DNA from: Paeniglutamicibacter terrestris
GTDB taxonomy: Bacteria > Actinomycetota > Actinomycetes > Actinomycetales > Micrococcaceae
Assembly: GCF_012271785.1 (NCBI RefSeq)
Contig: NZ_JAAWVT010000001.1
Location: 930,001-994,000 of the forward strand
DNA: 64,000 bases
Direction: 5' to 3'
In this document: in pieces, positions 1 to 64,000 of the stretch
Layout of the letters: each line of letters begins with the position of its first letter
Numbering within the stretch: the first letter of the stretch is position 1
The notes under the pieces: generated by a model
Database searches by the model: none
What the model was told of the DNA's origin: nothing
The model's input: the letters and a program-made list of their open reading frames with translations, nothing else
Translations under genes and position numbers: made by a program

Positions 1-690
1 CCACCACTACGGCCTCGCCCCAATCCTTGGCGGCAACCGCCACCGAATCGTCCAATGTGGTGATGCTCCGGAAACCGGTGTTCAGCAGGACTGGTCCACC
101 GAACCTAGAACGCAGATCCTGGACGATTTCCCCCGGCCGGGTCGGCATGCAGGATGCTCAGCGCCGCCAGACCAAGCGGTGCGATCCCGTCGATGAGTGC
201 CGAGTAAGTGGCGGCAACATCGGCCGGATCAGTTTCCAGTGCACCCTGAACGTTGTGCTGCGGCGAAATGCGCAGGCCCGCCTTCCCGCACCAATGGCTG
301 CAGCCACGGCGGTGACAACCTCGATGACCAAGTGCGCCCGAATTTCCGGGGACCCACCGTAGGCGTCGGTGCAGGTTTTTGCGTTGGAGGCTAGGAATTC
401 GTGCAGCAGGTAGCCGTTGGCGCCTTGCGGTTCAACGCCGTCAAAGCCGGCGGCCATCGCATTGCGGAATCCGCTCACGAACTCCTCGACGATGCTCGGC
501 AGCTCATACGTCCCGAGGGCGTACGGGACGGGGTAGGCGTGCTTGTCAGTGTCGGTCCTGGAAACGCCGTCCACAGCGATGGTCCTCGGTGCCACGATCT
601 GTCCCTGCCCGGTGGTCTCGGGGAGGGTGACACGGCCAGCATGCATCACCTGCGCGACGATGAGACCTTCCTCGGCGTGCGGGACTAAGG
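1..690 (-). pseudogene. Decayed Old Yellow Enzyme (NADH:flavin oxidoreductase) gene, 5'-truncated and frameshifted
   Basis: Reverse-strand translation matches the middle and C-terminal parts of the intact OYE gene at 36674-37747: stretches such as MHAGRV, GFDGVEPQGANGYLLHEFLA and AYGGSPE are shared. The N-terminal hundred or so codons are missing: homology begins near 690, just after an in-frame TAG. Against the intact copy there is a one-base deletion near 270-285 that shifts the frame after AIGAG, and a one-base insertion in a C-run near 130 that restores it. The active-site region is partly conserved, but no complete barrel can be made. The 3' end lies outside the window. Two indels and lost 5' end make a functional product very unlikely. 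Confidence 0.85.
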
Positions 691-769
691 AGCACTGTTG
701 TTCCGAAGGCGGGCATTAGGGAACTCAGAACATATGATGCCCCCGTGCAAAACGAGGGGCCGTCGGCAT

Positions 770-1801
770 TTACATCTCGAAATCGCCGACCCTGATCAAA
801 ACCTTCGAGGACGCGGCCGAATCCAGGGCCATGGCGAAGGCTTTCTCGGCTTCGGCCATCAAGTAGTCATGGCTGATAACCTTCCCCAGGAACGGGTGCT
901 CAGCCAACAACTCAACGGCTTCATCCAGCTCCGTTTCAAAACGCTGCGAACCAAACACCGTTAACTCGCGCAGACCCAGCTCCGAGAGCGAGATCGACAC
1001 CTTTTCCTTGGGCAAGATCCCCAACTGAACCGCCGTGCCGCCACGACGGGTCGCATCCAACACGGTCTGCAGGCTCGCAGCGGCACCGGCCGCTTCCACG
1101 CTCACGTCATAGCCGAGTGCTTCAGGACCTTCGCCTTGCAGGATGTTGAAGGTCTCGTCAACACCCATGGAACGAGCCACTTCCAGAGCGCGAGGCTGCA
1201 AATCGGCAATTGCCACCGATACCGCACCTCGAATCTTCAAGATTGCCGCTGCCAGCAGGCCGATCGGCCCGGCACCACTGACGAAGCAACGAGCGCCCTC
1301 TATGCGACCTGCAGCTCGGTCGATTCCGTGCAAGGCAATCGCCAGAGGTTCGGCCAGAGCGGCAGTGCGCAGGTCCAAGCCTTCGGGCAATCGGCGCAGC
1401 TGTCGCGACTGGACGTTCAACACCTCAGCCAAGCCACCATGGGTGTGCGGCGTAGTGCTCGCACTTCCCAGGTAGGTGCCCCCTTGGATCAGGTGCATAC
1501 CGGCCGGTTCGGCACCTGGTTCAGGGCAGGGACTTGCCGGGTGGATCGCCACGGCATCCCCGATGCTCCAGCCGGTGACGCCCTCGCCGAGCTCGCGTAC
1601 TTTTCCGACCACTTCATGGCCCAGGACCAACGGTTCCTTAACCTCGAAGGAGCCATTGCTGCCGTGTTGCCAATAGTGAAGGTCGGAGCCGCAGATCCCG
1701 CCATAGGCGATATCCACGGCCACCTCCCCTGGGCCAAGAGGGGATTCCTGCACGTCTTCCACGCGCAGATCTTTGGGTCCGTGCACCACTACTGCCTTCA
1801 C
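770..1801 (-). CDS. Zinc-type alcohol dehydrogenase, L-idonate 5-dehydrogenase-like
   Basis: 343-residue medium-chain dehydrogenase. The catalytic zinc site is visible as GGICGSDLHYW near residue 35 and GHEVVGKV near 62. The Rossmann motif is GAGPIGLL near 170. The whole sequence resembles L-idonate 5-dehydrogenases (IdnD), which oxidise C5 of aldonates with NAD(P). An oddity: the loop that usually holds four structural-zinc cysteines is reduced to HPASPCPEPGAEPAG with a single Cys, so the structural zinc is probably absent. It is the last gene of the sugar-acid operon, 57 bases after the KDG kinase. I infer that it makes a 5-keto sugar acid that the KduD-like SDR in the same operon reduces with opposite stereochemistry. 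The exact substrate is uncertain. Confidence 0.82.
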   Translation of the reverse strand: MKAVVVHGPKDLRVEDVQESPLGPGEVAVDIAYGGICGSDLHYWQHGSNGSFEVKEPLVLGHEVVGKVRELGEGVTGWSIGDAVAIHPASPCPEPGAEPAGMHLIQGGTYLGSASTTPHTHGGLAEVLNVQSRQLRRLPEGLDLRTAALAEPLAIALHGIDRAAGRIEGARCFVSGAGPIGLLAAAILKIRGAVSVAIADLQPRALEVARSMGVDETFNILQGEGPEALGYDVSVEAAGAAASLQTVLDATRRGGTAVQLGILPKEKVSISLSELGLRELTVFGSQRFETELDEAVELLAEHPFLGKVISHDYLMAEAEKAFAMALDSAASSKVLIRVGDFEM

Positions 1802-1858
1802 TACAACTCCTTAGTTGATGTCTATCTAGGCTTGCCCGTTGGCCCTTGCCTGGACTTC

Positions 1859-2818
1859 TTAGCGAGCCACTGGCTCGCTTTGCTCGAGCATCCCGAGCTC
1901 GTGGCGGCGCGGCATACCTTCCCAATCTCCGGGAACCATGCAGGCAAATGCCCCGGTGCGCACCGCCGTTTCCAACCGCTGGTGCGGATCCAGACCGTTG
2001 AGCAGTTCGGCGATGTAGCCGGCAACAAAGGCATCCCCGGCACCGACGGTGTCAACCACCGGCACCTTGATCGCATCTCGACGGTATTCGTTACCGTCAA
2101 TCAATGCCACGGCGCCTGCGTCCCCCAGCTTGATGATGACCTGGCGCGGACCCAGCTCTGCAATGCAACGAGCCAGCTCCATGGGGTCCTCGCTTGGACC
2201 CACGGCAATGGCAGCTTCCTCATCCCCGGCAAACACCACATTGGCCTTGGACAGGATGCCTCGGTAGGCCTTCCCCGCTTCTTGCTCGCTCCACAGCGCC
2301 GCTCGGTAGTTCAGATCGAAGGACACCAATACTCCGGCGGCGTGTGCGATCGCGATGGCGGTCTCCACCGCATCGGCGGCCTCGGCCGAAAGCGCGGGGG
2401 TGATCCCGGTCAGGTGAAGCAGTCGGGCCCGGGAGATCAAGGAAACCGGAAGGTCTGCGGCGGATAGCTTGGACCCTGCGGAGCCAGACCTGTAATACCA
2501 GACTTTTTGGTGGGTTTCGGTGCGGCGTTCCTTGATCATCAGGCCCGTAGGAGCTGATACGTCGCGAACCACCACGGTGTTCACGTCTTCGGCTCGGAGC
2601 TCGCGTTGCACTAGATCGCCCAGGCCATCTGCTCCCAAGCGCCCGATCCACGAAACGGAGGTGCCCAGACGGCGCAGGGCAATGGCGAAGTTCGTCTCTG
2701 AGCCGCCCATGCCCAGTCCCAGGGTGGAGGCGTGGGCCAGCGGACCGGCACTGGTGCCGCGCATCAACGCCATGGTCTCCCCAAGAGTCACCACATCGGT
2801 GAACTTGATGTCACTCAT
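1859..2818 (-). CDS. kdgK: 2-keto-3-deoxygluconate kinase (PfkB family)
   Basis: 319 residues, the normal length for KDG kinase. It phosphorylates 2-keto-3-deoxygluconate (KDG) to KDPG with ATP in the cytosol. The N-terminal PfkB signature is GLGMGGSETNFAIALRRLG (residues about 34-52) and the C-terminal signature with the catalytic aspartate is VDTVGAGDAFVAGY near 260. The start codon overlaps the stop of the KDPG aldolase gene by 4 bases (ATGA), indicating translational coupling. Pairing with KDPG aldolase fixes the pathway: KDG to KDPG to pyruvate plus glyceraldehyde 3-phosphate. Strict sugar specificity cannot be read from the sequence. Confidence 0.9.
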   Translation of the reverse strand: MSDIKFTDVVTLGETMALMRGTSAGPLAHASTLGLGMGGSETNFAIALRRLGTSVSWIGRLGADGLGDLVQRELRAEDVNTVVVRDVSAPTGLMIKERRTETHQKVWYYRSGSAGSKLSAADLPVSLISRARLLHLTGITPALSAEAADAVETAIAIAHAAGVLVSFDLNYRAALWSEQEAGKAYRGILSKANVVFAGDEEAAIAVGPSEDPMELARCIAELGPRQVIIKLGDAGAVALIDGNEYRRDAIKVPVVDTVGAGDAFVAGYIAELLNGLDPHQRLETAVRTGAFACMVPGDWEGMPRRHELGMLEQSEPVAR

Positions 2819-3492
2819 ACCTTTACTCCGTCCTTGGCCTCGGCCACGGCGTTCACCAAAGCCTTCGCCCTGACGGTGAGCTCCGCTAAGTCCCCACCCT
2901 TAAACGCATCTCCGAGCAGTGGGCCACCCACGCTCACCGCAAGCGCGCCGGCACGGATCCATTCAACTGCCTCGGCAACATCGACGCCTCCCGAAGGAAC
3001 CGCCTGGATGTCCGGGAAGGGACCGCGCAGGTCCTTGAGGAAACCGGGACCTACCTGGGATGCGGGGAAGATCTTCACCGCAGTGGCCCCGGCCTTCCAT
3101 CCGGCGAACAGCTCGGTGGGCGTCATGCCACCCGGATAAACCGGGATGCCGGCCGCTACAGCGGTGGCAACGATTTGTGGGTCGGTAATCGGCGTGACAA
3201 TAAAACCTGCGCCACCGGCGATGGCGGCCTCGGCATCTTCAACCGTGGTGATGGTGCCAACTCCGATATCTGCGTTTGCTCCGTAGCGGCCGCGCAGCAC
3301 GGGTAGCTCCTCAAAGACGCCTGCTGTGCTCAGCGTCAGCTCGATGCTGGTGACGCCTCCGGCGACCAGCGCGTCGATGACCGGCGCGTATTCACTCGCG
3401 TGTTTGGCACGCAGCACGGCCACGATCGGGGTTTCACGCAGCAGCGCACCGGGGGCCGGGCGATTAGTATTCTTGCTCATCGCGACAGCCAC
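2815..3492 (-). CDS. eda: 2-dehydro-3-deoxy-6-phosphogluconate (KDPG) aldolase
   Basis: 225-residue class I aldolase of the KDPG/KHG family. The Schiff-base lysine lies in GATAVKIFPA (about residue 145) and the catalytic glutamate in SIELTLSTAG (about residue 53). It cleaves KDPG to pyruvate and glyceraldehyde 3-phosphate. The gene overlaps the upstream KduD-like gene by 16 bases and the downstream kinase by 4. The N-terminal ten residues or so, before the conserved LLRETPIVAVLR, are an ordinary extension. Confidence 0.92.
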   Translation of the reverse strand: MAVAMSKNTNRPAPGALLRETPIVAVLRAKHASEYAPVIDALVAGGVTSIELTLSTAGVFEELPVLRGRYGANADIGVGTITTVEDAEAAIAGGAGFIVTPITDPQIVATAVAAGIPVYPGGMTPTELFAGWKAGATAVKIFPASQVGPGFLKDLRGPFPDIQAVPSGGVDVAEAVEWIRAGALAVSVGGPLLGDAFKGGDLAELTVRAKALVNAVAEAKDGVKV

Positions 3493-4253
3493 CCGCCGTC
3501 CACCGCGAGGACCGTGCCGTGGATGTAGTCGGCAGTACCGCTGGCCAGGAAGAGCACGGCTCCCGCCAGATCATCCGGGTTGCCCCAGCGTCCGGCCGGG
3601 ATACGCATCAGGATTTGTTCGTTGCGCGCTTCGTCGGCCAGCAGTGCTTCGTTCATGTCGGTGGCGATGTAGCCGGGGGCCACAGCGTTCACGTTCACTC
3701 CACGCCCTGCCCATTCGTTGCACAGGGCCTTGGTCAGCTGCGCCACAGCGCCCTTGGAGGCAGCATAGGCCGGAACCCGGAAGCCTCCCTGGAAGGTGAG
3801 CATCGAGGCTAGGTTGATGATCTTGCCGTTGCCGCGTTCGAGCATCGGTGCGCCAAAGAGCTGGCAGAGCTGGAACACCGCGCGGATGTTCACGTTCATC
3901 ACGGTATCGAAGTCCACCAGCGGGAATTCCACGGCGTCGTGGCGGATCTGGGTTCCTGCGTTGTTCACCAGGATGTCCACCTGGCCCAGGGCCAGCGCCT
4001 GCGCGGCTGCGCTGGCGACCGAGGCCTCATCGCTCAAATCTACGGCGATGGCCTGTGCGGTGCGCCCGGTTTCCTTGGCCAACTGCTCAAGTTCCGGTGC
4101 CAGCTCCCCGCGCTGCAGGGTGATGACATTCGCGCCCTGGCGCATGAGTCCTGCGGCAATATGCAGTCCAATGCCGCGGGAGGCTCCCGTGATCACTGCG
4201 GTGCGACCGGTGATGTCAAAGACTCCCCCGGTCTGGGTCGTGTTGGTGGACAC
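3477..4253 (-). CDS. KduD-like SDR, 2-dehydro-3-deoxygluconate 5-dehydrogenase / gluconate 5-dehydrogenase
   Basis: 258 residues from a GTG at 4253. This start has AGGAG seven bases upstream, overlapping the stop of the preceding gene; the longer open frame to 4337 would run into that gene. Classical SDR features are the TGASRGIG cofactor loop, NNAG, and catalytic Ser and YAASK. Segments INLASMLTFQGG, RIPAGRWG and AVDGGWLSR closely match KduD, which interconverts 2,5-diketo-3-deoxygluconate and KDG; IdnO-type gluconate 5-dehydrogenases are the close alternative. Next to KDG kinase and KDPG aldolase, KduD activity fits best. Together with the MDR at 770-1801 it could invert C5 of a sugar acid through a 5-keto intermediate. 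Confidence 0.82.
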   Translation of the reverse strand: MSTNTTQTGGVFDITGRTAVITGASRGIGLHIAAGLMRQGANVITLQRGELAPELEQLAKETGRTAQAIAVDLSDEASVASAAAQALALGQVDILVNNAGTQIRHDAVEFPLVDFDTVMNVNIRAVFQLCQLFGAPMLERGNGKIINLASMLTFQGGFRVPAYAASKGAVAQLTKALCNEWAGRGVNVNAVAPGYIATDMNEALLADEARNEQILMRIPAGRWGNPDDLAGAVLFLASGTADYIHGTVLAVDGGWLSR

Positions 4254-4263
4254 GGTAGAGCTC

Positions 4264-5241
4264 CTAGCGAGAAGCAGCGAGTGCTGCGGGGTTGTAAATG
4301 TTGCGTGGTTCCTTGCCCGCACAAACGTCAATGACATTTTGCAGGGCGCGTGACTTCAGTTCGGTGTAGGACTCCTCGGAGTACCAGGCCGCGTGCGGGG
4401 TTAATACCGCATTGGGCTCGGTGAGCAGGTCCGAATCCACCGGCAGTGGTTCTTCCTCGAAGACGTCAAGACCGGCTCCGTAGAGCTTGCCGCTGCGCAG
4501 GGCGCGGACCACGGCTGCGGATTCGACGACCCCGCCACGGCAGGTGTTGATCAGTACCGCGCCGTCCTTGACCTTGGCCAGGAAGTCGTCGTTGACCAAG
4601 TGGTGGGTGTGCGCGTTCAGCGGCACGTGCAGGGAGATGACATCTGCCTGCTCGAGCACCTGCTCCATGGTGAACACCTCGATGCCATCTTCGGTTCTGG
4701 TGCCGGTTTCGCGGGCCGGATCAGAACCAATGACCTGGTAGCCCAAGCCCTTGGCCTTGCGTCCGGTGGCGGCGCCGATCAGGCCCAGACCGATCACACC
4801 AAAGACGCGTCCGCGGATGCGGCGCAGCGGCTTGACCGATTCCAGGGAGAAGGAGCCGGCGCGCAGTTCGCGGTCCAGGCGGGTGATCCCGCGGGCCAGG
4901 GTGGCGGCCAGGCAGATCGAGTGGTCCGAGACGTCCTCGGTGCCGTAGTCCGGGACGTTGGAGACAACAATGCCGCGTGCGGTGGCTGCCTCGATGTCAA
5001 GGGTGTCAACGCCCACGCCGTAGCGGCCAATGGCCTTGAGCTGGGGCAGGGCGTCCATGACGCGTGCGGTGATCGGTGCGTACTGCACCACGATGCCATC
5101 GAAGTCGGCTGCTGCTGCGATGACTTCTTCCTCGGTGTGGCACTGGGCCAGGACCAGTTCGATCCCTGCCGCTGCTGCGACTTCCTGCTCGACGGCGATC
5201 GAGTCGTGGTCGCAGTCGGTGATCAAGATACGGATGCTCAT
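4264..5241 (-). CDS. D-isomer-specific 2-hydroxyacid dehydrogenase (CtBP-like)
   Basis: 325 residues of the NAD-dependent D-2-hydroxyacid dehydrogenase family. The NAD-binding motif is GVIGLGLIG near residue 150. The catalytic triad is visible as Arg in NTCRGG, Glu in GAGLDVFEEEP and His in TPHAAW. It probably reduces or oxidises a 2-keto/2-hydroxy acid of the pathway, for example as a 2-ketogluconate reductase; that assignment rests only on the operon. The start overlaps the upstream transporter gene by 4 bases, and the KduD-like GTG start follows its stop by 10 bases. Confidence 0.8.
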   Translation of the reverse strand: MSIRILITDCDHDSIAVEQEVAAAAGIELVLAQCHTEEEVIAAAADFDGIVVQYAPITARVMDALPQLKAIGRYGVGVDTLDIEAATARGIVVSNVPDYGTEDVSDHSICLAATLARGITRLDRELRAGSFSLESVKPLRRIRGRVFGVIGLGLIGAATGRKAKGLGYQVIGSDPARETGTRTEDGIEVFTMEQVLEQADVISLHVPLNAHTHHLVNDDFLAKVKDGAVLINTCRGGVVESAAVVRALRSGKLYGAGLDVFEEEPLPVDSDLLTEPNAVLTPHAAWYSEESYTELKSRALQNVIDVCAGKEPRNIYNPAALAASR

Positions 5242-6617
5242 TTGTGGGCGTCTTCTTCCGTGAGTAGGTCGCGGTCCCGGGTTTCGGGAGCCTTGAGTGC
5301 GGCGATGAAGGTGATAGCCATCATCAGGGTCATGTAGATGGCCACCGGGATCCAGGATCCGGAGGCCCAGGTGACGAGGGCGGAGCAGATCAGCGGGGCG
5401 ATACCGCCACCGAAGACCGAGGAGAATTCGCGGCCAAGGGCCACGCCCGCATAGCGGTAGCGGGATCCGAAGAGCTCCGGGAAGTAGGCTGCCTGCACAC
5501 CAACGGTGCCCTGCGCGGCGAAGATGAAGCCGAGCACGATGACCACGCCGATCCAGAACAAGCTGCCGGTGTTCAGCAGCATGAAGGCGGGGAACGGGAA
5601 GAGCAACAGGAATCCGGTGATGCTCAGGTAGAGCGGTCGGCGTCCGAACTTATCGGAGAGGTTGCCGGCGATCCAGGCTGAGACACAGGCGAACATGGCG
5701 CCGATGAACAGGACCTTGGGAATGAAGGTGGAATCCACGGCCAGGTAGGTGATCAGGTAGGAGCCCATGAAGGTCTGGAAGATGTAGGAGTGGGCGTTGG
5801 CGCCCACATTCATGAAGAAGACACTGAACAGGCCGCGGCGACCGTTCTTGAAAACGTCGGCGGCGGGAGTTGCCTGGCGTTCGGCCATGCCGACCTCTGC
5901 CTTGAGCTCCGCCATGACCGGGGATTCCTTGAGATTGCGGCGGATTAACCAGGCCGCAATGGTAACGAAGATCGAGGAGAAGAAGACCAGACGCCAGCCG
6001 TAGGACAGCAGAGCTTCGCGCGGCATTAGCTGTACCAGCATCCAAACGACGGCACCCATGGCGGTACCTGCGGCGGCACCCACAAAGACCAGCGAGGCGA
6101 AGCGTCCGCGCTTGCCCTTGGCGGCGAGCTCGGTCAGCAGCACCACGCCGCCAGCCTGTTCGGCGCCGGCACCGAAGCCCTGCAGGAAGCGGCAGGCCAC
6201 CAGCAGGATCGGCGCCCAGACACCGGCCTGAGCGTAGGTCGGCAGCAGGCCGATCGCGAACGTGGCAACGCCCATGAGCATCAAGGTACAGACCAGCACC
6301 CACTTGCGTCCGAGCCGGTCCCCGTAGCGGGAGAAGAACAGTCCGCCGAGCGGACGTGCGCCAAAGCCGACGGCATAGGCGCCGAAGGATGCGATGATGC
6401 CGACCGCGGGGCTGACGTTGGGGAAGAAGATCGTATTGAAGATGATCGCCGACGCGGTTCCGTAGATCACGAAGTCGTACTGTTCAAGCGCCGTACCGAC
6501 CAGTCCCGCCCAAGCGGCCCGGCGGACATTCTTCTGGTCGTGCCGTGCCGTCGTCGCGGCTGGCTGTGCGCCAGCCGTCACTGTTCCGCCGGCGGGAACT
6601 CCGTTGTTCTCGTTCAT
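5238..6617 (-). CDS. MFS transporter, metabolite:H+ symporter (MHS) type
   Basis: About 459 residues with twelve predicted membrane segments. Typical MFS/MHS features are GLVGTALEQYDFVIYG at the first helix, the loop motif GGLFFSRYGDRLGRK, and LSDKFGRRPLY after helix 8. MHS members carry organic acids with protons (shikimate, citrate, alpha-ketoglutarate, proline). As first gene of the sugar-acid operon it is the likely uptake system for the aldonate or uronate. The start is uncertain: the ATG at 6617 and one nine codons upstream (6644) both have weak ribosome-binding sites; the conserved region begins later. Confidence 0.85.
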   Translation of the reverse strand: MNENNGVPAGGTVTAGAQPAATTARHDQKNVRRAAWAGLVGTALEQYDFVIYGTASAIIFNTIFFPNVSPAVGIIASFGAYAVGFGARPLGGLFFSRYGDRLGRKWVLVCTLMLMGVATFAIGLLPTYAQAGVWAPILLVACRFLQGFGAGAEQAGGVVLLTELAAKGKRGRFASLVFVGAAAGTAMGAVVWMLVQLMPREALLSYGWRLVFFSSIFVTIAAWLIRRNLKESPVMAELKAEVGMAERQATPAADVFKNGRRGLFSVFFMNVGANAHSYIFQTFMGSYLITYLAVDSTFIPKVLFIGAMFACVSAWIAGNLSDKFGRRPLYLSITGFLLLFPFPAFMLLNTGSLFWIGVVIVLGFIFAAQGTVGVQAAYFPELFGSRYRYAGVALGREFSSVFGGGIAPLICSALVTWASGSWIPVAIYMTLMMAITFIAALKAPETRDRDLLTEEDAHK

Positions 6618-6758
6618 AGTTACCAATCCAAAGAATTGAGTCATACCTATTATCGGGATGACGTCCCACTTTCAATAAATCAACTATAAGCCACATCACA
6701 CCTCCGAATGCAACCCACGTCACACGATCTTGTATTGCGGCAGGTGAGCGCCGAAGTC

Positions 6759-6776
6759 ATGCAAGACTTATTGCAT
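6759..6776. promoter_or_regulatory. Inverted repeat overlapping the iclR start, candidate autoregulatory operator
   Basis: ATGCAA and TTGCAT flank a six-base spacer (6759-6764 and 6771-6776). The right arm contains the ATG start of the IclR gene. It lies in the divergent region between the transporter operon and iclR, where an IclR protein would be expected to bind. No experimental motif is known to me for this regulator. Confidence 0.4.
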
Positions 6777-7542
6777 GGAAAAACCGACCGGAGCCAAGAC
6801 CCTCGAGCGCGGCCTTGATCTGCTGGATCACGTGGCAGCCGGCGTCGATCGGCTGGACGACATCGCCGCTGCGGCGGGACTGAGCCGCTCCTCGACTCAC
6901 CGCATGCTGACCTCTTTGGTGGCCGGGCGTTACCTCTCCCTGGGCCCGGATAACCGCTATCGGCTCGGTCTCAAACTCATGGAACTCGGTGCCCAGACCC
7001 AGCGCAGCCTGAACTTGCCCGAGGAAATCCAGTCCAGGCTGGCAGAAATCGCCGACGCCACCCGCGACACCACACACCTGGGCATTCTGGAGGCCGACGA
7101 CGTCCTCTACCTGGCTAAGGCCCGCGGCAGTCGCGGCATAGAAATGGCCTCGCGACCCGGCGGGCGATTGCGCGCTCAGAACACCGCGATGGGCAAGATG
7201 ATTCTGTCCTTCCGACCGCGTGCGGAGGCGCTGACGCATTTTGACCCCACCGCCACCATCACCGATTTCTCGCTCAAAACCGTGGAGGACTTTGACCGCG
7301 AGTTAACCCTGGTTCGTGAACGCGGCTACTCGCTGGATAACCAGGAAAATGAGCTCGGCATCATCTGCGTGGCCATCCCCATTCCGGATCTGAGTGGACA
7401 GCCGGTCGCCTCAATCTCGGTGTCCGCACCCAGCGTTTACATGACCGAGGAGCGAATCGCTGACCTGGTGGCAGTGCTGAACTCGCACGCGCCCCAGATC
7501 ACCAGCTGCCTGCCGCCGGGGTTCAAAGACTCTTGGGAATAA
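6775..7542 (+). CDS. IclR family transcriptional regulator
   Basis: 255 residues. An N-terminal winged helix-turn-helix (about residues 10-65, with DIAAAAGLSRSSTHRMLTSL as recognition region) is followed by an IclR effector-binding domain (about 80-250, with MASRPGGRLRAQNTAMGK). It is divergent from the sugar-acid operon with 157 bases between starts, so I infer that it controls that operon and binds a pathway sugar acid. The ribosome-binding site is poor. An inverted repeat spans the start codon. Confidence 0.88.
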   Translation: MEKPTGAKTLERGLDLLDHVAAGVDRLDDIAAAAGLSRSSTHRMLTSLVAGRYLSLGPDNRYRLGLKLMELGAQTQRSLNLPEEIQSRLAEIADATRDTTHLGILEADDVLYLAKARGSRGIEMASRPGGRLRAQNTAMGKMILSFRPRAEALTHFDPTATITDFSLKTVEDFDRELTLVRERGYSLDNQENELGIICVAIPIPDLSGQPVASISVSAPSVYMTEERIADLVAVLNSHAPQITSCLPPGFKDSWE

Positions 7543-7616
7543 CCGAAACACCGTCAAGGGCGTAGCTTCACTCCCCTTTCCCATTCTTCGGTGACCAACT
7601 ATGAGATGCTCACAAA

Positions 7617-7677
7617 AATGCACCCCGTGCGGTCAATAGGAACACGTTGTGTTCGTACCGACCCCACCGGGTGCATT
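7617..7677. repeat. Nested inverted repeat between convergent genes
   Basis: AATGCACCC at 7617-7625 is the exact reverse complement of GGGTGCATT at 7669-7677. Inside are GGTC/GACC and a central AACAC-GTT-GTGTT hairpin, so the element can fold as a multi-stem structure. It lies between the iclR stop (7542) and the AbgT gene stop (7725), which converge, so a bidirectional terminator is the simplest reading. There is no clear T-run on either side. Confidence 0.5.
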
Positions 7678-7724
7678 ACGGAGCAATCGAAATGTCAGGT
7701 CGGAACGCTCGACCAAGAACGTAA

Positions 7725-9299
7725 TTATGGCTCCAGGAAGATGCCATTGCCCGGACCAAGCGGCAGATCTAGGAAGAAGAAGACACTCAGGATGCCAACC
7801 CACGCCAGCCAGAACGGGACCACAAAGGGCAGCATGCGGGCAATGAGGGTCCCCAGCCCTGCCTGAGGTTCGTACCTACGCAACATGGTGAGTAGAACGA
7901 TCATGTAGGGGTTCAGCGGGGTGATGACCTGAGTTGCCGAGTCACCCACTCGGAATGCGCCCTGGATGAAGGCTGGTTCGTAGCCCAGTAGTACAAACAA
8001 TGGTACGAATACGGACGCCATCAGCGTCCACATCGCCGAGCCGGAGATAATGAAAAGGTTCAGTAACGAGGCCAGCACAATAAAGGCGAGGATGGCCGGG
8101 TAACCGGTCAGGCCAATGGCTTCCAGGCCGGTGGCACCGGTCACGGCGATCCACTGTCCGATTCCCGACCAGTTGAACAGTGCGATGAACTGACCCAGGA
8201 TAAACGCCAGGACCAAGAATCCAGCCATGTCCCGGATGGACTCACCCATGACCTTCGGGACATCACTTCCACGCTGAATGATGCCGACCAATTTTCCGTA
8301 AACCAAGCCCGGAATCATGAACATGGAAAACACAATGAAAACGATCGAGCTCAGCAGGGGTGACTTGGGCAGGAAACCGCCGTCCTCGTTACGCCAGGGC
8401 GAATCCGGCAACAAGACGGCGACCAACATCAGCGCGGCCAGTCCAACACCAGCGGCCACCGAGAATTTCAGCGCCCGTGCTTCGCTCGGGGTCAGTTCCG
8501 GGTTAAGCGTCTCGGCCGCTTCGACCTCACTCCCTTCCGAATCGGTCGCCACCGTCGGCACACCCTGACGGGTCAACCGCGGCTCAAGAACTTTGTCGAT
8601 GATAAATCCGGCCAAGAGCATCAGCACAAAGGAGGAAACGATGTTGAAGAAGAGGTTGGAGACCGGAGTGACAGCCGCCCCGGCGTTGGGCATGGTGTCG
8701 GTGACGGCGGTGGTAATGCCGGCAAAAAGGGCGTCAAGGCTGGTGACCAGGAAGTTCGTGGAATAACCGGCACCGGCGGCGGCGAAGCCGCCCAACAATC
8801 CCGCCACGGGGTGGCGTCCCGCCGCCTTGAAAACGAGTGCCGCCAGCGGCGGAATGATGACAAATGCCGCGTCCGCCATGATGGACCCGACCACCCCGAC
8901 AACACCCACGGCGTAGGGCAACGCCCACCGTGGTGCAGAGCCAAAGGCCTTGCGGATCATCGCCGCAAGCATGCCCGACTTCTCGGCAACGCCCACGGCC
9001 AACAGGATGGGAAGCACCGTGGCCAGAGGCGGAAAGCCGAGGTAGTTGGTTCCAATGTTGGCGGTGAGCCAGCTCAACCCCTCGGGAGTGAAAAGTCCCC
9101 GAATCGCCGTGGCATCCGCGCTGCCCGGGAGCTGAACACTGACCTGCATCCAGGCCATCACGGTGGAGAGAACCGCCGTAATGGTGAAAAGAATCAGGAA
9201 GAGCATAAAAGGATCGGGCAGCTTATTGCCCACCTTCTCCACGCCGGTCAGGAACCTGTCCATCACCTTCGTAGGGCGTTGCTTGGTCAGAGTGCTCAT
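7725..9299 (-). CDS. AbgT-family transporter (p-aminobenzoyl-glutamate type)
   Basis: 524-residue polytopic membrane protein. The N-terminal GVEKVGNKLPDPFMLFLILF and the C-terminal AMWTLMASVFVPLF and PLNPYMIVLLTML are hallmarks of the AbgT family, whose characterised members import p-aminobenzoyl-glutamate or export sulfonamides. Its start overlaps the stop of the upstream M20 amidohydrolase by 4 bases, so the two are co-translated. In E. coli abgT sits with abgA/abgB hydrolases of the same M20 class, so uptake and cleavage of an acyl- or aroyl-amino acid is likely. The substrate is not fixed. Confidence 0.88.
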   Translation of the reverse strand: MSTLTKQRPTKVMDRFLTGVEKVGNKLPDPFMLFLILFTITAVLSTVMAWMQVSVQLPGSADATAIRGLFTPEGLSWLTANIGTNYLGFPPLATVLPILLAVGVAEKSGMLAAMIRKAFGSAPRWALPYAVGVVGVVGSIMADAAFVIIPPLAALVFKAAGRHPVAGLLGGFAAAGAGYSTNFLVTSLDALFAGITTAVTDTMPNAGAAVTPVSNLFFNIVSSFVLMLLAGFIIDKVLEPRLTRQGVPTVATDSEGSEVEAAETLNPELTPSEARALKFSVAAGVGLAALMLVAVLLPDSPWRNEDGGFLPKSPLLSSIVFIVFSMFMIPGLVYGKLVGIIQRGSDVPKVMGESIRDMAGFLVLAFILGQFIALFNWSGIGQWIAVTGATGLEAIGLTGYPAILAFIVLASLLNLFIISGSAMWTLMASVFVPLFVLLGYEPAFIQGAFRVGDSATQVITPLNPYMIVLLTMLRRYEPQAGLGTLIARMLPFVVPFWLAWVGILSVFFFLDLPLGPGNGIFLEP

Positions 9300-10558
9300 T
9301 GATGGACCTCCACTGCGGTCGCCACAACGCGGCGTTCGTGGGCCAGCTGCTGAAGCCGGTTCTCCGCTAGCTGAGCATAAAGTGCAGCACCCTCGGCCAA
9401 GACCCCGTCGTCGAAGGACGCAAATGGGGAATGGTTGAATTGAACCGAATTCGGATCAACGCCGGGAGCCGCTGCACCCAGTCCGACAAATGCGCCCGGA
9501 ACCTGGTTGAGCACCCGAGAGAAGTCCTCGGAGGCGGCCAACGGCTGCTTCATCTGGATAATGCGCTCGGTGCCGAATAATTCGGCCGCGGTGTCCATGA
9601 CAACCTGTGCCTCGGCGTCATTGTTGACGGTGGCTGGATATCGGGGCCGGAATTCGACATCGGCGTCCAGCCCGTGGGCGCGGGCGATCCCGCCGAGCAG
9701 CTGCGGGGCAAGACGCTTGAGTCGATCTCGGCTGGCTTCGGAGAAGGTGCGTACGCTGGCCTCGAAGTAGGCCGAATCGGGAATGATGTTTGACGCGGTC
9801 CCCGCCCGGAGCAAGCCAACGGTGATGACTACGGGGTCGAAGATGTCGAACTGCCGAGTGACTGCCACCTGCAGGGCAGAGATCATCTCCGTGACCACCG
9901 CGATGGGGTCCTGGGCCTTGTACGGTGCAGAACCGTGGCCACCGGTTCCCTGAACGGTGACGATCAACGTGTCCGAGGCAGACATCATGATGCCGGGACG
10001 AGTGAGGAAGTTTCCGTGGTCGGTCTGGCCGGAGAAGACGTGCATGCCGAAAGCAGCGTCCACGCGGCGACCGGCAAGATCCAGGATCCCCTCATCGATC
10101 ATGATGCCGGCTCCGTTGCAGCCTTCCTCGCCGGGCTGGAACATGAACACCACGTCGCCCGGCAGTTGACTCTGGCGCTCGGCGAGCAGCCGGGCGGCAC
10201 CGGCGAGCATGGCGGTGTGGAGATCGTGTCCGCAGGCATGCATGGCACCGTCGATGCGCGAGGAATACTGCACATTGGTGCGTTCTTGGACCGGCAAGCC
10301 GTCCATGTCTCCGCGCAGCAACACCACGGGTCGATCGGAGGTGTGGGTTCCGGCAGCATCCGCCGTTCCGCGCAACACACCACCGATTGAACTCAGCTGT
10401 CGGCCGAGGGTGATTTCCAGCGGCAAGTCCTCGAGTTCGCTCAGGACCCGCTCTTGGGTTCGTGGCAGGTCGAGCCCGATCTCGGGTTCCTGATGTAGTG
10501 CATGGCGGAGCCGAATCAACTCGGGTTCCAACTGGCGCGCATTGTGCAGATGTGACAT
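9296..10558 (-). CDS. M20D-family amidohydrolase (AbgB / hippurate hydrolase-like)
   Basis: 420 residues. Metal-binding motifs of the M20D peptidase family are LRGDMDGLPVQER (about 85), HACGHDLHTAML (about 113), EEGCNGAG (about 150) and a C-terminal HSP. Such enzymes cleave amide bonds of N-acyl or N-aroyl amino acids, indole-acetyl amino acids or aminobenzoyl-glutamate. There is no signal peptide, so it acts in the cytosol on what the AbgT-type partner imports. Divergent from an AsnC-type regulator, 125 bases away. Confidence 0.87.
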   Translation of the reverse strand: MSHLHNARQLEPELIRLRHALHQEPEIGLDLPRTQERVLSELEDLPLEITLGRQLSSIGGVLRGTADAAGTHTSDRPVVLLRGDMDGLPVQERTNVQYSSRIDGAMHACGHDLHTAMLAGAARLLAERQSQLPGDVVFMFQPGEEGCNGAGIMIDEGILDLAGRRVDAAFGMHVFSGQTDHGNFLTRPGIMMSASDTLIVTVQGTGGHGSAPYKAQDPIAVVTEMISALQVAVTRQFDIFDPVVITVGLLRAGTASNIIPDSAYFEASVRTFSEASRDRLKRLAPQLLGGIARAHGLDADVEFRPRYPATVNNDAEAQVVMDTAAELFGTERIIQMKQPLAASEDFSRVLNQVPGAFVGLGAAAPGVDPNSVQFNHSPFASFDDGVLAEGAALYAQLAENRLQQLAHERRVVATAVEVHQ

Positions 10559-10683
10559 GGATTTCCTTTGCGTGCTGTAGATCTACTTTCGGATGAGCGT
10601 ATATGTTGGATGCTTGCGGGCCTCCGAGTCGCTGGAATCCTGCGCAACTACCGTGAAATATCGAAGAATGGTGCAGGTCGTAC

Positions 10684-11676
10684 ATGACATCGGACGTATC
10701 GGAAGAGGATCTGATGCTGATCCACGCGCTGCAAATTGCGCCTCGGGTCAGCTGGATCGACGCTGCACGGGTGCTTGATTCGCATCCGACGACGTTGGCC
10801 GCGCGTTGGCAACGGCTTCAGGCCGCGGGGCTGGCCTGGGTCACGGCCAATGCCATCAGCACCTCCATGGAGTCGACGTTTTCCCTCTTCGACGTCGAAT
10901 GCACGGTGACCGAACGTCACTCGGCCATCGATGAGCTGTGCGCCATACCCGAGGTGGTATCGATCCTTGAATCCGCTAGCAACCGCGATCTGCTGTTGAA
11001 GGTGCAAACCGCGAACCTCGCCGAGTTGGGGCGCAAGATCGTGCCGATGCTGACTCGAATCCCGGGAATCACCAAGTACGAGGCCTCCATCTGCACCCGG
11101 GTGCATTCCGAGGGTCACATTTGGCGCCTCGACGCTTTGAATAGAAGCCAACAGGCCCAACTGGAGTCGCTGGCCGCGCCCATCACGGGGCCGCCGTATG
11201 TGCTCACCGCCTCCGATGAGGGCATGGTGAAATGCCTGATTCGCGATGGTCGGGCCAGTTCCACTCAGATCGCGCGCGAGATCGGAATGCACCCCACAAC
11301 GGTGAGTAGGCGGTTGAACCGCATTCTGGCCAGTGGCGTGTTGTCGTTTCGCTGCGAGTTGTCGCAGTTGGATTCCGCCTTTCCGGTTAGTTGCCAATGG
11401 TTCGCTGTGGTCCCGCCGGGACAACATCAACAGGCAGCGGAGATCTTGCGGTCCTTCCGGAATCTGCGTCTTTGCGCTTCCACCACCGGGACGACAAATT
11501 TCACGTTTGTCCTCTGGCTTCGCTCCGTGGCGGAGGTTATGGACGTCGAGCTGGCGATCTCCGAGCGCATTCCGGAAATTCGGTTTGCCGAGAGTGCCGT
11601 GGCGTTGGCGTACCCGAAGCGCGTGGGGTGGCTGTTGGATGAGAACGGCAGAGCCACCCGCGGCGTGGTGACCTGA
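10684..11676 (+). CDS. Lrp/AsnC family regulator with two HTH units
   Basis: 330 residues, about twice the length of a standard AsnC protein. A first HTH lies near residues 20-50 (WIDAARVLDSHPTTLAARW) and a second near 190-220 (SSTQIAREIGMHPTTVSRRL). Each is followed by a RAM-like ligand domain. This doubled form is common in actinobacteria. It is divergent from the M20/AbgT unit, which it probably controls in response to an amino acid or acyl amino acid (inference from position). Confidence 0.82.
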   Translation: MTSDVSEEDLMLIHALQIAPRVSWIDAARVLDSHPTTLAARWQRLQAAGLAWVTANAISTSMESTFSLFDVECTVTERHSAIDELCAIPEVVSILESASNRDLLLKVQTANLAELGRKIVPMLTRIPGITKYEASICTRVHSEGHIWRLDALNRSQQAQLESLAAPITGPPYVLTASDEGMVKCLIRDGRASSTQIAREIGMHPTTVSRRLNRILASGVLSFRCELSQLDSAFPVSCQWFAVVPPGQHQQAAEILRSFRNLRLCASTTGTTNFTFVLWLRSVAEVMDVELAISERIPEIRFAESAVALAYPKRVGWLLDENGRATRGVVT

Positions 11677-12712
11677 TTTCTGTGGGCTTCCCAAAGGGCG
11701 CTCAAACAACTTTGCAGGAAGGTCATTGCTCATCTGCGGGGCAGCCTTCACTTTTCATGCAGGGCGCATGCGGCCGTGCTCGTGGATGTGCGATGCGACT
11801 ATTGCGCTGAAGACGTGCAGAGGCCCATCCGGTGCACCTGAGTGTGTTGGTGCGGGTGGGATGTTCCCGGTTAGGAATTCGACCTAGTGACATGGTCTCG
11901 GGGATTGAGGCACCTCCCGGATCTTTGCTGATGTGCGTTCGGGAATAACAGTCTCAGTACCCGGAGCCTCCTTAACAACCGGTAGGCCGGCGCAACTCTC
12001 TCGCTTTTCGATGAGCGTTGCCCGGCGAACTGTGAGATCAACACTCTGCAAAAATAGAGAATGGCGCAAAATTCAACGCAATGTTTGTGAGATTTATTTA
12101 ACGTTTCGTCACGCATAGTTGAAATCAACCTACGGCATCATAGTCACCCAAGCCGCCTCGCCATCGAACCACGAGGCGCATCATTACCACCAGTAAATCG
12201 TCAACCACATATTCGCGTCCAATACTTTCTGTGTCGCTACAATTAGCAATCCGCTAAGAATGAGAAATGACGCGCACTACTTCGAACGAGGGCGCAGTGC
12301 CTACCCTCGCACCGCTCCTTTGGCAGTAACTCGGATCCCCAAGACGAGCAATCTATTCGAACATCAGCGCCATTTGACTTGGCAAAGCGCAGTTCACCAA
12401 GAAACCTCACGGGCATCAGAATCCTCGACGAGTTGCCGCTCGATCCGGGGAAAAGCCGTGTGCCAAACAAAAACGCCTACCACGCGATCAGCTGAAGCCC
12501 ACGCGCTGCGTGCAACTACGCGAACCACCCTCGAACCGTCAACCGAAATTCACGAGTCGCTCTTCGGATGTCGATGAATTTACATTCCAGAAATAATCAT
12601 CAGAACTTTCCGTGCTGATTATTCTGCACGAAACAAATCGGAAAGACGCGCGGCATCCGGCCTCGATAAGTTGTTCTTACTCGCACAGAATTTCTTGGGA
12701 AGGGAGCAACAC
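11677..12712. other. Long intergenic region without convincing genes
   Basis: About 1 kb between the AsnC-type regulator and amtB. The stretches 12040-12130 and 12580-12640 are AT-rich compared with the surroundings. Short frames on both strands (for example 12260-12577, 11871-12128) have no recognisable motif, ribosome-binding site or codon bias of the neighbouring genes. Apart from the inverted repeat near 12592 I see nothing assignable. Confidence 0.6.
12592..12623. promoter_or_regulatory. Inverted repeat upstream of amtB, candidate operator
   Basis: AATAATCA (12592-12599) and TGATTATT (12616-12623) are perfect complements, centred about 105 bases before the amtB start in an AT-rich patch. 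Position and symmetry suit a nitrogen-control operator, but the spacing does not match the GlnR or AmtR consensus that I know. Confidence 0.35.
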
Positions 12713-13951
12713 ATGGAACCCGCAGATATCGCCTGGATACTGACAGCCATCGCCTTAGTTCTACTCATGTTCCCCGGCCTCGCCATGCTCTACGGCGGAA
12801 TGCTTAACGGACGCAACGTACTGAACATGGTCTTGATGGTCATGAGCTCGCTGGCAGTCACCGCAGTTGTCTACGTGATCATCGGTCACGGTCTAGTTTT
12901 GGGTGACTCGGTAGGAGGCGCCGGGATCATCGGCAACCCCTTCGAGTACTCGTTCTTCACCTCCTTCATGGAAGATGACGGAAGCGGCGGACCGCTTTGG
13001 GGCGCCTTCTACATTCTTTTCGCAGGAATCAGCGTCGCGTTGGTCGCTTCCGGCGCCGCCGGCCGCATGAAGTTCGGCTCCTGGCTCGTGTTTGTGGCCC
13101 TGTGGGTGGTGCTCGTTTACGGGCCGCTCGGCCACTGGGTGTTCGCTTTCTCGAATGAAGAAACAGGAGTTGTTGGCGGCTGGATGCGCAACCAGCTCAA
13201 ATTGCACGACTTCGCCGGCGGCACCGCCATTCACCTCAACGCTGGCGCCGCAGGCTTGGCGCTGGCCATGGTCCTTGGCCGCCGCAATGCTCCCGCCGGG
13301 CGTCCACACAACCTCCCACTGATGCTCGTGGGCGTTGCCCTGATCGCCACCGGTTGGATCGGGTTCAACGGTGGCACCGCCGGTGGCGCCAACTTCCTGG
13401 CCCAGTACGTCGTGTTGACCTCGATCCTGTCACTGGCTGGTGGCATCCTCGGCTTCATCGCGATTGAACGGATCCGTGATGGACATGCCACCATGCTTGG
13501 AGCCGGAACCGGCGCCATCGCGGGTTTGGTAGGCATCACGCCAGTGGCCGACGCCGTTGGACCGGTCGGCGCACTCTTTGTCGGCTTCCTCGCCTCGGCC
13601 GCAGCTGCTTGGGCCATCACGTGGAAGCGCCGCCACAAGATCGATGATGCACTGGACGTCTTCGCCATCCACGGCATTGCCGGCATCACCGGTTCACTCT
13701 TCGCGGTCTTCCTAGCCAACGCTGCGGCACCTGCCGGATTCAGCGGCATCCTGCGCGGCGGCGAGATGGATCTGCTGTGGCGTGAAGGCCTGGCCCTGAT
13801 TGTCACCATGGTTTACAGCTTCGCCATGACCTACGCGATTGCGTGGACCATGAACAAGATTGTTCCCATCCGTGTCAGCGTTGAAGAAGAGGAACTTGGT
13901 CTTGACCGAGCCCTCCATGTCGAAACGGCCTATGAAGGCCGCACCTTCTAA
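12713..13951 (+). CDS. amtB: Ammonium transporter
   Basis: 412 residues from the ATG at 12713, which has AAGGGAG seven bases upstream; a longer frame begins at 12671 but lacks such a site. Eleven membrane segments are expected. Pore histidines are in FAGGTAIHLNAGAAGLA (about residue 165) and DVFAIHGIAGITGS (about 315). AmtB conducts ammonia/ammonium across the inner membrane and is gated by the PII protein encoded just downstream (45 bases). The start has an extra outer-helix-type N-terminus. Nitrogen regulation is expected. Confidence 0.95.
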   Translation: MEPADIAWILTAIALVLLMFPGLAMLYGGMLNGRNVLNMVLMVMSSLAVTAVVYVIIGHGLVLGDSVGGAGIIGNPFEYSFFTSFMEDDGSGGPLWGAFYILFAGISVALVASGAAGRMKFGSWLVFVALWVVLVYGPLGHWVFAFSNEETGVVGGWMRNQLKLHDFAGGTAIHLNAGAAGLALAMVLGRRNAPAGRPHNLPLMLVGVALIATGWIGFNGGTAGGANFLAQYVVLTSILSLAGGILGFIAIERIRDGHATMLGAGTGAIAGLVGITPVADAVGPVGALFVGFLASAAAAWAITWKRRHKIDDALDVFAIHGIAGITGSLFAVFLANAAAPAGFSGILRGGEMDLLWREGLALIVTMVYSFAMTYAIAWTMNKIVPIRVSVEEEELGLDRALHVETAYEGRTF

Positions 13952-13995
13952 AATCCCACCCGCAGCATCGAACACCGAGTGAGAGACATCAAATC

Positions 13996-14343
13996 ATGAA
14001 ACTCATTACCGCAATCATCAAGCCCATCCGGGTGGAAACCGTATCCAAGGAACTGGAAAAGGCCGGCTTCACCGGATTGAGCGTCAGCGAGATGCAGGGC
14101 CGCGGCGCCCAGGCCGGACGCATGGAGTACTACCGCGGCCAAGCCTTCGCCGTCGAGTTCCGCACCAAGATGTGCATCGAGCTCCTGGTCGCCGAGAAAG
14201 ACGTCGACAAGGCCATCGACGTCATTGTTGCCAATGCCCGCACCGGAGACGCCGGAGCGATCGGTGACGGCAAGGTCTGGGTCACGCCGGTTGAACGTGT
14301 GGTGCGCGTTCGCACCGGCGAAGAAGGCGAAGCAGCAATCTAG
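13996..14343 (+). CDS. glnK: Nitrogen regulatory protein PII
   Basis: 115 residues. The start MKLITAIIKPIRVETV, the T-loop with tyrosine in RMEYYRGQ (Tyr near 50, the residue modified in other PII proteins), and the C-terminal GDGKVWVTPVERVVRVRTGE ATP-binding segment are all present. It is paired with amtB, whose channel it blocks when nitrogen is plentiful. The T-loop differs from enteric GlnK in sequence but not in length. Confidence 0.94.
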   Translation: MKLITAIIKPIRVETVSKELEKAGFTGLSVSEMQGRGAQAGRMEYYRGQAFAVEFRTKMCIELLVAEKDVDKAIDVIVANARTGDAGAIGDGKVWVTPVERVVRVRTGEEGEAAI

Positions 14344-14485
14344 GTTCCATCCCCCACATTCCTGCTGCGGCGGCGCGCCGGTTGCGCCAAACCGATTGGC
14401 CGCCGCAGCAGCACCAAAACTTTTCATCATCACCGGCCCAGCCACGGGCCAGATTTGCTACGTGTCTTGAGAAAGGACCCCCATC

Positions 14486-15616
14486 ATGACCAACATCGAC
14501 TTCCGCTACTTGAGCGAAGCAGACATGATCGAAGCTGGCGTCACGGACATCGCCCGTTGCGTTGATGTTATGGAAGAAACCCTCGTGCTGATGCGCAAGG
14601 GCGATTACATGATGGCCGGTGAGAACGGCAATTCCCACGGTGCCATGATCACCTTCCCGCAGGTCCCGCAGCATGCAGGTATGCCGGAGGATGGTCCGGA
14701 CCGTCGATTCATGGCCATGCCCGCCTACCTCGGTGGACGCTTCAACACCACCGGCGTGAAGTGGTACGGCTCCAACGCCGAAAACCGCAAGAAGGGGTTG
14801 CCTCGCTCCATTCACCTCTTCACCCTGAATGACACCGATTCCGGTGCCCCGCTGGCGATCATGAGTGCCAACCTGCTCTCCGCCTACCGCACCGGTGCCG
14901 TCCCGGGTGTTGGCGTGAAGCACCTGGCCAGGGAAGACTCCAAAGTTGTTGCAGTGGTTGGCCCCGGTGTCATTGCCAAGTCCGTCATCGATGCAACGCT
15001 GACGCTGCGCCCGGGCATCCACACCGTAACGATCAAGGGACGCAGCACCTCCGGTGCCGAAACCTTCGCCGCGTATGTCAAGGACAAGTACCCGCAGATC
15101 ACCACCGTCGAGATTGCCGACTCCATTGAGGCTGCCATCGCCAACGCGGACATTGTCATCGCGACCACCACAACAGACATCGCCGGCTCCGATGCCTTCC
15201 CGTACTTCCCCAAGCACGCAATCAAGCCCGGCGCTTTGTTGCTGCTGCCGGCAGCGGCACGCTTCGATGATGACTTCATCATCAACGACGCCCGCCTGAT
15301 CCTTGATGCCCGCGGCCTCTACAACGCGTGGGCCGAGGAGTACCAGGCCGAGGCCTACCAGCTGTTGGGCATTCCCGGCACTCACTTCCACGACCTGATG
15401 CGTGCGGGCAAGCTTGATGAATCCAAGCTCGAGGAAATCGCAGACGTTGCCACCGGCGCCATTCCCGCCCGCCGTAACGACGAGGAGATCATCCTCTACT
15501 CGGTCGGCGGCATGCCGACCGAAGACGTCGCCTGGGCCACCGAGCTGTACCGCACCGCCGAAGAGAAGGACATTGGTCAGGTGCTAAACCTCTGGGCAGC
15601 ACCGGTCATGGCGTAG
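14486..15616 (+). CDS. Ornithine cyclodeaminase/mu-crystallin family protein (tyramine oxidase subunit B-like)
   Basis: 376 residues with a mu-crystallin/ornithine cyclodeaminase fold. The substrate loop region includes TTGVKWYGSN (about residue 91), and the NAD-binding site is VVAVVGPGVIAKS (about 153). A good ribosome-binding site (GAAAGGA) precedes the ATG. The protein is larger than true ornithine cyclodeaminases (about 330-350). From memory, actinobacterial relatives of this length are annotated as tyramine oxidase subunit B; I cannot verify that here. It follows glnK by 142 bases. Ammonia release by a cyclodeaminase would fit the amtB-glnK context. Family is firm, substrate open. Confidence 0.7.
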   Translation: MTNIDFRYLSEADMIEAGVTDIARCVDVMEETLVLMRKGDYMMAGENGNSHGAMITFPQVPQHAGMPEDGPDRRFMAMPAYLGGRFNTTGVKWYGSNAENRKKGLPRSIHLFTLNDTDSGAPLAIMSANLLSAYRTGAVPGVGVKHLAREDSKVVAVVGPGVIAKSVIDATLTLRPGIHTVTIKGRSTSGAETFAAYVKDKYPQITTVEIADSIEAAIANADIVIATTTTDIAGSDAFPYFPKHAIKPGALLLLPAAARFDDDFIINDARLILDARGLYNAWAEEYQAEAYQLLGIPGTHFHDLMRAGKLDESKLEEIADVATGAIPARRNDEEIILYSVGGMPTEDVAWATELYRTAEEKDIGQVLNLWAAPVMA

Positions 15617-15629
15617 TCCCCCACATATT

Positions 15630-15672
15630 CGAAGGGTTCGTGCATCCCGTGGTGTGGTGCACGAGCCCTTCG
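15630..15672 (+). terminator. Rho-independent terminator after the cyclodeaminase-like gene
   Basis: A 15-bp stem (15630-15644 with 15658-15672, one G-U pair) with a 13-base loop is followed by TGCTTTT. It begins 14 bases after the stop codon at 15616. Confidence 0.8.
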
Positions 15673-15889
15673 TGCTTTTCAGTCGACTCGACCATTAGTT
15701 GGCATGCGGCCGCCGAAAGGACATCCCCCGTGATCCATCGGCGAAGCACCCCCGAGTATTCCGGGATCAACTTTGTTGTTGGTGGCCAATTGCCTTATAC
15801 GAGACCTTCGAACATATACCCCGTCATATTTGTATTGGTCGAACAACCACAAATAACTTTGCGTCGTAAGCGTGTGCCAAGATTCGATT

Positions 15890-16336
15890 ATGAAAAGAAT
15901 CCTCACGCCACTCGTTCTCGCTTTTGCACTCACCCTGACTGCTTGCGGCGGAACAACTGCCACGCCGACCGTTACTACGGATGCCAAACCCGCCGAGGAG
16001 ACACAAACGATTCCCAATCTGGCTGGCAAATGGAAGCAGAGTAACTCCGCCAGCGAAGATTCCTACCAGCACGCCACGATCACCGACGACACGATCACTG
16101 TGGAGTGGGTTTCCGATGGTGGCGATACGACCTCTACGTATTGGATCGGAACATTTAAAGCTCCGACGGACGCGGCAGCGCCCTATGTGTGGTCATCCAA
16201 GCGGGATGTGAAAGCCACCGAATCAGCACTTCTAGCATCTAATGATGACACCAAAGAATTTACCTATGATGGCGAAACCATCAGCTACAAAGTTACCGCG
16301 CTTGGAACCACGACCAAGGTTGAGCTCAAGAAATAG
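15890..16336 (+). CDS. Small lipoprotein of unknown function
   Basis: 148 residues from the ATG at 15890. It has a lysine/arginine start, a hydrophobic segment and a lipobox ending LTAC, followed by a Thr/Pro-rich linker. The mature part (about 110 residues) begins with NLAGKWKQSN and looks like a small beta-rich, lipocalin-like domain. It should be anchored on the outer face of the cell membrane. No function is recognisable. A long perfect hairpin follows the stop by 20 bases, so it is a single-gene unit. Confidence 0.75.
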   Translation: MKRILTPLVLAFALTLTACGGTTATPTVTTDAKPAEETQTIPNLAGKWKQSNSASEDSYQHATITDDTITVEWVSDGGDTTSTYWIGTFKAPTDAAAPYVWSSKRDVKATESALLASNDDTKEFTYDGETISYKVTALGTTTKVELKK

Positions 16337-16356
16337 GTTCACCCCATTAACTTGAG

Positions 16357-16390
16357 AAGCCCCCATCGAGCTTGAGCTCGATGGGGGCTT
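16357..16390 (+). terminator. Terminator hairpin after the lipoprotein gene
   Basis: Perfect inverted repeat with 16-bp arms (16357-16372 and 16375-16390) and a two-base loop. It begins with AAGCCCCCATCG and ends with GGGGGCTT. Nothing else lies before the convergent hydrolase gene, so it may serve both directions. Confidence 0.8.
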
Positions 16391-16552
16391 GGCTCTTGCC
16401 ACAGCAACTGTGCATCGGATTTTCCTCCGAAAATTTCCGGACTCCCATGGGCGTCAACCCCTGCACCGGTAGGAACTACGCTGGTCAAAAAGAAGCAAGA
16501 GTCAGTCGCTCAGTCGACTGTCCCTTCCGTAAATTCCACCGTCAACCCGAGG

Positions 16553-17788
16553 CTAATTCAGCATCCCGGCCAGGGCATCGGCGAGCGCAGCCGCCCCGAT
16601 CTCGGCGTCAGCGTCCTCGACGTATTCCTCAGGGGAATGCGAGATGCCGCTGGGGTTGCGCACGAAGATCATGGCACTGGGTACGTGGGCTGCAAGCACT
16701 CCTGCGTCGTGGCCGGCTCCGGTGTCCAGTACCGGAGCGTTTGTCAGCGGTCCTTGCAGGCGTGAGGTCAGGGTTGCATCAAAGGTGACGGTGGGGCTCA
16801 GTGATTCCTGGTTCAGGCTCAGTTCGCATCCTTCGGATGCTGCAAGATCTAGGGCGGTGTCGTGGATGCGTTGGATCAGTGCTGCGGTGATCGCATCATC
16901 CGGGTGGCGGACATCGAGCCAGAAGTTCACGGCGGAGGCAATCACGTTGGTGCCGCCGGGTACGGGTTCGATTCGTCCTACCGTGGCCCGGGCGTGAGGC
17001 TGCTCGCGGGCGATGTTTCGAATGGCCACCACCATTTGGGCTGCTGCCACCATTGGGTCCCGGCGCCCCGCCATGAGCGTCGTTCCGGCATGGTTTCCTT
17101 GCCCGGTGACGCTTAGGCGCCAGCGACCGTGGCCCAGGATCGAACCGCCAATGGCCACCGGGTGATCCAGCTCCCCCAGCCCGAGTCCTTGTTCCACGTG
17201 CAACTCAACAAAAGCGCCGATGTGAGCCAGACGTGTGGGGTCAGGTCCCATGAGACGCGTATCGAGTCCGTTGCTCCGCGCCACATCGGCAAAAGTGGTG
17301 CCATCTTGATCCCGTAGGTTCAGCGCCTTCTCCAGACTGATGGCACCGGTCATCATTCGTGTCCCGAGACAGGCCACGCCAAAGCGCGATCCTTCTTCTT
17401 CCGGGAAAACCACAATTGCGAGCGCTCTGGTGCGTTCTTGCACCCGGGACTTGAGCATGTCCAGGGCGGTCAGTGCGCTGGCAACACCGAGCGGTCCGTC
17501 GAAGGGTCCGCCTCCTGGAACCGAATCCAGATGGCTACCGGTGACCACGGCATCGGTGCGGTCCCCCGTTGGAAGATCCCACCAAGCCCACAGTGCACCA
17601 TTGCCATCTTGCTCCACACTAAGACCACGGCTCTGTGCCTGTTCGATAAACCACTGTCGTAACTCGATCTCCGCGTGAGAGTAAACGGGGCGGGTGTATC
17701 CCCCGCGAAGTGTGTCTCGACCCGTTTCCGCTATCTGGCTCATGAGCCCGGTAACGGTACTCAGCGTGGTGGTGTTTGACTGCTGCAT
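16553..17788 (-). CDS. M20-family amidase/hydantoinase/carbamoylase
   Basis: 411 residues from the ATG at 17788 (GGGAG six bases upstream); the frame extends ten codons further without support. Motifs of the Zn-dependent allantoate amidohydrolase / N-carbamoyl-L-amino acid hydrolase group are GSHLDSVPGGGPFDGPLGV, FPEEEGSRFGVACLGTRMM and VELHVEQGLGL. The reaction is probably release of ammonia and CO2 from an N-carbamoyl compound, or ureido cleavage. It lies 53 bases downstream of the flavin oxidase gene and is presumably in the same transcript. Confidence 0.82.
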   Translation of the reverse strand: MQQSNTTTLSTVTGLMSQIAETGRDTLRGGYTRPVYSHAEIELRQWFIEQAQSRGLSVEQDGNGALWAWWDLPTGDRTDAVVTGSHLDSVPGGGPFDGPLGVASALTALDMLKSRVQERTRALAIVVFPEEEGSRFGVACLGTRMMTGAISLEKALNLRDQDGTTFADVARSNGLDTRLMGPDPTRLAHIGAFVELHVEQGLGLGELDHPVAIGGSILGHGRWRLSVTGQGNHAGTTLMAGRRDPMVAAAQMVVAIRNIAREQPHARATVGRIEPVPGGTNVIASAVNFWLDVRHPDDAITAALIQRIHDTALDLAASEGCELSLNQESLSPTVTFDATLTSRLQGPLTNAPVLDTGAGHDAGVLAAHVPSAMIFVRNPSGISHSPEEYVEDADAEIGAAALADALAGMLN

Positions 17789-17841
17789 GAATTCTCCCGG
17801 GATGGTGATATTGAGCAAGGCTGCGGTGAGCGATTACTTGG

Positions 17842-19011
17842 TTAGACCAGCAGGCTTGCGGCCCGTGAACCCGGACGGAAGACCTGCGGCACACCCGCAG
17901 CTCCGGTGGCCAGATCTGCTGCCAGATCACCGAGCAGCGGGGCAAACTTGGCACCGTGCCCCGAGCATGGGGACATGATGGTGATGCCGTTGGTTTCATC
18001 AAGGATGAAATCTTCGGTGGGTGTGCTGGTGAAGATACAGGTAGTCTCCGCATAGGGCACCGGAATCAGACCCGGGAGGAAGGTCTTCACGTAATTGATC
18101 ACGCGCTCGCGGTTAGCTGCGCTGACCACACCATCCTGTTCCGAGGCGTCCTTCATAATGCGTCCACCCTTGTATTCGGCAACCTTCTGTCCACGGAAGT
18201 CTGCGTCACGGCCTCCCGGCAGTCCATAGGACTGGAACTCGGCTGCCTTATGGATGTAAGTGGGCCATGCACCCATGGATTCCGGGACGGAATCTGCATA
18301 GGGGAAGTGGAACGCCTGCTCTTGGAAGACCTCAAAGGAGGGAATTCCCGAGACAAACCCGCTGGGCAGCGACAGGTTACCCAACAACCGCGGCAACCAG
18401 CCACCGGCGGCAACGACGACCTTGGCGCAGTCTTGGGTTCGTCCGTCTTCTGCGTGGATCCGGTACCCCGTGGCGGTGGATTCGATACTTTTCACCGGCC
18501 AGTTGTTTTCCACGCGTGCTCCATGCTTTTTGGCCTGAGCAACCATCGCCAAGACCGACGCCTCGGCGTCGATGACACCGGCCCCCGGCTGCCACAAAAC
18601 CTCGGTATCAAACGCTATGCCGGCAAATCGTTCGCGTGCCTCGGCAGCCCCCAACAGCTCATGTTCGATACCGACCTGCTCTAAAATGTTGGCCAGATTG
18701 CGAGGATCGCGGGTCGGTCCGTAGTCAACGGCCCCCACGGGGTTGATCAGCTGGGTGCCTACGATCGATTCCAGTTCGTCCCAGCCAGATTTCGCCTGTT
18801 TCACCAGATCCGCGTAGAACGGCTCGGGGTAGGCGTAGCGGAAAATGCGCGCCGAGCCGTGGGAGCTGCTCGTGGCATTGGCAGGGGTGGTGCGCTCCAG
18901 CAGCGTGACCTCATATCCGCGCTGAGCCAGCTTCCATGCTGCGGCGGAACCGGCTAGACCCGCCCCGATGACGACGTATTCCGATGTTTCACGTGGTGTC
19001 TGCTGGCTCAT
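17842..19011 (-). CDS. Monomeric sarcosine oxidase-family FAD oxidoreductase
   Basis: 389 residues from the ATG at 19011, which has AGGAG five bases upstream; the longer frame to 19233 overlaps the divergent LysR start and is not used. The FAD motif is YVVIGAGLAGSAAAWKLA. The cysteine at about 325 in TTCIFTSTPTEDFILD matches the position at which monomeric sarcosine oxidase binds FAD covalently. The family includes sarcosine oxidase and N-methyltryptophan oxidase; the substrate is an N-methyl or secondary amino acid. Paired with the M20 hydrolase and next to a LysR gene, it may release an amine from an N-substituted amino acid. Confidence 0.82.
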   Translation of the reverse strand: MSQQTPRETSEYVVIGAGLAGSAAAWKLAQRGYEVTLLERTTPANATSSSHGSARIFRYAYPEPFYADLVKQAKSGWDELESIVGTQLINPVGAVDYGPTRDPRNLANILEQVGIEHELLGAAEARERFAGIAFDTEVLWQPGAGVIDAEASVLAMVAQAKKHGARVENNWPVKSIESTATGYRIHAEDGRTQDCAKVVVAAGGWLPRLLGNLSLPSGFVSGIPSFEVFQEQAFHFPYADSVPESMGAWPTYIHKAAEFQSYGLPGGRDADFRGQKVAEYKGGRIMKDASEQDGVVSAANRERVINYVKTFLPGLIPVPYAETTCIFTSTPTEDFILDETNGITIMSPCSGHGAKFAPLLGDLAADLATGAAGVPQVFRPGSRAASLLV

Positions 19012-19139
19012 GAAAACTCCTGGGATCACTGTGCGGCTAGCTCGTTTGCCGCTCCTAGGTTCAAGTAATCCACAAGATTCATGTCTGCGTCCAATATCAT
19101 TTGCATGGATATTGTTCGCGATCGTGAAAGAATGAGGCC

Positions 19140-20006
19140 ATGGAACTTCGACAATTGCAGTACTTCCTTGTGGTGGCGGACGAGCTTCACTTTGGCCGGG
19201 CCGCCGAACTGCTCTCGATGTCTCAACCCCCACTGACGGTGGCGGTAAAAAAGCTGGAAAAAGAACTTAACGTGCTCCTTTTTGACCGCTCGACCCGCAG
19301 CGTGAAGCTGACCGCGGCCGGGCAGATGTTCCGCGACGGACTGACGCCGGTTCTCGCCGATTTGGGTCGCGTGGTTTCCGAGGTCTCGGAGGTTAACACC
19401 GGAATCCGTGGCAAGCTGACCATCGGCTTTGTCAGCTCGGCCAGCTATACGGTCATACCCGAAGCGGTGCGTCTTTTCCGCGAACGTCGCCCGCTGGTGG
19501 AGCTGGCACTGAATCCCGTCACCACCGACGAACAGGTCGACCTGCTGGTTGAGGGTCGACTGGACATCGGTATCCTGCGCGACCCGATGCGCCTACCCGG
19601 TATGAATCTGGAACAGATCCATACCGAACCCTTGGTCCTCGTGCTGCCCGAAGCTCATCCACTGGCGGCGCTGACCAAGGTATCGGTTGACGACTTCGCA
19701 AGGGAAAAATTCATTCTCTTCCCCTATAAGCACATGAGCGGGTTCTTCTCCGTGGTTCACTCACTCTTCGATGGTCACGGACAGCCGAAGATTGTTGAGC
19801 AGGCCATCCACCAAGAGACCATTCTGGGGCTGGTCGCAGCGGGGCTGGGCATGTCGATTTTGCCCGCCTCGGTCGCCCGCTTCCAAATGCCCGGCGTTGC
19901 CTTCAGACCCATCATCTCCAACCCGCAAAGCATCTTGTACATGGCGCGCGGTTCGGCGAACCCGGCGGCAGAGGCCTTCATGGAATGCCTGCGCGAGGTG
20001 CAATAG
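19140..20006 (+). CDS. LysR family transcriptional regulator
   Basis: 288 residues. The N-terminal LysR HTH runs from MELRQLQYFLVVADELHF to SMSQPPLTVAVKKLEKEL, and the C-terminal substrate-binding domain fills residues about 90-285. It is divergent from the oxidase gene across 128 bases, the standard LysR arrangement, so it most likely activates the oxidase/hydrolase pair. Confidence 0.9.
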   Translation: MELRQLQYFLVVADELHFGRAAELLSMSQPPLTVAVKKLEKELNVLLFDRSTRSVKLTAAGQMFRDGLTPVLADLGRVVSEVSEVNTGIRGKLTIGFVSSASYTVIPEAVRLFRERRPLVELALNPVTTDEQVDLLVEGRLDIGILRDPMRLPGMNLEQIHTEPLVLVLPEAHPLAALTKVSVDDFAREKFILFPYKHMSGFFSVVHSLFDGHGQPKIVEQAIHQETILGLVAAGLGMSILPASVARFQMPGVAFRPIISNPQSILYMARGSANPAAEAFMECLREVQ

Positions 20007-20749
20007 TAGTTAACTGCTTGCCTCGGTGCTGGGCCGAAGCGGATCCGGGCAAGCCCAGATGCAAGACACGCAGCTACCGATGAATATCCTCCAAGAATCG
20101 CCAACGGGCACCGACTCTTAGGGCTTGCGATTGGGTCTGCGCCTCAGCGTTGATGCACCAACGGAGTAGCTACTCCGGTTTCCACCAACTTGGGCGCCGC
20201 GTTCCGCGCCCGACACACCCGGATGTACACCGTTCGCACATTTTCTGCCGTAGTGTTCGCCCGCAGGCTTTCGAAACGCCGCTGATTCTCCTGCCCACAC
20301 CACGGAGTATCCCTTGCTGGAAACATTGCTCTGCGGATACGCTCAAGCCGTTCATCAATCGGTTTTGATGCGACGACGGCTCCCCCTGAGCAACAGGTCC
20401 GGTCCAAGTGTGCGAGCAGCACCACCAATAGCCAACAACACGCTGTGCGCCGCGCAACCACGCGCCTTACGCGACTGCCGGCTCGGGGCGTTCGGTCTCG
20501 CCGGGCGCATTGCGATAACCCTCAAATCCCCGGCTTTGACTGCTATTTCACGCGCTCCATCCCGGTTCGACGAATCTGGGCGATGGAGCCGCGATTCACG
20601 GCCCGGCTTTGACCGACAACTCGGTTTTTCACCCTTCGTGGATCCGGTGCTGATTGCGACACAAAACACGCCCTCGGCTGCACGCCCGAGACCCCCACAA
20701 CCGCCTGAACCCCGGAGCCATGAGGCCCTTTCCACTAAAGTTGAATGTT
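20007..20749. other. Intergenic region of about 740 bases without recognised genes
   Basis: No frame here has a ribosome-binding site or recognisable protein family. A perfect 16-base palindrome occurs at 20162-20177. The region may contain the upstream control elements of the BCCT gene or decayed coding sequence (a minus-strand frame at 20144-20461 has protein-like composition but no known motif). Confidence 0.5.
20162..20177. repeat. Perfect 16-base palindrome
   Basis: CGGAGTAGCTACTCCG is fully self-complementary. It stands 156 bases after the LysR stop and about 570 before the BCCT start, so neither a terminator nor a promoter operator role is clear. Confidence 0.45.
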
Positions 20750-22669
20750 ATGGATTCTCCACCGTCACGTCCAAAACAAGCCACTGTAAGTACCGACGGG
20801 GCACCCGTAGCCGGGCCCCGGGAGCACGGATCAACTCCGGGTCGGCCCGGTGGCCGCGTGCGAAACGCACTGCGCCATGCCGCCAGGGAACCGGCGTTCG
20901 GCATCCACCCCGGCTTGGTTCCGGGTATCAGTGTCGAAGACACCGGAGCGAAGTTCCCCACCCGGCGCAGCGTGTTTGTCGTAGCGCTGGCCCTCACGAT
21001 GGCGGTCCTCGGCTGGGCCATCCTCGCCCCGGCTAACCTCAACGAGGTCGGCACCACCATGCAGAGCTGGGTGGTCACACACTTCGGATGGCTGTTCAAC
21101 GCCACCGTGGTCGCCATCGTGGGGTTCATGCTAGTGGTCGGCTTTGGCCCCACCGGCAAGATCCGCCTCGGAGCCGATGACAGCACCCCGGAGTACTCCA
21201 CTCTTTCGTGGATCTCCATGCTGTTCGCCGCGGGCCTGGGCATCGGGCTGGTCTTCTACGGGCCGCTCGAACCGCTCACCCATTTCCTGTCCCCGCCTCC
21301 GTCCACGGATGCCGAGGCCGGGACCACCGCTGCGGTCCTGCCGGCCATGACCGACGCCTTCTTGCACCAGGCCACCTTCGCCTGGTGCATCTACGCCTTG
21401 GTCGGCGGCGCGCTGGCCTACGCCTCGTACCGGCGCGGGCGGCTACCGCTGATCTCCTCTTTGTTCGAGCCGGTCTTCCCCGATGGCAACAACCGAATCT
21501 TGGGCAAGATCATCGATGTCTTTGCCGTCCTGGTCACGTTGTTCGGCACAGCAACCTCGCTGGGCATCGGGGCCCTGCAGATTCGCACCGGAACTTCGAT
21601 CATCACTGGCCAGGAGCTGGGCAATGGATTTGTCGTCGTGGTCATCAGCGTGCTGACCATCGTCTTCACGATCTCCGCCGTGGCGGGCATCAAGACCGGC
21701 ATCCGGTTGCTGTCCAATGCCAACATGGCTCTGGTCATTGCGCTGGCGGTCTTCGCGCTGCTGGCCGGTCCAACGTTCTTCCTGCTGGACCTGCTGCCGG
21801 CCTCGCTCATCGCCTTTGTCGACAATCTGCCGGACATGCTCACCGTCTTTGCCAGCCAGGGCACGGCCCAACAGGATTACCTGACCAATTGGACTACCCT
21901 GTACTGGGCTTGGTGGATCTCGTGGTCCCCGTTTGTTGGCATGTTCATCGCCAAGATTTCCAAGGGCCGCACCCTGCGCGAATTTGTCACGGTTGTTGTC
22001 TTTGTCCCCTCTGCGATCTCCATCGGCTGGTTCACGGTCTTCGGAGGCAACGCGATCTGGATGAACATGAACGGCAAGGCCATGACCGTGGAGGGCGCCG
22101 GCGAGAACGTCATGTTCGATTTGCTGGGCAACCTTCCTTTCAGCAACGTCACGTCGATCATTTGCTTGCTGGCCATCGTGGTCTTCTTTGTCACCGCCGC
22201 CGACTCGGCCAGCAACGTCATGGGCTCGATGTCGCAGTCGGGCCGACCCGTGCCTTCGAAGTCGGTGACCATCACGTGGGCAGCGGCGCTCGGGTTGATT
22301 GCCATGTTCCTGTTGCTGGCTGGCGGCCGCAACGCCCTCTCGGGCTTGCAGTCGATCATGGTGACCTGCGCCTTGCCATTCACCATCATCCTGATCGGCG
22401 TTATGGTCTCCTGGGCCAGGGACCTGCGCAACGATCCGCTGATGATTCGACGCAGGTACGCGCAAGAGGCCATCAGGCGCGGCGTACGCATGGGCATCGA
22501 TGAACACGGTGACGACTTCGTGTTCGGCACCTCGCAGGTTGCGGAGCAGGATGGCGCAGGCGCGGACTTCGAGAGCGACGATCCCGCCCTCACCGACTGG
22601 TATACGGACAACGCAACACCTCAGGCCGAGGAAGTTTCCTCGGATACGGCAGCACCCGAAAAGGTCTAG
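20750..22669 (+). CDS. BCCT-family (betaine/carnitine/choline) transporter
   Basis: 639 residues from the ATG at 20750; in-frame ATGs at 20720 and 20654 are alternatives, and none has a strong ribosome-binding site. Twelve membrane segments run from about residue 65 to 550. The BCCT signature lies at WWISWSPFVGMFIAKISKGRTL. The long hydrophilic N-terminus and acidic C-terminus (about residues 590-639) are of the kind that sense osmotic stress in BetP-like members. Uptake of glycine betaine or a related quaternary amine with sodium or protons is likely. Confidence 0.87.
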   Translation: MDSPPSRPKQATVSTDGAPVAGPREHGSTPGRPGGRVRNALRHAAREPAFGIHPGLVPGISVEDTGAKFPTRRSVFVVALALTMAVLGWAILAPANLNEVGTTMQSWVVTHFGWLFNATVVAIVGFMLVVGFGPTGKIRLGADDSTPEYSTLSWISMLFAAGLGIGLVFYGPLEPLTHFLSPPPSTDAEAGTTAAVLPAMTDAFLHQATFAWCIYALVGGALAYASYRRGRLPLISSLFEPVFPDGNNRILGKIIDVFAVLVTLFGTATSLGIGALQIRTGTSIITGQELGNGFVVVVISVLTIVFTISAVAGIKTGIRLLSNANMALVIALAVFALLAGPTFFLLDLLPASLIAFVDNLPDMLTVFASQGTAQQDYLTNWTTLYWAWWISWSPFVGMFIAKISKGRTLREFVTVVVFVPSAISIGWFTVFGGNAIWMNMNGKAMTVEGAGENVMFDLLGNLPFSNVTSIICLLAIVVFFVTAADSASNVMGSMSQSGRPVPSKSVTITWAAALGLIAMFLLLAGGRNALSGLQSIMVTCALPFTIILIGVMVSWARDLRNDPLMIRRRYAQEAIRRGVRMGIDEHGDDFVFGTSQVAEQDGAGADFESDDPALTDWYTDNATPQAEEVSSDTAAPEKV

Positions 22670-22678
22670 CCACGGGAA

Positions 22679-22708
22679 CGGGCCGGCAGCGGAGACGCTG
22701 CCGGCCCG
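22679..22708 (+). terminator. Terminator after the BCCT gene
   Basis: A GC-rich 13-bp perfect stem (22679-22691 with 22696-22708) and a GAGA loop begin nine bases after the stop and are followed by GTTCTGT. It can also insulate the converging operon that ends at 22768. Confidence 0.85.
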
Positions 22709-22767
22709 GTTCTGTCACTCGCCTAGGCGAGGCGCAATAAGGAGTGTTTGTTATGGGGCCTTGTATT

Positions 22768-23457
22768 TCAGCCCCGCAGTGACGCCCCTCCACAGACAGT
22801 CAGCACCTGGCCGGTAATTGACTTCCCATTTTCACCAGCGAGGAAACCAACCAGCGCGGCGACATCCTTTGGGTCCACCAACGCGCCCAACGGCGGCACT
22901 TGCGGTGGCACGCCGGCCCGGCGCGGATCGATCATCATCGGGGTATCGGTGGGACCGGGAGCCACCACGTTGCAGGTGATTGAACGCTCCGCCAATTCAA
23001 TCGCCCAGCTGCGCGAGAGCCCACTCAGTGCCGATTTGGTCGCCGAATACTGGCTCTTTCCAGCCACCCCGGTCATGGTGCGACTGCCGATGAGCACCAC
23101 GCGGGAACCTGGTTCCATGGACGGTGCCAACGCATTAAGCAGCACCGCCGGAGCCTGCACATGCACAGCAAACATCCCCGCCAAGTTCCCCGCCTCCAGC
23201 TCGCCCAGTGCACCGGTCTGCATAAAGCCGGCCGCGTGCACAAATACCTGCGGAGCCTCCAAGCCCAGGGCTACTTCTTCCAAGGTCTCCAGATCACCCA
23301 GATCAGATTGCACCCACTGGAAAGACGCGGAATGTGCTTCGGGGATCTCCGGTTGACGCCGGCTCAGTCCGGTGACATGGTAACCAGCACCAAGCAATTC
23401 CAGAGCGATCGCTGCCCCAATGCCGGAGCTGACACCCGTAACAAGTGCGCTTTTCAT
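22768..23457 (-). CDS. Short-chain dehydrogenase/reductase
   Basis: 229 residues. SDR features are VTGVSSGIGAAIAL, HAAG in place of NNAG, the catalytic Ser of VVLIGSRTM and YSATK. Last gene of the nine-gene minus-strand operon, starting at the base next to the stop of the sialidase-fold gene. Probably reduces or oxidises a carbonyl intermediate of the sugar or sugar acid handled by the operon; the substrate cannot be deduced. Confidence 0.82.
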   Translation of the reverse strand: MKSALVTGVSSGIGAAIALELLGAGYHVTGLSRRQPEIPEAHSASFQWVQSDLGDLETLEEVALGLEAPQVFVHAAGFMQTGALGELEAGNLAGMFAVHVQAPAVLLNALAPSMEPGSRVVLIGSRTMTGVAGKSQYSATKSALSGLSRSWAIELAERSITCNVVAPGPTDTPMMIDPRRAGVPPQVPPLGALVDPKDVAALVGFLAGENGKSITGQVLTVCGGASLRG

Positions 23458-24684
23458 TTACTCCGTGTCCCCCTTGTAGACCCAGGACGGGTCCACCCGG
23501 ACGTACTTGATGGCCTGGCGGAAGTAGGTGTAGGCCAGGTGCAGCGCCCCATCCTCACCCTGATGAATCGAGGGGTAGGAGAACTCGCGATTTAATCCTT
23601 CACGTGAGTTGTTGGACAGGCAGTAGCCGTCGCCAACTTCCAGATTGCGCCGCACCGGCCAACTGTGACCCTCATCCTCGGAAATGGCGACGGTGAGTGG
23701 TGCCCGCGGGGTACCCCAGAATGCCTTGCGTTCGTTGGGATCCCGACCGATCAGGGGCTCAAAGGCCACCGGTCCATCCACCGCCTCGTCCAGACCTTCA
23801 TCATCAATCTCGTCATAGAGCGAGAGTCGGCGTTCGGTTTCTGCGGTCGCGCGGGAGTGGTTGTAGATCAGGGCCAGGCGCCCGTCATCCAATGCGGTGA
23901 ATTGGATCGAGGAGTTGTTGTTTGGCAGCTCGGTGGGCACCGGCTCGGACCAGGTCACTCCAGCATCCTGCGAGCGCGACGAATAGATCGAATCCGCCCA
24001 GCGGCTGCGGTACAGAGCCAACAGCCCGCCATCTTTCAGTGGTGCAAGGTTCATATGAACACACCCGATGGATCCGGGAACCAGCTGCTCCTGCCACGTT
24101 GTGCCACCATCGGCGGAAACCATCAGGGCCGAATCATCGGCGTCCCCCACCCATTTCTCCCCGGGAACCGTGGCACAACGGAAGACAGGAACCAGGATGT
24201 TCTCCCCGACCACAACCGGTGGCTGGCGAACAAACACCCCGCCGTGCTCCGTAGCAGCAAAAAGCGTCTCGGCTTCGGAGAAGGAGCGCCCGTGATCGCG
24301 TGAAATCCGACGGCGCACCTCCGAGGTGTCCTGGTTTCCGGCATGTTGGGCCGTGTACAAAAGCCAGAGCTCTTCCCCATAGGGGAAAAGGATCGGGTTT
24401 TGTTCCGAACGGGTGGAGTCAAAGGACAGTTGCAGTGGCTCGGACCAGTGATCTGCCCATTCGCCGTTTTCCAGCTTTTCCAACGAGGAGAAGTAGATGC
24501 TGATATCAGCCACCCCTTCCTGGGTGCCACCAAACCACACACAGCCCAACCCCCCATCCCCCAGCGTCATCAGGTTCGCAGCATGCGACTGCACGGTGGG
24601 CGCCGGAAGATAGGCGTAGTTCACTTCTCCGTCCTGCTGAACAAGCCCGTCGGTGGCGATGGTGGAGAATGCTGCGGAAGTCAT
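23458..24684 (-). CDS. Sialidase-fold (BNR/Asp-box) protein, probably cytosolic
   Basis: 408 residues. Four Asp-box motifs are visible: SRDHGRSF, SADGGTTW, SQDAGVTW and SEDEGHSW, the mark of six-bladed beta-propellers of the sialidase type. No signal peptide or membrane segment is seen, so it should act inside the cell after import by the operon's ABC transporter. Members include exo-sialidases and other glycoside hydrolases or lyases. The operon has no sialic acid genes (no nanA, nanE or nanK), so a different sugar acid linkage is likely. Confidence 0.75.
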   Translation of the reverse strand: MTSAAFSTIATDGLVQQDGEVNYAYLPAPTVQSHAANLMTLGDGGLGCVWFGGTQEGVADISIYFSSLEKLENGEWADHWSEPLQLSFDSTRSEQNPILFPYGEELWLLYTAQHAGNQDTSEVRRRISRDHGRSFSEAETLFAATEHGGVFVRQPPVVVGENILVPVFRCATVPGEKWVGDADDSALMVSADGGTTWQEQLVPGSIGCVHMNLAPLKDGGLLALYRSRWADSIYSSRSQDAGVTWSEPVPTELPNNNSSIQFTALDDGRLALIYNHSRATAETERRLSLYDEIDDEGLDEAVDGPVAFEPLIGRDPNERKAFWGTPRAPLTVAISEDEGHSWPVRRNLEVGDGYCLSNNSREGLNREFSYPSIHQGEDGALHLAYTYFRQAIKYVRVDPSWVYKGDTE

Positions 24685-24738
24685 AAACCTTTATCCTTCG
24701 AAGAATCGGTGAGGCTGGGAGGACTGCGAAATTCTGGA

Positions 24739-25524
24739 CTACTTGGCGTCGATCGTGGTGCGTGCCGATCGCAAATGCGCGGCAGCGGTAGCTTCCAAGT
24801 GCGTGAGATCTGAGGCGACGGTGGCAAAGGTATAACCCTCGTTCAATCGGCCGTGGGCCAGCTCGCCGCTGGCGTTGTGGATACCCGCGGCGATTCCCGC
24901 AGCCTGCGCTGCGTCGGAGACGCGCACCAAGGCAGCCTCGAATTCCTCCTTGATGGCCGGGTCGCCAGGGAACGCCGCACCAATAGCCAAGGCCAAATCG
25001 CTCGGGCCCACGTACAGTCCGTCAAGGCCCGGCACCGCCGCGATCTCTTCGACGTTGTCCAATCCGCCCGGTGTTTCAATCATGGCAAAAACCAGCGTGG
25101 TCGCGTCGGCTTCGGCCGGCACCGGTCCCACACGCAGGGCCGAGCGCATGGGCCCGTAGGAACGGATTCCGTGCGGTGGGTACTTGGCATAGCGGACGGC
25201 ATCGGCCGCGTCCTGGGCATTATTGACCAGCGGAACGATGATGGCCACGGCTCCGGCATCCAGGGCCTTGCCAATGGCCGTGGCATTGTTGGCTTCCACT
25301 CGGACCACACCGGCGGCCTGGGCCGAGGCGTCGATGGCCAGCAGTCCATGCAGCATGCCGGAGTATCCGATTAGTCCGTGCTGCGCATCTAGTGCCACAT
25401 AGTCGTAACCCAAACGGGCAATGCGTTCGGTTGAGACCGGTGAGTCAAGGACAACCCAGTAGCCAATGGCGCGTTCACGCTCACGGATTTTACGGGCAAA
25501 TTCGGTGGCAACTGCGGAGGTCAT
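24739..25524 (-). CDS. HpcH/HpaI family aldolase
   Basis: 261 residues, class II pyruvate aldolase with a TIM barrel. DAQHG (about residue 46), the metal ligands Glu in FAMIETPGGLDNVE and Asp in LYVGPSDLALAIG are present. Characterised relatives cleave 2-keto-3-deoxy-glucarate, 2-keto-3-deoxy-rhamnonate or 4-hydroxy-2-oxo-heptanedioate, giving pyruvate and an aldehyde. Within this operon a 2-keto-3-deoxy sugar acid is the likely substrate. Confidence 0.85.
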   Translation of the reverse strand: MTSAVATEFARKIRERERAIGYWVVLDSPVSTERIARLGYDYVALDAQHGLIGYSGMLHGLLAIDASAQAAGVVRVEANNATAIGKALDAGAVAIIVPLVNNAQDAADAVRYAKYPPHGIRSYGPMRSALRVGPVPAEADATTLVFAMIETPGGLDNVEEIAAVPGLDGLYVGPSDLALAIGAAFPGDPAIKEEFEAALVRVSDAAQAAGIAAGIHNASGELAHGRLNEGYTFATVASDLTHLEATAAAHLRSARTTIDAK

Positions 25525-25563
25525 GATGAGTTTCTCTTTCTATCGAAGCTGAGGGAACGGCTA

Positions 25564-26523
25564 TTAGCGGTTGTACGCCGGCATGGGGCCGTGCAGGGAG
25601 GCAGACGCAGCGCTCGCGGCGTCGGCGAGTTCGGGGTCAAGTGGTCCGGCAGCAATCGCCACCAGATTGGCTTGCAGCTGCTGAACCTTTGATCCGCCGA
25701 GCAAGAGCGAGTCCACCTGACGGTGGTAAGCCAACCAGCGCAGCGAAAGCTCTATCAGGGAAATATCCGCCTCGGCGGCAATGGCCGAAAGCTTGTCGAT
25801 GGCGGCAAAGAGGTCGGCGTCCCAGTAGCGCTGAGTGTACATTTCGGCCAGACGTGAATCCCCGAAGCGTCCACCGGTGGGCCGCTGCGTGAAGGAGTGC
25901 TGACCCGTGAGCAGTCCACCGCCCAGCGGGTTGTAGACCATGGTCTCCACCCCGGTAGCTGCGGCAAAGGGCAGGTACTCGGTTTCGATCCGGCGGCCAA
26001 CCAAGTTGTAAAGCTGCTGGGCGACGATCGGCTGGGGTGCACCGACTGCGTGAGCCACCTGTTGAATTTGGGCGATCTGCCACGCGGCAAAGTTTGATAC
26101 ACCCAGGGCCAAGATCTTGCCCTCGGTATGCAGCTTGGCTACCTCGGCGAGAGTCTCTTCCAACGGCGTGCTGTAGTCCGGCTGGTGCAGGTAAAACAGG
26201 TCAAGCCTGTCGGTATTCAACCTTTTCAGCGACCCTTCCACACTGCGTCGCAGCGCCGCCGGGGATAGCAGGGCATCGTCCCCCGCATCCGCGTGCGGCA
26301 TGCCTGCCTTGGAAGCCAAGAAGACTTCATCACGCTTGCCCTCGAGCAGTGTGGCCAACAATTCTTCGGTCACCCCACCAACGTAGGCATTGGCCGTGTC
26401 GATGTGCCGGATCCCGGCATCCAGTGCGGTCCGCAGGATCTGCGCGCTAGTGGCGGCATCGGCGGTATCGCCAAAGGTCATCGTTCCCAGGACCAGATTG
26501 GCCGCTGACGTTGTGGTGCTCAT
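25564..26523 (-). CDS. Aldo/keto reductase
   Basis: 319 residues from the ATG at 26523, which is preceded by AAAGGAAG; the frame to 26679 is not supported and would run into the ATPase gene. AKR features include DTANAYVGGVTEELL (catalytic Asp and Tyr), LASKAG and a C-terminal cofactor-binding LLGGSKVQQLQAN. Reduces aldehydes or ketones of sugars with NADPH. It follows the transporter genes by 47 bases. It is not a close duplicate of the AKR at 37943-38890. Confidence 0.85.
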   Translation of the reverse strand: MSTTTSAANLVLGTMTFGDTADAATSAQILRTALDAGIRHIDTANAYVGGVTEELLATLLEGKRDEVFLASKAGMPHADAGDDALLSPAALRRSVEGSLKRLNTDRLDLFYLHQPDYSTPLEETLAEVAKLHTEGKILALGVSNFAAWQIAQIQQVAHAVGAPQPIVAQQLYNLVGRRIETEYLPFAAATGVETMVYNPLGGGLLTGQHSFTQRPTGGRFGDSRLAEMYTQRYWDADLFAAIDKLSAIAAEADISLIELSLRWLAYHRQVDSLLLGGSKVQQLQANLVAIAAGPLDPELADAASAASASLHGPMPAYNR

Positions 26524-26570
26524 GTTCTTCCTTTGTGAGGTGGCGGTGAAGTGGGGTGGCGCGAGGGTTG

Positions 26571-27407
26571 TTAACCGGCGAGCCCGGCGAGCAGGTGGCG
26601 CGGTTTGATCCCCTGCATGCGGCTGGGATCCAGAGCCGCCCGGCGCAACGAGCGAGTGTAGTCGGCGGACGGAGAACAAAGCACCTGGCGGGTTGGCCCC
26701 GACTCAACCAACTCACCGCGGCGCATCACCACAATCTGCTCGCTGATCTCCTGGACCACACCCAGATTGTGCGAGATGAAGAGATACGAAATCCCCGTCT
26801 CCGCCTGAATCTCGGCCAACAGCTGCAGCACCTGGGCCTGCACCGAAACATCCAGCGCACTGGTAGCTTCGTCGCAGACCAGCAGCTCCGGCTTGGAAGC
26901 CAGCGCCCGGGCAATGCCGATGCGTTGGCGCTGGCCGCCGGAGAACTCGTTGGGCCGGCGGTACAGCGCACTGGCGGGAAGACCCACCCGATCCAACAGG
27001 CGTTTAGCCTCCTGGGTTCGCTCGGCGGCCGAGGCCATCTTCTGGATCTTTAATGGCTCCGTAATGATCTCCTCGGCCGTTTGGCGAGGGTCAAGGGAAC
27101 CGTAGGGATCTTGGAAGACCATCTGGAATTTCTTGCGCAGCGGGCGCAGCTCGGATTCGGACAGTGTCAACAGATCGGTGCCGTCCAAATGGATGGATCC
27201 GCTGGTGGGCTTGAGCAGGCGCATGATCGATTTGGCCACGGTTGATTTGCCGCAACCCGATTCACCCACGATCGCCAGTGTCGAGCCGCGAGCCACATCA
27301 AATGACACATCATTCACCGCGCGATAGGGTCCGGTGCGGGTGGAGTACTCCACCACCAGATTCTTCACCGAGAGGAACGGGGCAGCCGTGCTGGTTGTCT
27401 CAGACAT
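26571..27407 (-). CDS. ABC transporter ATP-binding protein (OppF/DppF type)
   Basis: 278 residues from the ATG at 27407 with GGAGG upstream. Walker A GESGCGKST, signature FSGGQRQRIGIARAL and Walker B LLVCDEATSALD are intact. C-terminal oligopeptide-transporter extension ends with GIKPRHLLAGLAG. The start overlaps the preceding ATPase gene by 8 bases. Energises import by the two permeases encoded upstream. Confidence 0.9.
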   Translation of the reverse strand: MSETTSTAAPFLSVKNLVVEYSTRTGPYRAVNDVSFDVARGSTLAIVGESGCGKSTVAKSIMRLLKPTSGSIHLDGTDLLTLSESELRPLRKKFQMVFQDPYGSLDPRQTAEEIITEPLKIQKMASAAERTQEAKRLLDRVGLPASALYRRPNEFSGGQRQRIGIARALASKPELLVCDEATSALDVSVQAQVLQLLAEIQAETGISYLFISHNLGVVQEISEQIVVMRRGELVESGPTRQVLCSPSADYTRSLRRAALDPSRMQGIKPRHLLAGLAG

Positions 27408-28260
27408 GGGATTCCTCCACTGGCATCGATTCGTCCCAGTCTCCCAGACGCGGCACTGCCGCCAGGAGCTTGCGGGTATATTCTTCGGATGGTTCTTCAA
27501 CCACCTGGCGGGCGTCGCCAGATTCAACAAAACGCCCGCGCTGCATCACATGGATGGTGTCGGAGACCAATCGAGCCACCCCGATATCGTGGGTGATCAT
27601 CAAGATTGCGGTGCCCCGAGTTTCTTGGATTTCCAACATCAGATCCAAAATTCCGGCTTGCACCGTGACATCCAGGGCGCTGGTGGGCTCATCGGCCACC
27701 AGCAGCTCGGGTTCACTCGCCAACGCGATGGCGATCAGGACGCGTTGCAGCATGCCACCGGAGAGCTGGTGTGGAAACTTCTTCAGTTGCTCTTCCACCA
27801 ATGGAATGCGCACCTGGCCAAGCAGTTCCATGGCCTTGGCATGGATGGCTTCCTTGCCCTTGACCTTGCCGGTGATCTTGATGGCTTCGCGCAATTGCGA
27901 ACCAATCGAAAGCACCGGACTCAAAGCTGTCATCGGATCCTGCGGGATCAGGGCCAGACCACGGCCGCGGAACTTTTTTATGGTTTGGTGGTCGCTCAAC
28001 ACGTCCTTGCCCTTGATCCGGACCGCACCCGATAGCACCGCCAGATCTCGTGGAAGCAGCTGCAACAGCGCCATGGCAGTGGTGGATTTGCCCGAACCGG
28101 ATTCACCGATAATGGTGACGGTTTCGCCGCGCCCGATGCTGAAACTGACGTTATCAACCGCCTTGAAGACTCCGTTGTCGGTCATCAATTCGACGCTGAG
28201 ATTCTTGACCTCAAGCACCGCGGTATACGGCGGCGCTTCGTTGTGGGTAAGGGTGCTCAT
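27400..28260 (-). CDS. ABC transporter ATP-binding protein (OppD/DppD type)
   Basis: 286 residues. Walker A GESGSGKST, signature LSGGMLQRVLIAIAL and Walker B LLVADEPTSALDVTV are all present. The D-type partner of the following F-type ATPase; the two form the heterodimeric engine of a peptide/opine/glycoside-type importer. It begins two bases after the stop of the DppC-type permease. Confidence 0.9.
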   Translation of the reverse strand: MSTLTHNEAPPYTAVLEVKNLSVELMTDNGVFKAVDNVSFSIGRGETVTIIGESGSGKSTTAMALLQLLPRDLAVLSGAVRIKGKDVLSDHQTIKKFRGRGLALIPQDPMTALSPVLSIGSQLREAIKITGKVKGKEAIHAKAMELLGQVRIPLVEEQLKKFPHQLSGGMLQRVLIAIALASEPELLVADEPTSALDVTVQAGILDLMLEIQETRGTAILMITHDIGVARLVSDTIHVMQRGRFVESGDARQVVEEPSEEYTRKLLAAVPRLGDWDESMPVEESHV

Positions 28261-28262
28261 GT

Positions 28263-29186
28263 TCAGGCTTCCTTCCGGTTCTTGCGGCGGGGACGACCAT
28301 CACGCAGGGCATCTCCGAGGAGGTTGACGCCGACCACCAGAGCCACGATGACTAGGCCGGGCAGGGTCACCATCCACCAGGAGGTGGTGATGTAGTCCTG
28401 ACCGTCGGAGATCAGTCGGCCCCAGGTGGCGAAGGGACGCTGCGGTCCGGCACCCAGGAAGGAGAGCGCGCTTTCGAGCAGTACGGCCTGGGCCAACAAC
28501 AGCAGGATCACCAGGCTCGCCTGCTTGAAGACGTTGGGGATTACGTGCTTGATGAGGATGGAGATCTTGTGCAGACCCAGGGTCTTGGCGGCATCCACAT
28601 AGGGCTTTTCGCGTTCCACCAACACCAGGGAGCGGGTCAGCCGAGCGACCTCAGGCCATTGCGCTATGGCGATGACACCGGTGATCACCGGGATGGATGG
28701 GCCAAAGAGGGCTACGACCAGCAGGAGCATCATCAGCAGCGGCAGCGACATCTGGGCTTCTAAGACGCGAGAGATCAGCACATCTGCCCAGCGTCCGTAG
28801 AAGCCGGCGATCGATCCGAGGATCACACCGATGGCGCCGGAGACCACCACGGCCAACACACCGATCATCAGCGAGGTCTGCCCACCGAACAAAATTCGCG
28901 AGAGCAGATCGCGGCCCAATTGGTCGGTGCCGAAGAGATAACCGTCGCTCAGCGGCGGCAGGCGCCGTGCGCCCAAGTTCTGAGCGTTTGGATCGGCCAG
29001 CGGCAAGAAGTTGGCCAGCACGATCGGTAGGAAAACCAAGAGGGTCAGGATGGCACCTGCCCAGAGCTTGATTTTTGCGGAGCGTGCGCGCCTAGCCGAA
29101 GCCGAAGCCTTGAGCGCCTTCGCGGTCACCGCCGAGGGTGCGCTGGATGTTGCAGGTGCCTGAGTGATGTGCGTTGCGGTGCTCAT
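28263..29186 (-). CDS. ABC transporter permease (DppC/OppC type)
   Basis: 307 residues. An N-terminal Ala/Ser-rich cytosolic segment is followed by the OppC_N helix and five membrane spans. The pattern YLFGTDQLGRDLLSRILFGG is diagnostic of the family, and the ATPase-coupling loop is VEREKPYVDAAKTLG. Its start overlaps the DppB-type gene by 4 bases. Confidence 0.9.
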   Translation of the reverse strand: MSTATHITQAPATSSAPSAVTAKALKASASARRARSAKIKLWAGAILTLLVFLPIVLANFLPLADPNAQNLGARRLPPLSDGYLFGTDQLGRDLLSRILFGGQTSLMIGVLAVVVSGAIGVILGSIAGFYGRWADVLISRVLEAQMSLPLLMMLLLVVALFGPSIPVITGVIAIAQWPEVARLTRSLVLVEREKPYVDAAKTLGLHKISILIKHVIPNVFKQASLVILLLLAQAVLLESALSFLGAGPQRPFATWGRLISDGQDYITTSWWMVTLPGLVIVALVVGVNLLGDALRDGRPRRKNRKEA

Positions 29187-30118
29187 ACCGATGCCGCCTT
29201 TCCGAGTCGAACGCGGGGATCAAGCAAGGGGTAAGCCAGGTCAATGAGCAGCTGAACCGCGACGGCCAGCAGAGCGGTAATGAGCACCGTAGCCTGGATC
29301 AGCGGGTAGTCCCGGGTTTCCAAGGCTCGGACAATCAACGAGCCAACCCCCGGCCAACCGAAAACGACTTCCACCACGACCACACCGTTGAGCATCGCGG
29401 CAAAGCGTGTACCCAGGGCGGTGAATACTGGGATGCCGGCGTTGCCCAGGGCGTAACGCCAGGTCAGCAAGCGTTCAGAGACACCGCGGGAGCGGGCGAT
29501 GGTGAGATAGGGAGAATTGAAGTTGTTGACCATTTCCCGGCGCACCATGCGCGAGATTAATGCGACCTGCAGAATCGCCACCGTAATGGTGGGCAGGACC
29601 AACCCACCCCAGGTTGTGAAGCCGGAAGCGGGGAAGATCGGCAGGACCACCGAGAAGGCGGTCAGTAGCATGATGCCGGTCCAGAAGTCGGGCATGGACT
29701 GCCCGGCAACTGTCAGTACATTGACTCCGACCTCGCCACCGGTGTCGGCACGGCGGGCCATCCACATGCCCAGCGGGATCGCGACCAGCGCGGCCAGCAG
29801 GATCGAGGAAGTGGCCAGGGTCAGCGTGTACGGCAGGCGTTCCATGACCACGGTCATCGCGGGAGCCTGGAAGGAGTAAGAGGTGCCGAGATTGCCGGTG
29901 AAAAGTTGGCCAATGAAGATCAGGTATTGCTGGAAGATCGGGGCGTCGAGGCCGAATTGTTCGCGTACCGCGGCCAACTCTTCGCTGGTGGCCAGCGGGC
30001 CGGCGAAGGCCGCAGCGGGGTCACCGGGTGCGAGGCGGATGAGCAGGAAGACCACCGAGACCGTCAAGAAGACGGTCAGCAGTCCCTGGCCCAGTCGTTT
30101 GGGGAGATAGGTGAGCAT
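29183..30118 (-). CDS. ABC transporter permease (DppB/OppB type)
   Basis: 311 residues from the ATG at 30118, two bases after the binding-protein stop; the longer frame to 30229 lies inside that gene. MLTYLPKRLGQGLLTVFLTV begins the first helix, and the coupling region is TIARSRGVSERLLTWRYAL. Six membrane spans are expected. Works with the DppC-type partner. Confidence 0.9.
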   Translation of the reverse strand: MLTYLPKRLGQGLLTVFLTVSVVFLLIRLAPGDPAAAFAGPLATSEELAAVREQFGLDAPIFQQYLIFIGQLFTGNLGTSYSFQAPAMTVVMERLPYTLTLATSSILLAALVAIPLGMWMARRADTGGEVGVNVLTVAGQSMPDFWTGIMLLTAFSVVLPIFPASGFTTWGGLVLPTITVAILQVALISRMVRREMVNNFNSPYLTIARSRGVSERLLTWRYALGNAGIPVFTALGTRFAAMLNGVVVVEVVFGWPGVGSLIVRALETRDYPLIQATVLITALLAVAVQLLIDLAYPLLDPRVRLGKAASV

Positions 30119-30120
30119 TC

Positions 30121-31698
30121 TCAGGCTTCCAATCCGATGTGGGACAACGGGTATGAGTTGGCCGCTGACAGAGAGAGTGTCTGGACCCGGTTGCGCCGGG
30201 CCAGGATCGATTTGGGCACAAAGGCCCAAGCACAGGGCCAGGTGTCCCAGGCTCCCTGTTGGGCATCCTTGAGGTATACCTCGCGTTTGGCCTCATCAAC
30301 TTCCGCTGCGGCAAGACCGATCTTCGCGGCAACCGCCTTATTGACGTAGCCCTGGTAGGTGTCGCGGGTCTTTTCCTTTTCCGGGGTTCCGGCATACATG
30401 CCCTGCAGCATGGTGATGGCCAATCCGGTGGGGCTGGAGAAGCCGTTTCCGAGCAAATCCCAGTCGCCTTCTTTGCCCTGTCGCCATTGCAGGATGTTTC
30501 CGCCGGGTTCAAATTGCTGCAACTCGGTGCGCACGCCGATGTCCCAGAACATTTGCACCAACGCCTCCATGATGGCGGTATCGGAGGGGAACTCTCCGGT
30601 TTCCCAAATGATCTTGAGTTTTAGGTCGCTGACACCCAAATCTTTGAGCAGTGACTTGGCCTTGGCCGGGTCATAAACAAAGTCACCGGTCTTGGCGTGG
30701 CCAAAGAGGCTGGCGGGCGTGACGCCTTGAGCCTGTTCGACAGAATCGATCAGCACGTCATGCACCAGCGCTTGGCCATCAATGGCAAAGGATAACGCCT
30801 CGCGGACCCGCACATCGCTGAGCGGGTGGGAGGAAGGCTTGCGGAAATTGTAGAAGATCTGATTCATACGCAGAGAGGACGCCGTCTCGATGGTGACACC
30901 CGGCAGACCGCTGAGTTGTTCCATGGAGTTTGGGGAGATCGAGTCGATGACGTCGACCTCACCGCTGCGCAGAGCGATCACGCGGGAGGATTCTTCGGGT
31001 AGGAAGCGCACATTCACGCGCTGGACGGCCGGGGCCGTTCCCCAATACGTTTCGTTGCGCAGCAGCTGGTAGGTGCCAGCGCCGCGGTTAAAGGATTCAA
31101 CGGTATAGGGACCGGTGCCGACACCGGTCTGCAGCTCTTCAGGCTTGTTATCCGCCGCCGGAGTGATCAAGATCAGCGCCATGAGGGCGTCAAGGATGGG
31201 GATCGGTGCCTTGGAGTCAAGATAGAAGCTGCGTTCGTCCAGGGCGGTGATCCTCGGGAATTCTGGGAAGAAGCCTGCAACAAAGGAACCTTGGACCTCG
31301 CGGTACATTTGCAGCGCGGTGGAAACGTCTTTGATTTCTACCGGTCGACCGTCGGAGTAAGTGACCCCCTTGCGCAGTGTGGCCTTCCAGCGCGTCGGAG
31401 AAAGCATCACAAAGGATTCGGCCAGCATGGGGATAGGAGTGATCTCCGGCCCGATGGCCGTCAAGCCTTCACGCACCGCGCGCTGTACCGTGACTGCCGC
31501 ATCAAATTGATTCAGCTTGTTATCCAGCGAGACAAGCGAACGGTTCAGTGCCAGGGTCAGGGTGTCTTCACCGGGCAGGCCGGTGGGACCTGCGCAGGCG
31601 CTGGCGCTTAATCCGATCCCCGCGAAGAGTCCTGCCGCTCCGGCAAGTCGCAGCAATTGCCGACGCGACATGTCGTGGCCAGGGAATGATGCGGTCAT
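30121..31698 (-). CDS. Extracellular solute-binding lipoprotein, family 5
   Basis: 525 residues from the ATG at 31698 (GAGAGG upstream). The N-terminus has a twin-arginine stretch (SRRQLLRLAGAAGLFAG) and a lipobox ending SASAC, so export of the folded lipoprotein by the Tat route is possible. The mature part belongs to the peptide/nickel-binding family 5, which also includes binders of oligosaccharides. It is the first gene of the nine-gene operon, which points to a glycoside- or sugar-acid-containing ligand rather than a peptide. Confidence 0.88.
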   Translation of the reverse strand: MTASFPGHDMSRRQLLRLAGAAGLFAGIGLSASACAGPTGLPGEDTLTLALNRSLVSLDNKLNQFDAAVTVQRAVREGLTAIGPEITPIPMLAESFVMLSPTRWKATLRKGVTYSDGRPVEIKDVSTALQMYREVQGSFVAGFFPEFPRITALDERSFYLDSKAPIPILDALMALILITPAADNKPEELQTGVGTGPYTVESFNRGAGTYQLLRNETYWGTAPAVQRVNVRFLPEESSRVIALRSGEVDVIDSISPNSMEQLSGLPGVTIETASSLRMNQIFYNFRKPSSHPLSDVRVREALSFAIDGQALVHDVLIDSVEQAQGVTPASLFGHAKTGDFVYDPAKAKSLLKDLGVSDLKLKIIWETGEFPSDTAIMEALVQMFWDIGVRTELQQFEPGGNILQWRQGKEGDWDLLGNGFSSPTGLAITMLQGMYAGTPEKEKTRDTYQGYVNKAVAAKIGLAAAEVDEAKREVYLKDAQQGAWDTWPCAWAFVPKSILARRNRVQTLSLSAANSYPLSHIGLEA

Positions 31699-31797
31699 GA
31701 TTGACCTCTCGATTCGTCGTATTGGAGCATCGTTGACCCAACCCATTGGGGCACCTTGCTCTCCTGAGCATTTGTAACTCAGGTCACTCTGTCACGA

Positions 31798-31837
31798 TTG
31801 CGCGTAATGCGCAATACCAATAGCGCGTTTCGCGCAA
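31798..31837. promoter_or_regulatory. Two copies of a 17-bp palindromic site in a divergent promoter region
   Basis: TTGCGCGTAATGCGCAA (31798-31814) and TAGCGCGTTTCGCGCAA (31821-31837) share the pattern TNGCGCGTNNNGCGCAA and are centred 23 bases apart, about two helical turns. They lie between the binding-protein gene (minus) and the kinase-dehydrogenase gene (plus). The DeoR regulator encoded at 34236-35003 is the obvious candidate to bind them, although this is inference. Confidence 0.65.
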
Positions 31838-31911
31838 CTGTGTCATGATGAAGACATCAGTCGAAGGTCCATGGCCTTCTTAGACCCCACCTAGGAGGTG
31901 AAAATTCAGCC

Positions 31912-34179
31912 ATGCAGCCAATCGCTAGTGATCCACCGACAACAGCAATGTCCCCGGAGAACCAACAAGTACTTATCTTGGCCGATGACTTCACCGGTGC
32001 CTGCGAGGTGGCCCTGCCCTGGAAATCACTCGGATACGGTGCGGCGATCACACTAGATGCCAGCGCGGTCCGCACCACGCGGGTTCATATCATCGACACC
32101 GATACCCGCGGATTACCTTCCACGCAGGCCGCAACCATCACACGTTCGATATTGGCTTCACATGTGCCCACGGGACTGCTGATCAAAAAGATCGATTCTC
32201 TCTGGCGCGGCAATATTCCTGCCGAGCTTTTGGCGCTGGTCAAGTCGGGTTATCGTTTGGTCATTGCCGGGGCACTGCCGCACCTTCACCGTTCGGTCAG
32301 GGACGGTGCACTGCTAATTCAGGGCATCCCTCTGGCGGCGACGGACGCGTGGAACATCGAAACGGCGGCGCCGCCTGTGCTCGTCAGTGATCTACTTGTT
32401 GGTCTTTCCACTAGGCACCTCCCAATGCCCGGCACCAACGACCAGCAGTGGGAAACACAATTGGACGCGGGCCTCAACAACGCCCAGGTCATCATCATTG
32501 ACTGCGAAACCGAGTCGGATCTGGCCACGATCGCCTCCTCTTGTCTCCAGCGCCTGCCATCGGCATCCACTCCCATTGCACTGGTGGGCACCGGTGCGCT
32601 GAACGCAGCGATCGCCACGGCGTATGCCGCCCTCTTCGTTCCCGATGCCAACGAGAGCGAGAAGACGATATCAAAGTCAACCTCAGTACCTGCCCGCGGG
32701 CAGCACCAACTCTTCGCAGTGGTCGGTTCCGCCTCCGGCCGCAGCGGAGAACAACTTGCCCATGCTCGCAAGGCCGGACTAAGGGTCAGGGAAAATGCAT
32801 CTGATCTAGCGGCCGAACTGCTGGATGGAAACCCCGCCATTCTCGCGGCCCCCGCGACGCCGGGCGATCCCGCGGCGACTCTCACCACGCTGCGTCACAA
32901 CGCTGCCCTGCTCCTGGAAGACCAGCCGTCCGCGGATCTTTTCCTCACCGGTGGTGAAACCGCCAGGGCCATCCTTGATGACCAGAACATCGACATCCTG
33001 TATCCCCTGCTTCAACTCGAACCCGGTGTAGTCATCTGCCGCACCCCGGCGGGGCGACTCGTCGGCACCAAACCCGGCACCTTCGGCAGCACCGGCATCC
33101 TGACCCAATCCCTGAAAACTCTGCGCGAACTGCGCACCACCACACCCCAGGAGCACGATCCCATGACCAAAACATTGCAGGACACCCGCCCCTACATCGC
33201 CGTGACCATGGGCGACGGCGCCGGGGTTGGCCCCGAGGTGACCGTCGGAGCTCTCATCGATGAACGTGCCTACGCCACCAGCCGTCCGGTGGTTATCGGG
33301 GATGCCTATCGGCTGCGTCTGGGCGCCACTGCACTCGGCGCCACGGTGGAGATCGTGGAAATCGAGGCGATCTCCGAGGCCATCTTCATCCCGGGACGCA
33401 TCAATGTCATCGACCCGCATCTGCTGTCCCCCGACCTGCCCTGGGGCAAGGAATCGGCGGAGGCGGGAAACGCCGCTTACCACTACATCCGTATTGCCTG
33501 CGAGCTGGGCATGAAGGGTGAGGTGCAGGGCATCTGTACCGCACCGCTAAACAAGGCGGCGCTGCACAGCGCTGGGCACATCTACCCCGGCCACACCGAA
33601 CTGCTGGCCCACTTCATGGGCATCGAGGAGGTCTCCATGATGCTCTCCACCCCCAAGGTCAAGGTCATCCACGTGACCACCCACATCGGGCTCATTGACG
33701 CCATCAACAAGATCGAACCGGGGCTAGTGGAGCGCACGGTGCGCCGCGGGCACGACGCATTGGTCCGGGCCGGAAATGCCAACCCCAAGATCGGTGTGTG
33801 CGCCATCAATCCGCACGCCGGAGAAAACGGTCTCTTTGGGTACGGCGAAGAGGAAACCAAGATCATTCCCGCGCTGGAAAAATTGCGTGCCGACGGTATC
33901 AATGCGGTAGGTCCGCTTCCTGCAGACACCGCGTTCTTCCTCGCCGGGCGCGGGGACTACGATTTGATTGTGGCGATGTACCACGATCAGGGCCACGGAC
34001 CGGTGAAGGTTTTGGGCATCGAGGCCGGAGTGAATATCACCGTGGGACTACCGGTGATCCGGACCTCGGTTGACCATGGCACCGCCTTCGACATCGCCGG
34101 CACCGGCGTGGTGGAGGTTGGCAGCATGATTGAGGCACTGACGCAGGCGGTCAATCTGGCCTCGGTTCCAGCACTCTGA
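31912..34179 (+). CDS. Fused four-carbon acid sugar kinase and PdxA2-type 4-phospho-threonate/erythronate dehydrogenase
   Basis: 755 residues, preceded by a near-perfect ribosome-binding site TAGGAGGTGA. Residues 1 to about 410 form a DUF1537 kinase: ADDFTGACE, DTDTR, KKIDSLWRG in the N-terminal half and TGGETARA and KPGTFGSTGIL in the nucleotide-binding half. Residues 418-755 form a complete PdxA-like dehydrogenase: VTMGDGAGVGPE and metal-binding histidines in YPGHTELLAHF, VTTHIGL and YHDQGHGPVK. Known two-protein pathways phosphorylate threonate or erythronate and then oxidise C3, with decarboxylation to dihydroxyacetone phosphate. Here both are in one chain. The second part begins with an internal ATG (33163) that keeps AGGAG nine bases upstream, so a separate PdxA2 product may also be made. 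True pyridoxal-pathway PdxA is not implied. Confidence 0.88.
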   Translation: MQPIASDPPTTAMSPENQQVLILADDFTGACEVALPWKSLGYGAAITLDASAVRTTRVHIIDTDTRGLPSTQAATITRSILASHVPTGLLIKKIDSLWRGNIPAELLALVKSGYRLVIAGALPHLHRSVRDGALLIQGIPLAATDAWNIETAAPPVLVSDLLVGLSTRHLPMPGTNDQQWETQLDAGLNNAQVIIIDCETESDLATIASSCLQRLPSASTPIALVGTGALNAAIATAYAALFVPDANESEKTISKSTSVPARGQHQLFAVVGSASGRSGEQLAHARKAGLRVRENASDLAAELLDGNPAILAAPATPGDPAATLTTLRHNAALLLEDQPSADLFLTGGETARAILDDQNIDILYPLLQLEPGVVICRTPAGRLVGTKPGTFGSTGILTQSLKTLRELRTTTPQEHDPMTKTLQDTRPYIAVTMGDGAGVGPEVTVGALIDERAYATSRPVVIGDAYRLRLGATALGATVEIVEIEAISEAIFIPGRINVIDPHLLSPDLPWGKESAEAGNAAYHYIRIACELGMKGEVQGICTAPLNKAALHSAGHIYPGHTELLAHFMGIEEVSMMLSTPKVKVIHVTTHIGLIDAINKIEPGLVERTVRRGHDALVRAGNANPKIGVCAINPHAGENGLFGYGEEETKIIPALEKLRADGINAVGPLPADTAFFLAGRGDYDLIVAMYHDQGHGPVKVLGIEAGVNITVGLPVIRTSVDHGTAFDIAGTGVVEVGSMIEALTQAVNLASVPAL

Positions 34180-34235
34180 TTGCTTCACCGATACACTCGG
34201 CGAAGAGCAACTCAACAACATTAAAGGAGGTCAAC

Positions 34236-35003
34236 ATGTCAACAAGTGCCAGGGTGCGCCAGGGACAGATCCTTGAGCTCGCGCACACCAGCGGTCTGGC
34301 AAGCGTCGAGGAACTCTCCGAACGCTTTGACGTGACAGCCTCAACGATCCGGCGTGATCTCACCCGATTGACCTCCGAGGGCAAGATCGCTCGCACCTAC
34401 GGCGGGGCCATGGCCCTGAATGGGCAGGTGGTCGAGTCAACCTTCCGGCAGCGCAATAAGCAAAGCACCGCTGCTAAACGCGCCATCGGGCGACGGGCCC
34501 GCGCCCTGGTAAAACCGGGGCAATCAATCCTGCTCGACTCGGGATCCACCGTCGCGGCGCTGGCCCACGAACTGCGCGATGCCAGCGAGCTTAAGCTCGC
34601 CACCACCTCACTAGTGGTGCTCGATGAACTCGCCGAGGCCCAGGAGATTCACGTTGAATGCATCGGTGGCACGTTGCGGCACAGCAGCGCGGCCTTTGTT
34701 GGACCGTTGGCCGAGTACTGCCTGGAACGAATGAGCTTTGATACCGTCTTCTTGGGCGCCGACGGGGTCACCCCCGAGGCGATTTGCGAGGCGGACATGG
34801 TCCAGACGCGTTTGAAGGAAGTGATGTGTTCGCGTGCCAACACCGTGTATGTGTTGGCCGATTCTTCCAAACTAAACCACACCCCCTTCCACGCCTGGGC
34901 CAGACTGCCCGAGGCGTGGACGCTGATCACCGACGCCGCGGCGAGTGATGCTCAGCTGGAGGCTTTCCGGGCAGCGGGAGTCAAGATCCTCATTGCCCGC
35001 TAG
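34236..35003 (+). CDS. DeoR/GlpR family transcriptional regulator
   Basis: 255 residues with a strong ribosome-binding site (AAAGGAGG). N-terminal HTH with VEELSERFDVTASTIRRDLTRL, then the DeoR sugar-phosphate sensor domain with SILLDSGSTVAAL and a Cys-containing IGGTLRHSSAAFVGP. It follows the kinase fusion gene by 56 bases. Probable repressor of both divergent units, responding to a phosphorylated intermediate. Confidence 0.88.
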   Translation: MSTSARVRQGQILELAHTSGLASVEELSERFDVTASTIRRDLTRLTSEGKIARTYGGAMALNGQVVESTFRQRNKQSTAAKRAIGRRARALVKPGQSILLDSGSTVAALAHELRDASELKLATTSLVVLDELAEAQEIHVECIGGTLRHSSAAFVGPLAEYCLERMSFDTVFLGADGVTPEAICEADMVQTRLKEVMCSRANTVYVLADSSKLNHTPFHAWARLPEAWTLITDAAASDAQLEAFRAAGVKILIAR

Positions 35004-35020
35004 CCCGGAAAGCCTCAGAC

Positions 35021-35184
35021 TTAATTCGCCCAGAACGGGTAGTCGGTGTAACCGACGGCGCCCTCGGTGTAGAAGGTGCAGGCGTCGGGAACGTTCATAA
35101 AACCTCGAGCGCAGATCCTGGACGAGTTCCCCGGCCGGATCGGCGTTCAGGATGCTCAACGTGGCCACACCAAGTGGTCCAGCC
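35021..35184 (-). pseudogene. Remnant of an Old Yellow Enzyme 3' end, with internal deletion
   Basis: Positions 35021-35097 match 36674-36750, the C-terminal coding end of the intact OYE gene, with about three mismatches in 77 bases. Positions 35101 to about 35184 then match 36909-36992. The 158 bases between are deleted. Translated on the minus strand it still reads LSILNADPAGELVQDLRSRF. The homology is lost after 35184. It lies just before the Fic gene and is a relic of a second OYE copy. Confidence 0.88.
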
Positions 35185-35288
35185 GCGTTCAACCCACACC
35201 GGTGATCCGAACACTGCGAAGTGCCGACCTTGCAACCTGCTAACGCTGTCGCCCCCATATGCATCCAGCGACAAATGGAGTGCCCCAT

Positions 35289-35336
35289 TTTCCCAGTATC
35301 GGATACTATTGGGAAATCAGGGGTTCTAGTTTCCCA
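35289..35336. promoter_or_regulatory. TTTCCCA inverted repeats before the Fic gene, candidate operator
   Basis: TTTCCCA at 35289-35295 is inverted at 35310-35316 (TGGGAAA) with an inner GTAT/ATAC pair, and a third copy TTTCCCAG occurs at 35330. Spacing is about 20 bases, roughly two helical turns. The site ends 48 bases before the Fic start. The C-terminal winged HTH of the Fic protein is a plausible ligand. Confidence 0.5.
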
Positions 35337-35383
35337 GCATCCTCCGGGACCGAACCACATAACCGGGACCACCAGAGGCACCC

Positions 35384-36574
35384 ATGAGCATCAACAGCAC
35401 CGCTTGGCCCTCGATCCATTTCGAGGAAGTCCAATGGGATGCGCCCGCCGACGCCAGCGCTTCCCGTCGTCAGCGGCTTCGGGCCCGCGGTCCATACCAA
35501 GCTGCCATCGTGCCGCCAATCGCGGACGCCAGCCCCGTCATCAGCACCCGGGTCCTCGCTCTGGCCGAGGAAGCAACTATTGACATGGTCCGTTTCGACC
35601 GGGATCTGGGCGAGAGCGCCGCCCCCTTCGCGGCACTGCTACTGCGTAGCGAGTCCGTAGCCAGCTCCGAAATCGAGAATCTCACCGCGGGAGCCAAGAA
35701 AATCGCGCTGGCCCAACTGGGAGACCGATCCAGCGCAAACGCATCACTGATCGCCTCCAATGTCTCGGCCATGAACGCTGCCATAACACTGTCCGACGAC
35801 CTGTCCCTGCCCAATATTCTGTCCATGCACCGAGCCCTGCTTCAGTCCTCGCACCCGCAGATCGCCGGTGAATTGCGCAAAGCACCGGTGTGGATTGGCG
35901 GCAATTCCCCGCACACCGCCAGCTTCGTTCCACCACGCCACGAAGGGATCGAAACCGCCTTGGTGGATCTGGTCGACTTCATGCGCCGCGATGACCTGCC
36001 GATCTTGACTCAGGTCGCCATCGCCCACGCTCACTTCGAGACAATCCACCCCTTCGCTGACGGTAACGGTCGGACCGGCAGGGCCCTGGTCGGCGCGCTG
36101 TTGAGAAACAAGGGAGTGACCCAGAAAGTCACCATCCCCGTCTCATCCGGGCTGCTGGCCAACACCGCTTCATACTTCGAGGCTCTGGGCGCGTACCAAC
36201 AGGGAGACCCTGAACCGATCGCCGAAATGTTCGCCGAATCAACTTTTGCTGCCACGGAGAATGGCAGACTCCTGGCCGCAAGTATCAACCAAATCCAGTT
36301 CGACATTCATGCCGCACTTCCGCAGAAGCCCAGCGACAGCATGCGCGCAAGCATTCGCTGTCTAGTACGGGAACCAGCACTGAGCGCAGAATCTCTCATT
36401 GAGATGACGGGCCAATCCTCAAGCTCCGCCTACCGCAACATCACTGTCCTGGAGTCCATCGGTGTACTCAAAGCCAGCAGCCACATCAAGGGCCGCAGAA
36501 TATGGATCGCACCGGCCGTCATCGAAGCCCTGGACGAGTTTTCGCTGCGCGCCGGAAAGCGCACCCGGTCCTAA
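35384..36574 (+). CDS. Fic-domain protein with C-terminal winged HTH
   Basis: 396 residues. The Fic motif HPFADGNGRTGR (residues 222-233) is complete, so AMP transfer to a target hydroxyl is likely. An inhibitory helix motif SSEIEN (94-99) fits the S/T-x-x-x-E-G/N consensus, making this a self-inhibited class II Fic protein. The C-terminus (about 330-390, SSSSAYRNITVLESIGVLKASS) is a winged HTH. There is no separate antitoxin gene. The gene stands between two direct repeats derived from the OYE 3' end. Its role may be stress- or phage-related or regulatory; the target is unknown. Confidence 0.88.
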   Translation: MSINSTAWPSIHFEEVQWDAPADASASRRQRLRARGPYQAAIVPPIADASPVISTRVLALAEEATIDMVRFDRDLGESAAPFAALLLRSESVASSEIENLTAGAKKIALAQLGDRSSANASLIASNVSAMNAAITLSDDLSLPNILSMHRALLQSSHPQIAGELRKAPVWIGGNSPHTASFVPPRHEGIETALVDLVDFMRRDDLPILTQVAIAHAHFETIHPFADGNGRTGRALVGALLRNKGVTQKVTIPVSSGLLANTASYFEALGAYQQGDPEPIAEMFAESTFAATENGRLLAASINQIQFDIHAALPQKPSDSMRASIRCLVREPALSAESLIEMTGQSSSSAYRNITVLESIGVLKASSHIKGRRIWIAPAVIEALDEFSLRAGKRTRS

Positions 36575-36673
36575 CTCAGCCTCGCAACATTGCGACCGAC
36601 CCACGGGGACGATCCGCACAGGCTTCGGCTGCCGCACACCCATCAGGTGTATGGCAGCCATCAACCTAGGGGG

Positions 36674-37747
36674 TTAGTTCGCCCAGAACGGGTAGTCGGT
36701 GTAACCGACGGCGCCCTCGGTGTAGAAGGTGGAGGCGTCGGGAACATTCAGTGGCAATTCTTCCTTCCAGCGGCGCACGAGGTCGGGGTTGGCGATGGCC
36801 GGACGGCCGACCACCACGGCTTCGCCCCAACCATTGGCGGCAACAGCCTCCGCTTCCTCAAGTGTGGTGATGCTCTGGAAACCGGTGTTCAGCAGTACCG
36901 GTCCACCGAACCTCGAGCGCAGATCCTGGACGAGTTCCCCGGCCGGATCGGCGTTCAGGATGCTCAGTGCGGCCAGACCCAGAGGTGCGATCCCATCGAT
37001 GAGAGCACCGTACGTGGCGGCAGCATCCGCGGTATCGGTTTCCAGCGCACTCTGAATATTGTGCTGCGGGGAGATGCGCAAGCCCGTTTTTCCTGCGCCA
37101 ATAGCTTCAGCCACGGCGGTGACCACCTCGATCACCAGACGCGCCCGGTTCTGCGGGGATCCACCATATCCGTCGGTGCGGGTGTTGGAGCTGGGGGCCA
37201 GGAATTCGTGCAGCAGGTAACCGTTGGCGCCGTGCAGTTCAACACCGTCAAACCCTGCGGCGATCGCGTTGCGAGATCCTTGCACAAACTCTTCGATAAT
37301 GCCCGGCAGTTCCGCCTCGGTGAGTGCGTGCGGAACCGGGTAGTCGTACTTGCCGGTGTAGGTGCGGGTGACACCGTCCACCGCGATGGCACTGGGGCCC
37401 ACCACGATGTCTTGCCCGGTGGTTTCGGTGTGGGTGACTCGGCCGGCGTGCATCACCTGAGCAACAATGAGTCCGCCTTCGGCATGGACGGCGTCGGTGA
37501 CGCGCTTCCATCCGGCGATCTGTTCGTCGGTGACAAGTCCCGGCTGGCGGACAAAGCCCTGACCGACCGCACTGGGGTAAACACCTTCACTGACAATCAG
37601 GCCCATCGATGCACGCTGGCGGTAGTACTCAACCACATCGTCGTTAGGCACGCCGTCTATACGGGAGCGCGAACGAGTCAGTGGCGCCATGATGACACGG
37701 TTGGAAAGCTGAAGGTCACCGAGGGTGAGTGGGGAAAACAGGTCCAT
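36674..37747 (-). CDS. Old Yellow Enzyme-family NADH:flavin oxidoreductase (N-ethylmaleimide reductase-like)
   Basis: 357-residue FMN-dependent TIM barrel. MDLFSPLTLGDLQLSNRVIMAPLTRSR at the start, the substrate-binding His in the GFDGVELHGANGYLLHEFLA strand, and C-terminal EAVVVGRPAIANPDLV (FMN phosphate site) are all intact. Such enzymes reduce activated C=C bonds and nitro compounds with NAD(P)H, often in electrophile detoxification. Two broken copies of the same gene are in the window (1-690 and 35021-35184). Confidence 0.92.
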   Translation of the reverse strand: MDLFSPLTLGDLQLSNRVIMAPLTRSRSRIDGVPNDDVVEYYRQRASMGLIVSEGVYPSAVGQGFVRQPGLVTDEQIAGWKRVTDAVHAEGGLIVAQVMHAGRVTHTETTGQDIVVGPSAIAVDGVTRTYTGKYDYPVPHALTEAELPGIIEEFVQGSRNAIAAGFDGVELHGANGYLLHEFLAPSSNTRTDGYGGSPQNRARLVIEVVTAVAEAIGAGKTGLRISPQHNIQSALETDTADAAATYGALIDGIAPLGLAALSILNADPAGELVQDLRSRFGGPVLLNTGFQSITTLEEAEAVAANGWGEAVVVGRPAIANPDLVRRWKEELPLNVPDASTFYTEGAVGYTDYPFWAN

Positions 37748-37882
37748 GGTGGAACATACTCCTGGGGGTTGGGGAGAGGTGTCTTGGTTGGGCTAACCGC
37801 TCCTCCGACTCAGGTATTCCCCGCGGGGCACCCAAGGTGAGGCGGAACACTGAGCGCATCATTCCCTCACTCACTGCGCTCC

Positions 37883-37930
37883 GTGGCCAGTTGGTTTTCG
37901 CTCTCATGAGGTTGAACACCGACTGGCCAC
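37883..37930. repeat. Inverted repeat between the AKR and OYE genes
   Basis: GTGGCCAGT (37883-37891) is complementary to ACTGGCCAC (37922-37930). Downstream of the minus-strand AKR gene (ends 37943) and upstream of the OYE gene (starts 37747). It may end AKR transcription or be an operator for OYE; no T-run supports the first. Confidence 0.4.
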
Positions 37931-37942
37931 CGGCGTTCGGTG

Positions 37943-38890
37943 CTAGCTGACTTGTACCGGCTCCGAGGCGGCATCCAAGATCTCCAGCTGCTCACCGGAA
38001 AGCTCCAAGGTGGCCGAGTCCATGAGCGCCGGCAACTGATCCACAGAACTAGCGCTGGCGATCGGGGCCACGATGCTCTCGCGGCTGCGCAACCAGGCCA
38101 GCGCCACGGTGGCGGGTTCCACCTTCAGCTCCGCCGCGACCGAAACCAGGGTGTCCACGACACTCAGTCCATGCTCGTTGAGGTAGCGGCCGGCCATGCC
38201 AGCGCGCGCCTTGCCCTCAAAATCGGCTTCAGAACGGTACTTGCCGGTCAAGAATCCACTGGCCAGCGAGAAGTACGGCAGCACCGCCAGCTGGTGGCGT
38301 GCCGAAACCGCGGCCAACTCGTTTTCAAACTCCGCACGGGCCACCAGATTGTACTGCGGCTGCAGTGCCACCGGGGTGACAAAACCATGCTCGTTGGCAA
38401 CCGCAAACCATTCATCAATCTGCTCGGCCGAGAAGTTGGAGAGCCCAATGTGTCGGATCTTTCCCGCGCGCACTAGGGCGTCAAATGCTGCAGCGCTTTC
38501 GGCGACCGGGGTGTTGTCATCGGGTTGGTGGGCGTAGTACAGATCAATGTAATCGGTACCCAAGCGCTGCAGTGAGGCAGCTGCCGCGGCAGCGATGTTG
38601 GTCGCCGAGAGCCCGGGGAATTCTGGGTGCTGCGATACCTTGGTGGCCACAATGAGGCGTTCGCGCTGCCCCTTGGCCAACCAGGAGCCAATGATGGCCT
38701 CAGATTCGCCACCCGAATTCCCCGGTGCCCACACCGAATAGACATCGGCGCTATCCACGAAGTTGCCGCCGGCCTGAACGAAAGCATCCAGCACCTGGTG
38801 TGAGGTGGCTTCGTCGGAGGTCCAACCGAAGGTATTACCTCCGAGGTTGAGGGGAAAGACATCGAGGTTTGAGGTTCCGAGGATACTCAT
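37943..38890 (-). CDS. Aldo/keto reductase
   Basis: 315 residues from the ATG at 38890 (AAGGAG five bases upstream). DSADVYSVWAPGNSGGES carries the catalytic Asp and Tyr, ATKVSQHP the Lys, and YYAHQPD the His. C-terminal IASASSVDQLPALMD binds the cofactor. Close to the large AKR11/YghZ-like group of stress-type reductases. With the downstream OYE gene it may form a carbonyl/alkene detoxification pair. Confidence 0.87.
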   Translation of the reverse strand: MSILGTSNLDVFPLNLGGNTFGWTSDEATSHQVLDAFVQAGGNFVDSADVYSVWAPGNSGGESEAIIGSWLAKGQRERLIVATKVSQHPEFPGLSATNIAAAAAASLQRLGTDYIDLYYAHQPDDNTPVAESAAAFDALVRAGKIRHIGLSNFSAEQIDEWFAVANEHGFVTPVALQPQYNLVARAEFENELAAVSARHQLAVLPYFSLASGFLTGKYRSEADFEGKARAGMAGRYLNEHGLSVVDTLVSVAAELKVEPATVALAWLRSRESIVAPIASASSVDQLPALMDSATLELSGEQLEILDAASEPVQVS

Positions 38891-39028
38891 GCGCACTCCT
38901 TGTTGATGATGATCGATTCGTGCTGCGGCAAGGTGGTGCCGCCACGAGTGCCAACCTCAGCGCTTCATGCCCTATTCCATGATGTCGAGAAATGACGTCC
39001 CTTCCGCCCGCGAGCGCAGGCCGTGTTC

Positions 39029-39415
39029 TCAGCGTTGCTGGTCCAACGGCGGGTGTTCGGCGATGCAGAAGAGGTTGCCTTCCGGATCCGCCAGGGTGGT
39101 CCACCGAACGTGGGCTACTTCCTCAAGGACATCCCATTTGTGGGTGGCACCCAGTGAGATCAGGCGTTCAACTTCGGCGGCGCGTGAGCCCCATGGCACG
39201 GTGAGGTCCCAGTGGGCCATCTGGCGTGCGGCGCGCGGTTCGCTTTCGGGCTGGAAAAACATCCCGAAGCCGCTCGGACCATTCGGCGGAAGGTAGTAGC
39301 TATCGCCGCCGGCTGCGGGTTCCGCGCCGGTGACCTGTGCCCAGAAGGCAACGAGGTCTGCCGGGTTCCGGGCTTCGAGGTTGATGGCTCCGAGGGTGAT
39401 TTGGCTTGGTGTCAT
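39029..39415 (-). CDS. VOC-family (glyoxalase/bleomycin resistance-like) protein
   Basis: 128 residues from the ATG at 39415; another in-frame start lies ten codons upstream and the ribosome-binding site is weak for both. Glyoxalase-fold elements are LGAINLEARNPADLVAFWAQ, FFQPE and WTTLADPEGNLFCIAEH. The function is open: such proteins range from glyoxalases to dioxygenases and antibiotic-binding proteins. It stands alone next to phnM. Confidence 0.82.
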   Translation of the reverse strand: MTPSQITLGAINLEARNPADLVAFWAQVTGAEPAAGGDSYYLPPNGPSGFGMFFQPESEPRAARQMAHWDLTVPWGSRAAEVERLISLGATHKWDVLEEVAHVRWTTLADPEGNLFCIAEHPPLDQQR

Positions 39416-39456
39416 GCGTGCAAGGCTACAGCGCACCGACAGCACCCAAGCTCCGT

Positions 39457-40599
39457 CTAGCGTGCAGCCGTCAGGGTTTGGAGCACGCGTGGGCGCGACA
39501 AGGTATCCGAGCAGAGAACCAAATCCGCACGGTAGCCCGGAGCCAAGATCCCTCGATCATTGAGTCCCGCGGCGACCGCCGGGTTCTTGGTGATCATATT
39601 GATGGCTTCGGACAGTGTGGCGTAGCCCAACCGTGCGAGCTCAAAAGCCGCGGACAGCAGACTCGAGGGCAGGTAATCAGATGCCAAGATGTTCAGCACT
39701 TTCGCTTGAGCGAGTTCCAAGGCCGAGACATTGCCCGAATGTGATCCTCCGAGCAGTACATTGGGCGCCCCTGCCACGGTGGATACTCCCTTCAGGTGGG
39801 CCCACTGAGCCGCCTCCAACGTCGTGGGGAATTCGGCGATCACGGCATGGCGGGCGATGAGCTCATCAATTTCTTGTGGTGTCACCGGATCGTGGCCCAT
39901 GAGGCGGATGGTTCCGGTTGCGGCCAATTCGGCAAGCCACCCCAATGTTTGTTGCTTAAACGTCAGCTGCTGATCGCGTTCGGCAATCAATCTGTCCACA
40001 TGTTCGGCGGCTTGTGTGGGATCCATGTGCTGGGCTTCGCGCAGCCATCGCTCCATCACCGTGCGGTCGCGATATTGCCCCTGGCCGGGGGTGTGATCCT
40101 CATAGGAAACCAGGGGAACCTCTGCCCCACCGAGATGATCGCGCAACATGTGAACCCCGTCGGGACAGCGCACATCGAGGCGATGCAACACCCGGTGGTC
40201 CATCCGTGGTTCTTCATAATGACTGATGGCGTGATGAACATCGGGCGCCTGGGGTGAACCGATGGGGATCCCCACGGCCGACTTGGTTTGGAACGACACC
40301 GCATGAAAAGCGGTGGTGACCCCCGCTGCCATGAGATTTCCCTCGGCCGCTTGCATGGCTAGGTCCACTGGCATGCAGGCACCGGGGCGCGGCCGATATT
40401 CACGCGCCAATGCGTCACTGTGCAGATCAACGATGCCCGGTAGGCAGAGTTTCCCAGCACCGTCGATATCTGCGCCGAGGCCAGCTCGGTGCGGACGGAT
40501 CTCCTGAATCAGACCATCAACGACGCTGATCATCTGGTCTTCGAGCATCCGCTCATCCTTGAGCACCCGAACATGGCCCAGGATGTAGGTGGTTACCAT
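39457..40599 (-). CDS. phnM: PhnM-type amidohydrolase (ribose 1-methylphosphonate 5-triphosphate diphosphatase family)
   Basis: 380 residues, standard PhnM length. The metal-binding start is LPGIVDLHSDAL, the PhnM-typical RPRPG follows, and the C-terminal metal Asp lies in NILASDYLPSSLL. In the C-P lyase pathway PhnM removes pyrophosphate from the alkylphosphonate ribose triphosphate. None of the C-P lyase core genes (phnG, H, I, J, K, L) is in this window, so its role here is not clear: the partners may lie elsewhere or it may act on another phosphonate intermediate. It overlaps the phnF gene by 7 bases. Confidence 0.87.
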   Translation of the reverse strand: MVTTYILGHVRVLKDERMLEDQMISVVDGLIQEIRPHRAGLGADIDGAGKLCLPGIVDLHSDALAREYRPRPGACMPVDLAMQAAEGNLMAAGVTTAFHAVSFQTKSAVGIPIGSPQAPDVHHAISHYEEPRMDHRVLHRLDVRCPDGVHMLRDHLGGAEVPLVSYEDHTPGQGQYRDRTVMERWLREAQHMDPTQAAEHVDRLIAERDQQLTFKQQTLGWLAELAATGTIRLMGHDPVTPQEIDELIARHAVIAEFPTTLEAAQWAHLKGVSTVAGAPNVLLGGSHSGNVSALELAQAKVLNILASDYLPSSLLSAAFELARLGYATLSEAINMITKNPAVAAGLNDRGILAPGYRADLVLCSDTLSRPRVLQTLTAAR

Positions 40600-41309
40600 T
40601 TTCCGACCTCTGTCACGACGTCAAAGACGTCCGGGCGCAGAAAACTTTCCACGTATTCGAGTTTCTGCCCGGTCTCGGAGCAGGACACAAGCCCTCGCAG
40701 CAGAATCTGTGGGGGTCGGCCGCGCAAGCGCAGCACCTCAGCGATCTGGGCAGGTGGAGATGCCAGCCGACTCTGGCTCCATTGCCGCACCGGGGTATAG
40801 CCATAGTGTCTACGCAGCACCGCATCCAGCGAGTCATCGGGTGCGATGACTGCGGCCAGGCGAGGCACACGTGCCGATGGCAATACCGAGGTTGCGGTGC
40901 TCACCGCTGCCCCATCAATGAAGCGAACACGTTCCAGCACCGTCACCTGAGCGTTGGCGGGCAGCCCCAGGATTTCTCGCTCGCTGGCATTGGCAGGGCG
41001 CGTTACAGGTTTGGCGTTTTCGGTGCGCGGATCACCACCGGATGCTCGAACCGTCGCGGTGAAGGAGGGGGCAATGTCTGGCCCAATTCTGTATTCATAG
41101 CGACGCGTGCGGAATGTTCCACTGCCCTTGACGCGCCGAATCAACCAGCGACGTTCCAGCTCCTCTAAAGCAGCCCTAATGGTTTGGCGGTTAACCCCAA
41201 AGAGGGCGCCAAGTTCATGTTCGGACGGCAGTGGGCGCTGTAGCGGGAGATCCGCATATTGCTCCAAGATCTGTTGGGACAGCTTGAGATAGGTGGCTTC
41301 TGCTTGCAT
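40593..41309 (-). CDS. phnF: GntR/HutC family regulator, PhnF-like
   Basis: 238 residues. N-terminal GntR winged helix with LFGVNRQTIRAALEELERRW and GSGTFRTR, followed by a UTRA ligand domain (about 85-235). Cotranscribed with phnM and divergent from phnD. Probable repressor of the phosphonate genes. A perfect HutC-type palindrome in the divergent region (41396-41405) is a likely binding site. Confidence 0.85.
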   Translation of the reverse strand: MQAEATYLKLSQQILEQYADLPLQRPLPSEHELGALFGVNRQTIRAALEELERRWLIRRVKGSGTFRTRRYEYRIGPDIAPSFTATVRASGGDPRTENAKPVTRPANASEREILGLPANAQVTVLERVRFIDGAAVSTATSVLPSARVPRLAAVIAPDDSLDAVLRRHYGYTPVRQWSQSRLASPPAQIAEVLRLRGRPPQILLRGLVSCSETGQKLEYVESFLRPDVFDVVTEVGKW

Positions 41310-41395
41310 CTTCCGATCCTAACTCAGTTTCCCAAAAATTCCTTATGAATACTGGTAACAAACCTTAGATGAACAATCAACAAACGACCATAATC

Positions 41396-41405
41396 TGTCT
41401 AGACA
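41396..41405. promoter_or_regulatory. TGTCTAGACA palindrome, candidate PhnF operator
   Basis: A perfect 10-base palindrome lies between the phnF and phnD starts, 100 bases before phnD. It contains GTCTAGAC, which fits the GT-N(1)-TA-N(1)-AC form bound by HutC-subfamily GntR regulators such as PhnF. Confidence 0.55.
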
Positions 41406-41504
41406 AATTCACTTCCCCCCGGTCATGCTGAATAGGAACGAGCGTCCCGAAGCCCGACTTCGAAGCGCCACCAAACCACTCGCAACGCAGACAGGTACTC
41501 CCCC

Positions 41505-42458
41505 ATGAAACGCAAAACACTCGCCTTCACCGCTGCCATCGCAGCAGCAGCCCTCCTCACCGCCTGTGCCCCGGCCGAAGCCGAAACCACTGCCGCGGGT
41601 TTCCCTGCCGAAATTGTCATTGGTGCCATTCCCAACGAAAACTCCTCGGACCTCACCGGCACCTACGAACCGCTAATCAAGATGCTCGAAGCCGAAACCG
41701 GTTCCAAGGTCAAGCTGCAGCAAGCCAGCGACTATGCGGGCATCGTGGAAGGCATGATCGCCGACCGCGTTGATATCGCCTTCCTCGGCCCCTTCTCCTA
41801 CGTCATCGCCACCACCAATCAGGCAGACATCAAACCGCTCGGCGCGCTGGCAGGAGAAAAGGGCGAGCCCTCCGGCTACCACGCACTGGGAATCACCCAG
41901 GGCAAGAACACCGCGGTGAACAGCATCAAGGACTTCGCCGGCAAGGACACCTGCTTTGTTGACCCGGGTTCCACCTCCGGATTCCTCTACCCCTCGGCGG
42001 GCCTGATCGAGGCCGGCGTGGTCACCAGCGGCAAGGAATCTGACATCAGCGCTGGCCTCAAGCCGATCTACGCCGGTGGACACGACGCGTCGGCTCTCTC
42101 GGTCAAGAACGGTGACTGTGAGGTCGGTTTCGCGATGCAGTCCATGGTCGAGCAGACGCTGCCGGCCAAGGGTGAAGTGGCAGAGGGTGAGCTGAAATCG
42201 GTATGGACCTCGGAACTGATTCCGGGCTCGGTCTTCGCGGTACGTAACTCAGTCGGTGAAGACACCACCAACAAGCTCACCACCCTGTTCAGTGAAAAGG
42301 CCAACGCCGACTACTTCGAATCCCAGGGCTACTGCTCGGGTGAAGACTGCTTGATCACCGGCGAACACGCGTGGGGCGTGGTGCCAGCGACGGATGCCGA
42401 CTACGACGGTATCCGTAGCGTCTGCGCCTCCACCAAGTCCGAGAAGTGTGAATCATGA
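41505..42458 (+). CDS. phnD: Phosphonate ABC transporter, substrate-binding lipoprotein
   Basis: 317 residues. A signal peptide ends in the lipobox LLTAC (near residue 20). The mature protein is a PhnD-type binder: IGAIPNENSSDLTGTYEPL, VDIAFLGPFSYVIA and FVDPGSTSGFLYPSAG, the last containing the residues that hold the phosphonate. It brings phosphonates (or phosphite/phosphate) to the permease. The stop overlaps phnC by 4 bases. Confidence 0.92.
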   Translation: MKRKTLAFTAAIAAAALLTACAPAEAETTAAGFPAEIVIGAIPNENSSDLTGTYEPLIKMLEAETGSKVKLQQASDYAGIVEGMIADRVDIAFLGPFSYVIATTNQADIKPLGALAGEKGEPSGYHALGITQGKNTAVNSIKDFAGKDTCFVDPGSTSGFLYPSAGLIEAGVVTSGKESDISAGLKPIYAGGHDASALSVKNGDCEVGFAMQSMVEQTLPAKGEVAEGELKSVWTSELIPGSVFAVRNSVGEDTTNKLTTLFSEKANADYFESQGYCSGEDCLITGEHAWGVVPATDADYDGIRSVCASTKSEKCES

Positions 42459-43297
42459 GCCTGATCCAAATCACCAATACTGAGGCTGACGCTGACATCG
42501 ACTCTCACCACAGCAGGAATATCCAGGCTGACATCGCCATCGAGGCTACCGCTCTGCACAAAAGCTTCGGTTCCACCCACGCACTGAAGGGCGTTGACCT
42601 GAAGGTGGCCAAGGGCGAAATGACCGTCCTGCTGGGGCTCTCCGGCTCGGGCAAGTCCACCTTGTTGCGTTGCCTCAATGGCTTGCATCAGCTCACCAGC
42701 GGTGAAGTTACGGTCCTGGGCGAAGCGGTACACGTGGCCAAGGCCCGCAAGCTGCGCGCCTTGCGCTCACGCGTGGGCTTCATCTTCCAGCACTTTAATC
42801 TGGTGAACCGCCTGACCTGTCTGGAAAACGTGTTGATCGGTGCCGCGGGCAGGATCCGCGGACCCCGCTACGGACTGCTCAGCTACACCAAGGCCCAACG
42901 CCGTGAAGCACTGGGACATCTAGAACGCGTGGGACTCGGAGATTTAGCCTTCCAGCGGGCAGATTCACTCTCCGGTGGACAGCAACAACGCGTGGCTATC
43001 GCCCGCGCCCTGATGCAGAAGCCCGAGCTGATCCTCGCCGATGAGCCGGTCGCTTCCCTCGACCCGCAGAACGCAGCCAACGTCATGGATCTACTCTTCC
43101 AAGTCTGTCGGGAAGACGGAATCACCGTGGTGTGCACGCTGCATCAGGTGGATCTTGCCCTGCAATGGGCGAACCGCATCGTCGGACTGCGCAGCGGCGA
43201 AAAGGTCTTGGATGAGTCCACCGCCAGCCTGAGCAAGGAACGGGTGCTTGAGGTCTACCAGCAGCTGGACCCCGATGCCGAAATCACCACCTCATGA
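42455..43297 (+). CDS. phnC: Phosphonate ABC transporter, ATP-binding protein
   Basis: 280 residues. Walker A GLSGSGKST, signature LSGGQQQRVAIARAL and Walker B LILADEPVASLD are intact. A PhnC-type insertion (NVLIGAAGRIRGPRYGLLSYT) separates the Q-loop from the signature. An unusually long N-terminal extension of about 30 residues precedes the domain. Overlaps of 4 bases on both sides show tight coupling with phnD and phnE. Confidence 0.93.
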   Translation: MSLIQITNTEADADIDSHHSRNIQADIAIEATALHKSFGSTHALKGVDLKVAKGEMTVLLGLSGSGKSTLLRCLNGLHQLTSGEVTVLGEAVHVAKARKLRALRSRVGFIFQHFNLVNRLTCLENVLIGAAGRIRGPRYGLLSYTKAQRREALGHLERVGLGDLAFQRADSLSGGQQQRVAIARALMQKPELILADEPVASLDPQNAANVMDLLFQVCREDGITVVCTLHQVDLALQWANRIVGLRSGEKVLDESTASLSKERVLEVYQQLDPDAEITTS

Positions 43298-44958
43298 TGC
43301 TCACCAAGGCCCACCCGGAACCCAGCAAAATCACCACCTCACCGCGCACCCCGGAATCTCTGATTCCACGGCCCACCCGCGAAAAGGTGACGCTCTGGAT
43401 CATCCTCGCGGCACTGATTCCACTGACCCTGGCCAGCGCCGAACACATCGAATTTGATCTGCGAGCGCTTGGCGGCGGGTTCGGGGACGTGGCCAACCTT
43501 TTGGCGCGCATGCTCCCACCGGAAGTCAACGACCCACCCCGAGTCTTTGAACTACTGCTTGAAACACTCATGATGGCACTGCTAGGAACCGTCCTTGCCA
43601 CCATCATCTCGGTTCCGTTGGCCTTCTTGGCCGCAGCAAATACCACCCCGCACCCGCTGGTACACCGCGGCGCCCGCATGCTCATCACCATGTGCCGCGC
43701 TGTCCCCGATCTGGTCTTCGCGGTGCTCTTCGTCCGCGCCTTGGGCATTGGAGTCCTGCCCGGAATCCTGGCTCTTGGCCTACACTCGGTGGGCATGATG
43801 GCCAAGCTTTTTGCCGACGCCATCGAACAAAGTGAGGCAGGTCCGCGCGAGGCAGTGCGAGCCACCGGTGCCGGTCGCATGGGCGAACTGATCATGGGAG
43901 TACTTCCCCAGGTCATCGCCGCCTGGCTGGGAACCTGCATTTATCGCATCGACATCAACCTGCGGACCTCGGTGGTGCTCGGCTTTGTGGGCGCCGGTGG
44001 CATTGGTTTTGCCTTGCAGGATTCTCTGCGCGGGCTGATGTATGAAAGCGCCATGGGGATCGTGCTGATCATCTTGGTGGCGATCGCCGCTATGGAGATT
44101 GCTTCCATCGCGCTGCGCCGCACCCTACTGAATCCGATCAGCGCCGGACCTGCACCCCGCGTGCCGGATGTTTCCTCTGCCCTGCTGCCACCGTGGAGCG
44201 GGGACAGGCGAACGCGCACCATCGCCGGCTTCCTACTCCTCGGCGCCGTCATCTATTCCCTGATTCACCTACGGATCAATCCCTTGGTGCCGATCACCAG
44301 CTTTGGTGAGTTGGCAGCCGTCTTTGGCCGACTCTTCCCGCCCTCCATAAGTGGTGCCGAGGAACTCTTACTTCCGGCCGTCGTGGAAACCCTGGCCATT
44401 GGCTTGGTTGCCACCGTTATCGGAGCACTGCTTGCCATACCCGTGGGCATCCTGGCGGCATCAAACATCTCGCCTGCGCGGCCCATTTTTGCCGCGGCAC
44501 GGATGCTGATTCTGGTGGTTCGCGCCATCCCCGAGCTGATCCTCGCGGTAGTCTTTGTCGCCGCAATCGGGCTGGGCCCCATGGCCGGTGCCATGGCTCT
44601 GGCCGTGGAAACCATTGGCTTTTTGGGCAAACTAGTGGCCGATTCCATCGAGGAAATCCCCGTGGGCCCGCTCGAAGCGGTGCGCGCCGTGGGCGGCAGC
44701 TGGTGGGACCAACTATGCAATGCGGTCATCCCGCAGGCACTACCGCAACTGATTGGTCACTGGATGTACATGCTGGATGTGAACATCCGGACCTCCACGG
44801 TGCTGGGCGTGGTGGGCGCCGGTGGCATCGGATTCCTGCTGATGGAATCCATACGAACGCTGAACTTTAATCTGGCGGGAACCATCATCCTGCTCATCTT
44901 TGCCATCGTCTTTATGATCGAAAGGATCTCCGCGTGGATACGCAAACACGTCGCCTGA
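43294..44958 (+). CDS. phnE: Phosphonate ABC transporter permease, two PhnE domains fused
   Basis: 554 residues, twice the usual PhnE length. The first permease half (about 30-275) has its ATPase-contact loop at GPREAVRATGAGRMGELIMG; the second (about 300-550) has GPLEAVRAVGGSWWDQL. Each ends in the repeated DINLRTSVVLGFVGAGGIGF or DVNIRTSTVLGVVGAGGIGF. So one polypeptide supplies the whole membrane channel that other organisms make from two PhnE subunits. It overlaps the following dehydrogenase gene by 25 bases. Confidence 0.93.
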   Translation: MMLTKAHPEPSKITTSPRTPESLIPRPTREKVTLWIILAALIPLTLASAEHIEFDLRALGGGFGDVANLLARMLPPEVNDPPRVFELLLETLMMALLGTVLATIISVPLAFLAAANTTPHPLVHRGARMLITMCRAVPDLVFAVLFVRALGIGVLPGILALGLHSVGMMAKLFADAIEQSEAGPREAVRATGAGRMGELIMGVLPQVIAAWLGTCIYRIDINLRTSVVLGFVGAGGIGFALQDSLRGLMYESAMGIVLIILVAIAAMEIASIALRRTLLNPISAGPAPRVPDVSSALLPPWSGDRRTRTIAGFLLLGAVIYSLIHLRINPLVPITSFGELAAVFGRLFPPSISGAEELLLPAVVETLAIGLVATVIGALLAIPVGILAASNISPARPIFAAARMLILVVRAIPELILAVVFVAAIGLGPMAGAMALAVETIGFLGKLVADSIEEIPVGPLEAVRAVGGSWWDQLCNAVIPQALPQLIGHWMYMLDVNIRTSTVLGVVGAGGIGFLLMESIRTLNFNLAGTIILLIFAIVFMIERISAWIRKHVA

Positions 44959-46007
44959 GTCTGAGCGCCGAGTTGTGGAACGGCGGATCTGACTTCGACA
45001 CGCGCACCCTTCAGCTACCCGAACCGGGTGCCGGGGAGGCCATCGCAGCCATCGATTTAGCCACCGTGTGTGGATCCGATATCCACACCGTGTCCGGACG
45101 CAGGTCCGGCCCCTTCCCCTCCATCCTGGGGCATGAGGCCGTGGGACGTCTTCAGGACATCGGCCCCGGAACCCTGACGGATTTCACCGGAACGGCGCTG
45201 AATACCGGTGACCGTGTCATTTGGAGCGTCACGGTGGCCTGTGGGAGCTGCGATCGCTGTCTCGCCGGCCGTAGCGCCAAATGTCGGTCCCTGCTCAAAA
45301 CCGGACACGAACCCTTGGATGGGCGCTGGGGTATCTCGGGTGGCTATGCATCGCATATCCATCTGCCCCGGGGCATCACTCTGGTCTCGGTTCCCGATTC
45401 GATCTCCGATGCCGTGGCCGCCCCCGCAGCCTGTGCCACCGCCACGGTCATGGCCGTATTTGAGGCCGCGGGAGACGTTGCGGGAAAACGCGTGTTGGTC
45501 AGTGGTGCGGGGATGCTGGGCATCGTTGCCTGCGCCGTGGCCGCTTATCGCGGAGCCGCGGCGGTAGAGGTCAGGGATCTAAACCCGGAACGTTTGGCGC
45601 TTGCCCGCGAGTTCGGGGCCACCGCCACCGCGGTGGCCGGCGGCCAGAACGCGGCCGAGAGCTTCGATATTGCTGTGGAGCTCTCCGGTGCACAGCCAGC
45701 CGTGGTTGCTGCCTTTGAGTCACTGGACATCGGCGGGTCGCTGATCCTTGCCGGATCGGTATCACCGGGACCCGCCATGGCCCTGGATCCCGAACGCATG
45801 GTCCGCTCGCTGCTGAGTATCACCGGGGTGCACAACTATGAGCCCCGGCATCTGCAAGCAGCCATGGACTTCCTCGCCGCCACCAACCTCACCCACGACT
45901 GGGCATTCTTGGTGGCGGCCCCGAAGCCGGCAGCCGAGCTCGGCACGCTGATGCTTCCGCCGGCCGGGCGCATCCTGCGAAACTCCATCACTTATCACCA
46001 GTCATAA
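44934..46007 (+). CDS. Phosphonate-associated zinc-binding alcohol dehydrogenase (HpnZ-like)
   Basis: 357 residues from a GTG at 44934 with AAAGGA upstream, inside the 3' end of phnE. Medium-chain dehydrogenase: catalytic zinc site VCGSDIHTVSG and GHEAVGR, structural-zinc loop with four cysteines in CGSCDRCLAGRSAKC, Rossmann motif SGAGMLGI. It matches my memory of the family proposed as 'phosphonate catabolism associated alcohol dehydrogenase' (TIGR03366). Likely oxidises a hydroxy-phosphonate; the substrate is not established. Confidence 0.82.
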   Translation: MDTQTRRLSLSAELWNGGSDFDTRTLQLPEPGAGEAIAAIDLATVCGSDIHTVSGRRSGPFPSILGHEAVGRLQDIGPGTLTDFTGTALNTGDRVIWSVTVACGSCDRCLAGRSAKCRSLLKTGHEPLDGRWGISGGYASHIHLPRGITLVSVPDSISDAVAAPAACATATVMAVFEAAGDVAGKRVLVSGAGMLGIVACAVAAYRGAAAVEVRDLNPERLALAREFGATATAVAGGQNAAESFDIAVELSGAQPAVVAAFESLDIGGSLILAGSVSPGPAMALDPERMVRSLLSITGVHNYEPRHLQAAMDFLAATNLTHDWAFLVAAPKPAAELGTLMLPPAGRILRNSITYHQS

Positions 46008-46044
46008 AGACGCCCCCAACCCCTTTATCGAACAGGAAAATCAC

Positions 46045-46713
46045 ATGATCAAGTTAGTTGTATTGGATATGGCAGGCACCACCGTGGATGAACACGGAGA
46101 CGTGTACAAGGCGCTGGAAGGTTCGGTCACGGCCACCGGTGCAACGGTGAAGACCGAGGACCTGCAGCGCTGGATGGGCGCGGATAAGACCGAAGCCATC
46201 GCGGCGCTCTTGGAGCTTGGTGGGATCACCCCCACCCCGGAATTAGTGGAAAAGCAGTTTGCCCTCTTCCGCGAAATTTTGGCGGCGTTTTACGCGAAAA
46301 CACCTCCCGAAGCGCTCCCTGGTGTTGAAGAAGCACTAAAGACCCTGAAGGCTCGCGGCATCCAGATCGGGTTGACCACCGGGTTCTCCCGGGATGTTGC
46401 TGCGCCAATCCTTGAGACCCTGGGCTGGGGCATCGGCGAGGGCCAGCTGCTTGATGCCGTCGTTACCAGCGACGAGGTCGCCGCCGGGCGTCCTGCGCCT
46501 TACATGATTCACCGCGTCATGGAAGCCACCGGCGTCCATGATGTTCGCTCCGTGGTGGCCGGCGGAGACACGGTGGTCGATTTGCTCGCCGGACATCATG
46601 CCGGCGTGCACACCTTGGGTGTGCTCACCGGTGCCCTGAGCCGCGAACAGCTTGAAGAGCACCCGCACGACTGGGTCTTGGGCAGCGTGGCGGAGCTACC
46701 GAACGTTATCTAG
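46045..46713 (+). CDS. Phosphonatase-like HAD hydrolase
   Basis: 222 residues. HAD motif I is LDMAGTTVDE (nucleophile Asp8), which is the phosphonatase type with Ala-Gly-Thr-Thr. MGADKTEAI (residues 44-52) aligns with the PhnX cap motif: the Schiff-base lysine is kept (Lys48), but the following catalytic His position is Ala or Glu. Motif II TTGFSR and motif IV GGDTVVDL are present. This is the phosphonatase-like family (TIGR03351 as I recall), found in phosphonate clusters. C-P bond hydrolysis of a phosphonoaldehyde is the likely reaction, but on something other than, or besides, phosphonoacetaldehyde. Confidence 0.82.
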   Translation: MIKLVVLDMAGTTVDEHGDVYKALEGSVTATGATVKTEDLQRWMGADKTEAIAALLELGGITPTPELVEKQFALFREILAAFYAKTPPEALPGVEEALKTLKARGIQIGLTTGFSRDVAAPILETLGWGIGEGQLLDAVVTSDEVAAGRPAPYMIHRVMEATGVHDVRSVVAGGDTVVDLLAGHHAGVHTLGVLTGALSREQLEEHPHDWVLGSVAELPNVI

Positions 46714-46920
46714 TCGAATTCGACGCGTTGACGGCTGATATCTACAGCTCTTGAGAAGGGAACTACGGTGGGGTTTTCACGCAGTCCGTGCCTCGGCGAA
46801 AGCGCGTGGGCCTGAGCCCCATTCAAGGACGATTCGCTCTGGGTAGTTCCACAAAAAAGCATCAACAGTGCCACAAAGAATAATACAAAACATGGTCTTT
46901 CAGTTCACTGTCGCAGCAAG
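46714..46920. other. Intergenic stretch, no gene
   Basis: About 200 bases between the phosphonatase-like gene and a decayed reading frame. GTCGAATTCGAC (46713-46724) is a perfect palindrome touching the stop codon. GGAACTAC and GTAGTTCC, roughly 80 bases apart, could pair. Neither allows a firm call. Confidence 0.4.
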
Positions 46921-47270
46921 ATCACCAACCAACAGATCATGATGTTCCTGGGTGTTCCCGCGTCCAACGGTGTGCTGCCCATCCACATGGAACCGGCGTT
47001 CTTCGCGTGGCTGCTCGGCTTCCTGCCTATGCCTGCCGCTGTGGAGTCGAGCCGCTCGGTCCGCTATTTTGATGGCGACGTCGTGGGACACCACCTGCTG
47101 GCCTTCGGCATCTGGGGAGCAATCTCCTTAGGTACTGGTCTTTATCATCGACAAGATCAAGCCGGTTCGCACCGAGATCCCGGTGCTGATGCACCACGCA
47201 GTTCCCCCGGTTGAGCTCGAAGAAACCGAGGCCGAAACGGAGAAGGAATTTGTCGGAGTCTCGTCTCCGA
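46921..47270 (+). pseudogene. C-terminal remnant of an ABC-2/YhgE-type membrane protein
   Basis: The plus frame reads MMFLGVPASNGVLPIHMEP, then FLPMPAAVESSRSVRYFDGD and LLAFGIWGAI, a pattern typical of the last helices of YhgE/Pip-like ABC-2 membrane proteins. Near 47130 the reading frame shifts to one giving VLVFIIDKIKPVRTEIPVLM and an acidic tail ending near 47270. There is no start codon context and the N-terminal part is absent. A strong terminator follows. The family name is a motif-based guess; the decay itself is clear. Confidence 0.55.
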
Positions 47271-47295
47271 TTTCTTCCTGCCTCGTAGCTCGGTC

Positions 47296-47350
47296 AAGGG
47301 CCGGTTGGTTGGTCCCGAACTCATTATTCGTGACCAGCCAACCGGCCCTT
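47296..47350 (+). terminator. Strong rho-independent terminator
   Basis: A stem of 19 bp (47296-47314 with 47332-47350, one G-T pair) and a 17-base loop run directly into a five-T tract (47349-47353). It follows the decayed membrane-protein frame and is probably its original terminator. Confidence 0.88.
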
Positions 47351-47511
47351 TTTCGCTGACTCAGCTGGTCCGCATCGCGCGCAGGACCTGCGCGAAGGCC
47401 CTACCGAAGGGCGGTTAATAAGAATGAAACGAGGTCTTAGCGAAGGGGTAACCCACCGGGCGTCACCCTCTAGCAGGATAGAAATACGTTAGTGATCCAC
47501 CCGAAGGAAAC

Positions 47512-48057
47512 ATGAAAACGACATCGGCAGTCTCAAAGTTCTCCAGCATCCAGCGCCCCTCAGCCAGCGGAGAACACCAAGACGCTACCTCTTATCTGGT
47601 CATGGCCTTTGGAACCAAAGGGCTCAACGCGGCAGAACAATTTATGACCGAGACTGCCGACGGCGTACCAGCCGTCCTCAGCGCAATCCCTGCTGCACAT
47701 CCTTCGGCTCTTGGGGCCTTGCGCACCTCGCTGGCCGGAGCCACGGGCTCGGTACACATCGTGCTGGCCGGCCCGGAGTCAGATGTTTTTGCTGCACGTG
47801 CTGTGGCCATCGAGTTTGGTGCCGTCGAATCGGAGTTGCTTTTGCGTGTCACCGAGGCCGAAAATCGCCGCGTTTACTGCCCTCACTGCACCACCATCAC
47901 CCTGACCACCGCTGGTATCGGACAGTTGGCGGACTGCGCGGGTTGCGATCGATCGTTGTTGGTCCACGACCATTTCTCCCGCCGCACCGCTACCTATTTG
48001 GGGTACATGGACACCGCGGAGGAGCTTCCACTGGACCTCCAGCGGGTTGCCGTTTAA
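47512..48057 (+). CDS. DmmA-like protein (dimethylamine monooxygenase subunit family), orphan
   Basis: 181 residues with GAAGGAAAC before the ATG. The C-terminal part carries C-x2-C-x15-C-x2-C (Cys 123, 126, 142, 145) followed by VHDHFSRRTATYLGYM, which matches the C-terminal domain of DmmA-like proteins as I know it. The cysteine knuckles suggest a metal site. In methylotrophs DmmA works with the DmmB, DmmC and DmmD proteins; none is encoded here. The N-terminal half (about 25-115) is an alpha/beta domain. It stands alone between a terminator and the fructan island. Confidence 0.68.
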   Translation: MKTTSAVSKFSSIQRPSASGEHQDATSYLVMAFGTKGLNAAEQFMTETADGVPAVLSAIPAAHPSALGALRTSLAGATGSVHIVLAGPESDVFAARAVAIEFGAVESELLLRVTEAENRRVYCPHCTTITLTTAGIGQLADCAGCDRSLLVHDHFSRRTATYLGYMDTAEELPLDLQRVAV

Positions 48058-48223
48058 GCGCGCTCAAGAGGATCTGTGCATTGAATTATTCTGACAAACG
48101 GCCAATATCTGGCAACGAGATACTTGGAATTTTCGAGCGCAGGCTGAGGGCTAATTTTGGACACGAGGCAACCGAATCTCCTAGTGCCTCTGCCTCGCGG
48201 CTCCCCGATATATGCGGGCTATC

Positions 48224-49150
48224 CTAGACGAGCATCTCGCTGAGCTCATGCAGGGTGGGCGGGTTAGCCCCATGACGACGCACCGTGGTGGCTGCGGCCG
48301 CAGATGCCGCGCGACCCAGGGTTGCCAGTGCCTCGTTACTAAGTTCTCTCCTCCCGCGGTCAAGCAGCCCATGAATCAGCGCGGCCATGTAGGAATCCCC
48401 TGCACCAATGGTGTCGGCAACCACTGAGCTAACCGCTGGAACATGTAGTTCGGCAGCGGTGGTGGCGAGAAGTGACCCCTGCGCGCCCATTGTCACCACC
48501 ACCAGTTCGGCGCCGAGTCGCAGAATTCGTGCGGCAACGCCTTGGGCATCCAACGTTGGGTACAACCACGCGGCATCCTCATCACTGAGCTTGACCACGT
48601 CCGTCAGCGGCACGAGGTCCTCGAAGATCGAGCAAGCCTCGGCCTGCGAACCCAAAAGTGCCGGCCTGATATTCGGATCGTACGTCACGACACATTGGCC
48701 ATTCGCCTGCTGCAAAAGGGTTCGCACCGTGGTGGCACCCGGAGCCAAGAAGGTAGCTATCGATCCGGTATGGATCAGCTTTGGCAGAGTTTCGAGCGCC
48801 GTCGGCTCCAATGTCCAGCGGACGTCAAACTCATAACTCGCCGAACCGTCGGCTGCCAGCGATGCCACGGCCGAGGACGTTTTCCCCGGCGTCTTGGAAC
48901 CACTTAAGAGCCCGACGCCGACGCCGCCCAGGTGGTTTTCGATGGCCAGGCCGCGCTCATCATCACCGATACTGGTCAGCAACGCCGTAGCAACACCGAG
49001 CCTGCCCAGCCCATAGGCAACGTTCATCGGTGATCCGCCCGGATGCCCCACCGTGCCCGTGGGCGAAACAACAATATCGGTCAGTGCTTCGCCGATCACG
49101 ATCACCTCTGGAATCGAGGCGGAAGGATCAGTGGATGGAAGCTTGGACAT
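48224..49150 (-). CDS. PfkB-family carbohydrate kinase, probable fructokinase
   Basis: 308 residues. PfkB signatures are GHPGGSPMNVAYGLGRLG (about 35) and VVADTIGAGDSYMAALIHGLL (about 248), the second with the catalytic Asp. It is at the end of the Frc-type ABC transporter gene set, which points to phosphorylation of imported fructose. No good ribosome-binding site precedes the ATG; a later start is possible but the conserved VIVIGEAL needs most of the N-terminus. A hairpin at 49172-49204 separates it from the ATPase gene. Confidence 0.85.
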   Translation of the reverse strand: MSKLPSTDPSASIPEVIVIGEALTDIVVSPTGTVGHPGGSPMNVAYGLGRLGVATALLTSIGDDERGLAIENHLGGVGVGLLSGSKTPGKTSSAVASLAADGSASYEFDVRWTLEPTALETLPKLIHTGSIATFLAPGATTVRTLLQQANGQCVVTYDPNIRPALLGSQAEACSIFEDLVPLTDVVKLSDEDAAWLYPTLDAQGVAARILRLGAELVVVTMGAQGSLLATTAAELHVPAVSSVVADTIGAGDSYMAALIHGLLDRGRRELSNEALATLGRAASAAAATTVRRHGANPPTLHELSEMLV

Positions 49151-49171
49151 GAGGAGGGGCCTTTCACGGGT

Positions 49172-49204
49172 CCGTCCGCGGGCCTACTACTGGCCCGCGG
49201 ACGG
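49172..49204 (-). terminator. Hairpin between ABC transporter and kinase genes
   Basis: A perfect 13-bp GC-rich stem (49172-49184 with 49192-49204) with a seven-base loop lies in the 88-base gap between the two minus-strand genes. There is no T-run in the direction of transcription, so it may be a partial terminator or an mRNA-stabilising structure that sets the transporter:kinase ratio. Confidence 0.55.
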
Positions 49205-49238
49205 TATCTGTCGGATGTTGGTGCTGCCGATGCCGCGT

Positions 49239-50033
49239 TTAGGCGGTGGCAGCACCGGTCATGATTGCCACGGCGTCGGTCATGCTGTGTGACTGCGGCG
49301 TGATGGTGGCGGCGCACTTGCCCAGGCGCTGAATGTGAATCCTGTCGGCCACATCAAACACGTGGGGCATGTTGTGGCTGATCAGAATCACCGGCAGGCC
49401 GCGATCACGCAGATCCCTGACTAGCTGCAGAACCTGATTGGATTCCCGCACGCCCAGCGCCGCCGTCGGTTCATCCAGAACCACGACCTTGGAGCCAAAG
49501 GCCGCCGCGCGGGCCACGGCAACAGCCTGGCGCTGTCCGCCCGACAGGTTCTCAACCGGGACCGTGACATCCTGCAGCGTGGAGATGCCCAGCGTGGTTA
49601 ATTCCTGCTTGGCCTTGCGTCGCATTCCCTTGGTGTCCAGCACGCGGAAGTACTTTCCTAGCGGACCGGGAAGTCGTTCTTCACGTCCCAGAAATAGGTT
49701 GGAGGCCACGTCGAGTGCCGGTGAGACGGCGAGGTTTTGGTACACGGTTTCGATCCCGTGGGCACGGGCATCCTGTGGGCGTTTGAAGTTGACGAGTTGT
49801 CCCGAGACTCTCAACTCTCCCGAGTCCGGGATCTCGGCACCGGTCAAGCATTTGATCAGCGTGGATTTTCCCGCGCCGTTATCGCCAATGATGGCCAAGA
49901 CTTCGCCGGGGTACAGATCAAGGCTCACTCCATCCAGGCCCACGACGCGACCAAAGGTCTTGACGAGGTTTCGGGCCTGCATGATGGGTTGGCGGGTCTC
50001 TGTGTGAGCGCTCTGGTATTGGGTCTCGGTCAT
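49239..50033 (-). CDS. Sugar ABC transporter ATP-binding protein (FrcA type)
   Basis: 264 residues from the ATG at 50033 (AAAGGCG upstream). Walker A GDNGAGKST, signature NLSGGQRQAVAVARA and Walker B VVVLDEPTAALG are present. Unlike RbsA or AraG it has a single ATPase domain, as in the fructose transporter FrcA. The start overlaps the permease by 4 bases. Confidence 0.88.
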   Translation of the reverse strand: MTETQYQSAHTETRQPIMQARNLVKTFGRVVGLDGVSLDLYPGEVLAIIGDNGAGKSTLIKCLTGAEIPDSGELRVSGQLVNFKRPQDARAHGIETVYQNLAVSPALDVASNLFLGREERLPGPLGKYFRVLDTKGMRRKAKQELTTLGISTLQDVTVPVENLSGGQRQAVAVARAAAFGSKVVVLDEPTAALGVRESNQVLQLVRDLRDRGLPVILISHNMPHVFDVADRIHIQRLGKCAATITPQSHSMTDAVAIMTGAATA

Positions 50034-51076
50034 GATTTCGCCTTTCGGATCCACTGGTCGATGGACACAGCGAGGATGATAAGAACGCCTACCGCAAGGG
50101 TCTGGTAGAGCACGTCTAGACCGGCCAGCGACAGGCCGTTGCGGAAGACGCCAACAATCAGCGCGCCCAGCAGGGTGCCCCAGACGGATCCGCGGCCACC
50201 AAAGAGGCTAGTTCCGCCGATCACCACGGCGGTGATCGAATCCAGGTTCAGGTCAACTCCGCCGTTGGGGCTGGCCGCATTGGTGCGACCGATCTGAATC
50301 CAGGCTCCGACCGCCAGTACGGCGCCGGCTGCCAGGTAGACGCTCATGAGCACCTTGTTAACGGCGATGCCGGCCAAACGTGCCGCTTCCTTGTCATCAC
50401 CCACGGCATAAACGTGGCGACCCCAGGCGGTCTTGCCAAGGATAAACGCGATCAAAACGTAGAGCAGAATCATCACGACCACACCGACGGAGATCCGTAC
50501 CGGACCCACCGGGAAGGTCGTGCCAGTCCAGGTCAGCAGGCCCGGCATGGAGGTACCGCGCACCGTAGCTCCGTTGGAGTAGAGCAGCGTGAGTGCAATG
50601 AAGATGTTCAGCGTGCCCAGGGTGACGATGAAGGGGGGAAGCTTCAGTCGGGTCACCAACAGTCCGTTCAGGGCTCCAGTCGCGAGTCCAACCAACAGCC
50701 CCACCAGCAACGCCATAGCCGCGGGAAGTCCGTTGTTGACCGCGAGTTGGGCCGTCACCATCGAGGAGAGGATCATGATCGCGCCCACGGACAGGTCGAT
50801 GCCCGCGGTGAGAATAATGAGCGTCTGAGCAATGGCCAGGGTGCCAACCACCGAAACTTGCTGAGTAATCAGCGAGAGGTTTTCCACCCGAAGGAACCTG
50901 TCATTGAGGAGACCAAAAACGATCACCGCAATGAGCAGTACCAGGGCGGGGCTGACGGCTGGATAACGGTGCAATACATTGCGTACCCGGTTAAGTGGGG
51001 TCTGGCGGTCAAGGAATTCCTCGGCCAGATCGGCTTGCCCTGTGGTGGGCGGGCCGGCGGTCTGTTGCTGAGTCAC
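50030..51076 (-). CDS. Sugar ABC transporter permease (FrcC/RbsC type)
   Basis: 348 residues with about ten membrane spans. QTLIILTAGIDLSVGAIMIL and the coupling loop AVGDDKEAARLAGI are diagnostic of the ribose/fructose-type permeases. It lies 65 bases after the binding-protein gene. Confidence 0.9.
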   Translation of the reverse strand: MTQQQTAGPPTTGQADLAEEFLDRQTPLNRVRNVLHRYPAVSPALVLLIAVIVFGLLNDRFLRVENLSLITQQVSVVGTLAIAQTLIILTAGIDLSVGAIMILSSMVTAQLAVNNGLPAAMALLVGLLVGLATGALNGLLVTRLKLPPFIVTLGTLNIFIALTLLYSNGATVRGTSMPGLLTWTGTTFPVGPVRISVGVVVMILLYVLIAFILGKTAWGRHVYAVGDDKEAARLAGIAVNKVLMSVYLAAGAVLAVGAWIQIGRTNAASPNGGVDLNLDSITAVVIGGTSLFGGRGSVWGTLLGALIVGVFRNGLSLAGLDVLYQTLAVGVLIILAVSIDQWIRKAKS

Positions 51077-51141
51077 GATGGATCCTGATCTTCGAAGATG
51101 GTTGCTAGCGCGTAGCTAGCACGGGAAGCGGAGTGGGAGAG

Positions 51142-52260
51142 TTATTTTCCCCAGCAGATATCTGCGGCCGCGGTGGTATCGATGCTCTTGATGCCGTCGG
51201 CCGGCTTGTCGGTGACAAGTTCAACACCGGTGTTGTAGAAGTCCAGGCCCTCGGAATTGGCAGGCTTTTTGCCCGTGGCCGCCAATTCAACAATTGCCTC
51301 AACACCGAGTTCGGCCATCTTCACCGGGTACTGCTGGGCGGTGGCGCCGATGACGCCGTCCTTGACGTTGTTGACGCCGGTGCAGCCGCCGTCAACCGAA
51401 ACGACCAGAACGTCCTTGTCTTTGCCTGCCGACTTCAGGGCCTCGAAGGCTCCAGCCGCGGCAGGTTCATTGATGGTGTACACCACGTTGATGTCCGGGT
51501 TGATGGACAAGAGGGTTTCCATGGCCGTTCGGCCGCCGTCTTCGGCGCCCTGAGATGCCTGGTTGCCGACGATTTCGTAGTCCCCACCCTTGCCGCCGGT
51601 GTATTTACCGGTCTTGGCCTCATCGCCATTCTTTTTGGCGTCGGCGGTGTCGATTCCAAGTCCCGTGAGGAATCCTTGGTCGCGGTTGTAGTCCACGGAG
51701 ACGATCTTGTCGTCGAAGAGGTCAACCATGGCGATGGTGGCTTTTTGGCCTTCCAGCTGTGCGGCAGTCCACTTGCCGATGAGCTCGCCGGCGGCGAAGT
51801 TGTCTGTGGCAAAGGTGATGTCGGCGGCGTCCGCCGGATCCGGAGGAGTGTCCAGTGCGATCACAAAGAGTCCGGCGTCCTTGGCCTTTTTCAACGCGTC
51901 AACAACCGATGGGCCGTTGGGTGTGATCAGGATTCCCTTGTCACCCTTGGAGATGGCGTTCTCGATGGCTTGAATTTGGGTTTCTTCGTCCCCATCGGCC
52001 TTTCCTGCGGCAAGCGTCAAATCTACGTTGCCGGTATCCGCAGCCTTCTTGGCTCCGTCCTGCATGGAAACGAAGAAGGGGTTGGTGGTGGTCTTGACGA
52101 TCAACGAAACCCCCACTTTTTCTTCCGAAGCGCCGTCGCTGGCACCCGCAGCGTCGGACGTTGAGCCACAGGCCGAGAGGCTCAACGCTGCGAAGGTCAA
52201 AGCTGCGCCTGCAGCTAGAACTCGTGTGGACTTTGAAAAGGGGGCTTTGGAACTCAACAT
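51142..52260 (-). CDS. Sugar ABC transporter substrate-binding lipoprotein (FrcB type)
   Basis: 372 residues from the ATG at 52260 with AGGAG five bases upstream; the frame to 52353 has no such site. Signal peptide with lipobox LSLSAC near residue 30. The mature part is a periplasmic-binding-protein-like domain 4 (ribose/fructose type): VSLIVKTTTNPFFVSMQDGA, GILITPNGPSVVDAL, DGGCTGVNNVKDG. First gene of the importer unit and divergent from the LacI regulator. Fructose released by the GH32 enzyme is the likely ligand. Confidence 0.88.
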   Translation of the reverse strand: MLSSKAPFSKSTRVLAAGAALTFAALSLSACGSTSDAAGASDGASEEKVGVSLIVKTTTNPFFVSMQDGAKKAADTGNVDLTLAAGKADGDEETQIQAIENAISKGDKGILITPNGPSVVDALKKAKDAGLFVIALDTPPDPADAADITFATDNFAAGELIGKWTAAQLEGQKATIAMVDLFDDKIVSVDYNRDQGFLTGLGIDTADAKKNGDEAKTGKYTGGKGGDYEIVGNQASQGAEDGGRTAMETLLSINPDINVVYTINEPAAAGAFEALKSAGKDKDVLVVSVDGGCTGVNNVKDGVIGATAQQYPVKMAELGVEAIVELAATGKKPANSEGLDFYNTGVELVTDKPADGIKSIDTTAAADICWGK

Positions 52261-52294
52261 TCGATCTCCTGATGTTTGCGGCCGGACTGGCCTC

Positions 52295-52306
52295 GACAAC
52301 GATGTC
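52295..52306. promoter_or_regulatory. GACAACGATGTC operator copy 1
   Basis: Near-palindromic 12-mer (GACA/TGTC ends, CG centre) in the divergent region between the importer genes and lacI. It is repeated identically at 52374-52385 and as a perfect palindrome at 53961-53972. LacI-family operators typically have such a central CG. Confidence 0.7.
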
Positions 52307-52371
52307 AGGTACGATGTAAGCAGGATCACATCCACAATGTCAATAGGGTTCAAACTGAAGGAGCGATTTCT

Positions 52372-53424
52372 TTGACAACGATGTCTAATCGTTACCAGCC
52401 ACCGCTATCCCCGAATCGGCCGACCATGCGTCACGTGGCAACGCTTGCCGGCGTCGGGATCAAAACGGTGTCACGGGTGATGAATGAGGAGGCGGGCGTA
52501 TCGGAGGCAACCCGCACCAAAGTATTAGAAGCCTCCCGCCAACTGAACTACCAGTTGGATGTCACGGCCGGGTCCCTGCGTCGCGCCGGACGACGAACTC
52601 TCTCCGTCGGGTTGCTCCTGCCGAGCGTTTCCAACCCGTTCAGCGGCGAGATCAACAGGGCGCTCGAAGATGCACTCAGCGCTCGGGGCATCGCAGTTTT
52701 TGCTGCCAGCCTGGATGATGACCCACAGCGCGAGCAGTCCATCATTGCGGCATTTCTCGGCCGTCGCGTCGACGGGTTGGTGCTGACGCCTATAGCCAAA
52801 AACCAGTCGTACACAATCCCCGAGCACTCCCGAGATTTGCCCATGGTTTTCATTGACCGCGAGCCCGTGGGTGTGGATGCAGATGCGGTAGTCACCGACA
52901 ACGCCATTGGCGCCGCAAAGGCCGCCGCCCACCTATTGGCCCACGGACACACCAAAATCGCCTATCTTGGCGACCGCACCGATATCCAAACGGCCCGGGA
53001 ACGTAAACGAGGGTTCCTCGAAGAAATCGGCCGAGCCGGAATTCCTTCCTCCTCGGTGCCCATCCGTGAAAACCTGCACGACGAGGAAACGGCCAGGCAG
53101 GCAGCAATTGAGCTTCTGACCTCCGAAAACCCTCCCACCGCGATCTTCTCCAGTCAGAACCTCGTGACGTTCGGAACGATGCGCGCACTGAAGGAACTGG
53201 GCAAAAACCGGGAGGTGGCACTGGTCGGATTCGATGATTTCACCCTCGCCGACATGATGGATCCCGGCGTGACGGTCATTGCCCAACATCCCGATCGCAT
53301 CGGCGTCCGAACGGCCGAAAGACTGCTGGCACGGATTGATGGCGATCAGGAACCACCGCGCACCTATGTTGTCCCCTCCGAGCTGATTCAGCGCGGATCC
53401 GGCGAAATCCGCCCTCCGGCTTAG
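52372..53424 (+). CDS. LacI family transcriptional regulator
   Basis: 350 residues from a TTG at 52372, which has AAGGAG seven bases upstream; the ATG three codons later (52381) would be too far from this site. N-terminal LacI HTH: TMRHVATLAGVGIKTVSRVM, then hinge and sugar-binding core (ILLLP-like LLLPSVSNPFSGEIN, DGLVLTPI, FIDREPVG). Divergent from the importer genes. An operator copy overlaps its own start codon, suggesting autoregulation. Probable repressor of fructose import and of the GH32 gene. Confidence 0.9.
   Translation: MTTMSNRYQPPLSPNRPTMRHVATLAGVGIKTVSRVMNEEAGVSEATRTKVLEASRQLNYQLDVTAGSLRRAGRRTLSVGLLLPSVSNPFSGEINRALEDALSARGIAVFAASLDDDPQREQSIIAAFLGRRVDGLVLTPIAKNQSYTIPEHSRDLPMVFIDREPVGVDADAVVTDNAIGAAKAAAHLLAHGHTKIAYLGDRTDIQTARERKRGFLEEIGRAGIPSSSVPIRENLHDEETARQAAIELLTSENPPTAIFSSQNLVTFGTMRALKELGKNREVALVGFDDFTLADMMDPGVTVIAQHPDRIGVRTAERLLARIDGDQEPPRTYVVPSELIQRGSGEIRPPA
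52374..52385. promoter_or_regulatory. GACAACGATGTC operator copy 2, overlapping the lacI start
   Basis: Identical to the copy at 52295-52306 and 79 bases from it, which would allow looping by a LacI tetramer or dimer pair. It shares its first base with the TTG start codon. Confidence 0.65.
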
Positions 53425-53472
53425 CCCAAAAAACCTCCATTATTCTCACCTTCGTACCTCGAAAGGACCACC

Positions 53473-53766
53473 ATGACCAAGACGTTATTTGCCGAGTTCA
53501 CCGTCAAGGAAGGCAGCGAAACCCGTGTTGCCGAGATGATGCTCGAATTAACCCAACTCGTGCGGCAAGAACCCGGGAACGAGCTGTTCCTGCCGTATCT
53601 GCGTGAGGAAGAACCCCGCAAATACTTCGTTTTTGAGGTCTACCGGGATGACGCCGCCTTCCAGGAACACATCACTGCCGCCTATGGCGCGCGATTTAAC
53701 GAAGAACTGGCCCTGCATATCGAAGAGCCAGCCTCCCAACTGACCTGGCTGACGCCGCTGCAGTAA
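53473..53766 (+). CDS. ABM-family (antibiotic biosynthesis monooxygenase-like) protein
   Basis: 97 residues, small ferredoxin-like barrel. LFAEFTVKEGSETRVAEMML, PGNELFLPYL, FVFEVYRDDAAFQEHITA match quinol monooxygenase YgiN-type proteins. It follows lacI by 48 bases with GAAAGGA before its ATG, so is likely co-regulated. Its link with fructan use is not obvious. Confidence 0.8.
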   Translation: MTKTLFAEFTVKEGSETRVAEMMLELTQLVRQEPGNELFLPYLREEEPRKYFVFEVYRDDAAFQEHITAAYGARFNEELALHIEEPASQLTWLTPLQ

Positions 53767-53823
53767 TTGCTCCCCCTGCCGGCACCGAGACGTTTGAGCG
53801 TTCTCCAACATTGAATTTTTGAC

Positions 53824-53860
53824 CCCCTGACCCCGCCCCAAACTGGTGCGGGGTCAGGGG
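53824..53860 (+). terminator. GC-rich hairpin after the ABM gene
   Basis: Perfect 13-bp stem (53824-53836 with 53848-53860), 11-base loop, 57 bases after the stop codon. No T-run follows on the plus strand, but the location suggests termination of the lacI-ABM transcript. Confidence 0.6.
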
Positions 53861-53916
53861 TGCGCTCTGCTCTCGGAGCGAAAATAGCCCCGGCACAATT
53901 CGTCCCTTTAAAGTCA

Positions 53917-53946
53917 TTGACTTGTCCGACGGACATCTCCTAGAGT
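53917..53946 (+). promoter_or_regulatory. Candidate promoter of the GH32 gene
   Basis: TTGACT (53917-53922) and TAGAGT (53941-53946) are separated by 18 bases, a fair match to a housekeeping promoter. The spacer contains TGTCCGACGGACA, palindromic around its central A. Transcription would start near 53953, just before the operator at 53961. Confidence 0.5.
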
Positions 53947-53960
53947 CCAACGCACTGACT

Positions 53961-53972
53961 GACAACGTTGTC
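53961..53972. promoter_or_regulatory. GACAACGTTGTC operator copy 3, upstream of the GH32 gene
   Basis: Perfect 12-base palindrome differing at one base from the two copies around lacI. It lies just downstream of the candidate promoter, where a bound repressor would block transcription. This ties the secreted enzyme to the same regulator as the importer. Confidence 0.72.
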
Positions 53973-54011
53973 TATTTATCTGACACACGCGATGAAGGGT
54001 GAGAGCGAAAA

Positions 54012-56630
54012 TTGAAAAAATCCACGATGTATCGGACACGAGGCGCCGCCGTTTTAACACTGGCCAGCCTGTCTCTGGCAGCAGCATTCGCAGGTTCCGT
54101 ACCCGCCTCGGCCGTGACACTGGGGGACGAACAACACCGACCGGCTTATCACTACACGCCGGAAAAGAACTGGATGAACGACCCCAACGGGATGGTCTTT
54201 TACAAGGGTGTCTACCACCTGTACTACCAGCACAACCCCTCCGGAAACACCTGGGGCAACATGTCCTGGGGACACGCAACATCCAAGGACCTTCTGCACT
54301 GGGAAGAGCAGCCGCTGGCCATCTCCACGGACGATGAGGAAGACGTGTTCTCCGGCAGTGTTGTCGTGGATTCAACCAATAGCTCAGGACTTGGTACGGC
54401 CAAGAACCCACCCTTAATCGCCATTTACACCAGCGCCTATAAGGAAGCTTCCGAGCATCGTGGCCTGCAGGCGCAGTCGCTAGCTTATAGTGTGGACGCC
54501 GGACAAACCTGGAAAAAGTACTCCGGCAATCCCGTCCTGAACCGCAACTCTGCCAACTTCCGTGATCCCAAGGTGTTCCGGTATGACAATCCCGCCGGTG
54601 CCGACTACTGGGTGATGACCGCGGTGGAAGCCCTCGAGCACAAGGTGGTGCTCTACAAGTCAACCGACCTCAAGAAGTGGAGTGCCCTGAGCGAATTTGG
54701 GCCAGCCAACGCGACCGGCGGGATATGGGAATGCCCCGACCTGTTCCCCTTGGCCGTGGACGGAGACAAGAACAACGTCAAGTGGGTCATGGTCGTGAAC
54801 ATCAACCCGGGCGGCATCGCCGGCGGCTCGGCCGGACAATACTTTGTCGGCGACTTCGATGGCAAGACCTTCACCTCGGATACCACCAAACCCGTCCCCG
54901 AGCTTCCTGCCGGAACCGTCCTTGAAGGATTTAACGACGGCAACTACGCCGACTGGACCGTGAACAATGAAACGGGCAACGAGGCTAAAGGACCGTTTGG
55001 TACTGCTCCCGCATCCGGAGCTCTTCCCGGACAGCAGGGCGTCACCGGCTACACCGGCGAGGGGCTAGTCAACTCGTTTAACGGTGGAGACTGGCCAACG
55101 GGCACCATGAAGTCCCCTGCCTTCACCATTTCGCAGGACTACATCAACTTCCTCATCGGAGGCGGCAAACACCCAAGGACATCAAACAAATTGGATAACA
55201 CTCCGCCCGAGGGAGAGCTGCTGTTCGACGGGTTCGAAGTGCCTGCCGGAACAACTCTGGCCGACTCCGGATGGACCGGAACAGAAGATCTGGCATCGAA
55301 GTACCAGCCCTTTGGCGGAGGCGGCAACCAAGCCATCGGTAGCCACCTGATCAACACCTTTGAAACCAACGGTGGAGGGGATGACCGACAGGGCACACTC
55401 ACCTCACCAACGTTCACCATCAATAAGGACAATCTCAGCATGCTCATCGGTGGAGGTCACCGCACCAATGACCCCACGCAGAGTCTAGAAGTTCAGCTGC
55501 TCATCGACGGCAAGGTTGTCCGTTCGGTGACCGGCGACAATATGGGCGCGATGAACTGGAAATCCTGGGATGTGGCGGAATTCGAAGGCCAGCCTGCGCA
55601 AGTGCGAATCGTGGATGCAGCCACCGGCGGTTGGGGACACCTCACCCTCGATCACCTGATGCAGACCGATGCCCCGGCAATTCTCCGTTCGGATGAAACA
55701 ACGGTCAATCTAGAAGTTGCCGGAAAGGTCGTCCGCACGACCACCGGCGCCAATAGCGAAGCCCTCGATTTGGCCTCTTGGAACGTTAAGGAATTCGCCG
55801 GACAGCAGGCACAGATCACCATCGTGGACAATAATAGGGACGGCTGGGGACACATCCTCGCCGATGAATTCATGCTGTCCGACCAACCCGTGGTCTCGGC
55901 ACTGGATACCTACGATTGGCTGGATTACGGCCGGGACTACTACGCCTCCGTCTCCTTCGCCAACATGCCAGATGACAAACGCGTCATGCTGGGCTGGATG
56001 AACAACTGGGACTACGCCAATGACATCCCTACCAACCCGTGGCGCAGTGCCATGGCACTGCCGCGCCAAGTAAAGCTCACGCAAACTCTCGACGGGCCTC
56101 GACTGACACAAAGCGCAGTACAACAAACCAACAAGCTGGCACAGAAGCCGAGCTATTCGAGCAAAAAAGCCAGTGTCATCCGGGAGGGAAGTACTCCCCT
56201 TCCGGCGTCCACCAACGGCCAGGTCCAACAGGTAGACATCACCTTCAACCCCGGGACCGCCACAAAATCCGGCATCACCGTGCTGGGTGATGAAAAATCC
56301 TCCACGGTCATCGGCTACGACTCCACCACGGGGAAGATGTTTGTTGATCGCAGAAACTCCGGCAACACGGCATTCCACTCCGCCTTCGCCTCCATTGAAG
56401 ATGCCCCGATCGCCCTAGACAAGGACGGCAACGTCACCATGCGGATCTATCTTGATCACTCCTCGGTGGAGGTCTTCGCCCAAAATGGTTTGCGGACCAT
56501 CACCGATCAGGTCTTCCCGAATGCCGGGGCAGACAAGATGGAATTGTTCGCCGAAGGCGGGAGTGCACAGCTGAAGAAACTGACCGTGACGCCATTGGAC
56601 CCATCAATGTTCGTCGCAGGGAACAAGTAA
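54012..56630 (+). CDS. Secreted GH32 fructan hydrolase (levanase/exo-inulinase type) with repeats inside the catalytic domain
   Basis: 872 residues from a TTG at 54012; an ATG at codon 6 is an alternative. A signal peptide ends near residue 34 (VPASA). GH32 catalytic motifs are WMNDPNG (54-60, nucleophile Asp57), FRDP (183-186, transition-state Asp) and WECPD (239-243, acid/base Glu240). The propeller is interrupted at about 302-630 by repeated beta modules, then resumes with DYGRDYYASVSF and ends in the GH32 C-terminal beta-sandwich with DHSSVEVFAQNG. It should release fructose from levan, inulin or sucrose outside the cell. There is no sortase motif or cell-wall anchor. Whether it is exo- or endo-acting, or a fructotransferase, cannot be told. 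Confidence 0.9.
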   Translation: MKKSTMYRTRGAAVLTLASLSLAAAFAGSVPASAVTLGDEQHRPAYHYTPEKNWMNDPNGMVFYKGVYHLYYQHNPSGNTWGNMSWGHATSKDLLHWEEQPLAISTDDEEDVFSGSVVVDSTNSSGLGTAKNPPLIAIYTSAYKEASEHRGLQAQSLAYSVDAGQTWKKYSGNPVLNRNSANFRDPKVFRYDNPAGADYWVMTAVEALEHKVVLYKSTDLKKWSALSEFGPANATGGIWECPDLFPLAVDGDKNNVKWVMVVNINPGGIAGGSAGQYFVGDFDGKTFTSDTTKPVPELPAGTVLEGFNDGNYADWTVNNETGNEAKGPFGTAPASGALPGQQGVTGYTGEGLVNSFNGGDWPTGTMKSPAFTISQDYINFLIGGGKHPRTSNKLDNTPPEGELLFDGFEVPAGTTLADSGWTGTEDLASKYQPFGGGGNQAIGSHLINTFETNGGGDDRQGTLTSPTFTINKDNLSMLIGGGHRTNDPTQSLEVQLLIDGKVVRSVTGDNMGAMNWKSWDVAEFEGQPAQVRIVDAATGGWGHLTLDHLMQTDAPAILRSDETTVNLEVAGKVVRTTTGANSEALDLASWNVKEFAGQQAQITIVDNNRDGWGHILADEFMLSDQPVVSALDTYDWLDYGRDYYASVSFANMPDDKRVMLGWMNNWDYANDIPTNPWRSAMALPRQVKLTQTLDGPRLTQSAVQQTNKLAQKPSYSSKKASVIREGSTPLPASTNGQVQQVDITFNPGTATKSGITVLGDEKSSTVIGYDSTTGKMFVDRRNSGNTAFHSAFASIEDAPIALDKDGNVTMRIYLDHSSVEVFAQNGLRTITDQVFPNAGADKMELFAEGGSAQLKKLTVTPLDPSMFVAGNK
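54915..55901 (+). repeat. Nested repeat modules inserted in the GH32 domain
   Basis: Codons about 302-630. A first half-module (303-384) ends TISQDYINFLIGGGKHP. A full module (404-545) contains TINKDNLSMLIGGGHR, then LEVQLLIDGKVVRSVTGDN and ATGGWGHLTLDHLMQTD. A second half-module (566-625) reads VNLEVAGKVVRTTTGAN and NRDGWGHILADEFMLSD. The two halves together make a second complete module, which suggests that one copy was inserted in the middle of the other. Confidence 0.7.
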
Positions 56631-56744
56631 CCTTCGGTTGCTGTCCCGAGTTCTCGGGCCGCTGGTTCCCGGACGTTCTAGGGAAACCGTCGTGCGGCGT
56701 GCGAAGTCGACCGCCGCCATACCGGCACGAGAATCGATGTATCG

Positions 56745-56775
56745 GACGCCGCCCCCGCATGACGGGGGCGGCGTC
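56745..56775. terminator. Bidirectional terminator between GH32 and cupin genes
   Basis: Perfect 13-bp GC-rich stem (56745-56757 with 56763-56775) and five-base loop in the gap between convergent genes that end at 56630 and 56874. Confidence 0.7.
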
Positions 56776-56873
56776 GTTCATTCCCAAAGAAGGCCACGGC
56801 GGATTCTCACCTGATCCCCACGAAGGGACCTTGCCGTGCCACACAGTGGCCGGGCGCTCTGGCTTCCCTGCCG

Positions 56874-57269
56874 CTACCCGGCCGGGGCCAGGTACATCTT
56901 GCGCAGTGGCCCATCCAGCGTCCAGCTGGTGTGCATGCCCTCGGATAAGTGGCACACGGTGCCCGGAAGCAGGCGAAGCTCTGCGGCCTCGAAGCCGTTC
57001 CGCGCGTGGATCTGTACGGTGGCCGAACCGCTGAGCACGATGAAGAGTTCCTCGGCCTCCACGTCACTCATGGAACCGGCGCTCATTTCCCAGAGCCCGA
57101 ACTCGACGCCGAAGACCTCGCCCAGACGCTTCGCTGCGGTGCTCGGGTTCCCCGCCAAGACCTGCACGGCCGGGACCGACTCGTGTTCGAGCCTGACCTC
57201 CGGGGCGTTCACGGTGCGACGCGGGCGCCTGACGAGCGTGGCCGGTTGCGGGTTACTGGCCCCGCTCAC
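56874..57269 (-). CDS. Cupin-domain protein
   Basis: 131 residues from a GTG at 57269 whose codon overlaps the stop of the preceding oxidoreductase gene by 4 bases (GTGA). Cupin motifs are seen in GLWEMSAGSMSDVEAEELFIVLSG and LRLLPGTVCHLSEGMHTSWTL. Many such cupins sit beside FAD oxidoreductases for amines and help in sensing or isomerising; the exact role is unknown. The longer open frame to 57527 is not coding. Confidence 0.78.
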   Translation of the reverse strand: MSGASNPQPATLVRRPRRTVNAPEVRLEHESVPAVQVLAGNPSTAAKRLGEVFGVEFGLWEMSAGSMSDVEAEELFIVLSGSATVQIHARNGFEAAELRLLPGTVCHLSEGMHTSWTLDGPLRKMYLAPAG

Positions 57270-58711
57270 GAGTCGAACCCCATGCCCACGGCATCCATGG
57301 TTTTGAGGAAGAGTCCGCGCTGGCCCGCGCGGCGATCCGCACGGGCCAGGGCACCGGTCATCAGCTTCACGCCGAGCCAGGCGGCAGGCTCCGGAGGGAA
57401 GGGCAGCGGCTTCTTCGTGACCATCTGCAGGTTGGTGAGCTCGTTGTCCTTGCCCTCGAGCAGATCCAGCATGACCTTCGCACCGAAGCGGGAAGCCCCG
57501 ACACCCAGGCCGGTGAAGCCGGCGCAAGAGGCGACCTTGCCTCCGTAGGCCAGGTCGAAGAAGGAGAAGAAGCGGCTGCAGGAGTCAATCGCCCCGCCCC
57601 AGGCGTGGGAGAACTTCAGGTCCCGCAGGTCCGGGAAGGTCGCGAAGAAGTGCGCGGCAAGCTTCCTGTAAGTGCTCTCGTTGTCGTAGAACTCCGGGTT
57701 AACCTTGCCGCCGAAGCGGTAGATCGCATCAAAGCCGCCGTAGAGGATGCGGAAATCCCCGTTCTCGTCGAGAATCGGGCGCGAGTAGTGAAAGCGGTTG
57801 TTCAAATCCACCAGCCCGTGCAAAGTTTCCCAGCCGATCGCCGCGCGCTGCGCCGCGGTCAGCGGTTCGGTGACCAGCACGTAGTCGTAAACCGGGACGG
57901 TCATCAGCGCGTTGCGCTTGAGTAGGGACGGGAACACGTTCGTGGCCAGCGCGACCCTCGAGGCGAGAACCTGCCCGGTGGCGGTTTTCGCCACGATTGA
58001 ACCCTCTGCCTCCTCGATGCCGGTGACCTTCGACTGCTCGAAGATGCGCACACCAAGGCCTTCGCAGGCCGCCAGCAGGCCCCAGGCGAGCTTCGCCGGG
58101 TTCACCAGGACGGTGTCGCCGCGACTCCACGAGCCCGAGATGAAGGCCTCGGACTTGATCATCTTGGACGTGTCTTCGCGGTCCAGGTAGAGCGCGTCCC
58201 CGCCATCGGATTCCTCGCGCAGCCAGGAATCCTGGTGCGGTTCGGTCGCCACGGCCAGCGCGCCCTCGCGGTACAGGTCGCAGTCGATGCCGTAGCGTTC
58301 GATCGTCTGAACCAGCTCGGCCAGGTTTTCGATGCCGAGCTCGGTCAGCCGCGCGTTTTCCTTCGGCAGGTGCGCCTCTCCGTTGGACTCGCCGTGCACC
58401 AGCGAGGCCTCGCAAAAGCCGCCGTTGCGCCCCGATGCCTCGGAGGCGATCCAACCGGCCTCCAGGATCACCATCGTGGTTTCGGGGTTGCGCTCCTTGG
58501 CCTGCAGCGCCGTCCACAACCCGGTGTAGCCGCCGCCGACCACCAGCAGGTCGGCCTCGATCCGGTCGCGCAGCGGTTCGTGGATGCCGGGGCGCAGCGG
58601 AGAATCGAGCCAGTACACGGCCCGCTTGGTGTCGCGCAGGGCAGCGGCGCACAGCGCCGGGTCGATGGTCTTTTCGGCGTTCTCGAAGAACGTCGGCGTT
58701 GAAATTGTCAT
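57266..58711 (-). CDS. FAD-dependent oxidoreductase, DAO family (gamma-glutamylputrescine oxidase-like)
   Basis: 481 residues from the ATG at 58711; the frame to 58804 overlaps the ABC ATPase gene. The FAD motif is LLVVGGGYTGLWTALQAKE, followed by EASGRNGGF typical of PuuB-like oxidases. C-terminal AGFTGLGVGASRFGAKVMLDL closes the flavin site. It probably oxidises an amine or amino acid brought in by the peptide-type transporter of the same operon. The flanking cupin and ABC genes support a catabolic role. Confidence 0.82.
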   Translation of the reverse strand: MTISTPTFFENAEKTIDPALCAAALRDTKRAVYWLDSPLRPGIHEPLRDRIEADLLVVGGGYTGLWTALQAKERNPETTMVILEAGWIASEASGRNGGFCEASLVHGESNGEAHLPKENARLTELGIENLAELVQTIERYGIDCDLYREGALAVATEPHQDSWLREESDGGDALYLDREDTSKMIKSEAFISGSWSRGDTVLVNPAKLAWGLLAACEGLGVRIFEQSKVTGIEEAEGSIVAKTATGQVLASRVALATNVFPSLLKRNALMTVPVYDYVLVTEPLTAAQRAAIGWETLHGLVDLNNRFHYSRPILDENGDFRILYGGFDAIYRFGGKVNPEFYDNESTYRKLAAHFFATFPDLRDLKFSHAWGGAIDSCSRFFSFFDLAYGGKVASCAGFTGLGVGASRFGAKVMLDLLEGKDNELTNLQMVTKKPLPFPPEPAAWLGVKLMTGALARADRRAGQRGLFLKTMDAVGMGFDS

Positions 58712-58722
58712 GGCCTTTTTCT

Positions 58723-60396
58723 CTAGGATCTGTTGTTCCGTGCGGGTTCCAGGTCCCCGTGGCGGGGATCTGGATCGGTGCCGGCGCCGGGGTCGGTTTC
58801 CCACCGCGGGCGCGGCACCGAGGCCAGCAGGGTCTGGGTGTAGGGGTGTTGCGGATTACCCAGCACGGCCCGAGTCGGGCCGCTCTCCACGATGGCGCCG
58901 TCCTGGACCACCAGCAGCTCGTCGCAGATTTCCCCGACGATGGCCAGGTCGTGGCTGATGAACAGCACCGCGACCCCACTGTCCTTGCGCAGCTTGTTGA
59001 CCAGCTCTAGCACCTGCGCCTGCACCGAGACATCCAGTGCGCTGGTGGCCTCGTCGAGCACCAGCAGTCGCGGGTTCAGGGCCATGGCCTTGGCGATCGC
59101 GACGCGCTGCCGCTGGCCGCCCGAGAGCTTGCGCGGGTAGAGGTTCGCGTGCCTTTCCTCCAGACCCACGGATTCAAGCAATTGCCCGATGCGCGCCCTC
59201 ATGGCCTTGGCGTCGAGCCGGTAGTGCAGTTTCAGGACCGCCGCCAGAGCCTTGGCCGGGGTGAGCCGCGAATCCAGAGACTGGTAGGGATCCTGAAACA
59301 CCATCTGGACGCGCGAGGCCGTTTTCAGCCGGCGTTCCCTGGCGCTACCGCCGGTGATCGCGCCGCCGGCCAGGGTGATCTCCCCGCTGTCGGCGTGTTC
59401 CAGACCGGCAACGATGCGTCCCAGGGTCGACTTGCCCGATCCCGACTCCCCGACGATCGCCAAGCCGCCGCCGGCAGGGATGGCCAGCGACACGGATTTC
59501 AGCGCCCGAACCGGCGGTTGGCCCCGCAGCTGATAGGTCTTGGAGACGTTCTCCACGCTCAGCACCGGGGCCCCGGCGGATCCGCTGGGCTGCGAGCCTG
59601 ACCGCGGCGCGCTGCGCATGCCGGGGGTCGCCGCGACAAGTTGTTGGGTATATTCCGAGACGGGCCGCTCGAAGACCTGGCGGGTCACGCCGTGCTCCTG
59701 GAGCACGCCGTGGCGCAGCACATAGGTGCGGTCGGCGATCGACGCGGCCAGAGCCAGATCGTGGGTGATGAACAGCATGCCCATGGAGCGCTCGGACACG
59801 GCCCGCGAGAGCAACCGGATCACCGCCGCCTGGGTGGTGACATCCAGCGCGGTCGTCGACTCGTCGCAGATCAGCAGCTCCGGATCGTTCATCAGGGCGC
59901 CGGCAATCATGACGCGCTGCAACATGCCCCCGGAGAGCTCGTGCGGGTACTGCTTCATGCGGGCCTCGGGGTTGCTAAGCCCCATCGAGGCGAGCAGCTC
60001 CACGGCGCGGGCCTCAAGCATCGCCTTGTTAGCGCCGGGCACCTGCATCATCGGCTCGATGAGGTGGGCCCCCAGGGTACGCACCGGGTTGATGGAGGAG
60101 CGCGGGTCCTGGAAGACCATGGCTGCCCGACCGCGGCGCATGGCGCGCAGCTGGGCACCGGAGGCCTTGAGCACCGCAAGGCCGCCGAGGTCGATGTCGC
60201 CGGTGACCTGGGCCGCGGAGGGCAACAGGCCCAGCACCGCGCGGGCGGTCAACGACTTTCCGGATCCCGATTCGCCCACCAGCGCGACGGTTTCCCCGCG
60301 CTCGATATGCATCGATACCTTCTCCAGCAGCTGCAGCGGGGGCGCTGCGGCCGCAGCGACCCGGATGCTCAGTTCCTTGATGTCGAGAATTTTCAT
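58723..60396 (-). CDS. ABC transporter ATP-binding protein, two DppD/DppF domains fused
   Basis: 557 residues from the ATG at 60396, which overlaps the upstream permease by 4 bases (a longer frame to 60942 lies inside that gene). Two complete ATPase domains: Walker A GESGSGKSLTARAVLG and ELSGGMLQRVMIAGAL in the first, GESGSGKSTLGRIVAG and KLSGGQRQRVAIAKAM in the second. So this system has one fused engine where the importer at 26571-28260 has two proteins. Confidence 0.92.
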   Translation of the reverse strand: MKILDIKELSIRVAAAAAPPLQLLEKVSMHIERGETVALVGESGSGKSLTARAVLGLLPSAAQVTGDIDLGGLAVLKASGAQLRAMRRGRAAMVFQDPRSSINPVRTLGAHLIEPMMQVPGANKAMLEARAVELLASMGLSNPEARMKQYPHELSGGMLQRVMIAGALMNDPELLICDESTTALDVTTQAAVIRLLSRAVSERSMGMLFITHDLALAASIADRTYVLRHGVLQEHGVTRQVFERPVSEYTQQLVAATPGMRSAPRSGSQPSGSAGAPVLSVENVSKTYQLRGQPPVRALKSVSLAIPAGGGLAIVGESGSGKSTLGRIVAGLEHADSGEITLAGGAITGGSARERRLKTASRVQMVFQDPYQSLDSRLTPAKALAAVLKLHYRLDAKAMRARIGQLLESVGLEERHANLYPRKLSGGQRQRVAIAKAMALNPRLLVLDEATSALDVSVQAQVLELVNKLRKDSGVAVLFISHDLAIVGEICDELLVVQDGAIVESGPTRAVLGNPQHPYTQTLLASVPRPRWETDPGAGTDPDPRHGDLEPARNNRS

Positions 60397-61250
60397 GCGA
60401 AGGGATCTCCCAGCTTGTCGGAAAGCCAACCGCCCACGGTGTTCACAGCCACAACGACGAGCACCACGGCCACCGACGGGATGAGGGCGGGCAGGAAGTT
60501 GCCGCTGACCAATGCGGATTGGCCCTCGTTGATCATGTTGCCCCAGTCGGCCTGCGGCGCCTGGATGCCCAGTCCCAGGAAGGAGAGGGCGGCAAGCTCG
60601 ACGAGCACGTACCCGAAGTTCTGCGTGGTCTGCGATCCGACCACGCCCAACACGTTGGGCATCACGGCGCGGGTGGCGATCCACGGTGCGGAGAACCCCT
60701 GCACCGCGTAGGCCGAGACGTATTGCCGGTTCTTTTCCGTGGCCACCAGTTGGCGGGTCAGGCGCCCGATGTACGGGGTGTAGGCGATGGACATGGCTAG
60801 CACCGGGGCGATGAGGCCCTTGCCGAACAGTGCCACGGCGAGGATCGCCAGCAGCAGCGCGGGGAACGCCAGCACGATGTCGAAGGCGCGGGAGATGACG
60901 GCATCGATCCTGCCGCCGGACCAGCCCGCCCACAAACCACACAGCAGGCCCAGGATGGTGGAGAGCAGCACCACGAAGGCCGGACCGGCCAGAGCGGTGC
61001 GCGAACCGTGGATCATGCGTGAAAAGATGTCACGCCCCAGGGCGTCGGTGCCCAGCCAGTGCTGGGCCGTCGGTCCCGAATTGACCCGCAGCAAATCGAC
61101 GGTGGCCGGCGGGTAGGGGGCGATGAGCGGGGCGAGGACCGCCGCCAACAGGATCAGCGCCAAAAAGCTCGTGGAGAAGATCAGCCCCCACCTGCGGTTT
61201 TTCAGGGACAGGTGTTTCAGTGGCAAGCGCGAAGCGGCTTGAATGCTCAT
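60393..61250 (-). CDS. ABC transporter permease (DppC type)
   Basis: 285 residues. HWLGTDALGRDIFSRMIHGSR is the family signature; the coupling loop contains ATEKNRQYVSAYAVQGFS. Overlaps both neighbours by 4 bases. Confidence 0.9.
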   Translation of the reverse strand: MSIQAASRLPLKHLSLKNRRWGLIFSTSFLALILLAAVLAPLIAPYPPATVDLLRVNSGPTAQHWLGTDALGRDIFSRMIHGSRTALAGPAFVVLLSTILGLLCGLWAGWSGGRIDAVISRAFDIVLAFPALLLAILAVALFGKGLIAPVLAMSIAYTPYIGRLTRQLVATEKNRQYVSAYAVQGFSAPWIATRAVMPNVLGVVGSQTTQNFGYVLVELAALSFLGLGIQAPQADWGNMINEGQSALVSGNFLPALIPSVAVVLVVVAVNTVGGWLSDKLGDPFA

Positions 61251-62272
61251 CGTGCTCCCTCCCCCGCCTTGAGGCGTGGATCGATGACGGGACCCAGGAG
61301 ATCGACCAGGGTGTTGATGGCCACGAAGGCGGTGACGACGATCAGCACGATGGCCTGCACCACCGGGAAATCCAAACGGTCCACGGAGGAAACCAGCAAC
61401 GAACCCAGCCCGGCCAGGCCGAAGGCCTGTTCCACAATCGCGGAGGACACCAGCAGGCCCGCAACCAGAAGTCCGGAGACCGTGAGGATCGGGCCGGTGG
61501 CGTTGCGCAGCACGTGGCGGATCACCACGGCCACCGGGGTGATGCCGCGGGAACGGGCCACCTCGACGTGTTCGCGGGCGAACTGCTCGACCATGGCCGA
61601 ACGGGTCACCCGGCCCACCACGGCAATGAAGGACAGTGCCAGGGCCAGGGAGGGAAGAACCAGGTGGTAGAGCATGTCCGCGAATCCGTTTCCCGACCCG
61701 AAGGAGGGGAAGAGGCCAAGCTGCACCGCAAAGATCGCAATCAGCACGATGGCGCCGACGAAGGACGGGATGGCTGCCAGCCCGGACATGGAGGCCACGA
61801 TCGCCCGGTCCGCGAAAGTACCGCGCAGCAGTGACGCCGCGATTCCCGCAGCCAGGCCGAGGATCGCGATCATCACACCTGCCATGACCACCAGTCCCAG
61901 GGTGACGGGCAGGCGGCCCAGAATCACCTCGGTGACGTCCTGGCGGTACTGCAGGGAGCGGCCGAAATCGCCCTGCACCACCCCGGTGATCCAGTTCCAG
62001 TACTGTTCCAGCGGCGGCCTGTCCAGGCCGTAGATGGCCGTGACCTCGGCGATGGCCTCGGGGTTGGGGCTTCGCCCGCGCAGCAGGAAGTTGATCGGGT
62101 CCCCCGGCACCAGCCAGCGGGAGAAGAACACGATCACCGAGGAAACGAACACGGTGAAGAGGAAGGCGCCGATCTTGCCGGCCGCCAGTTTCAGTGCCGT
62201 AGCCGCCTGCCGCGGGGCTTTGGCGGCCCCCGGTGCCGGCGGGGTTGCTGCGGCGAGGTTACTTTGCGCCAA
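61247..62272 (-). CDS. ABC transporter permease (DppB type)
   Basis: 341 residues. Six membrane spans; PGDPINFLLRGRSPNPEAIAEV and HVEVARSRGITPVAVVIRHV are the typical DppB regions. Its first 14 bases overlap the end of the binding-protein gene. Confidence 0.9.
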   Translation of the reverse strand: MAQSNLAAATPPAPGAAKAPRQAATALKLAAGKIGAFLFTVFVSSVIVFFSRWLVPGDPINFLLRGRSPNPEAIAEVTAIYGLDRPPLEQYWNWITGVVQGDFGRSLQYRQDVTEVILGRLPVTLGLVVMAGVMIAILGLAAGIAASLLRGTFADRAIVASMSGLAAIPSFVGAIVLIAIFAVQLGLFPSFGSGNGFADMLYHLVLPSLALALSFIAVVGRVTRSAMVEQFAREHVEVARSRGITPVAVVIRHVLRNATGPILTVSGLLVAGLLVSSAIVEQAFGLAGLGSLLVSSVDRLDFPVVQAIVLIVVTAFVAINTLVDLLGPVIDPRLKAGEGAR

Positions 62273-63890
62273 TGTGGGCCGCCCAGGGGTAGTACAGGTA
62301 GTTCACCGACGGTGAAGCACCCGTGATCTTGTTGTTCATCCACAGATTGGTCGGGCTCTCATAGAGCGGCAACCAGGGAAGTTCCTTGTTGAGGATTTTC
62401 TGCGATTCCACGGCTAAGGAAAGGCTCTTGACGGAATCCTTTGTGTGCAAGCTGGCATTCGTTGCCTTGTCGAATTCCGTGTTGGACCAGCTGCCGTAGT
62501 TGGAGAAGTCTCCCGTGCGAAGGATCGAGAACATCTCCAGCGGGTTGCCGGCGGACAGGTACCAGTTGGTGTAGAACAGGTCGGTCCCCTCCCGGGCCGC
62601 CGGATCCGAGAAGAGCGCGGAGTACGCATTTGGGGTCACCGTGTTGATCTTGGCCTTCAGGCCGATCGATTCGGCTGCGGCGGCGGTGGCCTGGGCCGTC
62701 ACCGCGAAGTTGTTGCCCATGGGTGCGGTGGTGATGGTGATCTCCGCACCGGCCACGCCCTGTTCCTCGATGATCTTGGCTGCGGCCTCGATATCGTACG
62801 GGTAGTCGATGAGGTCCTTGAAGGCTGAAGCCTTGGTTGCGGCATCGGCCGATCCCCACACCGACTCGGTGGTCAGCGAGTTGGTCCGGGTGGCGAAACC
62901 GGCCTCGGCGGCCTGCACCAGGCCGTTGCGGTCAATGGCCATCAACAACGCCTTGCGGACCTCGGCGTTTCCCAGCGGGCCCTCGGGGTTGGACACGACC
63001 AGGCTATTGACGGCCGAGTTCAGCCCGAAGAAGACATCGCCGGCGCCCGAGGCCTTCAATTCGCCGATGGCGTTGGAGGGAAGCATCCAGCCGCCGTCGA
63101 TCTCGCCGGACTTCAGGGCGTTCACCCGTGCCACGGGGTCGGACTGGATGACGAATTCAACTTCCTGGGCCTTGGCCAGAAGTTTCTTGTCCCAGTAGCC
63201 GTCGAAGCGGGTGAGGTTGATTTTCTCGCCGCTTTGCCAGCTCTTGAGTTCAAACGGCCCGGTGCAATTCACCCCGCCGGTGGAGTTTCCGTAGTCGCCG
63301 CCGGCAGCCTGCAGGGTTGCAGCCGATTCGATGACGCCCGGGGCACCCGAGAGCGACTCGTTGAACAGGGCGTCCGGGACCTTGGTGGTCACGGTGACCT
63401 CGTGGGTTCCTGTCTTCTTGATGTCATTAACATTGGCGTAGGCCGAGTACCAGAACGAGCCCACGGCCGGATCCAGGTGGCGGTTCATGGAGAACACCAC
63501 ATCGTCCGCGCTCAGCGTGCTTCCGTCGTGGAACGTGACGCCCTCGCGAATGGTGTAGACCCAGGTGGTCGGGTTCGGGTTCTCGAACTTGGAGGCCAGG
63601 CCGGGGCCAACGCTCATGTCCGCGTTCAGGCGCAGCAGCGACTCGCAGACGTTGGCTAGGACCTGGTTGTCGGAGAAGTCGAAGGCGTAGGCGTAGTCCA
63701 GCGAGCTCGGTTCGGCGTACAGCGACCAGCTCAGCTTGTCGAGTTCCCCCGACGGTGCCGCGGTGTTGACCGTGAGGTCGAAGCTGGGCTTCGCGGCGCT
63801 GGCGCTGTCCTCGCTCGGGGTCACCGCGCAGGAGGCAAGGGCCAGCACGGCTCCCGCGGCGAGCGCAAGTTTTAGGGGCTTATTCATCAT
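62259..63890 (-). CDS. Extracellular solute-binding lipoprotein, family 5
   Basis: 543 residues from ATG at 63890 (a second ATG follows directly). Signal peptide with lipobox ALASC near residue 20. The family 5 pattern includes TTWVYTIREGVTFHDGSTLSADDVVFSMNR. It supplies the operon's permeases. The ligand is probably an amine- or peptide-like compound degraded by the FAD oxidoreductase and amidohydrolase. Confidence 0.9.
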   Translation of the reverse strand: MMNKPLKLALAAGAVLALASCAVTPSEDSASAAKPSFDLTVNTAAPSGELDKLSWSLYAEPSSLDYAYAFDFSDNQVLANVCESLLRLNADMSVGPGLASKFENPNPTTWVYTIREGVTFHDGSTLSADDVVFSMNRHLDPAVGSFWYSAYANVNDIKKTGTHEVTVTTKVPDALFNESLSGAPGVIESAATLQAAGGDYGNSTGGVNCTGPFELKSWQSGEKINLTRFDGYWDKKLLAKAQEVEFVIQSDPVARVNALKSGEIDGGWMLPSNAIGELKASGAGDVFFGLNSAVNSLVVSNPEGPLGNAEVRKALLMAIDRNGLVQAAEAGFATRTNSLTTESVWGSADAATKASAFKDLIDYPYDIEAAAKIIEEQGVAGAEITITTAPMGNNFAVTAQATAAAAESIGLKAKINTVTPNAYSALFSDPAAREGTDLFYTNWYLSAGNPLEMFSILRTGDFSNYGSWSNTEFDKATNASLHTKDSVKSLSLAVESQKILNKELPWLPLYESPTNLWMNNKITGASPSVNYLYYPWAAHIGAK

Positions 63891-63901
63891 CTTCCCGGGC
63901 C

Positions 63902-64000
63902 TTACTTGGATGCAACGGGAACGTCGGTGGCTGCGTAAACGCACTTTCCGTCGATCCAGGTGGAGATCACACGGCTGCGGAAGATGTCCCGGGCCGCAAC
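63902..64000 (-). CDS. C-terminal end of a probable amidohydrolase (partial)
   Basis: Only the last 32 codons are in the window, ending with TAA at 63902-63904: DIFRSRVISTWIDGKCVYAA followed by a short tail. Amidohydrolases often end in such a strand (value of the metal-dependent barrel's beta-sandwich). It is the next upstream gene of the ABC operon. The family assignment rests on a short segment. Confidence 0.5.
   Translation of the reverse strand, partial: VAARDIFRSRVISTWIDGKCVYAATDVPVASK

Follow-up and report, generated by a model that had tools for sequence, protein, structure and literature searches.

The DUF1537 kinases include DtnK, DerK and OtnK, and the role of the DUF1537 and PdxA2 families in the use of D-threonate and D-erythronate reportedly goes back to Zhang et al. 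2016 and Thiaville et al. 2016. A fusion of a DUF1537 gene to a gene of the PLP pathway is listed among the clues that led to the kinase function (PMC4921024 Table 4, citing Thiaville et al. 2016). In Arabidopsis, the LTD protein is a fusion of LtnD, OtnK and OtnC (PMC12540250). Erythronate genes of Brucella are governed by the DeoR-type regulator VdtR (PMC10580937). Outside this metabolism, Cas11 is produced by internal in-frame translation of cas8/cas10d (PMC11899642).

The locus described here lies in a window of 64,000 nucleotides (the whole stretch of DNA that was analysed) from Paeniglutamicibacter terrestris. Its central gene, like the fusion listed in PMC4921024, joins DUF1537 to a PLP-pathway gene, presumably pdxA in the listed case. 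That listing dates from 2016, so the fusion in itself is no novelty; kinase-PdxA fusions are known and widespread. The part of PMC4921024 that lists the fusion does not describe recurrence, frame-merging indels or a retained internal start. Arabidopsis LTD shares a DUF1537 kinase fused to pathway neighbours. However, it is a plant protein whose partners are a dehydrogenase and an aldolase, with no PdxA. Cas11 is alike in that the C-terminal part exists as a separate gene or as an internally started product, depending on the lineage. Cas11 is a structural subunit with an experimentally shown start, whereas the short product of the window gene, a predicted one, would be a complete metabolic enzyme. 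What is new is that the fusion arose repeatedly by frame merging and that there is evidence of selection keeping the internal start. A literature search found no direct precedent for a fusion with a retained internal start.

Our best overall explanation, to which we give a probability of roughly 70%, is that this is a two-product gene, which probably makes a bifunctional kinase-PdxA2 protein and a stand-alone PdxA2 of 338 aa, with a DeoR regulator and a conserved, divergently oriented ABC importer next to it. A single transcription unit would encode two successive steps of four-carbon sugar-acid catabolism. In vivo, the DUF1537 kinase of the 755-aa protein would phosphorylate an imported C4 sugar acid of the D-threonate or D-erythronate class, and the PdxA2-type dehydrogenase/decarboxylase part would then oxidise and decarboxylate the 4-phosphate to dihydroxyacetone phosphate. 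Ribosomes would independently initiate at an internal AGGAG-N9-ATG (33163) to give the stand-alone PdxA2. Because of this proposed initiation, the dehydrogenase would exceed the kinase, and the excess may benefit the cell. The features of the gene are as follows.

31912-34179, + strand: fused DUF1537 kinase and PdxA2-type dehydrogenase gene, 755 aa, uninterrupted frame; a second species of the genus (G307) shares this fused frame
31972-32610, + strand: SBD_N, sugar-binding N-terminal domain, residues 21-233 (Pfam 97.8 bits, cut-off 25)
32893-33096, + strand: match to NBD_C, nucleotide-binding C-terminal domain, residues 328-395 (Pfam 43.6 bits, cut-off 28.3)
33142-33177, + strand: flexible inter-domain linker, residues 411-422 (pLDDT <50 in the AlphaFold2 model)
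33149-33153, + strand: internal Shine-Dalgarno (SD) sequence AGGAG, inside codons CAG GAG
33163-33165, + strand: internal start codon ATG, in frame, 9 nt after AGGAG
33163-34179, + strand: predicted stand-alone PdxA2 product, 338 codons and a stop
33164-33166, + strand: out-of-frame TGA, which looks like a fossil of the kinase stop from an ancestral ATGA overlap

The original prediction had read this frame as a DUF1537 kinase followed by a complete PdxA, and Pfam matches above cut-off confirm both identities in one intact frame. SBD_N and NBD_C both score above the gathering cut-offs, which places the N-terminal part among the DUF1537 four-carbon acid sugar kinases. The NBD_C match is limited to profile positions 98-166 and contains a GGET motif at residues 347-350. 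Despite this partial match, DUF1537 structures align over the whole length of the kinase, both with the AlphaFold model and in a profile search. The PdxA domain (residues 457-746) is complete and belongs to the PdxA family by PF04166 (331.9 bits, Pfam cut-off 27) and by TIGR00557 (340.3 bits, also above cut-off). Among 45 fused relatives, D62, R66, K93, D95, S96, R99 and G100 of SBD_N and His561, His591, His635 and His691 of the PdxA part are invariant. The domains and the catalytic His/Asp residues of the fused protein are intact.

In an AlphaFold2 model built with 45 sequences (mean pLDDT 81, pTM 0.57), the kinase is confidently modelled and the linker is disordered. The PdxA domain has low confidence near residues 577-600 and 690-730, and the placement of the domains relative to each other is unreliable. 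Foldseek matched the DUF1537 part to 4xfr, 5dmh and 3dqq, and the PdxA part to 4jqp, 2hi1 and 6e85. The PdxA part is about 64% identical to 4jqp, the PdxA-like structure of Burkholderia phymatum. With DtnK, DerK and OtnK the kinase shares both Pfam domains, the GGET motif and the fold of 4xfm, 4xfr, 5dmh and 3dqq. It differs from them by its fusion to PdxA2 and by its distance from the characterised kinases.

The NCBIfam equivalog models scored below their curated cut-offs. These were the D-threonate kinase DtnK (NF047819, 90.8 bits, cut-off 450), the 3-oxo-tetronate kinase OtnK (NF043035, 26.9 bits, cut-off 350) and the D-threonate-4-phosphate dehydrogenase PdxA2 (NF002891, 329.8 bits, cut-off 583). 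For this reason we assign no specific substrate, and the DUF1537 and PdxA2 families point to the D-threonate or D-erythronate class. NF002891 is the best-scoring subfamily model for the PdxA part, which is here the C-terminal domain of a fusion; a PdxA2-like function is proposed because of the fusion or adjacency to a DUF1537 kinase, not because of the equivalog score. The fused gene is both the only DUF1537 gene and the only PdxA gene of the genome. A role of PdxA in vitamin B6 synthesis by the PdxJ/DXP-dependent pathway is ruled out, as the genome has PdxS and lacks PdxJ. The same gene content makes a catabolic, PdxA2-type role the natural reading of this domain. At the species level the gene is patchy, with just 2 carriers among the 15 genomes of the genus.

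Relatives were collected from the genus, family, order and phylum and from GTDB contigs. They comprise 174 loci with a PdxA of the same kind, a sample biased towards close homologues of the fused query. The kinase is in the same frame in 68 loci, is an adjacent upstream gene in 99, and is neither in 7. The search for the same domain order that the original prediction had called for thus found many further fusions. Its statement that the two enzymes usually occur as two proteins stands as far as the 99 split loci go, but not for the approximately 40% of loci found in this PdxA subfamily that are fused. Fused members occur in Micrococcaceae, Microbacteriaceae, Nocardiaceae, Streptomyces, Nonomuraea, Klenkia, Burkholderiaceae, Salinicola and Acidobacteria. 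The inspected matches from other classes of the phylum (L151-L177) are split or have no kinase neighbour. Among plasmid records, 25 have a place covering most of the query, and some of these are annotated as two genes; they bring nothing further on the mechanism. In Frondihabitans sucicola (L031, 5667-8314), the kinase half runs across three frames and the PdxA half is intact; this is either a broken kinase or the result of sequencing errors.

The fused state has changed many times. A FastTree tree of the PdxA domain has 19 changes between fused and split, 17 of them forced by well-supported branches, and the kinase-domain tree has 17, of which 14 are so forced. A quick IQ-TREE tree with 98 rows gave 14 changes. 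Fused genes have also split again, since on both the PdxA and the kinase trees split L130 (genus g8) is nested in the fused clade of the window gene, and split L133 in a fused Arthrobacter/Pseudarthrobacter clade.

The junction retains traces of how the frames merged. In 62 of the 99 split pairs, the kinase stop and the pdxA start overlap by 4 bp in ATGA, the very position of the out-of-frame TGA, and in 70 the pdxA start is in the frame that such an overlap implies. ATGA or GTGA is retained at the internal start of 62 of the 68 fused genes, with the TGA out of frame; as a control, about 23% of other in-frame ATGs are followed by A. Furthermore, when the sister pairs L108/L130, L126/L133 and L027/L038 are aligned, a net indel of one base close to the junction separates the fused from the split member and decides whether the kinase tail shares the pdxA frame. 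Taken one at a time, singletons (L038, L130 and L133 are examples) could hide a sequencing error. The loss of a stop codon, which the original prediction gave as the origin of the fusion, is ruled out: the TGA is still present within ATGA at 33163-33166, and the split sisters use another frame. Instead, the persisting TGA and the sister indels indicate fusion by indels in the kinase tail. In the proposed course, a small indel in the unconstrained tail of an ATGA-overlapping pair would bring the kinase into register with pdxA and leave the old stop out of frame. Such merging has recurred, and there are reversions. We lean, by a little, towards a general form of this model, in which the pair repeatedly switches between overlapping separate genes and a fusion through frame-merging indels, selection keeps the downstream start, and the fused state is a stable two-product gene in many bacterial lineages.

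The case for a working internal start comes from the family. The AGGAG nine bases before the in-frame ATG, as originally described, is present, and an in-frame start at the junction is kept in 68 of 68 fused genes (61 ATG, 7 GTG). Each of the seven non-ATG cases, L032 and L048 included, has GTG at the junction on inspection, so that the start Met is replaced solely by Val encoded GTG and by no other codon. In 66 of the 68, an SD core is found 4-11 nt before this start, versus 161 of 677 control in-frame ATGs (24%) of the same genes. Picking the best start within the linker introduces a small bias into this comparison; a window-based control is independent of that choice. In this control, ATG or GTG with AGGA, GGAG or GAGG at proper spacing occurs in the 14 codons before the PdxA domain in 60 of the 68 fused genes, and in 8.2% of 48,947 other in-frame windows. 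A looser measure, the duplex energy, separates internal starts (-6.4 kcal/mol) from controls (-5.3 kcal/mol) more poorly than the spacing-aware motif test. The conserved start codon and properly spaced SD across fused homologues are the sequence pattern of a functional internal start.

Codon conservation within clades adds to this. Clade A, comprising the window gene, its congener and the sister genus, has identity down to 62%, and its linker codons vary except for CAG GAG (9 of 9 genes) and the start codon, which is once GTG. A single codon is kept in only 2 of 23 invariant-Glu columns across the nine genes. The SD GGA is invariant in 20 of 20 genes of clade C and 6 of 6 of clade D, where it is the sole invariant GGA among 51 and 46 invariant-Gly columns, respectively. 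In all 68 fused genes, the mRNA folds more weakly around the start than in the rest of the gene. In 20 of 20 clade representatives this local folding is also weaker than in synonymous recodings (mean z 1.58), versus a mean z of -0.41 at other ATGs. The window gene alone is near neutral in this test (z 0.16) and its SD lies at the 16th percentile of synonymous versions, which is why the argument is made on the family. The SD shift per gene is weak (median quantile 0.29), so that codon conservation across clades was used. The pooled p-values are overstated, as related sequences are not independent.

The original prediction called the internal start vestigial, and it is possible, though unlikely, that the site is an undecayed remnant that was needed before fusion and that the full-length protein alone matters. 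Fusions are recurrent and some are young (L027 and L038 are one indel apart), and the synonymous signal of the window gene alone is not strong, as such a remnant would have it. Some of the conservation could also date from split phases if lineages switch often; clade A is fused throughout apart from the nested L130. However, old fused clades, in which pairs share as little as 61-62% identity, have diverged in the linker and lost most agreement at synonymous sites, whereas their SD codons and start have stayed invariant at the nucleotide level; GTG is the sole replacement of ATG in the 68 genes. Together with the weak mRNA structure, this favours selection on an initiation site over a vestige, and the suggested extra PdxA2 gains support as a prediction from the same conservation. 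Initiation at a site within a frame that is itself being translated can be weak.

It has been proposed that ribosomes are slowed by SD-like sites within genes. The purine motif, placed exactly at the domain boundary, might accordingly be a translational pause that lets the kinase fold before PdxA emerges, rather than an initiation site. We regard this as improbable: a pause needs neither a start codon at fixed spacing nor the substitution of GTG for ATG, it gives no reason to expect weak mRNA structure at the codon, and split sisters truly begin pdxA with the same motif and start. That a sequencing or assembly error joined two adjacent genes is barely conceivable, even with split versions one base different and with single loci, split or fused, that could each hide an error. 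The second species, in a one-contig assembly and at 85% identity, has the same frame and linker, further relatives share the linker register, and 66 more loci are fused; a hidden stop is thus very unlikely and the fusion is real. The two-product reading remains the one that we prefer.

The surroundings of the gene suggest how its substrate would enter the cell and how its expression may be controlled.

34236-35003, + strand: DeoR-family regulator (HTH_DeoR and DeoRC), downstream; it adjoins the gene in most actinobacterial homologous loci
30121-31746, - strand: solute-binding protein SBP_bac_5 (family 5), divergent, upstream
29183-30229, - strand: ABC permease 1; the listed ORF start may be upstream of the true one
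28263-29186, - strand: ABC permease 2
27400-28260, - strand: ABC ATPase 1
26571-27530, - strand: ABC ATPase 2; the true start is probably further in
31797-31815: perfect palindrome ATTGCGCGTAATGCGCAAT, candidate DeoR operator, at a position conserved in the genus and sister genus
31823-31837: second operator-like site GCGCGTTTCGCGCAA, 23 bp from ATTGCGCGTAATGCGCAAT

Most of the homologous loci of Actinobacteria, whether fused or split, retain the five-gene ABC set and deoR near the gene. Since this synteny is kept around the kinase-pdxA gene, the ABC system is a likely importer, which implies that a C4 sugar acid or a derivative is taken up by a peptide-type system. Both candidate operators are GCGC-centred palindromes in the divergent promoter region and are conserved in the genus and sister genus; the 23-bp spacing of GCGCAA recurs in most loci of clade A and in several outside it. 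Further downstream, 35021-35178 repeats the end of an old-yellow-enzyme-like gene in truncated and internally deleted form; it matches 36674-36986 in stretches that are 92-96% identical. Between this copy and the intact gene lies a Fic-family gene (35384-36574, + strand), whose product scores 203.8 bits against SoFic, a PADLOC model for anti-phage defence. The old-yellow-enzyme-like gene directly follows deoR in the congener G307 (L178), and the Fic gene therefore looks inserted, with a partial duplication.

A fused gene is read as a single protein. If the internal start works, an entire enzyme goes missing from such annotation, and two-product genes can lie hidden behind 'Rosetta stone' fusions. 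The family is a natural experiment with many switches between fused and split states, some of them one base apart, in which the cost and benefit of fusing consecutive enzymes and of an extra second enzyme are measurable. If the model is true, it would offer a general route by which ATGA-overlapping operon genes become fusions and keep the separate product. In Actinobacteria, the locus also ties this pathway to a DeoR regulator and an ABC importer of the peptide type.

Follow-up and report, generated by a model that had tools for sequence, protein, structure and literature searches.

A GH32 enzyme with an interrupted catalytic propeller

What occupies the middle of the catalytic domain of a GH32 fructan hydrolase, and how did it come to be there? 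The question is raised by a gene for a secreted enzyme in the window, that is, the stretch of 64,000 nucleotides of Paeniglutamicibacter terrestris DNA analyzed here. An earlier note on this DNA had pointed to about 330 extra, repeat-bearing residues between the WECPD motif and the last propeller blade, and all motifs and coordinates were found as claimed:

54012-56630, + strand: gene of the secreted GH32 fructan hydrolase, 872 codons from a TTG start, with an alternative ATG start at 54027
54129-54908, + strand: first part of the catalytic propeller, residues 40-299, with WMNDPNG at 54-60, FRDP at 183-186 and WECPD at 239-243 (54726-54740)
54912-55205, + strand: N half of the outer module, residues 301-398, with LIGGGKHP at 381-388 plus a linker; HMM positions ~3-91 (L103)
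55206-55667, + strand: inner module, uninterrupted, residues 399-552, with LIGGGHR at 478 and LEVQLL at 492; HMM positions 1-154 (L103)
55668-55895, + strand: C half of the outer module, residues 553-628, with LEVAGKVVRTTTG, GWGHILADEF and LEVAGK at 567; HMM positions 92-154 (L103)
55896-56627, + strand: second catalytic part, made of the last propeller blade (WLDYGRDYYASVSF; WLDYG at 636) and the GH32 C-terminal beta-sandwich (Pfam match at residues 708-860)

The product of 54012-56630 is a GH32 member. It matches Pfam GH32N (1.6e-94, 317.3 bits, cut-off 22.1) and GH32C (4.1e-36, 124.8 bits, cut-off 21.9), its predicted model shows a five-bladed propeller followed by the C-terminal beta-sandwich, and it carries WMNDPNG, FRDP and WECPD, which we take to be the GH32 nucleophile, RDP and acid/base motifs, respectively. 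The enzyme would be of the levanase/inulinase type, with the outer module placed in the loop that joins the penultimate propeller blade to the last one. The GH32 exo-inulinase InuAMN8 from Arthrobacter sp. MN8 (8i12) has the same catalytic fold and 55% identity to the window enzyme, but lacks the insert, with ~9 residues in place of the ~336 of the window enzyme. By sequence alignment, the insert site lies between residues 285 and 295 of 8i12. Overall, the window enzyme probably carries a module, itself a likely fructan binder, that is split by a second copy of itself.

Self-similarity of the insert

Residues 301-628 follow the order half-module, whole module, half-module. In local alignments with 500 shuffles each, both halves resemble the middle module, the N half with a score of 99 (highest shuffle 68, Gumbel p ~1.6e-6) and the C half with one of 151 (highest shuffle 45, p ~2e-15), while the two halves show no resemblance to each other (p 0.14). 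Once joined, N and C halves align end to end with the middle module with a score of 222, against a shuffle mean of 35 (sd 6.2) and a highest shuffle of 68. Hence the view that the outer halves together make one module like the central one holds, with self-alignment scores above those of all shuffles.

Several positions are near-invariant across outer, inner and single modules: a W in the first strands, a D and a G ahead of TSPxF, the GGG motif, a D, and WGHxxxD. In addition, outer modules have H directly after GGGx (frequency 1.00, 119 rows) and the inner modules of the Micrococcales set have R at this position (frequency 1.00, 77 rows), a difference that could possibly reflect specialization of the inner copy.

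Predicted structure of the nested modules

A whole-protein AlphaFold2 model, built from 38 aligned relatives, reached a pLDDT of 87.4 and a pTM of 0.80. VIA-align matched it to 8i12 with Z 51.4 and rmsd 1.9 over 486 aligned residues (target 489 residues). Since these residues span positions 5 to 826 of the model, nothing is missing from the propeller, to which the insert is an addition. The insert was also modeled alone, from an alignment of 60 rows (pLDDT 92.3, pTM 0.85). Among the 50 VIA matches listed for this model, 34 extend from 1-9 to 330-340 yet align only 116-149 residues, 12 extend from 103-109 to 259-281, and the remaining 4 are multi-domain or ambiguous. Such ranges, from which rather than from coordinates the pairing of the halves was deduced, are those expected from one split sandwich enclosing one intact sandwich, and they support this arrangement. 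Recursive insertion of the A1-B1-C-B2-A2 type, with B and C independently folded, is likewise supported by the self-alignment, the relatives and the models. The second copy would occupy one surface loop of the outer sandwich, directly past the GGGxHP motif. Both models thus behave as one split and one intact domain, and not as the sequential trio that the earlier note had set as the outcome contrary to nesting.

The module is predicted to be a galactose-binding-like beta-sandwich. The top VIA match among those listed is a porphyran CBM (8xmz; 128 of 137 residues aligned, rmsd 2.7), whose Z of 12.0 is moderate, values under 8 being common for this tool. The CBM61 structure 2xom comes lower (Z 10.9, 138 of 145 aligned), and CBM16, CBM4-2 and CBM11 also appear in the list, intermixed with domains of other kinds, among them MAM and insecticidal toxin domains. 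With Foldseek, the best match to the insert was a reelin R56 / ApoER2 complex entry (E 9.9e-6). The fold class of the insert is common and is no proof of sugar binding, as fold likeness alone says nothing of function.

Distribution among relatives

A scan of genome contigs queried with the nested protein, and thus biased to nested relatives, found the half / full / half order in 79 of 80 loci; in the exception, L041, the frame ends early. At L023 and L028, the scored frame was the second GH32 gene of the locus. These two loci carry two neighboring GH32 genes, and the inner module of the second one is closer to the outer type than are other Micrococcales inner modules.

A less biased census of the order, with a whole-enzyme profile over 248 genomes, matched 43 genomes, from which 30 loci were taken: 17 are nested (the window's own among them), one is single (L115) and 12 have no module. 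These module-free enzymes have 5-24 residues at the insert site. The module also occurs in 34 of 249 genomes of Streptomycetaceae, a label that we infer, the closest nested modules among named plasmid records being those of Streptomyces. There, the 30 loci examined comprise 24 nested enzymes, two with a single inserted module (L155, L159) and four in which the module stands behind the C-terminal domain of an unbroken GH32. Of 15 genomes from the genus only 2 carry the module, and of 296 sampled phylum-wide only 3; no relative of the module was found in phage records or viral contigs.

One uninterrupted module at the identical GH32 site was observed in five proteins, Cat_684 and Cat_696 of Catenovulum together with those of L115, L155 and L159, and in these single-module relatives the two halves are joined directly. 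The comparison of one- and two-module relatives suggested by the earlier note therefore yielded zero-module, same-site single, nested and C-terminal types of GH32.

History of the nesting

The wider trees drew on 35 nested representatives, out of 133 nested-labeled frames with duplicates counted; near-duplicate proteins and short-cut frames (L041, L065) were removed ahead of counting or tree building. Outer modules group together in the module trees, and Micrococcales inner modules form one group, on a weak backbone. The single module of L159 sits within the outer-module group (97/93 in the Streptomycetaceae module tree) and its catalytic domain among nested enzymes (99/96). In addition, a clade of nested Streptomycetaceae rows excluding the singles was rejected (p-AU 9.7e-54). 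In its simplest reading, the L159 line has apparently lost the inner copy, leaving the outer module whole again. On the other hand, membership of the outer group was rejected for the L155 and L115 modules (AU p 0.002 and 0.0002), so that not every single shares the origin of L159. No common ancestral group unites the singles in these trees. A simple history, with the single form first and one nested gain, was not adopted in view of the rejected nested-only clade and of L155 and L115 outside the outer group. The split among singles and the weak backbones of the wider trees leave a wide range for the number and direction of events.

A different type of change is visible in L142, a nested GH32 (frame from 220), where the first half of the outer module and that of the inner one share 90.6% DNA identity across 202 columns. 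At the protein level, their identity is 84%, against a median of 37% for the first halves of 118 nested proteins. This identity, far above that allowed by the usual divergence, suggests a recent exchange between the two copies. Nesting would have started with a module copy entering its own loop, and later loss of the inner copy and exchange of inner and outer sequence would have remodeled it in some lineages. Judging from sequence, the nested arrangement is kept by many soil actinobacteria and appears to be occasionally undone.

Identity of the module and probable link to fructans

The insert has no Pfam match above cut-off, the best being RRM_9 (15.7 bits) and NPCBM (13.4 bits), two identities that were dropped as both lie below the Pfam cut-off; it has no NCBIfam match either. 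Searching its sequence against solved structures gave nothing convincing. With an inner-module profile run against the sequences in the PDB, allowing E values as high as 10, two bean lectin-like chains alone were matched (E 0.003), over only ~30 residues, and these were set aside. The nesting explains why Pfam fragments GH32 enzymes that bear the insert.

Two fructan-binding modules of GH32 enzymes offer comparisons, as described in the available part of PMC10076258. CBM38 (X39) is the inulin-binding module of the Paenibacillus macerans CFTase, where residues 32-389 form two predicted beta-sandwich domains. Like the window module it is GH32-associated, and X39 binds fructan. It differs in that the X39 region is about twice the size of the window module, lies near the N-terminus and has no nesting described in that part of the source. 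The window module may be CBM38 or close to it; when plasmids were searched by tblastn with one module, no match came from Paenibacillus. CBM66 of Bacillus subtilis SacC is also a fructan-binding beta-sandwich CBM on a GH32 enzyme; unlike the window module, it shows no insertion or nesting in what this text says of it. CBM66 is absent among the VIA and Foldseek matches listed for the insert.

The tie to fructans comes mainly from a plasmid of Catenovulum, a marine gammaproteobacterium, that bears a fructan-type locus. Two of its GH32 enzymes have a single unbroken module at the same insertion site, a GH32-domain protein has two N-terminal modules, and another GH32 protein has three C-terminal modules. 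Right after SusC and SusD, the locus encodes a three-module protein (L092:26295-28253) with zero families in both Pfam and NCBIfam. The slot directly after SusC/SusD is the usual position of a surface glycan-binding protein, and the three-module protein is a candidate surface fructan-binding protein. Its position within a fructan locus suggests fructan binding for the module, and binding of levan or inulin is plausible in this context. This locus is the best evidence of the portability of the module and of its fructan tie, which is one of association. The module, absent from Pfam and NCBIfam and probably fructan-binding, hence occurs free-standing, appended and inserted.

In the window enzyme, both modules would tether the enzyme to levan or inulin. 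A module anchored by two strands, and not by one flexible linker, would have a fairly fixed geometry relative to the active site and to the other module, and a pair so arranged would give avidity for the polymer.

Comparison with known insertions

Modules inside catalytic domains have precedents. According to the available part of PMC7848910, GH10 xylanases of the Xyn10C/Pm25 type have two CBM4 within the catalytic domain that aid binding of complex substrate. The window enzyme similarly has two modules interrupting its catalytic domain, but the CBM4s are in tandem and un-nested, in a TIM barrel acting on xylan. The same source mentions SusG, a GH13 amylase with CBM58 inside its catalytic domain, as in the window enzyme, at one level only. 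As for recursion, the HABAS domains of RNA polymerase beta' (Si3) are described in the accessible text of PMC11515920 as inserted recursively, some of them domain-swapped. Like the window insert, they place a domain within a copy of its own kind, in an unrelated protein. Nested domain insertion in general is catalogued, as indicated in the portion of PMC13114784 at hand. Insertion of CBMs into catalytic domains and recursive self-insertion are both known, and searches of open-access papers turned up no account of such nesting in a GH32 enzyme. The window enzyme provides a clean natural instance of a domain nested in its own homolog. Zero, single, nested and apparently reverted states survive in related enzymes, and their coexistence makes it possible to compare by experiment how nested domains arise, fold and are lost.

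Alternative explanations

The two-level nesting claimed in the earlier note is borne out by the AlphaFold models, by single-module relatives with the same site and by the kinship of the L159 module with nested outer modules. That the three segments are instead independent sequential domains, alike as ordinary divergent tandem repeats, is very hard to maintain: the repeat-like character of the region is the sole point in its favor, against dissimilar N and C halves that together complement the middle module, single-module relatives that fuse both halves directly, and VIA fold ranges and an L159 placement that contradict it. The further claim, insertion of a copy at the same internal point, stands as the best fit and is less exclusive, as separate tandem duplications of the two halves would give an identical a-a'-b'-b order. 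Such duplications, or a strand-swapped fold pairing the N half with the second half of the inner module, appear improbable. Swapping has a precedent in some of the recursive HABAS insertions (PMC11515920, available part), but no low-rmsd match among the 50 VIA matches listed links the N half to the inner second half (~6 to 262), and a single one (2q1f, 109 to 316) is ambiguous on this point. Half-duplications would moreover require a three-half intermediate, and none was seen among the surveyed architectures, bar frames cut by a locus end or a stop.

A question of function remains within the nested reading. The insert might serve stability, spacing or oligomerization and bind no sugar, which we consider rather unlikely. 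The module has no known family match, its fold class includes non-sugar domains (MAM, reelin, Stig cyclases), and a loop deletion alters stability in the zero-insert InuAMN8 (PMC9260423, in the part available). On the other hand, the three-module protein adjoins SusC/SusD within a fructan locus, other GH32s carry the module as a C-terminal appendage, and the top VIA match and several others listed are CBMs. Tentatively, the nested, sugar-binding reading could be extended further: a CBM family uncatalogued in Pfam and NCBIfam might multiply by placing copies in its own loop within a catalytic domain, building in actinobacterial fructanases a rigid two-module relay from polymer to active site that losing the inner copy would reverse and exchange between copies would remodel.

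Genomic context and other observations

The genome holds one further GH32 gene, and a search with the insert gave a single match genome-wide. Upstream of the GH32 gene lies one regulator gene:

52276-53424, + strand: LacI-family regulator (Pfam LacI 5e-15, Peripla_BP_1 1.6e-31)

This protein possibly regulates the GH32 locus. A PfkB kinase and a sugar-type ABC transporter are encoded farther upstream on the opposite strand, a neighborhood consistent with sugar use. A small gene of ~97 codons (53473-53766) separates the regulator gene from that of the GH32 enzyme; judged by eye, its product presumably resembles an antibiotic-biosynthesis-monooxygenase-type protein.

Two loci of other organisms are also of note. 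A GH32 of Pseudalkalibacillus (L129:4447-8031, 1194 aa) is interrupted elsewhere, ahead of WECPT, by 3-keto-disaccharide-hydrolase-like domains and one copy of the module. On visual inspection, a short piece immediately preceding WECPT resembles the beginning that the first of these domains lacks, so that the insertion here, too, may be nested or permuted. On a Sinorhizobium sojae plasmid (plasmid match H7), the module's second half is matched over a short length at L093:4001-4207 (46% over 56 residues), and a GH32-like frame lies ~1.2 kb upstream in the same locus.
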